Part shown: positions 1 to 39,958 of the stretch, one piece after another
Position numbering within the stretch: the stretch's first letter is position 1
Layout: each line of letters begins with the position of its first letter
Assembly (NCBI GenBank): GCA_025361885.1
Contig: JANYJF010000049.1
Coordinates: 1 to 39,958 of the forward strand
Length of the DNA: 39,958 nt
Source: Coriobacteriia bacterium
GTDB lineage: Bacteria > Actinomycetota > Coriobacteriia > Anaerosomatales > PALSA-660
Direction: 5' to 3'
The notes under the pieces: generated by a model
Databases searched by the model: none
The model's input: the letters and a program-made list of their open reading frames with translations, nothing else
Told to the model about the DNA's origin: nothing
Made by a program: the position numbers and the translations under genes

Positions 1-203
1 ACCTCGTCGAGCCACTCCGCAAGCGCGAGCGCGTCGAGAGCGGTCCTCACGCGGGCCACGGCGAGCGCGGCGTCCCCGCCCCACGAGGGCGCGTACGCTT
101 CGGACACGTCGACGACCGTGGTGTCCGGCACGTCGGCGAAGCCCGCGAGAGCGCTGGCGAGCGCGTCCACCGACCCTCCGCCGATCGACACCCATGCATC
201 CAC
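1..203 (-). CDS. N-terminal part of a hypothetical protein, truncated by window start
   Basis: Open minus-strand frame from GTG at 203 (VDAWVSIGGGSVDALASALAGFADVPDTTVVDVSEAYAPSWGGDAALAVARVRTALDALALAEWLDE...), preceded by a GGAG-like RBS; diverges from the patatin gene. Confidence 0.45.
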   Translation of the reverse strand, partial: MDAWVSIGGGSVDALASALAGFADVPDTTVVDVSEAYAPSWGGDAALAVARVRTALDALALAEWLDE

Positions 204-299
204 GGTCGCTCCTCTCGCCCTTCGGCCCATCGTACCCGCACGTGGGGTATGGTTCGAGTCAGACCCATTCACGACGACCATAGACCGGGAGGTGCGCAC

Positions 300-1166
300 G
301 TGGACTGGAGTCTCTTCCGCCGCCTGATCCCCGGCTTGATACCCGCCGAGCCCGCGCCACCCGCGCTCGTGGGCCTGACACTCGGAGGAGGCGCCGTCCG
401 CGGCGCGGCTCATCTCGGCGTGCTCTCCGTGCTGGAGCGCGAGCACGTCCCGATCGGCGTCGTCACGGGCACGAGTGTCGGCGCACTGGTGGGAGCGGGC
501 GTGGCGGCGTGCATCAGCTCCGAGGACATGATGGCGGCGTTTTCGAAAGCCTCGTGGTCGAGGATCGCGCTGCCCACCTGGGCCTCGAAACTCAGTCTCC
601 TGCAGACGGACCCGCTCGGCACCCTGATGGAGCGCGTCACCAACGCACGGACATTCGACGACCTGCGTCTGCCGTTCGCCGCGGTCGCATGCGACTTGCT
701 CACCGGCTCCGCCGTCGCGATGACCACGGGCAGCCTGCGCGAGGCTCTCATGGCATCTTCGGCCATCCCGGGGCTGTTCGAACCGATAGTGCGCGAAGGT
801 GCGATGCTCGTGGACGGCGGCCTTGTGGACAACCTCCCGGTCGACGCGGCCACGGATCTCGGTGCCGACTACGTCATCGCCGTGGACATCATGCCTCCGC
901 TGGACGGCAGCTACGAACCGAAGGACCTGCGCGACGTGCTCCTGCTGTCGTGGAACATCGTGCAGCGCGCCGGCGAAGTCGAGCGGGAGCGCGCCGGCAT
1001 CGTCATCACGCCAAAGGTGGCCGCGGTGCCGCTCTCCGACTTCTCTCGGGTGCGCGAGGCCTATGAGGCCGGTGTCGTGGCCGCCGAGGCAGCCCTGCCG
1101 ACCCTGCTCGCGGACCTGGGGATGACGTCGAGACCTTCCGCCGGGGGCGCCCCGCCCGCACCCTGA
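300..1166 (+). CDS. Patatin-like phospholipase (RssA/NTE-type)
   Basis: GGGAVRGAAHLGVL oxyanion loop, GTSVGAL (GxSxG) nucleophile elbow, DGGLVDNLP Asp motif; likely GTG start at 300 rather than the ORF-track start at 249. Confidence 0.9.
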   Translation: MDWSLFRRLIPGLIPAEPAPPALVGLTLGGGAVRGAAHLGVLSVLEREHVPIGVVTGTSVGALVGAGVAACISSEDMMAAFSKASWSRIALPTWASKLSLLQTDPLGTLMERVTNARTFDDLRLPFAAVACDLLTGSAVAMTTGSLREALMASSAIPGLFEPIVREGAMLVDGGLVDNLPVDAATDLGADYVIAVDIMPPLDGSYEPKDLRDVLLLSWNIVQRAGEVERERAGIVITPKVAAVPLSDFSRVREAYEAGVVAAEAALPTLLADLGMTSRPSAGGAPPAP

Positions 1167-1189
1167 CCCGGGCTCGCACCCGCGGCGCG

Positions 1190-1225
1190 AAGAAGGGCCC
1201 CGCCGGATCCGGCGGGGCCCTTCTT
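1190..1225. terminator. Bidirectional rho-independent-like terminator between convergent genes
   Basis: Perfect palindrome AAGAAGGGCCCCGCCGGATCCGGCGGGGCCCTTCTT between the ends of the patatin (+) and hppA (-) genes. Confidence 0.85.
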
Positions 1226-1247
1226 GCGCACTTGAAGCACGACCCGA

Positions 1248-3506
1248 CTAGTGGACGCCCGATATGAACAGCGGGGCCAAGACGAGCGTGATGGTCGCGA
1301 GCAACTTTATGAGCACGTGCAGGGACGGACCGGCGGTGTCCTTGAACGGATCGCCGACGGTGTCGCCCACGACGGCGGCCTTGTGGGTGTCAGAGCCCTT
1401 GCCGCCCGCGAAGCCCATCTCGATGTACTTCTTCGCGTTGTCCCACGCGCCGCCCCCATTGTTGAGGAACAGCGCCATGAGCACGCCGACGATCGTCCCG
1501 ACCATCAGCATCGCGGCAACGGTCTCGCCGCCTGCGTTGAACACGAAGCGGAACACGACGCCGACCACGACCGGCATGCCGACGGCCAGCAGGCCCGGCA
1601 GCACCATCTCGCGCAGCGCGGACTTGGTGACCAGGTCGACCGTGCGACCGTAGTCCGGCTTGGATGTGCCGGCCAGGATGCCGGAGTCCTCTGCGAACTG
1701 CGCACGCACGTCGGCGATGACGGCGGAGGCTGCCTTGCCGACCGCGCGGATCGCGAGAGAGGAGAACAGGAACACGAGCATGCCTCCGAGCATCGCGCCC
1801 ACGAAGAGCTTCGGATCGGCGATGTTGACGATGTACTGCGTCTTTGCGCCGACGGCCTGGGTCATGCCGTTCGCGGTCACGGTCTGCGTGCCGCCGATGA
1901 CGCCGCCCAGGTCCAGACCGTAGTTCTTGAGCTCGTCGAGGTATGCAGAGAACAGCAGGAACGCGGCAAGCGCCGCGGAACCGACCGCGTAACCCTTGGT
2001 GAGAGCCTTGGTCGTGTTGCCGACGGAGTCCAGGCGATCGGACTTCTCGCGCACCTCGGCGGGCTGACCGGACATCTCGACGATGCCGCCGGCGTTGTCG
2101 GCGATCGGGCCGAAGGTGTCCATGGCCAGCACGTAGCCGGCGGTGGACAACATACCCATCGTGGCGACGGCGGTGCCGAACAGGCCCGCGTCAGGCAGCC
2201 CTGAGGTCTGGCCAAGCCAGTAGGCAGCCAGGATCGCGACGCCGATGGTGATGATCGGCAGGGCGGTCGATTCCATGCCCACCGCGATGCCCGCGATGAT
2301 GTTGGTCGCGGGGCCGGTCTTGGACGCCTCGGCGATGGACATCACGGGACGATACCGGAACTCGGTGTAGTACTGCGTGATGAACACGTACATCAGCGCC
2401 GTCAGGATGCCGACGATGCCGGCGAGCAGGAAGTGCCACCACGCATTCGGCGCCGCGGCGGAATACAGAAGCCAGCGGCTTGCGACGGCCAGGCCGATGA
2501 TGGCGAAGCCCGTCGAAACGTAGAAGCCGCGATTGAGCGACTTCATCGGGTCCTCGTCGCCGCGGACCTTGACGATCAGGACACCGATGATCGAGGCGAC
2601 GATGCCGAACGACCGCGCAACGAGCGGGAACAGCATGACGCCGACGACGCCCCAGGCGAAGTTGATGTTGGATCTGATGGCCAGCGTGGCCATCGCCGCG
2701 CCAAGGATCATCGCGCCGATGTTCTCGGCTGCGGTGGACTCGAAGAGATCGGCACCGCGGCCCGCGCAGTCGCCGACGTTGTCGCCGACCAGGTCCGCGA
2801 TGACGGCCGGGTTGCGGGGATCGTCCTCGGGGATGCCGGCCTCGACCTTGCCGACCAGGTCGGCACCGACGTCCGCCGCCTTGGTGTAGATGCCGCCGCC
2901 GAGCTGGGCGAACAGCGCTACGAACGACGCGCCGAAACCGTAGCCGACGATGAGCAGCGGGGTCTTGGCCAAGTCAGCGACAGCCACGCCGCCAAAGTAG
3001 TGCGCCGCGGCATACAGCCCGCCGACACCGATCAGCGACATCGCTACGACCATGAGGCCGGAGACGGCGCCAGCGCGAAGGGCGACCTGCAGGGCGTCGT
3101 TGACGCTCCTGAGGGTACCGGCGGCCGTGCGGATGTTGGCGCGGATCGAGATCCACATCCCGACGTAGCCCGCGATCAGCGAGCACAGCGCGCCGAGCAG
3201 GAACGACAGGGTGGTCCAGAACGCCATCGCGGCGGCGTTGTTGGCCACCGGGTCGAACGCCTGGCCGCCGCGGAGCAGATAGCCCCCGAACAGGACCACA
3301 GCAAAGCCGACCGCCAGGTAGATGATCGTCTTGAACTGCCGGGCCATGAAGGCCTCGGCTCCCTCTTTGATGGCATCCGAGATGACGCGCATCTTGTCGG
3401 TGCCGGTATCCCGCTTCAGAACCCATCTCGCCAGCAACCAGGCCGTAACCAGACCCAAGATGCCGAATGCGAGGATCAGTGCGAGCAGGATCTCCTGCTG
3501 TCCCAT
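1248..3506 (-). CDS. hppA: Membrane-bound ion-translocating pyrophosphatase
   Basis: 752 aa polytopic protein with DVGADLVGKVEAGIPEDDPRNPAVIADLVGDNVGDCAGRGADLFES and GDTVGDPFKDTAGPSLHVLIKL signatures. Confidence 0.98.
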   Translation of the reverse strand: MGQQEILLALILAFGILGLVTAWLLARWVLKRDTGTDKMRVISDAIKEGAEAFMARQFKTIIYLAVGFAVVLFGGYLLRGGQAFDPVANNAAAMAFWTTLSFLLGALCSLIAGYVGMWISIRANIRTAAGTLRSVNDALQVALRAGAVSGLMVVAMSLIGVGGLYAAAHYFGGVAVADLAKTPLLIVGYGFGASFVALFAQLGGGIYTKAADVGADLVGKVEAGIPEDDPRNPAVIADLVGDNVGDCAGRGADLFESTAAENIGAMILGAAMATLAIRSNINFAWGVVGVMLFPLVARSFGIVASIIGVLIVKVRGDEDPMKSLNRGFYVSTGFAIIGLAVASRWLLYSAAAPNAWWHFLLAGIVGILTALMYVFITQYYTEFRYRPVMSIAEASKTGPATNIIAGIAVGMESTALPIITIGVAILAAYWLGQTSGLPDAGLFGTAVATMGMLSTAGYVLAMDTFGPIADNAGGIVEMSGQPAEVREKSDRLDSVGNTTKALTKGYAVGSAALAAFLLFSAYLDELKNYGLDLGGVIGGTQTVTANGMTQAVGAKTQYIVNIADPKLFVGAMLGGMLVFLFSSLAIRAVGKAASAVIADVRAQFAEDSGILAGTSKPDYGRTVDLVTKSALREMVLPGLLAVGMPVVVGVVFRFVFNAGGETVAAMLMVGTIVGVLMALFLNNGGGAWDNAKKYIEMGFAGGKGSDTHKAAVVGDTVGDPFKDTAGPSLHVLIKLLATITLVLAPLFISGVH

Positions 3507-3622
3507 CGACTCCCCTTTCTAGTCCCTCACGACAAACGTGCTCCCGTCGTGCGCGCGCATGCGCATGACGTCCGTTTTGAGTAACACGCAGGAAACCGGG
3601 CGTCAATGCGGAACCACATACG

Positions 3623-3655
3623 AGTGAGGCCCGGAGCATCGCTCCGGGCCTCACT
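3623..3655. terminator. Hairpin terminator
   Basis: AGTGAGGCCCGGAGC-ATC-GCTCCGGGCCTCACT just downstream of the minus-strand zinc-ribbon gene and upstream of hppA. Confidence 0.8.
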
Positions 3656-3676
3656 CACGTCCTTCAGCGAGCCGTC

Positions 3677-4267
3677 CTAGAACAGCTGCACAAGCCACTT
3701 GCCGTCCTGATTGATAAGGCTGAGCTTCTCCGTGCGCTTGGCGTAGGTGCCCTTGGCGGGATCGGTCAGCCACTGGCCGGTGATCGTGACCGTAGCCGTC
3801 TGGTTGTTGGACTGGTCGACCTTGTCCACCGAGAAGTCCTTCACTCCGGCCTTGCCGGCCGCGCGCTTCTTGGCCTGGGTGGCGGCGTCCTCGAAGCTCT
3901 TCGTGCTGGTGGCGTCGAGCGAGCCGTGGGTGGAGACGTTCAAAATGCCCTTCGCGTCGTACGCGGCGTACGCGGTGAGCATCTTGGTGGCGACCGTCTT
4001 CGGGTCGCTGCCGCCGATGCCGCCGCCCTTGAGGGCGAACCACGCACCCGCCGCGACCACGATGACGACGGCCACCGCGATGGCTGCGATCAGCATCGTC
4101 CGGTTGCCGCCGGCCGGATTCGCTTCGGTTGTCTTATCGACTGCCGGATTCGCTTCGGTTGTCTTGCCGACTACCGGGGTGGCAGCGGGCTTGCCGACTG
4201 CTTCGCCGCACTCGGGGCAGGTCTCGGCGCCGTCGGGGACGACCGCGCCGCACTTGTCGCAATCCAT
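3677..4267 (-). CDS. Zinc-ribbon, single-TM protein of unknown function
   Basis: N-terminal CDKCGAVVPDGAETCPECG zinc ribbon, low-complexity linker, TM segment MLIAAIAVAVVIVVAAGAWFAL, extracytoplasmic C-terminal domain. Confidence 0.85.
   Translation of the reverse strand: MDCDKCGAVVPDGAETCPECGEAVGKPAATPVVGKTTEANPAVDKTTEANPAGGNRTMLIAAIAVAVVIVVAAGAWFALKGGGIGGSDPKTVATKMLTAYAAYDAKGILNVSTHGSLDATSTKSFEDAATQAKKRAAGKAGVKDFSVDKVDQSNNQTATVTITGQWLTDPAKGTYAKRTEKLSLINQDGKWLVQLF
4113..4172. repeat. Two-copy 30-bp imperfect tandem repeat inside the linker of the zinc-ribbon protein
   Basis: gccggattcgcttcggttgtcttatcgact / gccggattcgcttcggttgtcttgccgact (2 mismatches); encodes the duplicated KTTEANPA. Confidence 0.9.
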
Positions 4268-4346
4268 GTGATCCGCGCTCCTTAGGTGAGGTCAAATCTT
4301 CGGGAAGTATACCACCGGTTCCGGATGCACCAAGACCGCGGGACCG

Positions 4347-5186
4347 TCAGACCGCATCCGGGTCTTCGCCGACCGCTTCGTCCAGTGCCCGGTACGCGTC
4401 CGCGATGCGGTCACGCGACACGAACAGCCGGACCTCAGTGGGTACCCCCGGGTAGGACGAGAGCGACTCGCCCGGCCGGTGCGGGTAGAACGTCGTCGGG
4501 ACACCGGCGTCGTTCATGACCTCCTCGAGCCACAGCAGATCGAAGTCGGTACTCGAGTTCGAGCCTCCCCGCTCCAATCGCGGCGGCCCGACGGCGACCC
4601 AATCCCCGATCACCTCATGCTCGTCGACCTCCAGACTCCGGAACGGCGCCCTGACGAAACGGACCTCGCCCTCGTCCACCCACACATTGTCCGCAGCCGG
4701 GTCCTCAAGCGGCCCCAGGTCAGCGAGCACACGCCCGATCCGGACGCGCTCGTCGGTCACGGGCGAACCGTCGGGCATACGAAGGTCCCCGACCACATCC
4801 AGGAGCGGGCGGACCGCGAAGTCGCGCTCCAGCATCCGCGGGTGAGGGATCGTGAGGCGCTCGGAGACCCACTCCTCATCACCGAACAGCAGGATGTCGA
4901 GGTCGGCGGTCCTGGGCCCGAATCGAACGGTCCGCCTGCGGCCGAGATCCTCCTCGATGCCTTTGCACACCTCGAGCAATTCATCCGCCCGCAGACTCGT
5001 CTCGATGCGCACCGCGGCGTTGTAGTACGAGCTCTGGTCGGAGACACCCCACGGCTCCGTCTCGTACGCATGCGACACAGCCGACACGCGGACGCACTCG
5101 GCGTCGTCGAGCGCGCGGATCATACGGCGAAGATAGGTCATCCGGTCCCCGAGGTTGCCACCTATGCCGATGATCGCCTGGGTCAT
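4347..5186 (-). CDS. folK: 2-amino-4-hydroxy-6-hydroxymethyldihydropteridine diphosphokinase with a C-terminal extension of roughly 100 aa
   Basis: MTQAIIGIGGNLGDRMTYLRRMIRAL..., FGPRTADLDILLFG, IPHPRMLERDFAVRPL; ATG at 5186 overlaps the folP stop by 4 bp. Confidence 0.93.
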   Translation of the reverse strand: MTQAIIGIGGNLGDRMTYLRRMIRALDDAECVRVSAVSHAYETEPWGVSDQSSYYNAAVRIETSLRADELLEVCKGIEEDLGRRRTVRFGPRTADLDILLFGDEEWVSERLTIPHPRMLERDFAVRPLLDVVGDLRMPDGSPVTDERVRIGRVLADLGPLEDPAADNVWVDEGEVRFVRAPFRSLEVDEHEVIGDWVAVGPPRLERGGSNSSTDFDLLWLEEVMNDAGVPTTFYPHRPGESLSSYPGVPTEVRLFVSRDRIADAYRALDEAVGEDPDAV

Positions 5187-6031
5187 CGCGCGGCGCCCTT
5201 CTCGATAGCCGAGGACACCTGCACGGCGCGGACCGTCTCGTACACGTCGTGGACCCGCACGACAGCCGCGCCATGCGTCACGGCCCATACGGCCGCTGCC
5301 AGGCTGCCGGCGAGTCTGCGCCTGGGCTCGGTCTCGCCCGTGATGGAGCCGACGAACCGCTTGCGGCTCGCGCCAACGAGCACGGGGTACCCGAGCGATG
5401 CCAGGTCGGCCAGTCGGCGAAGAAGCTCGAGGTTGTGCTCGGGCGTCTTGCCGAACCCGATGCCCGGGTCGATCACTATGCGCTCGTGCGCGACGCCGGC
5501 GAACTCGAGCAACTGCGCCTGGCGCACGAGCCAGGAGCCGACCTCCGCCACGACGTCGGAATACGTCGGCCTCTCCTGCATGGTCCCCGGCCCGCCGAGC
5601 ATGTGCATGACCACGAGACCCGCGTCGCAACCCGCCGCCACGTCGCGCATGGCTGGATCGCGGAAGCCGCTGATATCGTTGATGACCTGCGCGCCTGCGG
5701 CCACGCACGCGGCCGCCACGGCCGCGTGGCGGGTGTCGACCGACACGCACACGTCGCTGTCAGCCAGGCTGGCCACAACGGGACGGATGCGCGCCAGCTC
5801 CTCGGCGACGTCGGTCGCATCGGCTCCGGGGCGTGTGGACTCCCCGCCCACGTCCACGATCGCGGCACCCTCCTCGACCATCGCATGCCCGCGCGAGAAC
5901 GCGGCCACCGGGTCGAGATACTCGCCCGCGTCCGAGAACGAGTCGGGCGTCACGTTCAGGACGCCCATGACGAGCGGTCGCGACAGATCGAACGCATGCG
6001 GACCGCACTGCCAGATCCCCCGACCCTCCAC
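5183..6031 (-). CDS. folP: Dihydropteroate synthase
   Basis: VMGVLNVTPDSFSDAGEY, DVGGESTRPGA, INDISGF, DPGIGFGKTPEHNL, GASRKRFVGSI. Confidence 0.97.
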   Translation of the reverse strand: MEGRGIWQCGPHAFDLSRPLVMGVLNVTPDSFSDAGEYLDPVAAFSRGHAMVEEGAAIVDVGGESTRPGADATDVAEELARIRPVVASLADSDVCVSVDTRHAAVAAACVAAGAQVINDISGFRDPAMRDVAAGCDAGLVVMHMLGGPGTMQERPTYSDVVAEVGSWLVRQAQLLEFAGVAHERIVIDPGIGFGKTPEHNLELLRRLADLASLGYPVLVGASRKRFVGSITGETEPRRRLAGSLAAAVWAVTHGAAVVRVHDVYETVRAVQVSSAIEKGAAR

Positions 6032-6037
6032 CGAAGC

Positions 6038-6601
6038 CTACCTCCCCGTGATGAGCGACATCGCCTCTGCCCGAGTAGCCGGGTTGCGCTCGAAGATGCC
6101 GCGCACGGCAGACGTCACCGTCAGCGCGCCCGGCTTCTTGACTCCTCGCATGGACATGCACAGGTGCTCGGCCTCGATGACCACGATGACACCCTGCGGC
6201 CTGAGGTTCTCGACGATGGTGTCGGCGATCTGCGACGTCAGCCGCTCCTGCACCTGCGGGCGCTTGGCGAACACGTCGACGACTCTGGCGAGCTTGGAGA
6301 GCCCGCAGATGTGGCCGTCCTTCGAAGGGATGTAGCCCACGTGCACGCGGCCCATGAACGGGACGAGATGATGCTCGCACATGGAGTACAAGGGGATGTC
6401 CTTGACGAGCACCATCTCCTGGTGCCCCTCGTTGAAAGTCACGCAGAAGTGCTCGGCAGCATCTTGGCCCAGACCCGCGAAGATCTCCTCATACATGTCG
6501 GCCACGCGCTCCGGCGTGCGCACGAGCCCCTCGCGAGCCGGGTCTTCGCCAACGCCTTCGAGGATGAGCCGGACGCCTTGGACTATCTTCTCGCGGTCCA
6601 T
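6038..6601 (-). CDS. folE: GTP cyclohydrolase I
   Basis: [64 protein letters not shown] at 6613 is an alternative start. Confidence 0.97.
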
Positions 6602-6663
6602 GGAAGCGACCACCTCTCAGATGCGTGCTTGGGGGACACGGACATTGTAGCCCTCATCACGCG

Positions 6664-6692
6664 CGAAGACCCCGCTGGATGCGGGGTCTTCG
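6664..6692. terminator. Hairpin terminator downstream of ftsH
   Basis: CGAAGACCCCGC-TGGAT-GCGGGGTCTTCG between ftsH (-) and folE (-). Confidence 0.8.
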
Positions 6693-6734
6693 ATGATGGT
6701 TCGTCGGACGGTAGCGCTTCGGGTCGGACACTGC

Positions 6735-8699
6735 TCAGGACTGCAGCTCCGGCTCCGGCGTCACCGGGGTGGGCGGCTCTTCCCCACTCGCGCTCTTGCG
6801 ACGGCGCGGCTTCACGCCCGTGACGCTCTCGGGCGTCTCTTTCGGAGCTTGGGCCTTCTCCTGTGCGACGTAGTCGTCCCACCGGTCTTCGAGAAGCGCC
6901 GCGACCGCTTCCTTGTCGAGCGTCTCGCGATCGACGAGGGCTTGCGCCATCAAGTCCAGCTGACTCCGATGAGCCACGAGGATCACCTTGGCGCGGCCGA
7001 ACGCGTCGTCGAGGAGCCTGCGGACCTCCTTGTCGATCTCGAACGCGATCTCTTGGGAGTAGTCCGGAGTGGCCCCGAAGTCGCGACCGAGGAAGACCTC
7101 GTGCTGCGGCTCTCCGAGCGTCATGGGCCCGAGCTTGTCGGACATCCCGTACTGCGTGACCATGGCGCGCGCCAGCTTCGTCGCGCGCTCGATGTCGTTG
7201 CTCGCGCCAGTGGTCACGTCGCCCGTCGCCAGTTCCTCGGCGACGCGGCCGCCCAGCAGCGAGGCCAGGTCGTCGAGCATCTCCTTCTTGCTGCCGAGGA
7301 ACTTCTCCTCCTCCGGCACGTGCCAGGTGCTGCCAAGCGAGCGTCCTCGCGGGATGATCGTCACCTTGTGGACCGTGTCGGCCCGCGGGAGCACGTGACC
7401 CACGATGGCGTGCCCGGACTCGTGATACGCGATGACCTGCTTCTCGTCGTCTGAGATGAGGCGGCTCTTGCGCTCGGGGCCGGCGACCACGCGGTCTACG
7501 GCCTCCTCGAGCTCGACCATCTCGATCTGCTTGCGACCGTGGCGCGCGGAGAGCAGCGCGGCCTCATTCACCAGGTTGGCCAGGTCCGCTCCCGTGAAGC
7601 CGGGGGTGCGGCGCGCCAGCACCTCGACGTCGATGTCGGGGTTGATAGGCTTGCCCTTGATGTGGACTTTCAGGATCGCGATACGGCCCTTCAGGTCGGG
7701 CCGGTCCACGACCACCTGGCGGTCGAAACGGCCCGGGCGCAGCAGCGCAGGGTCGAGGATGTCTGGACGGTTGGTGGCCGCGATCAGGATCACGTTGTCC
7801 TTGATGTCGAAGCCGTCCATCTCGACGAGCAGCTGGTTGAGCGTCTGCTCGCGCTCGTCGTGCCCTCCGCCCAGTCCGGCGCCGCGGTGACGGCCGACCG
7901 CATCGATCTCGTCCACGAACACGATGCAGGGGCTCGCGGCCTTCGCCTGCTCGAAGAGGTCACGCACACGGCTGGCGCCGACACCGACGAACATCTCGAC
8001 GAAGTCGGAGCCTGAGATGGAGAAGAACGGCACGCCCGCCTCGCCGGCGACAGCGCGAGCGAGCAGCGTCTTGCCGGTACCCGGAGGCCCCACGAGCAGC
8101 ACGCCCTTGGGGATCTTGGCGCCCAGCGCCTGGAACTTGCCGGGGTTCTCCAAGAACTCCTTGATCTCCTGCAGCTCCTCGACGGCCTCTTCCACTCCCG
8201 CCACGTCTTTGAACGTCACGCGTGGCTGGTCGCGTGTCATACGCTTGGCCTTCGCCTTGCCGAACGACATCACCTTGGAGTTGCCGCCCTGCATCTGTTG
8301 CATGAAGAAGAAGATGAACACCGCCAGTATCAGGAACGGCGCAACCTGCAACAGGAAGCTGACCAGCTGGTTCGGCCGCTGGGTGTCCACAGTGAACGCC
8401 ACGCCCGGGTACTTCTGGATAAGGGCCGCGACGGACTCCTCGCCCACGTAGTTCGTCTGGAAATCGGAGACTTTGTTCTTGTCCTTGTCGCCAGCGGTCT
8501 TGAAGTACTTGCCCTTGACCTGTTGATCGCTGGCAAGGACCGTGGCGGACTTGACGTTGCCGTCCTTGAGCGCCGCGAGGAACTGCGACGTGGTCAAGTC
8601 GGTCACGGGGTTGTTGCCCGTGGTGTAGGTGGCGACCACGTACGCGAGCGCCGCGAGTATAAGCAGATACAGTGCGATGGTGCGCACGTTCTTGTTCAA
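6735..8699 (-). CDS. ftsH: ATP-dependent zinc metalloprotease FtsH
   Basis: Two N-terminal TM segments, Walker [12 protein letters not shown] region [19 protein letters not shown], zinc motif HESGH. Confidence 0.98.
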
Positions 8700-8767
8700 G
8701 TGCTTCCAACCTCCAGGTGACGCGTCTTCATGCGACTCGGAATCGCCTGCACCGGACGCGCTTAGGG

Positions 8768-9310
8768 TCAGTCCGCGTAGACCGACGGCTTCAGGATGCC
8801 GATATAGGGCAGGTTGCGGTACTTCTCCGCGTAGTCGAGACCGTAACCCACGACGAACTCGTCGGGGATGAGAAACCCTGTGTACTTACACGAGATAGGT
8901 ACCCGCTGCTTGCCTTCCTTGTTCAGCAGCGTGATCACCTCGAGTGTCTTGGGCTTGCGAGACGCCAGGTTCTTGAGCAGGTACTTGAGCGTCAGACCGG
9001 TGTCGAGGATATCCTCGACGACGATGACGTTGCGCCCCTCGATCATCTCATCGAGGTCTTTCAGGATCCTTACCACGCCAGATGACTTCGTCGACGATCC
9101 ATAGCTGGACACCGCCATGAAGTCGAGCTCGACAGGCGTCGTGATCTCTCGCGCGAGATCGGCGATGAACAGTGCGGCACCGCGAAGCACGGCCACCAGC
9201 AGCACGGTCTCGCCGGCATAGTCGCGGCTGATGTCGGCGCCGAGCTCAGCGACACGTGCCCGGAGCGTCTCCTCCGTGAGAATGATCTCTTTGATGTCGG
9301 GATGCGTCAT
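8768..9310 (-). CDS. hpt: Hypoxanthine phosphoribosyltransferase
   Basis: [36 protein letters not shown] motif, [28 protein letters not shown]. Confidence 0.97.
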
Positions 9311-10720
9311 CTAGTCGGCCCCTTCGCTCGCGTCCCTCGTCCATGTCAGCCGGACTGCCCGGCGCGTGCTCTCGCCTATGCGATAGTCGTGCGCCATCCG
9401 CACCCCGGCCAGCCATACGATCGCGGGGCCGTCACGAACGACGGGCGTCGCGGCCCTGAGCCTGCGCGGGACCTTCTCATCCACCAGCAGGTCCGAGAGC
9501 TTCTTGGTCCCGTCCAGCCCGAGCGGCCGGAACCTGTCCCCCTCGCGGGGCGAATCGACGGTGAGCGTACCGGTCAATCGGTCCGCGTCGATCACCACGC
9601 TGTCGGGGCCGGCGTCCCCGGTGTCGGGTGCGGTCATCTCGGCGGTGATACAGCCCGCGCCGCCGAGTCGTGCCGCTCCCGGCACTTCGAGCAAGGACGG
9701 TACCAATCCCCGGGACCCGGGACTCCCGCGGGAAACGACAAGTCTACCGTATTCGGAGAAGGCCCGCAGTCCGAACGGAAGGTCACGGGCGAAGGGCTCT
9801 TCGGTCAGGCCGTCGACGAGCGCATCGACATGCGAGGACTCGAGCCTGGAAGCGTCCGCGAACGCGTCGAGCAGCGCCGAGCGCACCGTTCGACGGGCCA
9901 TCGCGCGAGACAGCGTTCCCATCAATCTGCGGTCGAATGCGACCGCGTCGGCCGAACTCTCGCTGAAGTCGCGTGCGAACGCGGACGCCATGCCGGCCAG
10001 AAGCGCGTCGTCGTCCGCCAGGACCTCGAGGTTGCGCGCCAGCGACGCGTCCAGCGACGGGTTCATCTCGCGAAGGCGCGGCAACACGTCGTGACGGATG
10101 CGCGCGCGCGTCCGCGTGGTGTCGAGGTTGCTGGCGTCCTCGCACCATTGCTGACCAAGCGACGTCAGGTACGACAGGATGTCGCTCCGGCTCGCGTCGA
10201 TCAGTGGGCGCACGACACGACCACGCACGGGCTTCACGCCGGTCATGCCGGCCATGCCCGCTCCTTGCACGACGCGCATGAGGAACGTCTCGACGCGATC
10301 GTCGCGCGTGTGGGCCGTGACGATGCGGCCGCAGCCGGGCGCGACTCCCACGCGAGAGCACAGCGCGTCGAGCTCCTCTTCAGCGAAACGGTAGCGAACG
10401 CGACGCCCGGCGTCCTCGAGGTTGAGCATCTCCTCTTGCGCATACGCGGACACGTCGTAGCGCACCACTCGGCAGTCGACGCCCAGATCCGCGCAGAGCG
10501 CCTCGACGAATGCGGCGTCCGCGTCGGATGCTTTGCCCCGCAGCATATGGTCGACGTGCAGGACTGAGAGCGACCGTTCACCGAGCTCTCCCGCGGCCAG
10601 TAGCCGCAGCAGCGCGGTGGAATCGGCGCCCCCCGAGACGAGCGCGAGCACGGGAAGGCCGTCCGCGAACATCCCATGACGGGCGACGGCGGCGCGTGCG
10701 ATGTCAGGAAGGGTGGACAT
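9311..10720 (-). CDS. tilS: tRNA(Ile)-lysidine synthase
   Basis: PP-loop LALVSGGADSTALLRLL, LHVDHMLRG, VTAHTRDDRVETFLMRVVQGAGMAGMTG; stop codon directly abuts the hpt start. Confidence 0.96.
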   Translation of the reverse strand: MSTLPDIARAAVARHGMFADGLPVLALVSGGADSTALLRLLAAGELGERSLSVLHVDHMLRGKASDADAAFVEALCADLGVDCRVVRYDVSAYAQEEMLNLEDAGRRVRYRFAEEELDALCSRVGVAPGCGRIVTAHTRDDRVETFLMRVVQGAGMAGMTGVKPVRGRVVRPLIDASRSDILSYLTSLGQQWCEDASNLDTTRTRARIRHDVLPRLREMNPSLDASLARNLEVLADDDALLAGMASAFARDFSESSADAVAFDRRLMGTLSRAMARRTVRSALLDAFADASRLESSHVDALVDGLTEEPFARDLPFGLRAFSEYGRLVVSRGSPGSRGLVPSLLEVPGAARLGGAGCITAEMTAPDTGDAGPDSVVIDADRLTGTLTVDSPREGDRFRPLGLDGTKKLSDLLVDEKVPRRLRAATPVVRDGPAIVWLAGVRMAHDYRIGESTRRAVRLTWTRDASEGAD

Positions 10721-10878
10721 GCATGGAAGGGTACCCGCGCCGGGGCGGGGTGGCTAGCGCCCGGCGCGAGGATGGGGCTTGCGCGAACTATCCTGGTACA
10801 GGCGAAGAGGAGTACAGGTCGCAGCCCGACGCGAAGGCGCCCAAGTGGGTCATCCGCTGCCAGGTGGGCAAGAAGGGC

Positions 10879-11634
10879 CTAGCTGGCGCCGGCGGGCGTC
10901 ACCATCTGCTCGACTTGCGCGAGGACCGAGTCGGCCAACACAGCGAGCAGCGCCGCGGCCACGGCTCCCTGGAACACGTAGCCCAAGTTCTGGGTGTTGA
11001 TTCCCGCGAAGATCGGGTCCCCGAGTCCGCCAGCACCGACGACCGCGGCGACCGTGGCCGTCCCGATGTTGACGATGACGCTCGTCCGTACGCCCGCCAT
11101 GATCACACGAGCCGCCAGCGGCATCTCCACGGTGAACAGGATGCGCCACTTCCCCATCCCCATGCCGCGGGCGGAGTCGAGCACCGCCGGCGGCACCGCG
11201 TCGAGTCCCGCCACCGTGTTGCTCACGACCGGGAACAGTCCGTAGAGCGACAGCGCGACGACCGCGGTGCGGATGCTGAACCCCAGGATCGGCATCATCA
11301 GAGCCAGGACGGCGACCGGCGGGAACGTCTGGCCGAAGTCGACGCCTGCGGCCACGAGCTCACGGAAGTCGCGCCCGCTGGTGCGGGTGACCCATACGCC
11401 CAGGGGGATCCCGATGGTGATGGTGATCGCGCTGGAGATGCCGACGATCGCCAGGTGGCGCAGGACGAGGTCCGCCATGGTCGCGGACGGGAACACGGGG
11501 CCCGTCGTGGTCGGGAACAGGCGCGTGAGCGCGGCGACCCACCAGCCCTGCTGGGACACGACGACGCCGTACGCGATCGCGGCGAGGGCCACGATCGCGG
11601 GTCCGCGCCACCTGCGAAGTCCGCTCGCGCTCAC
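10879..11634 (-). CDS. Osmoprotectant/glycine betaine-type ABC transporter permease
   Basis: BPD-type permease: YGLFPVVSNTVAGLDAVPPAVLDSARGMGMGKWRILFTVEMPLAARVIMAGVRTSVIVNIGTATVAAVVGAGGLGDPI. Confidence 0.92.
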   Translation of the reverse strand: MSASGLRRWRGPAIVALAAIAYGVVVSQQGWWVAALTRLFPTTTGPVFPSATMADLVLRHLAIVGISSAITITIGIPLGVWVTRTSGRDFRELVAAGVDFGQTFPPVAVLALMMPILGFSIRTAVVALSLYGLFPVVSNTVAGLDAVPPAVLDSARGMGMGKWRILFTVEMPLAARVIMAGVRTSVIVNIGTATVAAVVGAGGLGDPIFAGINTQNLGYVFQGAVAAALLAVLADSVLAQVEQMVTPAGAS

Positions 11635-12800
11635 TCGGGAACGCTGCCCTCGTCGGACGCCGCGCCCTCGCGGGCGTCGTGCGCGGCCGCCATGCGCTCG
11701 TCACTGTCGGACATCGCGGCCTCGACGGCGGAGAACGCCACATCGCCGAGCAGATGGCCGGTCAGATCCGTCACGGCGATGGACCGGTAGCCATGTCCGA
11801 GCATGCGGGACAGCGCCTCCTTGAGGCTCGTGTCCGGCCGCACGGCGTCATCGCGCCAGTCCACGAGCGTCACCGCGTCCTCGGCGGTCGTGCCGATCTC
11901 CACGGCATGGCAGTCGAACCAGCCCTCCAGACGCCCATCGGCGTCGGTCAGGTAGACGAAGCGGGTGTCGGCACATGCCGCGCGTGTGGAAAGCTCCTGC
12001 GGCGACCGTCCGCCGGACAGTGACGGCACGGCTGTCCGCATCGCTTCGGACACGCGGACGCGCCCGAGCCGCTTGAGTGCCCGGTCCGCGCCCATGAAGT
12101 CGTGCACGAACTTGTTCGCGGGGTGGTCGAGGATCTCCTCGGGCGTCGCGTACTGCTGCAGGCGGCCGTCGCGCATGAGCGCGATGTGGTCGGCCAGCCG
12201 GATCGCCTCGTCGACGTCGTGCGTCACGAAGATGACGGTCTTGCGAAGCGAGCGCTGGATCCGTGCGAACTCCGTCTGCAGGCGCTCCCGGTTGAGCGGG
12301 TCGACCGCTCCGAACGGCTCGTCCATGAGCAGGACCGGCGGGTCTGCCGCCAGCGCACGCGCCACTCCCACGCGCTGCCCCTCGCCACCGGAGAGCTGCC
12401 TTGGATACTTGCCGGCGTACTCCTCCGGCGGAAGCCCCACGAGCGTCAGCAGCTCCTCGACCCGCTCCTCCATGCGCTTCCGGTCCCACTTGAGCAGCTT
12501 CGGCACCGTCATGATGTTCTCCGCGACACTCAGGTGCGGGAACAGTCCCACGGACTGGATGGCGTAGCCCAGTCCGCGCCGCAGCTCCTCGGGCGTCACG
12601 GACATGACGTCCCGATCGCCAACGAAGATGTGACCGCTGGTGGGTTCGATGAGCCGGTTGATCATGCGAAGCGTCGTCGTCTTGCCGCAGCCCGAAGGCC
12701 CGATCAGGACGCAGACCTCGCCCTCCGGGACCTCGAAGGTGAGCCCGTCGACCGCCACGGCATCGCCGTAGCGCTTCGTGACCTGCTCGAGTCGGATCAC
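11631..12800 (-). CDS. Osmoprotectant-type ABC transporter ATP-binding protein with CBS-like C-terminus
   Basis: GTG start at 12800 (VIRLEQVTKRYGDAVAVDGLTFEVPEGEVCVLIGPSGCGKTTTLRMINRLIEPTSG); LSGGEGQRVGVARALAADPPVLLMDEPFGAVD; C-terminal CBS-like repeats; 4-bp overlaps at both ends. Confidence 0.94.
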   Translation of the reverse strand: MIRLEQVTKRYGDAVAVDGLTFEVPEGEVCVLIGPSGCGKTTTLRMINRLIEPTSGHIFVGDRDVMSVTPEELRRGLGYAIQSVGLFPHLSVAENIMTVPKLLKWDRKRMEERVEELLTLVGLPPEEYAGKYPRQLSGGEGQRVGVARALAADPPVLLMDEPFGAVDPLNRERLQTEFARIQRSLRKTVIFVTHDVDEAIRLADHIALMRDGRLQQYATPEEILDHPANKFVHDFMGADRALKRLGRVRVSEAMRTAVPSLSGGRSPQELSTRAACADTRFVYLTDADGRLEGWFDCHAVEIGTTAEDAVTLVDWRDDAVRPDTSLKEALSRMLGHGYRSIAVTDLTGHLLGDVAFSAVEAAMSDSDERMAAAHDAREGAASDEGSVPE

Positions 12801-13972
12801 GTGGTTCCTCCCCTGATGCCCGGCGAGACGGCGCGAGCGGCCAGCGCCCGTAGTCCGGTGTCGGCAAGAAGTGCCAAGACGACGATCGGGACGGCGCCCA
12901 GCAGCACGAGGTCGTCGGCCACCTGTCCTATTCCGAGGAACACGAACACCCCGAGACCGCCGGCGCCGACGAACGCAGTGATCGCCGCGATGCCGATGAC
13001 GAGCACGGCGGCGGCGCGAACGCCCTCGATCGCCAACGGCAGCGCGAGCGGCGCTTCCACCCTGAGTAACAGCTGCGCGCTGCTCATGCCCATTCCGCGC
13101 CCGGCGTCCACTACCGCCGGGTCGACCTCGGACAGCCCGATGTACGTGTTGCGCACGATCGGCAGAAGCGAGTAGAGCGTCAGAGCGATGATCGCAGGCA
13201 GGGAGCCGATACCGGGCAGACCCGCGGCCGCGAGAGGGATGACGAGGAGCCCGAGCAGCGCCACCGACGGGACCGTCTGGATGACTCCGACCACGCCCAG
13301 CGTCACATCCCGTACGCCCCGCCACCGTGTCGAGGCGACCGCCAGCGGGATGCCGAGAAGGAGGCCGAACGCCAGCCCCGCGCCCGCGAGCGTCAGGTGT
13401 TGCCCGACGTAGAGCCAGAAGAAGGACGCCTGCGACTGGTACTCGCGCACGATCGAGAGCTGGCCCATGCCGCCGAACAGCGCCGCGCACGCGACGGCCA
13501 CGAGGGCCGCGACGGTGGTGGCGCGGCGCGGCCAGCAGCGCTCGAGCTGCGAGTCGGCCGCGAACTCGACGACCGCGGCGCCCACGAGTGCGAGCCAGGC
13601 GCCCGCCCCGATCGACACTCGCGCTAATTCCGTCGCGCCGGCCAGCAGCCGGACGGCGGCTTGCCCGACAGACCACGCCGCGGAGCCGAACATGCCTGCT
13701 GCAGCGAGCTTGAGAGCGAGCGGCTGGCGGCGCGTCAGCGCCGGCCACAGGTACGGAGCGGCGGCGGCCGCGAGTGCCGCCGCGGCGAACACCAGCAGCA
13801 TGAGACCCGCGGGCCCGGCGTCCATGATCGATCGCGGCGCTCCTGCCACGATCCGGTTCGCGCGGAACACCACGAACGGCAGCACGGCAACGCCGACGAG
13901 GGCCGTGACGGCCCCCGTCGCGGCGACCCTGTCGATACGGCCGCGCGGCCGCACCTCAGTCACCATCGCCAT
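12797..13972 (-). CDS. Osmoprotectant-type ABC transporter permease
   Basis: IVRNTYIGLSEVDPAVVDAGRGMGMSSAQLLLRVEAPLALPLAIEGVRAAAVLVIGIAAITAFVGAGGLG, with extra N-terminal TM segments. Confidence 0.92.
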   Translation of the reverse strand: MAMVTEVRPRGRIDRVAATGAVTALVGVAVLPFVVFRANRIVAGAPRSIMDAGPAGLMLLVFAAAALAAAAAPYLWPALTRRQPLALKLAAAGMFGSAAWSVGQAAVRLLAGATELARVSIGAGAWLALVGAAVVEFAADSQLERCWPRRATTVAALVAVACAALFGGMGQLSIVREYQSQASFFWLYVGQHLTLAGAGLAFGLLLGIPLAVASTRWRGVRDVTLGVVGVIQTVPSVALLGLLVIPLAAAGLPGIGSLPAIIALTLYSLLPIVRNTYIGLSEVDPAVVDAGRGMGMSSAQLLLRVEAPLALPLAIEGVRAAAVLVIGIAAITAFVGAGGLGVFVFLGIGQVADDLVLLGAVPIVVLALLADTGLRALAARAVSPGIRGGTT

Positions 13973-13993
13973 ATCGAGCTTCTTCGCGGAGCA

Positions 13994-14965
13994 CTACTTG
14001 AGCAGTCCCTGTGCCTTCAGCCAGTCGCCGGCGACCGTCTTCGCATCCTTGCCGCCCACGGCAACGTCACCGTTGAGCGTCTGCAGCGTCTTGAGGTCGA
14101 GCTTCGCGAAGACCGGATCGAGGATCGTCGCCAGCTCGGGATACTTGTCGAAGATCGCCTTGCGAACGGTCGGCGCCGGCTGATACACGGGCTGCGCGGC
14201 CTTCGGGTCCTCGAGAACGACGAGCTTGAGCGCCGAGATCGTGCCATCGGTGCCGTACGCCATCGCGGCGTTGGCACCGTCCGTGCCCTGCGAGGCCGCC
14301 TTCTCGGTCACGGCCGTATCGCCGGTGGCGAGTGCGACCGTCTGACCTGAGGCGAGCTTGAACCCGTACGCCCTCTCGAACGCGGGCATAGCCGCCGGGC
14401 TGGTGAAGAACTCCTGCGACCCGACGATCTTCACGGTGCCGCCCTTGTTGATGTACGCGGCCCAGTCGGCCATCGTCTTGATGTTGTTGGCATCCGCGAA
14501 CGCCTTGGGCAATGACACCGCCCACGTGTTGTTGGCGGGAGCAGCCGCCAGCCAAACGACGCCGTTCGCGGCGTCAAGCGCCTTGGCCGCCTTGTACGTC
14601 TTGTCCGCACTCGAGAGCACGCTCGGGTCGCCGCCGGCCTCCTTGTTGAACACGAGGACGGCGTTCGCCGTGTACTCGGGGTAGATGTCGATCTGACCGG
14701 AGAGCAACGCCTTGCGGACCACGTCGGTGGCGCCGGTGCGCGTCTTGTCGGTGACCGTGAAGCCGTTCTTCTCAAGCACCTGGATGATGACCTGACCCAG
14801 GATCGAGCCCTCGGTGTCTATCTTGCTGCCGACCACTATCGTGCCCTTGGTCGTGGCAGGCGTCGTGGCCGAACCTGTCCCGGTCCCGCTCTTGCACGCC
14901 ACGAGGGCCATTACCAGGGCAACGGCCGCGAACACCGCAGCTGCGCCCTTCCAATTCTTGCGCAT
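13994..14965 (-). CDS. Osmoprotectant-type ABC transporter substrate-binding lipoprotein
   Basis: Start at MRKNWKGAAAVFAAVALVMALVACKSG (lipobox LVAC); TIVVGSKIDTEGSILGQVIIQVLEKNGF and DIYPEYTANAVLVF typical of OpuCC/ProX-like proteins. Confidence 0.92.
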   Translation of the reverse strand: MRKNWKGAAAVFAAVALVMALVACKSGTGTGSATTPATTKGTIVVGSKIDTEGSILGQVIIQVLEKNGFTVTDKTRTGATDVVRKALLSGQIDIYPEYTANAVLVFNKEAGGDPSVLSSADKTYKAAKALDAANGVVWLAAAPANNTWAVSLPKAFADANNIKTMADWAAYINKGGTVKIVGSQEFFTSPAAMPAFERAYGFKLASGQTVALATGDTAVTEKAASQGTDGANAAMAYGTDGTISALKLVVLEDPKAAQPVYQPAPTVRKAIFDKYPELATILDPVFAKLDLKTLQTLNGDVAVGGKDAKTVAGDWLKAQGLLK

Positions 14966-15201
14966 GGGGCTACCTCCTTGTCCGGACGGCCGCTCGGTGT
15001 CCCCCGGCCGCCGTCTGTCCACCATGCTTCGTGTGTTCCCAAAAGCGGCCGTCCTCCCTACGGAGCAGGGCCCACAGCGGTGGCGGAGCCCCCGGCGACG
15101 GTAAGATTGGCGGCACGCGGCCGCGAACCGTATGCTGGACGCCCCGCTGGGCACAGCCACCGACCGCAGCCCTTTCCGGTTCCATCGACACAGGAGCGTG
15201 T

Positions 15202-15945
15202 GTGGACTGCATCGGATCGTTCACCTTCTTCCTGGCACTGATCGCGTGGTTCGCCATTTCAGCGTGGCTGCGCTCAAACTCAGCGTGGCTGCGTTCAAAG
15301 GGCTTTCCCATCGCCGGGGCGGCCGACTGGAGATCGACGGACCCACCAGTCAATACGATCCACAACGCGACTCGGGCTGCCGAGCACCCCAAGCTCGATG
15401 GCTTCGCGAGTATCAGGCAGAGCGACCCTCAGTTCGATACCGAGGCCTTCTACGACCATGTGCGCGAGATGTTCCTCGCGATCCACGCGGCAGCCGCTGC
15501 TCGTGACCTGCGTCCCGTCGGGAGCTTCATCGAGGCGAACCTGCTGGCGCAGATCGGCGCGCACATGCGAGGAGAGACCGATGCGGCCCAGATCCTGCAG
15601 CCGGGCGAGCTCGAGCCGCTGCGGATCGCAGCCATGTCGGTCGACAGGCGGGACGGCTACGATGTGGTGTACGTCCTCATCCAGGTCAAAGGACCCTCGG
15701 ACGCCGCCGACGACATCGTCGAGAACCCTGACGCCGATACACCGGAGCCGGTCGTGAGGTTCCGGGAATACTGGACTTTGGTACGTGCGGTCGGCGCGGT
15801 CAGCCGCGCCGGTCGGTCCATCCACAAGTGCCCGAACTGCGGCGGCCCCATCGACACCGATGACCGCTCCACCTGCTCGTATTGCGGCGTGAGGATGGCC
15901 GACCCGGCATACGACTGGGTCGTGCGCAAGATCGCCGCGGACTGA
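15202..15945 (+). CDS. Tim44-like domain protein with N-terminal TM and C-terminal zinc ribbon
   Basis: GTG at 15202 with upstream CAGGAG; TM FTFFLALIAWFAISAWL; C-terminal KCPNCGGPIDTDDRSTCSYCGVRMADPAYDWVVRKI; paralogous to the 18553-19488 product. Confidence 0.8.
   Translation: MDCIGSFTFFLALIAWFAISAWLRSNSAWLRSKGFPIAGAADWRSTDPPVNTIHNATRAAEHPKLDGFASIRQSDPQFDTEAFYDHVREMFLAIHAAAAARDLRPVGSFIEANLLAQIGAHMRGETDAAQILQPGELEPLRIAAMSVDRRDGYDVVYVLIQVKGPSDAADDIVENPDADTPEPVVRFREYWTLVRAVGAVSRAGRSIHKCPNCGGPIDTDDRSTCSYCGVRMADPAYDWVVRKIAAD
15259..15300. repeat. Two-copy 21-bp tandem repeat inside the 15202-15945 gene
   Basis: tcagcgtggctgcgctcaaac / tcagcgtggctgcgttcaaag, encoding SAWLRSN-SAWLRSK. Confidence 0.9.
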
Positions 15946-15975
15946 CGTCGCATCATGATCAGGGGGCGAACGAAC

Positions 15976-17250
15976 ATGGATGTCGCTGGACCGAAAGCAC
16001 TCTCGACCACCACTGCGAAGAAACGCGTCATCATCGCCGGCGGCGGCTATGCGGGCATGACGATAGCCGTGACGCTGGCGCACCGGATGCGTCCGGCTGA
16101 CGATATCGAGATCGTGCTGGTGGAGTCGCGCCCATACCAGCAGGCGCTCTCTGAGCTCGACCTCGTCGCCGCGGGCACGTCACGGCCGCAGTTCGCAGAG
16201 CTGTGGCATGCGGACATCTTCCGAGGACTGCCCATCACCTGCGTCTACGAACGGCTGGAGTGCGTGGAGCCGTCGACGCACTGCATCACCGTCGGGCCGC
16301 GCGGCGAGACGGGCGACGTGATCCCCTACTGGCGCCTCGTGGTGGCAACAGGCGCCATCGCCACGACGCCCCCCGTGCCCGGGCTCAAGGAGCACGCCGT
16401 CACCATGTGGTGCGTGCCGGACGCCCACGAGCTGCAACGTCGGATCGAGAAGCAGTTCAAGATCGCCGCGATGCTGCCCGACCGCGCCGACCGGGAGGCG
16501 GCGCTGAGCTTCACGGTCGTCGGCGGCGGGGCGACCGGTGTCGAGATCATCGGCACCGTCGCCTCGGAGCTGCCCCGGATGATCCGACGCGCCGGGCTCG
16601 ATCCCACCGAGATGAAGCTGCGCCTGGTCGAGGGCCGCTCCGACATCCTGTTCGATCTGCCTGAGACGCAGCGCCTGCGCGCCCGCCGCCGGCTGGCCAA
16701 GATGGGCGTCGAGGTCGTGCTGGGCGAGAAGCTCACCCGGGTCGAGGACGGCGTCGCGTACGTCGAGTCGGGCCGGGCCATCCCCTCGCCCGTTCTCGTG
16801 TGGTGCGGCGGTGCCCACGCGGACCCCGACGCCGTCCGATGGGGCATGTCCTTCGACAACTCCGGCCGCCTGGTGTGCGACTCGATGCTCAAGTCCACGG
16901 ACGCGGACGACATCTACGTCATCGGGGACGTGGCGGCGTTCAAGGACCCGAAGAACGGACGGGTTCTCCCGATGCTCGCCCAGTTCGCCATCCGCGAGGC
17001 CGAACAGGCGGCGGTCAGCATCCTGTCCGAGGCGCGGGGCGGGCAGCCGGAGCCCTTCGCGCCACACATGCATGGCGAGTTCGTCTCGGTCGGCCCGCAC
17101 TGGGGCGTCGGGTGGATGTTCAAGCTCAACGTGAGCGGTTGGTTCGCCATCTTCATGAAGCGGCTCACGTACGTGATGTACTGGCTGCAGGTCGGCAGCT
17201 TCCGGCTGGCGGCCCGGCGCACGCGACAGATGCTGAGGTTGCGCAGGTAG
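15976..17250 (+). CDS. Type II NADH dehydrogenase-like FAD-dependent pyridine nucleotide oxidoreductase
   Basis: GGGYAGMTIAVTLA and VVGGGATGVEIIGTVASEL dinucleotide folds, YVIGDVAAF FAD motif, C-terminal amphipathic/hydrophobic tail (GWFAIFMKRLTYVMYWLQVGSFRLAARRTRQM). Confidence 0.9.
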   Translation: MDVAGPKALSTTTAKKRVIIAGGGYAGMTIAVTLAHRMRPADDIEIVLVESRPYQQALSELDLVAAGTSRPQFAELWHADIFRGLPITCVYERLECVEPSTHCITVGPRGETGDVIPYWRLVVATGAIATTPPVPGLKEHAVTMWCVPDAHELQRRIEKQFKIAAMLPDRADREAALSFTVVGGGATGVEIIGTVASELPRMIRRAGLDPTEMKLRLVEGRSDILFDLPETQRLRARRRLAKMGVEVVLGEKLTRVEDGVAYVESGRAIPSPVLVWCGGAHADPDAVRWGMSFDNSGRLVCDSMLKSTDADDIYVIGDVAAFKDPKNGRVLPMLAQFAIREAEQAAVSILSEARGGQPEPFAPHMHGEFVSVGPHWGVGWMFKLNVSGWFAIFMKRLTYVMYWLQVGSFRLAARRTRQMLRLRR

Positions 17251-17405
17251 CTGTGCGCACGATGGACAAGGGGCTCGCCCGCAGTTGACCGGTCCCCGCG
17301 GAGCGCTGAATATGTGAGCGCGGGGCACAGGGGAACATCACATGCGGCGCGAAGCCGACCGCGACTCCATAGCAGACCCTCATGAACTCTAGAAAGGCGA
17401 ACACC

Positions 17406-18539
17406 ATGGGATTGATGGACGGATTCAAGGGCGAGGTAAAGCAACAATTCATCGCGCGGCCGGATGGGTCGAAGGACCTGGTCCTGTACAAATGGCCGGA
17501 GACGAACATCCGCATGCTGTCGGTGGTCACGGTCCAGCCCGACGAGTGGGCCTACTTCATCAAGCAGGGGCAGGTCGCCGGCTACCTCCAAGGCGGCCAG
17601 CACAAGCTCGACGGCGCGCAGATCCCGTTCCTCGGCGGCCTGATCGACAGCTTCACCGGCGGCAACGTGCTCATGGCGGAACTGTACTTCATCTCCAGCC
17701 GCGAGTTCGCGAACAACAAGTTCGGCGGGTCGATGGGCGAGGTGGAAGACCCGGGCACTGGTGAGGTGGTGCGCTGCGGCGTCTACGGCGAGTTCGTGTA
17801 CAAGGTCGTGGACCCCGGCAAGCTGATCCTGAACCTGCTCGGCACGCAGACCATCAGCAGCAACGACTTCATCATCGACGCGATCAAAGACCAACTCACG
17901 AAGATCCTGCGCGCGACGGTCAACGGCAAGATGAAGGCCGAGAAGTGGTCGCTTCTCGACATCACCGATGGCACCTACACCCTGGATTTCGAGAAGGCCA
18001 TCGTGGCCACGGCGATCGAGTACCTCGAGCCGTTCGGGCTGCAGATCACGCGCATCGAGGACTTCCTCGTCAACATGGACGACGCCGATCGCCAGCGGCT
18101 CCTCGACATCAAGGACCGAATGGCGAAGATGCGTCTAGCCGGCGACCCGCGCTACATGGCGGCGGCCCAGACCGAGGCCATGTTCGGCGCGGCCGAGGGC
18201 ATGAAGCAGGGCGGCGACGGCGTCGGCATGGCCGGACTGTTCGTCGGCGCCGGCATCGGACAGGCCGTTGCGGGCGGCATCCAATCCGGCCAGGTCCAGC
18301 AGCAGGCGTCACAGGCGGCGCAGGCCGAGCAGGCTGCCGTCGCGGCAGCCGCGGCGCCGGTCGCTCCCGCGGCAGCGGCGACCATGACCTGCCCCAACTG
18401 CGGCAAGACCATCCCCGCCGACGCCAAGTTCTGCCCGGAATGCGGCTTCGGCCTCGGCGCAAAGAAGTGCAGCAACTGTGGGGCGGACGTACCCCCGGGC
18501 TCCAAGTTCTGTCCCGAGTGCGGCACGAAGCAGGAGTAG
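17406..18539 (+). CDS. SPFH-domain protein with double C-terminal zinc ribbon
   Basis: MGLMDGFKGEVKQQFIARPDGSKDLVLYKWPETNIRMLSVVTVQPDEWAYFIKQG...; C-terminal CPNCGKTIPADAKFCPECG and CSNCGADVPPGSKFCPECG. Confidence 0.92.
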   Translation: MGLMDGFKGEVKQQFIARPDGSKDLVLYKWPETNIRMLSVVTVQPDEWAYFIKQGQVAGYLQGGQHKLDGAQIPFLGGLIDSFTGGNVLMAELYFISSREFANNKFGGSMGEVEDPGTGEVVRCGVYGEFVYKVVDPGKLILNLLGTQTISSNDFIIDAIKDQLTKILRATVNGKMKAEKWSLLDITDGTYTLDFEKAIVATAIEYLEPFGLQITRIEDFLVNMDDADRQRLLDIKDRMAKMRLAGDPRYMAAAQTEAMFGAAEGMKQGGDGVGMAGLFVGAGIGQAVAGGIQSGQVQQQASQAAQAEQAAVAAAAAPVAPAAAATMTCPNCGKTIPADAKFCPECGFGLGAKKCSNCGADVPPGSKFCPECGTKQE

Positions 18540-18552
18540 GGGGACAAGGGTC

Positions 18553-19488
18553 ATGCGCATCGACAAGATCAAGGTTCGGCGGGTACTGGCCCTTGTGGGC
18601 ATCGTCCTTCTGCTCGCTGCGATGCTCGTGCCGGCTGTAGCGCTCGCGCGGGCCGGTGGCGGTCACGTCGGCGGCTCCTCGGGCGGCTTCAGCGGCGGCA
18701 GCTCCGGGGGCTTCGCAGGCTCCTCGGGCGGTTTGCTGAGTGGCTCTTCCCGCTCGTCGGGAGGCGGCATCGGAGGCTGCTGCGGCAGCGGGTTCGTTGT
18801 GGTCATCGTGCTGATCGCCGTGGTCATCTGGGTCATCATCTCGATGCGCAAGGGTGGCGGCTCGAGTGGTGGTGGCGGTAGCGAGATCTTCACGCCCCCG
18901 GCTGGCGGACAGATGCCTGTAGGCGACCCCTTCTTCGAGATCAAGGCGGCCGACCCGAACTTCAACACCGAGATGTTCTTCGGACGCGTCAACGAGATGT
19001 TCATCGCGATCCAGTACGCGTGGATGAACCGCAACCTCGAGCCGGTCAGGCGCTTCCTGTCCGACCAGCAGTTCTCGGTCCTCAACAACTCGGTGCAGAC
19101 CGACTATGTCGCCAAAGGGCAGATCAACAAGCTCGACAACATCCACATCGACCACATGGAGCCCGTCGAGGTCCTCAAACAAGGAGACTATGACTCCGTG
19201 AAGATGCTCGTCACCGCCACGGTGATCGACTACACGGTCGACGAGCGCACAGGCGCCCTGATCAACCCGAAGGAGCTGGGCGACGGCAAGACGCCGACGA
19301 CGTTCCAGGAGTTCTGGACGTTGATGCGCAAGTCCGGGGTGCAGTCCAAGATGGACGCGACGATCACCAAGTGCCCGAACTGCGGCGCGCCGGTCACCGA
19401 CGGCAACTACGTCAAGTGCGCGTACTGCGGCGTGCAGATGAACGACCCGACGCTTGACTGGGTCCTCATGCGCATCGAGCAGGTCTAG
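18553..19488 (+). CDS. Tim44-like domain protein with signal/TM, Gly-Ser-rich linker and C-terminal zinc ribbon
   Basis: MRIDKIKVRRVLALVGIVLLLAAMLVPAVALARAGGGHVGGSSGG..., TM VVVIVLIAVVIWVIISM, Tim44-like region, KCPNCGAPVTDGNYVKCAYCGVQMNDPTLDWVLMRIEQV. Confidence 0.85.
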   Translation: MRIDKIKVRRVLALVGIVLLLAAMLVPAVALARAGGGHVGGSSGGFSGGSSGGFAGSSGGLLSGSSRSSGGGIGGCCGSGFVVVIVLIAVVIWVIISMRKGGGSSGGGGSEIFTPPAGGQMPVGDPFFEIKAADPNFNTEMFFGRVNEMFIAIQYAWMNRNLEPVRRFLSDQQFSVLNNSVQTDYVAKGQINKLDNIHIDHMEPVEVLKQGDYDSVKMLVTATVIDYTVDERTGALINPKELGDGKTPTTFQEFWTLMRKSGVQSKMDATITKCPNCGAPVTDGNYVKCAYCGVQMNDPTLDWVLMRIEQV

Positions 19489-19528
19489 TTGCGCGAGACC
19501 GTCACATCATGACGACCGCGAGCCTGCG

Positions 19529-20842
19529 ATGATCGTATCCGCCGACTGGGTCCTCCCGGTCTCCGGTCGCCCGATCCGCAATGGTGCCGTCTGGTCTCGA
19601 TCGAGCAGGATCGACACGGTCGGACACGTCGACGACGTGGTGGCGGCCGCCGGTCCCAGGGAGACGCTCCAGCGCTTCGCCGGATGCGCGATCATCCCCG
19701 GACTCGTCAACGCACACACCCACCTGTCACTCACGGGGCTCGCCGGTCTTCTCCCCGCCCGCTCGCAGCGGGAATGGAACGCCACGCTCTCCACCGCCCT
19801 GCGCGCGTTCGAGGACGACGACTTCTCCGCGTGCGCGGCGGCGGGTGCCCAGCGCTGCCTCAGGTCGGGAGTGACGGTCGTTGGCGATATCGCCTTGGGT
19901 CCCGAGTCGCTCGCGGCGTGCGCGGACGCCGGGCTGGGAGGCGTCTTCTACTGGGAGGTCGCCGGCATCAAAGCCGAGGACTTGTCCGGGGAGCTCGCCG
20001 ACCGGGAGTTCCCCACGAACCCCGGTCGCTCGAGTGCCGCGCGGGCGCGCTGGGGCGTTTCCCCTCAGACCGCTCACACCTCCGGGCCGGCGCTTCTGCA
20101 AGCTGCGCACCGGGTGGCCAGCGCGCACCGCCTCGGCTTCGCGCTGCACGTCGCGGAGTCCCCGGCGGAGATGGAGCTCTTTCGCTTCGGCACCGGCTCG
20201 TTGGCGGCGAGCGCGCACCGGCTCGCGCACGGCTTCGCCAGCCCGGGCACCGGGACCGTGGAGTACCTCCTGCGCCTGGGCGTCCTGGACGGCACCATCG
20301 CCATCCACTGCACGAACATCAGCGAGCGCGACGTCGTGCTGCTCAAGCGGCACGCACGCGGCGTCGTTCTGTGCCCTCGCTCTGACGCCCTGCAGGGCAA
20401 TGGCCGGGCGCCGGCAGCGGCGCTCTCACGTGCCGGCGTGCGGATGGCTGTGGGCACGGAGTCGCTCGCGGTCGCGCCGGACCTCGACATCTTCGCGGAA
20501 GCGCGTGCCCTGCGCCAGCTGGATGTGACGCTCACGCCGGCGCGCATGCTCGAGATCATGACCCGGGAGGGTGCCGCGGTCCTGGGCGTCGAAGACGCGT
20601 TCGGTACGCTCGAGCATGGGAAGCAGGCTGACCTCGTCATGCTCGACATCGGAGCGACCACGGACCCCGAAGCGGCGGTCGTCAACAAGGGCGGGCCCGA
20701 TCGGGTCGTCGCGGTCATCTCCGGCGGCCTGTGGCGCGTGCGAGACCGCAAGCTCGTATTCCCCTCCGATGGGACCGAGCGGGCGTGTGCCGCAGCCGGG
20801 CGACGTGCCTCCGATGCGCTGTCGACGAAGGCACCCGACTGA
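19529..20842 (+). CDS. Amidohydrolase superfamily protein (chlorohydrolase / aminofutalosine-deaminase-like)
   Basis: AIIPGLVNAHTHLSLTGLAGL, ALHVAESPAEMELF, IHCTNISERD, LCPRSD, PARMLEIMTREGAAVLG, GTLEHGKQADLVMLDIG. Confidence 0.85.
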   Translation: MIVSADWVLPVSGRPIRNGAVWSRSSRIDTVGHVDDVVAAAGPRETLQRFAGCAIIPGLVNAHTHLSLTGLAGLLPARSQREWNATLSTALRAFEDDDFSACAAAGAQRCLRSGVTVVGDIALGPESLAACADAGLGGVFYWEVAGIKAEDLSGELADREFPTNPGRSSAARARWGVSPQTAHTSGPALLQAAHRVASAHRLGFALHVAESPAEMELFRFGTGSLAASAHRLAHGFASPGTGTVEYLLRLGVLDGTIAIHCTNISERDVVLLKRHARGVVLCPRSDALQGNGRAPAAALSRAGVRMAVGTESLAVAPDLDIFAEARALRQLDVTLTPARMLEIMTREGAAVLGVEDAFGTLEHGKQADLVMLDIGATTDPEAAVVNKGGPDRVVAVISGGLWRVRDRKLVFPSDGTERACAAAGRRASDALSTKAPD

Positions 20843-20863
20843 GCCTTCATGCTCCTTGACGGA

Positions 20864-20901
20864 CGAAGAGAGCGGCGCCCCCAGGGGCGCCGCTCTCTTC
20901 G
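20864..20901. terminator. Bidirectional terminator between convergent amidohydrolase and livF genes
   Basis: CGAAGAGAGCGGCGCCCC-CA-GGGGCGCCGCTCTCTTCG, perfect 18-bp arms. Confidence 0.9.
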
Positions 20902-20926
20902 TGAAGGTGACGCCGCGGGCCGGGGC

Positions 20927-21634
20927 CTAGGTCTCGCCGAGATATGCCTTGCGGACTTCCTCATTCTGCAGCAGGTCCTTGCCGGGGCCGGTGAGCTTGA
21001 TGGTCCCCGTCTCGAGAACGTAGCCACGATCCGCGATCGCCAGCGCCATCGCCGCGTTCTGCTCAACCAGAAGGATCGTGGAGCCCGACTTGTTGAGCTC
21101 GACGATCGTCTCGAAGATGAGCTCCACGATCACCGGCGCCAGACCCATCGACGGCTCATCGAGCATCAGGAGCTTCGGGCGAGCCATGATGCCGCGAGCC
21201 ATCGCTAGCATCTGCTGTTCGCCGCCCGACAGCGTGCCGCCCTTCTGTCCCGCGCGTTCCCTGAGACGAGGAAACATCTCGAACACGCGATCCATGTCGT
21301 CCTTGATGCCATCCTTGTCACTGCGAAGGAACGCACCCATCTCAAGGTTCTCCGTGACGGTCATGCGCGCGAAGATGCGCCGCCCCTCGGGAACCTGGAT
21401 GACGCCCTTCTGCGTGACCTTGTGGATCGGCATGCCGGAGATGATGCCACCCTCGAACTCGATGGAACCGTGCTTGGGCGCGAGCGCCCCCGAGATGGTC
21501 TTGAGCGTCGTCGACTTGCCGGCCCCGTTCGCGCCGATGAGCGTGACGATCTCGCCTTCCTGGACCTCCAGACTGATGCCCTTGAGGGCCTCGATCTGGC
21601 CGTAGAAGGTGTGGATGTCGTTTACCTTGAGCAC
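20927..21634 (-). CDS. livF: Branched-chain amino acid ABC transporter ATP-binding protein LivF
   Basis: MLKVNDIHTFYGQIEALKGISLEVQEGEIVTLIGANGAGKSTTLKTISG; LSGGEQQMLAMARGIMARPKLLMLDEPSMGLAP. Confidence 0.96.
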   Translation of the reverse strand: MLKVNDIHTFYGQIEALKGISLEVQEGEIVTLIGANGAGKSTTLKTISGALAPKHGSIEFEGGIISGMPIHKVTQKGVIQVPEGRRIFARMTVTENLEMGAFLRSDKDGIKDDMDRVFEMFPRLRERAGQKGGTLSGGEQQMLAMARGIMARPKLLMLDEPSMGLAPVIVELIFETIVELNKSGSTILLVEQNAAMALAIADRGYVLETGTIKLTGPGKDLLQNEEVRKAYLGET

Positions 21635-21653
21635 AGTCTTCTGCTCTTCCTTC

Positions 21654-22439
21654 CTAGCCCTGGGTTGCCAGCATGGCCTCGGCGCCCTTGCCGAGATACG
21701 CCTCGACGACCTTGGGGTTCCGCTGGATCTCGGCCGGCAGTCCCTCGGCGATCATCTCCCCGAAGTCCAGGACGTAGATCCTGTCGGCGATGTCCATGAC
21801 GACTTTCATGTCGTGCTCGATGAGCAGGATGGTCACGCCGGAATCCCGGACGCGCCCGATGAGCCTGGTCAGCTCGACGCTCTCCTGCGGATTCATTCCG
21901 GCCGCCGGCTCGTCCAGGAGCAGCAGCGTCGGATCGGTGGCAAGCGCCCGGGCGATCTCGAGCTTGCGCTGCTGCCCGTACGGCAGGTTCTTGGCCAGTT
22001 CGTTCGCCTGCTCGGCTAGCCCGACGAACCGCAAGCGATTCATGGCCTCGTCCACCGAGGACTGCTCCTCGCGCTTGAACTTGGCGGTGCGAAGGACCGC
22101 CTGCAGAGGTCCCGCGTGCGTACGCGTGTGGCGGCCGACCATCACGTTCTCGAGGGTCGTCATGTTCGCGAAGAGGCGGATGTTCTGGAAGGTCCTTGCG
22201 ATGCCCATCCTGCAGATGAGGTGCGGCTTGCGACCGCCGACGGACTGTCCCTGGAAGGTCAGGGACCCTTCCGTGGGCGTGTAGATCCCGGTCAGCAGGT
22301 TGAAGAACGTCGTCTTGCCGGCCCCGTTCGGGCCGATCAGTGCGACGATCTCACCCGGCTCTATGTGCAGACTGATGTCGCCGAGTGCCCGAAGGCCCCC
22401 GAACATCATCGTCACGTTCTTGGCTTCGACGAGTGCCAT
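21654..22439 (-). CDS. livG: Branched-chain amino acid ABC transporter ATP-binding protein LivG
   Basis: VTMMFGGLRALGDISLHIEPGEIVALIGPNGAGKTTFFNLLTGIYTPTEG; YGQQRKLEIARALATDPTLLLLDEPAAGMNPQE. Confidence 0.96.
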   Translation of the reverse strand: MALVEAKNVTMMFGGLRALGDISLHIEPGEIVALIGPNGAGKTTFFNLLTGIYTPTEGSLTFQGQSVGGRKPHLICRMGIARTFQNIRLFANMTTLENVMVGRHTRTHAGPLQAVLRTAKFKREEQSSVDEAMNRLRFVGLAEQANELAKNLPYGQQRKLEIARALATDPTLLLLDEPAAGMNPQESVELTRLIGRVRDSGVTILLIEHDMKVVMDIADRIYVLDFGEMIAEGLPAEIQRNPKVVEAYLGKGAEAMLATQG

Positions 22440-22466
22440 GATCCCAGCCGGCCTCTCTCGTAAATC

Positions 22467-23654
22467 TTACAGGTCGTGGTCCGAGGTCTCCGTCTGGTGC
22501 TCGACGTCATACAGCGACTGGTTCTCCTCGGCTAGCACCTTCTCATCCTCGGGCGCCAGCTCCATCGCCCGTCGCTTCGAAGGCAGGAAGCCTTGCGGCC
22601 TGTTCGCCATCATCACGACCATCAGCAGACCGAACACGAGGAACCTGTAGTTCCCGATGAGCGACGCCTGCTCGGCCGTCAGCTTGACGATGCCCGAGTT
22701 CGCGAGGCCGCGGATGAGCTCCGGGACGCCTTGGATGATGATCGCGCCCAGGATCGCGCCCGGGATCGAACCCATGCCGCCGAGCACGATGATGCAGACG
22801 ATGAAGACGGACTCCATGAACGTGAACGACTCAGGGCTGACGAACTGCTGGAAGTTGGCGAACGTCACGCCGGCGACACCGCCCCACAGCGCGCCGAGCG
22901 AGAACGCCCAGAGCTTGGCGACGGTGATGTTGATGCCGACAGACGCGGCCGCGACCTCGTCCTCGCGCATGGCCACCCAGGAGCGGCCGAGGCGGGAGTC
23001 GTCGAGCCGACGGACCACGAACACCGTGAGGCAGCACAACAGCACGATGATGAAGTACCAGTACAGGTTGTTGGAGAAGGCGAAATCCAGACCGAATCCG
23101 GTGAACCGTGCATTGTCTATCAGCCACTGCAGGCCGAACGGAGACGTGATCATCTGGCCGGCACGCGGGAGCCCTGCGGCACCGTTGGTCAGGCCGCCAG
23201 CATCGTTGGTGATGACGATGCGGACGATCTCGCCGAATCCGAGCGTCACTATGGCGAGGTAGTCACCGCGCAGCCGTAGGACCGGAGTGCCCAGCGCGAT
23301 ACCCGTGGCCGCGGCGGCAAGGGCCGCGATCGGCAACGAGATGAAGTACGAGAACGGCGCCAGTGCCGGCCATACGTGGCTGATCACCTCGGCCGATAGG
23401 ATGCCCACGTAGGCGCCCATCGCATAGAAGGCGATGTAGCCCAAGTCGAGCAGGCCCGCGTAGCCAACGACGATGTTGAGGCCCAGCGCGAGCATCACGT
23501 ACAGTCCGATGACGGCCATGATCCGGACCATGAAGATCTGGCCCATGCCCTGGAACACGACCGGCACGAAGACGACCGCCAGCCCGGCGAGGGCGAGCAG
23601 CGCCATCTTCGTCCGCGACATCTTGGTCGTCGACACGCTTGTCCTGATGTCCAT
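22467..23654 (-). CDS. livM: Branched-chain amino acid ABC transporter permease LivM
   Basis: LGLNIVVGYAGLLDLGYIAFYAMGAYVG; LRLRGDYLAIVTLGFGEIVRI; start probably MDIRTSV at 23654. Confidence 0.95.
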   Translation of the reverse strand: MDIRTSVSTTKMSRTKMALLALAGLAVVFVPVVFQGMGQIFMVRIMAVIGLYVMLALGLNIVVGYAGLLDLGYIAFYAMGAYVGILSAEVISHVWPALAPFSYFISLPIAALAAAATGIALGTPVLRLRGDYLAIVTLGFGEIVRIVITNDAGGLTNGAAGLPRAGQMITSPFGLQWLIDNARFTGFGLDFAFSNNLYWYFIIVLLCCLTVFVVRRLDDSRLGRSWVAMREDEVAAASVGINITVAKLWAFSLGALWGGVAGVTFANFQQFVSPESFTFMESVFIVCIIVLGGMGSIPGAILGAIIIQGVPELIRGLANSGIVKLTAEQASLIGNYRFLVFGLLMVVMMANRPQGFLPSKRRAMELAPEDEKVLAEENQSLYDVEHQTETSDHDL

Positions 23655-23673
23655 CTTGCTTCCGCCCATCGGC

Positions 23674-24660
23674 CTACACCTTCTCGACAACGGATTCGCC
23701 GAGCAGACCGCCCGGACGGAAGATCAGGACGAGGATCAGGATCGCGAAGGCGACGACGTCCTTGTAGCCGGAGCTCAGGAAGCCCGCCGCGAGCGACTCG
23801 ATGATCCCGAGCGCGAACCCGCCAAGGATGGCACCGCGCAGGTTGCCGATGCCGCCTATGACAGCGGCGGTGAACGACTTGATGCCCGGCAGGAAGCCCA
23901 TCGAGAAGGACACGGAGCCGTAGTACATGCCCGCGAACACGCCGGCGACCGCGCCGAGTGCCGGACCGATGAAGAACGCGAGGGCGATGACGCTGTTGAT
24001 GTCGATGCCCATCAGGCCGGCCGCCTCGCGGTCCTGCGAGGTGGCGCGCATGGCCTTGCCGATCTTGGTCCGCGCCACGAACGTGTCGAGACACGCGAGC
24101 AGCACGAGCGTGGTCACGAGGATGAGGATCTGGAGCGTGGAGATGGATACTCCGCCGCCCAGCTTGATGTCATGTACGGGCATCACCTTGGGGAAGGGGA
24201 TGGCTTTGGAGTCGATCCACAGAAGCACGGCGTTCTGCAGGAAGATGCTGACGCCGATCGCCGAGATCAGAGGAGCGAGACGCGGCGCGTGGCGCAGCGG
24301 CCGATAGGCGAACCGTTCGATGAGAACGCCCATGAACCCCACCGCGACCATCGCGACCCCGAACACGATCACGAAGCAGATGAACAACCCGAAGCCGCTG
24401 CCGGTGAAGAACACTCGCGCGGACTGCATGCCGCTCATGAACGGAAGCACCTTAGCGGCATTCGTGATGATGGTCTGGTTGGTGAGCAGCTGGAGCGTGA
24501 AGAGGCCCACGTATGCGCCGCTCATGAACATCTCCGAGTGAGCGAAGTTGATCATGAGCATGATGCCGTAGACCAGCGTGTACCCGAGTGCGATCAGGGC
24601 GTACATGCCGCCCAGCGTCAGCCCATTGACCAGCTGCTGACCTATGGTTGATGCGAGCAC
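23674..24660 (-). CDS. livH: Branched-chain amino acid ABC transporter permease LivH
   Basis: LVNGLTLGGMYALIALGYTLVYGIMLMINFAHSEMFMSGAYVGL; MRATSQDREAAGLMGIDINSVIALAFFIG. Confidence 0.96.
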   Translation of the reverse strand: MLASTIGQQLVNGLTLGGMYALIALGYTLVYGIMLMINFAHSEMFMSGAYVGLFTLQLLTNQTIITNAAKVLPFMSGMQSARVFFTGSGFGLFICFVIVFGVAMVAVGFMGVLIERFAYRPLRHAPRLAPLISAIGVSIFLQNAVLLWIDSKAIPFPKVMPVHDIKLGGGVSISTLQILILVTTLVLLACLDTFVARTKIGKAMRATSQDREAAGLMGIDINSVIALAFFIGPALGAVAGVFAGMYYGSVSFSMGFLPGIKSFTAAVIGGIGNLRGAILGGFALGIIESLAAGFLSSGYKDVVAFAILILVLIFRPGGLLGESVVEKV

Positions 24661-24814
24661 GGCGCTTTACCGTCTTTCCTGAAGGCGTCAGTGGATCGAC
24701 GCCGGGATGTTGACACTACGATTCGGTGCGACGGGCACATGTCCTGCCCGATTCGGTCGTACGTCCCGACCATTGGCAGGCGTCGAAGAGGCTCCCTGTC
24801 GCTCGGGGAGCCCG

Positions 24815-24858
24815 GCCGGCTGGTCGTATCTGCCGGACCGGGCTCCCCTCAGAGCCTG
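24815..24858. terminator. Long hairpin between livK and livH (intra-operon attenuator/terminator or stabiliser)
   Basis: GGGGAGCCCGG-CCGGC...GCCGG-A-CCGGGCTCCCC located just 3' of the livK stop (minus strand) and upstream of livH. Confidence 0.75.
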
Positions 24859-24876
24859 GAGTTCAGCGCGCGATCG

Positions 24877-26082
24877 CTACTTCTTGAAGGGACCCCACTT
24901 GCCCGAGGTCACCGTGTACAGCGTGATGGCCTTGTTGGTGGTGTCACCCTTGGAGTCGAACGAGATCTTGCCCGTGATGCCCTCGAAGTCGGTCTTGGCG
25001 ACCGCATCGATGACGGCCTTCTTGCCGGCGGTCGTGGAGACCTTGTCGGCGCCGAGCTTGCCGGCAACCTCGACAGCGGCGTTCATGATGACCGTGGCGG
25101 CGTCATAGGAGTAGGCGTCGTACGCGGCGATCTCCTCGCCGGGGTACGCCTTCTTGAACTCGGCCGTGAAGTCCTGTCCCTTGGGGAGCAGGTCGAGAGG
25201 CAGGCCTACCGAGGTGGCGAAGTCGCCTTCGGCGGCAGTGCCGGCCAGCTTGATGTACTCACCGTCGTACAGGCCGTCGCCACCCATCAGCGGGACCTTC
25301 ACGCCACCCTCCTTGAGCTGCTTGGAGAGCAGGGCGCCGGAGTTGTAGATGCCGCCGTAGTAGACGATGTCCGGGCCGGCAGCACCGATCTTGGTGACGA
25401 GCGCCTTGAAGTCGGTGTCCTTGTCGCCGGTCTTCTCGCGGCCCGCGACCTTGCCGCCGTCCTTCTCGAACTGCTTGGCGAACTCATCAGCCAGGCCGAC
25501 ACCGTATGGGGTCGAGTCGTCGACCACGAAGGCGACCTTCTTGCTGAGGTCCTTGGACGCGGAGTCCGCAGCCGAGGGACCCTGGACAGAGTCGATGGTG
25601 CACACGCGGAAGACGTTCTTGAGACCCTGCTGGGTCAGCGCCGGGTTGGTGGAGGCCGGCGAGATCATGACCAGGTTGGCCTGGTTGTAGACCTTCGACG
25701 CGGGGATGGAGACACCGGAGTTCAGGTGACCCATGACGCCGATGACCTTGGAATCGGACGCGAACTGGTTGGCGACGTTGACGCCCGTCTTCGGGTCGCC
25801 CTGGTCGTCACCGGAGAAGACCTCGAACGTGATGCCGGCCTTCTTGGCAGCGGCGGAGGCGTTCACGTCGGCGATGGCCAACTTCGCGCCGCGCTCCATA
25901 CCTTTGCCGAGCGCGACTGCGCCGGCGGTCAGCGGGGCACCGACTGCGACCTTGACCGTGGCGGTCTTGCTGGTACCGGTGGAGGTCGAGGCAGTGCTGC
26001 CACCACATGCGGTGACCATCATCGCCATGACCACCAGGACGGCGATCAGCGCTACGTACTTACTGGCTTTGCCCATGCTCAT
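24877..26082 (-). CDS. livK: Branched-chain amino acid ABC transporter substrate-binding lipoprotein
   Basis: MSMGKASKYVALIAVLVVMAMMVTACGGS lipobox; VAVGAPLTAGAVALGKGMERGAKLAIADVNA; start at 26082 or 26076; the ORF-track start at 26307 is too far upstream. Confidence 0.94.
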   Translation of the reverse strand: MSMGKASKYVALIAVLVVMAMMVTACGGSTASTSTGTSKTATVKVAVGAPLTAGAVALGKGMERGAKLAIADVNASAAAKKAGITFEVFSGDDQGDPKTGVNVANQFASDSKVIGVMGHLNSGVSIPASKVYNQANLVMISPASTNPALTQQGLKNVFRVCTIDSVQGPSAADSASKDLSKKVAFVVDDSTPYGVGLADEFAKQFEKDGGKVAGREKTGDKDTDFKALVTKIGAAGPDIVYYGGIYNSGALLSKQLKEGGVKVPLMGGDGLYDGEYIKLAGTAAEGDFATSVGLPLDLLPKGQDFTAEFKKAYPGEEIAAYDAYSYDAATVIMNAAVEVAGKLGADKVSTTAGKKAVIDAVAKTDFEGITGKISFDSKGDTTNKAITLYTVTSGKWGPFKK

Positions 26083-26169
26083 CCCTTTCTCCGTAACACG
26101 ACACGTGCTGCTGCAAGAGCCTGTCTGCGACAAACCGTACACGTGCACTGGATACTCCCGCCCTCCGGG

Positions 26170-26196
26170 ATTCACGGAGTGTATCAGACCGTGAAT
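26170..26196. promoter_or_regulatory. Inverted repeat in the livK 5' region
   Basis: ATTCACGG-N11-CCGTGAAT, perfect 8-bp arms. Confidence 0.5.
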
Positions 26197-26234
26197 ACGG
26201 GCTACAAGACATCCGCACGACGGCTGCGGAATCA

Positions 26235-26260
26235 TGCATTTCGAATGCACGTAACGTGCA
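26235..26260. promoter_or_regulatory. Overlapping palindromes upstream of livK
   Basis: TGCAT-TTCGA-ATGCA overlapping TGCACGTAACGTGCA, sharing the central ATGCA. Confidence 0.5.
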
Positions 26261-26522
26261 TAAGCCCAGTCGTGTGCTAGTTTTCGAGATGGCATATACC
26301 GCATCAAGTATGCAATGACACCCGATGCATCCCGTCACAGATGGACGCCATTGAGCCCCGACGACAGGAACCGCACCCCCGAGATAGACCAACGACGGAG
26401 TACCGCGCGACGTCGGCCAGCTCGTGTCCGAGAAGGAATGCGACGACGCCGAGCGGTCCGAGGGCGAGCCCGTCGGACGCTCGCCCGCTGAGGACGCCCT
26501 GCCGTGGCGGAGCGACATGCTC

Positions 26523-26939
26523 CTAGATGTAGTACATGGGCGACGAGACCGCGTCGAGCTCGGCCTGCCGCTTCGACAGGGACGAGAGGTCCACGGCCTC
26601 GAGCTCGCTCTCAAGACGGGCGGCGGCCTCGGCCCACATCTCACTCACGGCCGAGCCCGTGATGCGCGGGACGTCGAGCACGTCGCCCTGCAGAGCCCGC
26701 ACGATCTCGGCCACCGATATCTCTGACGCGGGACGGGCGAGGGCGCAGCCGCCGCCCGCCCCGCGCTGACACGTGATCAGGCCCCGCTTCGCGACTGAGG
26801 TGAGCTGCTGCTCCAGGAAGCGTCGCGGCAGTCCGAGCTCGTCCGCCAGGTCCCCGGCGACAACGTACTCGCCGACGGGGACGGCCGCCAGCGCGGTCAA
26901 GGCGCGCAGAGCATAGTCGAGACGCTGTGAGACGCGCAT
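26523..26939 (-). CDS. Rrf2 family transcriptional regulator (CymR/IscR-like, lacking an IscR-type Fe-S Cys cluster)
   Basis: MRVSQRLDYALRALTALAAVPVGEYVVAGDLADELGLPRRFLEQQLTSVAKRGLITCQRGAGGGCALARPASEISVAEIVRALQG. Confidence 0.93.
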   Translation of the reverse strand: MRVSQRLDYALRALTALAAVPVGEYVVAGDLADELGLPRRFLEQQLTSVAKRGLITCQRGAGGGCALARPASEISVAEIVRALQGDVLDVPRITGSAVSEMWAEAAARLESELEAVDLSSLSKRQAELDAVSSPMYYI

Positions 26940-26941
26940 CG

Positions 26942-27901
26942 TCAGCTCCCGTAGCCTTCCCACAGTACCGTCGACAGATAGCGCTCTCCGGTGGACGGCG
27001 CGACGGTGACGATGGCCTTGCCCGCGGCCTCGGGCCGAGCGGCGACCTTCAGTGCGGCCACTACGTTCGCGCCCGACGAGATGCCCACGAACACGCCCTC
27101 TTCCGCCGCCAGCCGACGCGCCATCGCGACTGCCGCGAGACCTTCGACCGTCAGGACCTCGTCGAGCACGTCGAGGTCGAGCGTGACGGGGATGAAGTTG
27201 GCTCCGATGCCCTGGATGACGTGAGGACCGGGTGTGAGCGGCTGGCCGGCGAGCGTCTGCGTGATGATCGGCGACTCGGCCGGCTCCACGGCGATCGCGA
27301 GGGCGGAGCCGTACCTCTCCTTGAGGTACCGGCCGGCGCCGCTGACCGTCCCGCCGGTCCCGACACCCGCGATGAAGGCGAAGAGCTGCTCGTCGCCCAG
27401 CGCGGCCTCGACCTCTGGCCCGGTCGTCTCGTAGTGCGCGCGGGGGTTGGCGGGATTCTCGAACTGCCCGGGGATGAATGCGCCGGGGATGGAGTCGGCG
27501 AGTTCCCTCGCCTTGTCGACCGCGCCTTTCATGCCGAGCGCCTTGTCTGTGAGCACGAGTTCAGCGCCGAAGGCGGCCAGCAGCTTGCGGCGTTCGATCG
27601 AGAAGCTCTCAGGCATCGCGAGTATGACGCGGTAGCCACGCTGGGCTCCGACGAGCGCGAGTGCGATCCCTGTGTTGCCCGAGGTCGGCTCGATGATGAC
27701 CGACCTGCCCGGCTCGATGACCCCGCGGGCCTCGGCGTCGTCGAGCATCGCGCGGCCGATGCGGTCCTTGACCGATCCGCCTGGGTTGCGGGACTCGAGC
27801 TTGACGTACACGCGACCAGGCAGACCCTCGTCCAAGCGCGTGAGCCTGACGAGCGGGGTGTCGCCGATCGTGTCGATGACTGTGGGGAGCTGGCTGGTCA
27901 T
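26942..27901 (-). CDS. cysK: Cysteine synthase (O-acetylserine sulfhydrylase)
   Basis: IGDTPLVRLTRLDEGLPGRVYVKLESRNPGGSVKDRIGRAML PLP-Lys motif; PTSGNTGIALALVGAQRGY; GVGTGGTVSGAGRYLK. Confidence 0.96.
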   Translation of the reverse strand: MTSQLPTVIDTIGDTPLVRLTRLDEGLPGRVYVKLESRNPGGSVKDRIGRAMLDDAEARGVIEPGRSVIIEPTSGNTGIALALVGAQRGYRVILAMPESFSIERRKLLAAFGAELVLTDKALGMKGAVDKARELADSIPGAFIPGQFENPANPRAHYETTGPEVEAALGDEQLFAFIAGVGTGGTVSGAGRYLKERYGSALAIAVEPAESPIITQTLAGQPLTPGPHVIQGIGANFIPVTLDLDVLDEVLTVEGLAAVAMARRLAAEEGVFVGISSGANVVAALKVAARPEAAGKAIVTVAPSTGERYLSTVLWEGYGS

Positions 27902-27982
27902 GTCGCGCCTCCTGGAGCGCCGATGTGCATGTGGATGCACCGAAGATACCCCACGGCGGGCTATAGTCTCAAGCGATTCAAC

Positions 27983-28006
27983 GCACCAACATCATGCTAT
28001 TGGTGC
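27983..28006. promoter_or_regulatory. Inverted repeat overlapping a candidate cysK promoter
   Basis: GCACCAA-N10-TTGGTGC; on the minus strand TTGGTG-N17-CTATAG could be -35/-10 of cysK. Confidence 0.5.
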
Positions 28007-28102
28007 TTTTCAAGCGCTGCAACCTCCGGTGCGCTAGGCTGTGGTTCGAACGCGAGGTGCCCGCGCGCGATACGCCGGGCAGGAGATCGGGGCTGGGCGA
28101 GC

Positions 28103-28402
28103 ATGCCGAATTCGTTTTGGGCGTGGACCATCGTGACCATCGGGATCGCCACGGTGGCGGGTCTTACACGCGACCGGTACGCCGCGCCCTGGGGCGCGGG
28201 TGCCGCGTGCGCCATGGTTCTCGAGGCGCTTCGTGTCGACCCGCGCTGGGGATGGGCGGCCTTCCTCCTAGTGTCGAGCGCTCTCTTCGTGATCCTCAAC
28301 GTGCGACGCGGGAAACACAGCCGCGGGTCGCGGGTCGGGGGCGCCGGTCGAGAAGGAGTTCCCGCCGAGACTCGGGACTCCGAGCGTCCCGTCCGGGACT
28401 GA
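28103..28402 (+). CDS. Small hypothetical membrane protein
   Basis: 99 aa MPNSFWAWTIVTIGIATVAGLTRDRYAAPWGAGAACAMVLEALRVDPRWGWAAFLLVSSALFVILNVRRG...; 2-3 hydrophobic segments, basic/polar tail; converges on the FTR-Rieske gene. Confidence 0.55.
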   Translation: MPNSFWAWTIVTIGIATVAGLTRDRYAAPWGAGAACAMVLEALRVDPRWGWAAFLLVSSALFVILNVRRGKHSRGSRVGGAGREGVPAETRDSERPVRD

Positions 28403-28418
28403 CCGCTGAGGCTCCGCT

Positions 28419-29072
28419 TCAGATGCGGACGAAGACCTCGCCACCCAAGACGGTGACGGCGAAGGTGCGGACGTCGGCGTCGGGATGGTCGGTCGTCCCG
28501 GTGCGCACGTCATACCGCCATCCGTGCCAGGGGCACATCACGAAGTGGCCGTCGAGGTACCCCTCGCCAAGCGGCGCCCACAGGTGCTTGCACACGTTCT
28601 CGAGACAGAAGAACTCACCGTCGACGCGGAACAGCGCGAGCTTCCGCTTCCCCACCGCGACCACGCGACCTTGGCCGTCGGCGAGATCGCCGGTCGCCGC
28701 CACCCTCACGTCGACGGGACCATCCGGCGCCTCGATCACCCCGTGCAGCGTACTGCCGTCTTCGACATCGGTGCGGATGAACAGCCCGCACCAGCACTTG
28801 CTCATGGCGGAGAACTGGTCGGTATAAAACGGGATGCACGGGCAGACGATCTTCAGGTCTTCCTTCGGGTCGCCGGTGCGCATCCGGCACGGGCAGTAGA
28901 CGTCCCCGTCACGGTCGAGGACCTCGATCTCACCCTCCAGCACCATCGCGACGAAGTCCTCGTCGGTGTTGAACTTGTAGCCGAGCCGGGCCGCGAACGG
29001 GCCCATATAGGCCTTCAGGTCGTCGATCGTTGTGCCCGGCGAGAACCGGCGCTTGGACGTGGCGTCGCTCAC
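28419..29072 (-). CDS. Fusion of an FTR catalytic (beta-subunit-like) domain and a C-terminal Rieske [2Fe-2S] domain
   Basis: N-terminal CPCRMRTGDPKEDLKIVCPCIPFYTDQFSAMSKCWCGLF (CPC-x14-CPC-x13-CWC) matches FTR catalytic architecture; C-terminal CKHLWAPLGEGYLDGHFVMCPWHGW is a Rieske CxH...CxxH motif. Confidence 0.9.
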   Translation of the reverse strand: MSDATSKRRFSPGTTIDDLKAYMGPFAARLGYKFNTDEDFVAMVLEGEIEVLDRDGDVYCPCRMRTGDPKEDLKIVCPCIPFYTDQFSAMSKCWCGLFIRTDVEDGSTLHGVIEAPDGPVDVRVAATGDLADGQGRVVAVGKRKLALFRVDGEFFCLENVCKHLWAPLGEGYLDGHFVMCPWHGWRYDVRTGTTDHPDADVRTFAVTVLGGEVFVRI

Positions 29073-29314
29073 AGGTGCAACAGCTTCTGCATCTTGGGCT
29101 TGTTGAAGCCCACGATGACCTCACCATCCACTTCGATGACAGGGAACGACGTGCCGCCGGACAGCCGTTTGACCTCGGAGACGGCCTCCTCGCGCTCGGA
29201 CCCGGTCAGCATATCGACCTCCACCACGTCGAACGAGACACTGTTCTCTTCCAGATACTTGCGCGCCATCTTGCAGTACGGACACGTGGATAGCGCGTAG
29301 ACCTTGGTAGCCAT
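29069..29314 (-). CDS. Glutaredoxin-like protein (CPYC)
   Basis: MATKVYALSTCPYCKMARKYLEENSVSFDVVEVD...GGTSFPVIEVDGEVIVGFNKPKMQKLL; stop overlaps the FTR-Rieske start by 4 bp. Confidence 0.93.
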   Translation of the reverse strand: MATKVYALSTCPYCKMARKYLEENSVSFDVVEVDMLTGSEREEAVSEVKRLSGGTSFPVIEVDGEVIVGFNKPKMQKLLHL

Positions 29315-29417
29315 GCGATTCCCTCTCTTCCGCGACGGGCGCGCCGCTTCCGGCGCGGGATGTGGTGTATCTTCCCCTTCTGGGGGCTTGGCTTTGACGC
29401 AACGGGCGGGAGGCCAC

Positions 29418-29963
29418 ATGTCGACGAGATCCACGGAAGCGAGCGACGACGAGCCCGTGCGGACCGGGCGGCGCAGATGGTTCATAATCACGCTCGCCGC
29501 GATCGCCGTGCTCGTGGCGTGCGTAGCCGGCCTGTGGTGGGCGATCACGGCGGCCTCGAGCGCAGGCGACGTAGCGGTCGACAAGCGCGAGACGCTCGCG
29601 CTCAAGACGCGGTGGCAGGCGTCGTATGACGCCATCCTCCCCATCGCGAAGGACTTCGCGAGCACAACCGGCCCGACGCTGGACTCCGCCGCATACCGCT
29701 CCCGTGTCGCAGCCGCACGACTGGTCGTCGATGCGATCAGCGACGCGCCGCTCACGCTGCGGGGTAACCGCGACCTTCGCGACTCGACGCTGTCGGGGGC
29801 CTCGGAAGTGCTCGACGGGATGGAGGCCTTGCTGCAGGCGGCATCGAAGAACGACACATCCGCGGTCGATGCCGCGGCCGGCACCATCGATCAGGGCACC
29901 ACGACGCTCAAGGACGCCGGCGCCGCCCTCGACGCCAAGATCGCCGCGAGAGGGTGGCGGTAG
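29418..29963 (+). CDS. Hypothetical single-TM protein
   Basis: MSTRSTEASDDEPVRTGRRRWFIITLAAIAVLVACVAGLWWAITAASS...; Ala-rich helical extracytoplasmic part. Confidence 0.7.
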   Translation: MSTRSTEASDDEPVRTGRRRWFIITLAAIAVLVACVAGLWWAITAASSAGDVAVDKRETLALKTRWQASYDAILPIAKDFASTTGPTLDSAAYRSRVAAARLVVDAISDAPLTLRGNRDLRDSTLSGASEVLDGMEALLQAASKNDTSAVDAAAGTIDQGTTTLKDAGAALDAKIAARGWR

Positions 29964-30028
29964 CGCGGATACGCGCCCCACGACTGCAAGCCTGTTTCGT
30001 CCTGGTGCCACAGGGTGTATGAAGATAC

Positions 30029-31060
30029 ATGACGGATCGCCACGATCGGCCCGGGGAGGATCGTATGGCTGACGGCTCCGGCTCGCGCACACCCGCCGAA
30101 CGCAGGGCGGCCACGCTCCTCTCCCTGCTCGTCGACGCCCGCGGTCCCGTCCCGGTCCCGGCGCTCGCGGTCGCGGTTCACGAATACGCCGAGCTCGACC
30201 CGGAAGGGGCCGACGCAGCGGTCCAATCCGACGTGGACCGGCTGCGAGGCTTCGGGCTGGTCATCGACCGGGTACGCGAAGGTTCGAGCGCGGCCTACGC
30301 CATCGCCGACTCCTCATGGCAGCACAAGCCGCTCATCCTCACGGATGAGGACCGCCGGTTGCTCATGCGGGCCGAGGAGATCGCAGGAGATCCGGACGCC
30401 GGGTCCAACCTCGCTCGCGGGCTCTCGGAGATAGCCGGCGGCGCACCGGGGCAGCGGACCGGGGCAGTGACCGTCTCGCTCAGCTCTCGCGATCCGTCAG
30501 CCGCGTCGCGCGCGGGCTCGTACAGTCGTCTGCACAGGCTCGCGGGGTTGATGACCGAGCGCCGGACAGCGGGATTCGGATATCCAGCTCCGGACGGTGA
30601 GATGGTCGAGAGGATGCTCGACGTCCACGGGCTTGGCGCCTCGCAAGGCGTCTGGTTCGCGGTCGGCATGGAACCCGGTGACGACGTGGCACGCGCGTTC
30701 GCCGTGACGCTGATGCGCGGACCGGTCGTCGCACTCGGCGATCCGGGGTCCTACGAGATCCCTGACGGATTCGACCCGATCGCCTTCCTCGCGCTCCCGT
30801 GGCGCGCAGGTCCCTACCCGCAGCCCGCTACAGTGCGTTTCGATCCTGAGATCGCCGCCTTCGCCTCAACCTGCCTCGAGGACCTGCCCACCAGACGACT
30901 GGACGACGGCGGCGTCGAGGCCCGGTTGCTCGTGGGCGACCTGGAGCGTTTCGTCCACTGGGTGCTCGCCTACGGCACGCACGCGACGATCTTGGCGCCG
31001 AGCCGGGCCATCGACATCGCCCGGCGAGTCCTCGAGGGGGTGGCCGCACGCCATGCCTGA
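30029..31060 (+). CDS. WYL-type transcriptional regulator, first of a pair (PafB/PafC-like)
   Basis: HTH-like N-terminus TPAERRAATLLSLLVDARGPVPVPALAVAVHEYAELDPEGADAAVQSDVDRLRGFGLVIDRVREGSSAAYAI; degenerate WYL-like C-terminal region; start could be 30065 (MADGSG). Confidence 0.75.
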   Translation: MTDRHDRPGEDRMADGSGSRTPAERRAATLLSLLVDARGPVPVPALAVAVHEYAELDPEGADAAVQSDVDRLRGFGLVIDRVREGSSAAYAIADSSWQHKPLILTDEDRRLLMRAEEIAGDPDAGSNLARGLSEIAGGAPGQRTGAVTVSLSSRDPSAASRAGSYSRLHRLAGLMTERRTAGFGYPAPDGEMVERMLDVHGLGASQGVWFAVGMEPGDDVARAFAVTLMRGPVVALGDPGSYEIPDGFDPIAFLALPWRAGPYPQPATVRFDPEIAAFASTCLEDLPTRRLDDGGVEARLLVGDLERFVHWVLAYGTHATILAPSRAIDIARRVLEGVAARHA

Positions 31061-31775
31061 CGCGCCGATGGTCAGCGAGCCCGAAGCCGCCGCCATGCTG
31101 CTGATGGTCCAAGGCGTGCGGGCCGGGCTTGGCTCGGAGGAAGCGGTCAGACATCTTACCCGCGCCCTGGCGAGGGTGGCCGGACTGCCGCCGCAGGTGT
31201 CTCCATGGGCCTTCGACCACCCGTTCCCCGACGGCGGTGTCCTGTCCGTGGTGCAGCGCGCGATCTGGTCCGACCTCCTCATACGGGTCGGTCACCTGCA
31301 GCAGGACGGCGAGCTCCGCGAGCTGGTGCTGGAGCCATATCATGTTCGCCTCGAGGGCGGCTACTGGTATCTGCTGGCACGCGTCGCCGACGACGGCCGG
31401 GAGCGCGTCGTTCGCTTGGACAAGGTCCGGTGGGCACAGACCGAGCGGGGCTTCACGCCGAGGCCGCCGGACCTGGACGTCTACGCGGACGGAGTGTGGA
31501 TCCCCTCGGAACCCGGAACCAAGGCGACAGTCGTCTTCGGAGCCCCGGTCGCGGCCTACGCGCGGGAGCGTTGGGGCCCGGGCGAGCCGGACGACGAGGG
31601 CGGCGTGCGGATCGAGATCGGCTATCGGCGGCCGGAGTCGCTCGTGCGCACCCTGGCCCAGTTCGGGAGCGACTTCGAGGTGATAGCCCCCGCCGAACTG
31701 CGCTCGGCCGTTCGCACCCGGGCCCTCGCGACCCTGGCGGCGCTCGGTGGCCCGGACTCCGCGTGCCGAGCCTGA
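31053..31775 (+). CDS. WYL-domain protein, second of a pair
   Basis: LVLEPYHVRLEGGYWYLLARVADDGRERVVRLDKVRWAQ is a WYL core; overlaps the upstream gene by 8 bp. Confidence 0.8.
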   Translation: MPDAPMVSEPEAAAMLLMVQGVRAGLGSEEAVRHLTRALARVAGLPPQVSPWAFDHPFPDGGVLSVVQRAIWSDLLIRVGHLQQDGELRELVLEPYHVRLEGGYWYLLARVADDGRERVVRLDKVRWAQTERGFTPRPPDLDVYADGVWIPSEPGTKATVVFGAPVAAYARERWGPGEPDDEGGVRIEIGYRRPESLVRTLAQFGSDFEVIAPAELRSAVRTRALATLAALGGPDSACRA

Positions 31776-31934
31776 ACAGAAGCTCCTGCGGCGCGCGCGG
31801 TCGTGGGGCCGGGTTCGATCCGCGTTCGGGGCGGAGCGCGAACTATCCTGAGGCGGGATCATGAGCGGCGAGGTGTTCCGTACGTATCCAGCGGTAGCAT
31901 GACGGCGGTCTGACGACGAGGGCGGCGAGGCGCG

Positions 31935-32819
31935 ATGTGCCAGTTTTGCGTGAAGCATGGCGACGGCAAGAGGTGGTATCTCGAGGCGTCTACCTATGCG
32001 CACGACCTCGACCAGGATTTGAAGCGGCGCGAGTACCTCATCGATTTCGTACGCGACTTCGGGGACAGCCGCGAGTGGACGAAGCGCACCATGCCGCTGC
32101 TCGATCGCGCTCCCGAGCCGATACGCGGTGTCGGAGCGGCGCTGTTCACCAGGACCATGAAGAAGAACCACTTCGGGCAGCCGGTGCCCATCGAGGAGTG
32201 CGCACGGATCTTCGATATCGCAACGTCGGTCGTGCGCCTGCCCTGCCCGTGTCGCTACCACGCGGGAACGCCGGACGAGGGCTACTGCCTGGCGATCACG
32301 ACCAAGCCGATCGACGCCTTGCTGGAAGAGGCCTTCGCCGCCTACGATGTCGGGCCTGACGTCTCGAAGTTCCAGCGCCTCACCAAGACCGAGGCCATGA
32401 AGCTGCTGCGTCGCGCCGAGGACGAGGGACTCATGCATTCGGTGTGGACGTTCCAAAGTCCGTTTATCGGCGCCATCTGCAACTGCAACATCGAGAGCGG
32501 CTGCATGGCGATGGATCTCACCGTCACGCACCGCGCGCCCATCATGTTCAAAGGCGAGTACATCGCGCGGGTGGACGAGGAGACGTGCCTCGGCTGTGCC
32601 GCCTGCGTCGAGCGCTGCCCGTTCGGGGCGATGGCCATCGACCCCGCATCCCAGCGCGTCGTGATCGACGCGGAGGCATGCTATGGTTGCGGCACGTGCA
32701 GGTCGGGCTGCGCTTTCGACGCGATCACTCTGCGCGACCGGACGACCGGCGAGCCGCTCACGGTTCCGGACGCCGCCGCGGGCGCGACCGATCCCGCAGC
32801 GATGCCGGCGGCCGTCTGA
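31935..32819 (+). CDS. 4Fe-4S dicluster ferredoxin-like protein with additional N-terminal Cys motifs
   Basis: C-terminal CLGCAACVERCPFGAM and CYGCGTCRSGCAFDAI; upstream MCQFCVKHG, CPCRYH and CNCNIESGC cysteine motifs. Confidence 0.88.
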   Translation: MCQFCVKHGDGKRWYLEASTYAHDLDQDLKRREYLIDFVRDFGDSREWTKRTMPLLDRAPEPIRGVGAALFTRTMKKNHFGQPVPIEECARIFDIATSVVRLPCPCRYHAGTPDEGYCLAITTKPIDALLEEAFAAYDVGPDVSKFQRLTKTEAMKLLRRAEDEGLMHSVWTFQSPFIGAICNCNIESGCMAMDLTVTHRAPIMFKGEYIARVDEETCLGCAACVERCPFGAMAIDPASQRVVIDAEACYGCGTCRSGCAFDAITLRDRTTGEPLTVPDAAAGATDPAAMPAAV

Positions 32820-32857
32820 CACGCTGCAACGATAACGCGAACGCAGGGGAGATCTCC

Positions 32858-34081
32858 GTGAATCGACGCGCCGCCCGTCCACCCGCACGTTCCGCCCGCA
32901 TCCTGGGGCTTGCCGCGTTCCTCGCACTCTCACTCATCGCGACCGGCTGCGCCGCAAAGGCGGCCACCTCCGGGAAGTCGGCACCGAACCCAGCTTCAAA
33001 GTCCCTGGGGAAGTCGCAGCTGACGACACTGCCGGCGCCGCCCGCGTTCCCCGAGGTCCTGGCCGCGCCGCCCGCCGGCTCGCTGTACCACGGCGTGTTC
33101 CCGGGCGGAAAGACGGGCGAGGAGGACGACGTCACCCCCGCCGCTACCGACGCATACGAGAAGGCGTCCGGCCACAAGGTGGCGTGGGTCTACTTCTCCA
33201 ACAATTGGCACAAGAGCACCGCGTTCCCGGCAGCCACGTGCCAGTGGATCGCCCAGCGGGGATCGATCCCCTACATCCGCTTGATGCTGCGCTCCAACAT
33301 CGAGCCAGGCAGCGCCGAGACGACGTTCACGCTCGACCGCATCATCAAGGGAGAATTCGACCCTCAGCTGAGGGCGTGGGCGAGGGGAGCGGCCCGCTGG
33401 GGCCGTCCGCTGATGGCGGAGTACGGGCCCGAGGTCAACGGGGACTGGTTCCCGTGGAACGGCTCGTACAACGGGGCGGAGAAGACCAACGGGTTCGGCG
33501 ACCCCAAGAAGGCGGACGGACCGGAGCGCTTCGTGGCGGCCTACCGGCACATCATCGATGTGATGCGACAGGAGAAGGCGTTCAATGTGTCGTGGGTCTA
33601 CCACGTCGACGTGTACGGCTCTCCCGACGAGCCGTGGAACAACATGGCCGCCTACTACCCTGGCGATTCCTACATCGACTGGATGGCTCTCTCCGCGTAC
33701 GGGGCACAGGACTCCTTGGACGAGGGTGCTCAGTCGTTCCGGGGACTGGTGGACGCTGGCTACCCGGTTCTTGCGAAGGTCTCTTCGACGAAGCCGATCA
33801 TCGTCGCCGAGATGGGCACTGACGTGCGCAACACGCTCACCAGCCCGGCGGCCTGGACCAAGACCGCGCTCACCGACATGTTCGCGAAGCGGTGGCCGCG
33901 CATCGTCGGTTTCTGCTGGTGGAACGAGCGGTGGGCCAACAGTGAGGATGCGTCGGAGGACTCCGACATGCGTGTCCAGGATTCGGCCTCGGTATCCAAA
34001 GCGTTCCGCGACGTGCTCGGCGCCAACGGCTCTCGCGTCATCGAGCGGCCCGCGACGGTCAAGAGCAGCCTGGCCAAGTAG
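32858..34081 (+). CDS. Lipoprotein with a glycoside hydrolase family 26-like catalytic domain
   Basis: GTG at 32858 with upstream AGGGGAG; lipobox LIATGCAAK; GPEVNGDWFPWNGSY resembles GH26 acid/base HEMNGxWxPW; PIIVAEMGT nucleophile-like strand; CWWNERW. Confidence 0.82.
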   Translation: MNRRAARPPARSARILGLAAFLALSLIATGCAAKAATSGKSAPNPASKSLGKSQLTTLPAPPAFPEVLAAPPAGSLYHGVFPGGKTGEEDDVTPAATDAYEKASGHKVAWVYFSNNWHKSTAFPAATCQWIAQRGSIPYIRLMLRSNIEPGSAETTFTLDRIIKGEFDPQLRAWARGAARWGRPLMAEYGPEVNGDWFPWNGSYNGAEKTNGFGDPKKADGPERFVAAYRHIIDVMRQEKAFNVSWVYHVDVYGSPDEPWNNMAAYYPGDSYIDWMALSAYGAQDSLDEGAQSFRGLVDAGYPVLAKVSSTKPIIVAEMGTDVRNTLTSPAAWTKTALTDMFAKRWPRIVGFCWWNERWANSEDASEDSDMRVQDSASVSKAFRDVLGANGSRVIERPATVKSSLAK

Positions 34082-34115
34082 CTCGCTTACTGCAGAGCGT
34101 GACCACGCGCAGGCC

Positions 34116-34988
34116 TCAGCAGGGGCGGCCCCAGAAGACGGCGGCCACCATCCCAGGCCCGGTATGCGAGCCGATGACCGGGCCTATCTCGGTGTCCAAG
34201 AACCCGGCCGGCTCGACCCGCTCCGCGATCGCCTCGCGCAGCAGCGCGGCGTCCTCAATCGCGTCTCCGTGGCCGATGATGATCGTCTGAGACGCAGCGT
34301 CCTGGATGTTCGCCGCGACGATGTCAGCGATCGTCCTGATCGACCTGCGACGTCCTCGGATCCTCGCGCCGACCTCGAGCCTGCCGACCTGATCCAGGAA
34401 CAGCAGCGGCTTGATATCCAGCAGCGTGCCGGCCGCAGCCGCCACATCAGAGATCCTGCCGCCGCGACGCAGATGCTCGAGCGAGTCAACGGTGAAGTGA
34501 CCGTTGAGGCGCGGCCGGTTCACCCGGAACCACCCAAGGACCTCGTCGATCGTGTCGCCCGCGTCGAGGCGGTCCGCGATGGCGATGACCAGGCCGCCGT
34601 CGGCAACTGAAGCGGACAGAGAATCGACGACCTCGATGCGAGCCTCGGGGAATTCGTTGAGGACCGCTTGGCGCGCGAGCATCGCGGTGTTGAGCGTCCC
34701 GGACAGAGCCGACGACAGCGTGAAATGCAGCACGTCCTCCCCGCGCTCGGCATGAGCGCGGAACGCCTCGACGTACGTCGGCAGAGCGATCTGAGCCGTC
34801 GTGGGGCTCGCCCCCTCGCGCATGCGGCGGTAGAACTCGGTGTGTCGCATCGTCGCCTGGAAGTCGTCGAGCATCTGCTCTCCGGACATGACGTAGGGGA
34901 AGCACAGGCCCTCGATCTCCCGGCGCTCAAGCAACTCGAGAGGCAGGTCACAGCACGAGTCGGCGATCAGATGGGCCGAGCGACTCAC
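34116..34988 (-). CDS. DegV family (fatty-acid-binding fold) protein
   Basis: VSRSAHLIADSCCDLPLELL; FTLSSALSGTLNTAML; VDSLSASVADG; LEHLRRGGRISDVAAAAGTLLDIKPLL. Confidence 0.93.
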   Translation of the reverse strand: MSRSAHLIADSCCDLPLELLERREIEGLCFPYVMSGEQMLDDFQATMRHTEFYRRMREGASPTTAQIALPTYVEAFRAHAERGEDVLHFTLSSALSGTLNTAMLARQAVLNEFPEARIEVVDSLSASVADGGLVIAIADRLDAGDTIDEVLGWFRVNRPRLNGHFTVDSLEHLRRGGRISDVAAAAGTLLDIKPLLFLDQVGRLEVGARIRGRRRSIRTIADIVAANIQDAASQTIIIGHGDAIEDAALLREAIAERVEPAGFLDTEIGPVIGSHTGPGMVAAVFWGRPC

Positions 34989-35884
34989 GACGCGCCATCG
35001 GATCGAGCAGCCGTCTCGCTGTTCTTCCCGAGGGGTTCGAGAGTGTGATAGACGATCGCGGCCGTGCCGGGGCCCACATGCAGGCCGATCACCGGGCCGA
35101 GCGGGATGACCGGCACCGGCCGTCCGGCCACGTTGGCCACGAGCGCGGCGAGCGACTCGCCGGACTGCGGATCGTCGATGTGATGCACGATGACGTCGCC
35201 CAGCCCCTTGGCTGCGATGTCCGTCGCGAAGATGTCGACCATCTCCTGATAGGCGCGCCCCTTGGTGCGAACGCGCTTGAGGACCTCGGTCTTGCCATCG
35301 ATGACGGTCAGGATCGGGTGGATCTGGAGCATGTTGCCGAGCAGCGCCGCGGCGCCGCCGATCCTGCCTCCACGACGCAGGTACTCGAGCGTGGCCGGCA
35401 CGAAGACGAACCTGCTTCGGTCGATGATCCCGCGAGCGGCCTCCGCGGCCTCGGCAGCGCTGGAGCCGCTCGCCGCCGCCTGGGCTGCGGCGAGCGCGGC
35501 AAAACCGAGCTCCATGGAGTTGGAGCGCGAGTCGACGATCTCGATGACCGCGCCCGGGTGCCGCTCGATGACCTGCGCCCGCGCCATGAGTGCGGTCTCG
35601 TAGGTGCCGCTCATGTCGCAAGACAGGAAGACCGCGACCACCTCGTCGCCGTCGCTGACGGGTCCCTCGAATGCGTCGACGAGTTCGGCGATGGAGGGCT
35701 GAGACGAGGTAGCCGCCTGCGATGAGGCCGTGAGGAGGCGCCAGAAGTCGGTCGCGGACATGTCGAGCTCGCGCCACGACGTCCCGTCGAGAGTGACCGA
35801 GAGCGATACCAGTCTGATGTCGAGGCCTGCGGACATCTCAGCGGGTAGGTAACTCGTGCTGTCAGTGACCATGCGCGTGGCCAT
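34985..35884 (-). CDS. DegV family (fatty-acid-binding fold) protein
   Basis: MATRMVTDSTSYLPAEMSAGLDIRLVSLSVTLDGTSWRE; SQPSIAELVDAFE; SCDMSGTYETALMA; LEYLRRGGRIGGAAALLGNMLQIHPILTV; 4-bp overlap with the downstream degV. Confidence 0.93.
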   Translation of the reverse strand: MATRMVTDSTSYLPAEMSAGLDIRLVSLSVTLDGTSWRELDMSATDFWRLLTASSQAATSSQPSIAELVDAFEGPVSDGDEVVAVFLSCDMSGTYETALMARAQVIERHPGAVIEIVDSRSNSMELGFAALAAAQAAASGSSAAEAAEAARGIIDRSRFVFVPATLEYLRRGGRIGGAAALLGNMLQIHPILTVIDGKTEVLKRVRTKGRAYQEMVDIFATDIAAKGLGDVIVHHIDDPQSGESLAALVANVAGRPVPVIPLGPVIGLHVGPGTAAIVYHTLEPLGKNSETAARSDGAS

Positions 35885-36112
35885 CGGTCCCCTGCTCTCT
35901 GCCGGGTTTCTCGAACGCCTGTCGTGAGACTGGCGCCGACACACGTCGCCGCGACTCACGGGCGCGGCCGACCCCATGCTAGCGCATCCATCAGGACCGG
36001 CTGCGGTATCTGCCTGGAACGCTGTTCCGGATCGTCCCGACCCGCTATTCTTCTGAGAACGGCAGACCGGTCACCCAGGGGGGTCTCGGCGCCGCGGAGT
36101 ATGGGGGTTCGC

Positions 36113-37666
36113 ATGACTCGACATCCCGCCCGGTTCCGTCTCATCGCGTCAGTGCTCGCAGTCGCTTTGATGATCGCGGTCGCGCCGACCCTCGCGCTCG
36201 CACAGCCGGTGCAACCGGTGCAACCGGCCACATTGACGCTGCCGACGAACTGGGTCAAAGCGTACGAGACGCCCACTTCCGTCGACGCTTGGAGTCCATG
36301 CGCAGACGGCACCAACGTCGCCTGGATCGAGTCCGATCGCGATGGCGCCCATCGCATCGTCTTGTTCGACAGCGTCACCAAGACCACCAAGTCATGGCCC
36401 GTCGACTCGTCCGCCGGACGTCTCTCTATGTCCGGAACCCGGATCGCGTTCAGGCAGTCCGTAGGCGAGGAAGTCGCGAGTCTGGCCATCCTGGACACCG
36501 TGACGGGCCGCTTCACCGAGGTGGCCGGCCTCGGCAACGGCTGGTTGGACGATCCGTTCCTTTCCGGCACGAAGCTGGTGTACTCGAGTTACAAGGACTT
36601 CTGGGACATCTACGTCTATGACCTTCTCACGGAGGAGACGACGCTGCTCGCGGGCGGTGGCCCGGGCGACTTCTACGAGCCTGCGATCTATGGCGACCGA
36701 GTCGTGTTCGTCCGCTGGATGCCGAACATCCAAGGGACGAGCGTCACACCGCAGGTCAAGCAGACTGGGACCCCTCTAGATTTCCCCACCGGCTACTCAG
36801 TCGGCTACGTCCCACTGGCTGGCGGGACCGCGTATCCGCTCAGCTACGCCTCCGACAACGACCCCAGCGCCCCGGTGATCTGGGGCTCGCGCGCGTACTG
36901 GCTCCAAGGACCGGAGCTCTCGGCTCAGCCAGCGATCCAGGAGCCTTCCTCCGCACAGATGTACGACTTCGGATCTTCGAGCCGCTCGACATTGCCGCTC
37001 TCGCCTGCACCCAACACGAACGGCTTCCTGAAGGTCCGGGGCGACTGGGCGGCTTGGTCGTCGGGCGCGTGGGCCGGTTCCAGGAGCGTCAGCGATGGCC
37101 GCGGGAACCCCCCAACGAAGCCCCAAGTGAGCGGGAAAGGCCAAGTGGGCTCTATCTCGAGGAGGACGGACGGGCAGCTGAACGTCCGCAACATGGCCAC
37201 GGGCCAGCAGAGCGTCTTCATGACCGGCACCAGCTTCTTTGGATGCGCCCTGGGTGCAGGCCTCGTGACCTGGGGCTACGAGGACGTCCAGAATGAGACA
37301 GGCCGAGTGATCGTCGCACAGTACGTTCAGCCGGCGCCCCCCGCTCCCGTCCTGTCACTCGGCGATCCGAACGTCGCGTGGAAAGTGCGCCGCAACCGGT
37401 ACTTCGAGATCTTCGGAGCGCTGTCTCCGGTGCACAAGACGGGGGCCAAGTCCGTGCAGCTGAGCTTCGAGCGCTGGGTCGGCAAGCGCTATCGCTACCA
37501 GCAGACATCGATGGCCACGAGCTACGCCACGGGGTCTTCATCGCAGCACTACGGACTCCTCGTGAAGCTGAAGCGCTCCGGCAGGTGGCGCGTACGCGCG
37601 TTCCACCCCGCCGATGCTGATGGTCCCGACACCTGGAGCGGGTACCACAGCTTCCTGGTGAGGTAG
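36113..37666 (+). CDS. Secreted TolB/beta-propeller-like repeat protein
   Basis: Signal peptide MTRHPARFRLIASVLAVALMIAVAPTLALAQ; repeated blade-like units (NVAWIESDRDGAHRIVLFDSVTKTTK, TRIAFRQSVGEEVASLAILDTVTG, TKLVYSSYKDFWDIYVYDLLTEETTLL); separate C-terminal beta domain. Confidence 0.8.
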   Translation: MTRHPARFRLIASVLAVALMIAVAPTLALAQPVQPVQPATLTLPTNWVKAYETPTSVDAWSPCADGTNVAWIESDRDGAHRIVLFDSVTKTTKSWPVDSSAGRLSMSGTRIAFRQSVGEEVASLAILDTVTGRFTEVAGLGNGWLDDPFLSGTKLVYSSYKDFWDIYVYDLLTEETTLLAGGGPGDFYEPAIYGDRVVFVRWMPNIQGTSVTPQVKQTGTPLDFPTGYSVGYVPLAGGTAYPLSYASDNDPSAPVIWGSRAYWLQGPELSAQPAIQEPSSAQMYDFGSSSRSTLPLSPAPNTNGFLKVRGDWAAWSSGAWAGSRSVSDGRGNPPTKPQVSGKGQVGSISRRTDGQLNVRNMATGQQSVFMTGTSFFGCALGAGLVTWGYEDVQNETGRVIVAQYVQPAPPAPVLSLGDPNVAWKVRRNRYFEIFGALSPVHKTGAKSVQLSFERWVGKRYRYQQTSMATSYATGSSSQHYGLLVKLKRSGRWRVRAFHPADADGPDTWSGYHSFLVR

Positions 37667-37684
37667 CACAAGAGCACTCAGTAC

Positions 37685-37722
37685 CGAAGGAGACCCCGGA
37701 CGTCCGTCCGGGGTCTCCTTCG
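37685..37722. terminator. Hairpin terminator downstream of the beta-propeller gene
   Basis: CGAAGGAGACCCCGGAC-GTCC-GTCCGGGGTCTCCTTCG. Confidence 0.85.
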
Positions 37723-37832
37723 CTTATTCGGACACTAGTGTTCCTGAGTGTGCGCGGGTATACACTTCTAGTCGGACTCCATGCAATCCGAGCCCGATCG
37801 AGCAGACAGACCATCGAGTCGAGGAGCTTGAC

Positions 37833-39167
37833 GTGGACAGGACAAGGATCGCGATCATGGGCGCCGCGGGGCGCGACTTCCACAACTTCCAGCTTGCCTA
37901 CCGGGGCAACGAGTCCGTCGAGGTGGTGGCGTTCACGGCCACGCAGATCCCCGGCATCGACAGCCGCACGTACCCGACCGAGCTCGCAGGCCCGCTCTAC
38001 CCGGACGGCATCCCGATCTTTCCCGAATCCGAATTGCCCCGCCTCATCCGCGAGATGCGCGTCGAGCGCGTCGACTTCGCGTACAGCGACATCGCGCACA
38101 TCGACCTCATGCACAAAGCCTCGGCCGTGCTCGCGCTCGGCGCCGACTTCGCGCTGTTGGGTCCCGACCGCACGATGCTGGAGTCCAACAAGCCCGTCAT
38201 ATCGGTCTGCGCCGTGCGCACGGGCGTCGGCAAGAGCGGCATCAGTTCGTACATCTGGCAGCTGCTGGCCGAGAAGGGCATCCGCGCGGTCGACATCCGC
38301 CACCCGATGCCGTATCGCGACTTGGCGATGATGAGAGTGGAGCGGTACGCGTCCATGGAGGATCTCGACCGCTATGGCTGCACGATCGAGGAGCGCGAGG
38401 AGTACGAGCACCTCATCGCGCTGGGCGCCGTGGTCATGGCCGGCGTGGACTACGCGGACATCCTGGCCGCAGCCGAGAAGGAGGCCGATGTCATCATCTG
38501 GGACGGCGGCAACAACGACCTTCCCTTCATCCGTCCGGACCTCGAGATAGTCGCGCTCGACCCGCATCGCCCCGGCCACGAGCGCCTCTACCATCCGGGG
38601 GAGACGAACTTCCTGCGCGCAGGCGTTCTCGTCATCAACAAGGTCAACACCGCGGACCAGGCATCGGTCGACTCGCTGGTGGCGGCAGCAGCCGAGTTCA
38701 ACCCCGACGCAACCTTGGTGATGACCGAGTCGCTGATCGACGCTGGCGACCCGGCGATGATCGCGGGGAAGCGCGTGCTCGTGATCGAGGACGGCCCGAC
38801 GGTGACGCACGGCGGTATGAAGTACGGCGCCGGCGCCCTGGCCGCCAAACGCGCGGGAGCGGCGGAACTCGTCGACGCAAGACCCTTCGCCGTCGGTTCA
38901 CTGCGCGGCACATACGAGAAGTATCCGCACATGACCGAGGTCCTGCCCGCTATGGGCTACTCGGCCGAGCAGCTTCGCGACCTGGAGGAGACCATCCGCG
39001 CGACGCCGTGCGATGTGGTCGTCGTGGCGACGCCGATCGACCTCACGCACCTCATCGCGATCGACAAGCCCAAGGTCCGGGTCACGTACCGGGTCGCCGA
39101 TCACGGAGCGCCCACACTGCGCAGCATCGTGGAGACGTTCCTGGCTGGGCAGGGCCTGACCAAGTAG
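37833..39167 (+). CDS. Cyclic 2,3-diphosphoglycerate synthetase-like P-loop protein
   Basis: MDRTRIAIMGAAGRDFHNFQLAYRGNESVEVVAFTATQIPGI; P-loop-like CAVRTGVGKSGISSYIWQLL; DVIIWDGGNNDLPFIRPDLEIVALDPHRPGHE. Confidence 0.85.
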   Translation: MDRTRIAIMGAAGRDFHNFQLAYRGNESVEVVAFTATQIPGIDSRTYPTELAGPLYPDGIPIFPESELPRLIREMRVERVDFAYSDIAHIDLMHKASAVLALGADFALLGPDRTMLESNKPVISVCAVRTGVGKSGISSYIWQLLAEKGIRAVDIRHPMPYRDLAMMRVERYASMEDLDRYGCTIEEREEYEHLIALGAVVMAGVDYADILAAAEKEADVIIWDGGNNDLPFIRPDLEIVALDPHRPGHERLYHPGETNFLRAGVLVINKVNTADQASVDSLVAAAAEFNPDATLVMTESLIDAGDPAMIAGKRVLVIEDGPTVTHGGMKYGAGALAAKRAGAAELVDARPFAVGSLRGTYEKYPHMTEVLPAMGYSAEQLRDLEETIRATPCDVVVVATPIDLTHLIAIDKPKVRVTYRVADHGAPTLRSIVETFLAGQGLTK

Positions 39168-39191
39168 GACTCATGACGCGAAAGAATCGAG

Positions 39192-39216
39192 ACAGGGCGC
39201 CCCTCGGGCGCCCTGT
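39192..39216. terminator. Bidirectional terminator between convergent cDPG-synthetase-like and sbcC genes
   Basis: ACAGGGCGCCC-CTC-GGGCGCCCTGT. Confidence 0.85.
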
Positions 39217-39245
39217 TCGCGTGCGGTCGCCGTGGTGCGTCGCGG

Positions 39246-39958
39246 CTAGGACACCACGAACCGGGCGGCGCTCCCGCGCTCAGTGGGCGTGACCTCGAGC
39301 CGACAGTCGATGGCCTCCGCGAGTTCGCGCACATGCGAGATGATGCCGACGAGCCGGTTGCGACCGCGCAGCTCCATGAGTGCATCGATCGCCACGTCGA
39401 GCGACTCGGGATCAAGCGTCCCGAATCCCTCGTCCACGAACACCGTGTCGAGGTGGATGCCGCCCGCGAAGGACTCGACCACCTCCGCCAGACCGAGAGC
39501 CAGAGCCAGGCTCGCGAGGAAACCCTCGCCCCCGGACAGCGTGGATACCGGGCGGTCGTCGCCTGTGTACTCGTCGAAGACCTCGAGGTCCAGACCGGCC
39601 GCGCGCCGTTTGTCGCCGCTGCCGGCGGCCGCGGCGTGGAGCCGATAGCGGCCACGGGTCATGACCTCGAGGCGCGTGCTCGCCGCCGCCAGCACCTCGC
39701 CCAGGAACACCCCGAGAACGTACCGCTGCAGCGACAGGCGAAGCGGGTTCTCGCCGTTGGCCGCGTCTGACACTGACGCGACGAGCGAGTGGTCCCCACG
39801 CAGCTTCGCGGTCTGTTCGGCGATCCTGTCCAGCCGATCGCGCGCGGCATCGAGAGCGGCGAGGTCCTTGGCAAGGTCGGAGTGGTCCTTGAGCGCGCTG
39901 TCGCGAACGTCATTCGAGTCCTTCGCGGCCGCCTTGAGCGCGACGAGGTCGGGCGCGG
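39246..39958 (-). CDS. sbcC: C-terminal part of SbcC-like exonuclease SMC-type ATPase, truncated by window end
   Basis: Frame open to window end (...LRLSLQRYVLGVFLGEVLAAASTRLEVMTRGRYRL...); signature STLSGGEGFLASLALALGLAEVV; Walker B LDTVFVDEGFGTLDPESLDVAIDAL; ISHVRELAE. Confidence 0.92.
   Translation of the reverse strand, partial: APDLVALKAAAKDSNDVRDSALKDHSDLAKDLAALDAARDRLDRIAEQTAKLRGDHSLVASVSDAANGENPLRLSLQRYVLGVFLGEVLAAASTRLEVMTRGRYRLHAAAAGSGDKRRAAGLDLEVFDEYTGDDRPVSTLSGGEGFLASLALALGLAEVVESFAGGIHLDTVFVDEGFGTLDPESLDVAIDALMELRGRNRLVGIISHVRELAEAIDCRLEVTPTERGSAARFVVS

Follow-up and report, generated by a model that had tools for sequence, protein, structure and literature searches.

The closest described relatives of the protein reported here are the ferredoxin:thioredoxin reductases (FTRs) and ferredoxin:disulfide reductases (FDRs), a family in which a [4Fe-4S] cluster cleaves a disulfide in two one-electron steps. 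The catalytic subunits of plant and cyanobacterial FTRs (PDB 1dj7 and 2pu9) belong to the same family (PF02943) as the fusion protein described below and have six cysteines arranged as CxC/CxC/CxC, but the last of these is CHC where the fusion has CWC, and they act on thioredoxin as a heterodimer with a variable subunit that is reported to be exclusive to oxygenic phototrophs (PMC9025218). The FDR of Methanosarcina acetivorans (4tpu) is the best solved sequence match to the fusion, shares its FTR-type catalytic domain and CPC-x14-CPC spacing, and likewise stands alone without the plant variable subunit. However, FDR has CYC in place of CWC, and a rubredoxin in place of the Rieske domain (seen directly in loci L122, L124, L125, and L135); the fusion itself has no match to the Pfam rubredoxin profiles.

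A Desulfotalea psychrophila protein (7pwe) has the same pairing of glutaredoxin (Grx, residues 8-77) and FTR (residues 81-177), although these are joined in one chain that lacks a Rieske domain, whereas the Grx of the fusion locus is a separate, overlapping gene. This natural Grx-FDR fusion is thus a precedent for Grx as a partner of the FTR fold. The FtrB double-selenoprotein (NF041072) is also of the FTR family, with selenocysteine at the redox-active cysteines, but is without a Rieske domain, and the fusion scores only 42.4 bits against this model, far below its cut-off of 160. The C-terminal domain of the fusion resembles, in sequence and in predicted fold, the Rieske ferredoxins of aromatic dioxygenases (CarAc 1vck, NDO 2qpz, and BphA3); these are free carriers for oxygenases, whereas the Rieske domain here shares a chain with a disulfide reductase, in a lineage of anaerobes.

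Organization of the fusion locus

The window, which is the whole stretch of 39,958 nucleotides that was analyzed, has the following features, all on the minus strand and listed in the direction of transcription.

29069..29311, minus strand: CPYC glutaredoxin (NrdH/YruB-like), 80 aa, directly upstream of the fusion (Pfam Glutaredoxin, 3.2e-16)
28419..29072, minus strand: fusion of an FTR/FDR catalytic domain and a Rieske domain, 217 aa, GTG start (translation, Pfam)
28758..29018, minus strand: FTR/FDR [4Fe-4S] disulfide-reductase domain of the fusion, aa 19-105, with CPC60-62, CPC77-79, and CWC93-95
28485..28709, minus strand: Rieske [2Fe-2S] domain of the fusion, aa 122-196, with C161, H163, C180, and H183
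26942..27940, minus strand: cysteine synthase A (cysK), downstream (TIGR01139, 406 bits, above the cut-off of 351)
26523..26963, minus strand: Rrf2-family regulator, overlapping the end of cysK (Pfam Rrf2, 4.2e-24)

The initial annotation had described a 217-aa open reading frame at 28419-29072 in which CPC-x14-CPC-x13-CWC is followed by a complete Rieske motif, and had assigned FTR catalytic and Rieske domains to this one frame. The coordinates are exact, with the GTG start at 29072 and the stop at 28421..28419 on the minus strand, and both motifs can be read in the translation, as CPC(60-62)-x14-CPC(77-79)-x13-CWC(93-95) and C161-K-H163-x16-C180-P-W-H183. Pfam likewise puts the two domains in the same frame and far above the curated cut-offs (22 bits for FeThRed_B and 20.3 bits for Rieske), with FeThRed_B (PF02943) matching aa 19-105 at 76.1 bits (E 2.6e-21) and Rieske (PF00355) matching aa 122-196 at 67.2 bits (E 1.2e-18). 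Profile score, six-cysteine pattern, and FTR fold all place the protein in PF02943, and profile and CxH...CPxH ligands place its C-terminal domain in PF00355; it is a member of the FTR/FDR family from which the rubredoxin and CYC of FDR and the CHC of plant FTR are absent. No NCBIfam model spans both domains in an NCBIfam profile search. Following FTR-family numbering, we take C62 and C95 to be the redox pair and C60, C77, C79, and C93 to be the cluster ligands.

The full-length AlphaFold model of the fusion has a pLDDT of 85.5, with a low-confidence loop at the cluster (blocks of pLDDT 54-57), and the fold matches of its Rieske half are dioxygenase Rieske ferredoxins. When the FTR domain is modeled on its own (pLDDT 79.7), it has 11 credible PDB matches (probability 0.99-1.00; TM ∼0.5-0.65), all of them FTR or FDR and headed by 7pwe, then 4tpu, then the plant-type FTRs, with nothing else credible. 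By phmmer, the FTR domain matches 4tpu and 7pwe with E values of ∼1e-9, and plant and cyanobacterial FTRs (1dj7 and 2pu9) weakly, at ∼1e-4.

The Grx gene is directly upstream of the fusion in all 45 reference loci that have upstream sequence, including the divergent L085; a 46th, which begins at a contig end, was left out of this count. In 38 of the 45 loci its stop codon shares 4 nucleotides with the beginning of the fusion gene (GTGA in the window), which suggests that the two genes are translationally coupled. The cysK gene and the Rrf2 regulator are looser neighbors than Grx, being close to the pair in 12/46 and 17/46 reference loci, respectively; the regulator resembles CymR, with a score below the cut-off of that model.

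Distribution and conservation

The fusion is common in the order Anaerosomatales (OPB41) of the class Coriobacteriia, whose members are anaerobes that oxidize H2 or formate and reduce Fe(III) and sulfur compounds (PMC9686372). It is present in 58 of 69 genomes of the order and in 46 of the 51 high-quality ones; 57 of the 58 matches span essentially the whole protein, and that in G017 is cut short by the end of a contig. The Grx-fusion pair is absent from the other 11, five of which are high quality, and is therefore dispensable. In a class sample of 300 Coriobacteriia genomes, the 58 matches to the fusion are these same order members, and the 231 genomes outside the order have none. A divergent fusion (L085, 31% identity) is present in another Coriobacteriia genome, S30M_St_1, and none of the 40 genomes nearest to this one has a fusion.

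A scan of 84,980 genomes (one per species) with the patterns KCWCGLF[IV] and GD[VI][YF]CPCR, which would miss fusions from other phyla if their motifs differ, returned 46 fusions and two archaeal FTR-only proteins; sampling at the phylum level covered Actinomycetota only. The fusion records are named as Coriobacteriia, Anaerosomatales, or other actinobacteria, with two labeled Slackia and Aeromicrobium. None of the plasmid records has a true FTR-Rieske form covering 80% of the query, and the viral contigs searched contain no relative of the fusion. One long plasmid match (H5, from Caballeronia) was rejected as a Rieske ferredoxin only, without the FTR motif.

In an alignment of 44 fusions that reaches down to 31% identity, the six cysteines of the FTR domain, W94, the four Rieske ligands, and W185 in the second Rieske loop are invariant, and every one of the 46 fusions counted in reference genomes, L085 among them, has CWC.

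Unfused and rubredoxin-containing versions

Genome G587, from another actinobacterial class, has four touching genes (L119:1667-2909) coding for a Rieske protein (107 aa), a Grx, an FTR with CWC (111 aa), and a second Rieske protein (111 aa), all confirmed by Pfam and both Rieske proteins ligand-complete. The G587 FTR groups with the fused FTRs with 95/93 support, on a long branch, and the string is an unfused form of the Grx-FTR-Rieske unit. A tree of the Rieske domains is too weak to place their ancestor.

In other actinobacteria (L122, L124, L125, and L135), Grx is followed by an FTR with a C-terminal rubredoxin-like domain, which is the FDR arrangement; the rubredoxin-like profile match was demonstrated for L122. 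Rubredoxin and Rieske therefore share one position. The parallel with rubredoxin-fused FDR that had been drawn in the initial annotation is well supported, with the same Grx-FTR layout carrying rubredoxin in place of Rieske and with FDR and Grx-FDR as the nearest structures.

The residue between the last two cysteines sorts the types encountered here: it is tryptophan in the fusion, in G587, and in an N-terminal rubredoxin type, tyrosine in FDR, lysine in the archaeal L086 and L087, and histidine, as in plants, in a longer FTR-family protein of G008, G023, and G426. Loci L127:1692-2327, L128:1710-2333, and L138:1432-2079 code for a longer, second protein of the FTR family, with CHC; in L127 and L128, whose genomes have the fusion as well, it adjoins a gene that, as a guess from sequence, codes for a BadF-like ATPase.

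Electron flow through the fusion

Our preferred reading, held with moderate confidence, is that the fusion is a Rieske variant of FDR that is cotranslated with its substrate Grx and reduces it. In its favor are the presence of both domains in one protein, the invariance of all cluster and active-site residues, the constant association with Grx, the positional match to FTR-rubredoxin, the existence of a string of four unfused genes, and the in-frame TGA codons described below. A soluble low-potential donor, either a ferredoxin or a flavoprotein reductase, would pass single electrons to the Rieske cluster or dock beside it, and each electron would move on to the [4Fe-4S] cluster, whose ligands are C60, C77, C79, and C93. 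This cluster would cleave the C62-C95 disulfide in two one-electron steps through a cluster-ligated thiol, as in FTR, and C62 would then attack the disulfide of the CPYC Grx, which would pass the reducing power to disulfides of the cell. We infer this cycle, including its direction and the role of electron transfer through the Rieske domain, from homology to FTR and FDR. Electron entry, as presumed for rubredoxin in FDR, is the most likely role of the Rieske domain and the least certain part of the scheme. The Rieske loop is without the serine of bc1-type proteins and without the extra cysteine pair and has the invariant Trp185, for which a low potential near -150 mV is expected, and the active-site disulfides of plant FTR are near -320 mV. 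Transfer from Rieske to FTR would therefore be uphill, and values of this order, if they apply, speak against a plain downhill Rieske relay. The initial annotation had suggested a relay fed from a higher-potential donor, or a sensor that tunes thiol reduction, and either is a candidate role.

One alternative, which we consider unlikely, is that ferredoxin reduces the [4Fe-4S] domain directly and that the Rieske domain serves for structure, docking, or oxygen sensing, in a role like that of the FTR variable subunit. The plant FTR catalytic subunit does take electrons directly, a small protective second subunit being sufficient (PMC9025218), and many FTR-domain proteins (G552, L086, and L087) have no additional redox domain. 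However, purely structural use would not need conservation of the ligands, yet all four are kept even at 31% identity, the unfused version retains two ligand-complete Rieske genes, and rubredoxin, which fills this position in other family members, also carries electrons.

Slightly less likely again is that the Rieske domain is an electron exit, with the FTR domain oxidizing Grx or cellular dithiols and passing electrons singly through Rieske to a higher-potential acceptor, such that the protein would be a thiol oxidase or a redox sensor that drains thiols. By the expected potentials, transfer from a dithiol to Rieske would be downhill, and Trp185 in place of serine fits a low-potential Rieske cluster. 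Members of the order are also lithotrophs that respire Fe(III) or sulfur compounds by reducing them (PMC9686372). Nonetheless, all biochemically known FTRs and FDRs act as reductases, the rubredoxin fusion, which also has Grx as its neighbor, belongs to the FDR group, and there is no conserved acceptor gene nearby.

A chance fusion of unrelated neighbors without functional coupling, or an assembly artifact, has nothing in its favor beyond the general possibility and is already refuted by conservation: the gene-fusing sequencing error that the initial annotation had named as a risk is excluded by occurrence in independent assemblies of 58 of the 69 order genomes, and the 46 loci in reference genomes, the constant domain order, and the short linker make either origin highly improbable.

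The fusion does not take the place of NADPH thioredoxin reductase, a role that is rejected because a thioredoxin-reductase-type flavoprotein scores above cut-off in 56/61 relatives; the fusion is therefore an additional, and at most a parallel, thiol system. For this little-studied order of subsurface anaerobes it is probably a second way of reducing thiols, next to NADPH thioredoxin reductase. An FTR-Rieske fusion is not described in the literature searched, a scope that leaves out subscription journals and domain databases, and the pairing of a Rieske-fused FDR with Grx points to an undescribed wiring for electron delivery to disulfides. A broader proposal is more tentative and somewhat less likely than not to hold, namely that Rieske replaces rubredoxin or free ferredoxin as a third type of electron input, is order-wide, arose when adjacent Grx-FTR-Rieske genes fused, and has acquired a selenocysteine nucleophile in at least one lineage. 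The accessory module varies (rubredoxin, Rieske, or no module) but Grx is constant, which makes the role of accessory clusters in FDRs directly testable; ready constructs for comparing accessory modules come from this natural exchange, from the separate genes of the unfused string, and from the divergent fusion.

A selenocysteine candidate

FTRs with selenocysteine at exactly the two redox-active cysteine positions have been published (PMC2398784; PMC13188914). In one fusion, from genome G010 (L016:1501-2130, equal to L052:6001-6633), an in-frame TGA replaces the codon for C62, and an FDR homologue in genome G442 (L121, 2294-2554 and downstream, minus strand) has a TGA at the position equivalent to C95, the last cysteine of CYC, past which the frame runs on into the rubredoxin domain. 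SelB scores above cut-off in G010, and tRNA-Sec is above the gathering score in both G010 and G442. No Rfam RNA element matches a SECIS at the G010 TGA, and the local fold is no better than shuffles (z -0.36), so that the hairpin that can be drawn there is not evidence. Since the assembly coverage of the contig is 1.6 and the SECIS fold is no better than chance, this TGA may be a sequencing error. Both genes are selenocysteine candidates; the G010 fusion may carry selenocysteine at the nucleophilic position, and the TGA, if real, marks C62 as the nucleophile.

A possible electron donor and another gene of the window

Clustering of all neighbors reveals no electron donor gene that is conserved beside the pair. 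The window codes for an NADH dehydrogenase-like FAD protein (15955-17250, plus strand; a guess from sequence), and what is apparently the same FAD family is near the fusion in 12/46 loci, on the opposite strand; it is a possible electron donor for the fusion. The window also contains, at 31935-32819 (plus strand), a gene for a 294-aa protein with an N-terminal cysteine-rich part (CPCR...CNC) that lies outside every Pfam profile and a C-terminal two-cluster ferredoxin domain, and this protein is also close to the pair in L041, L042, L043, and L045.
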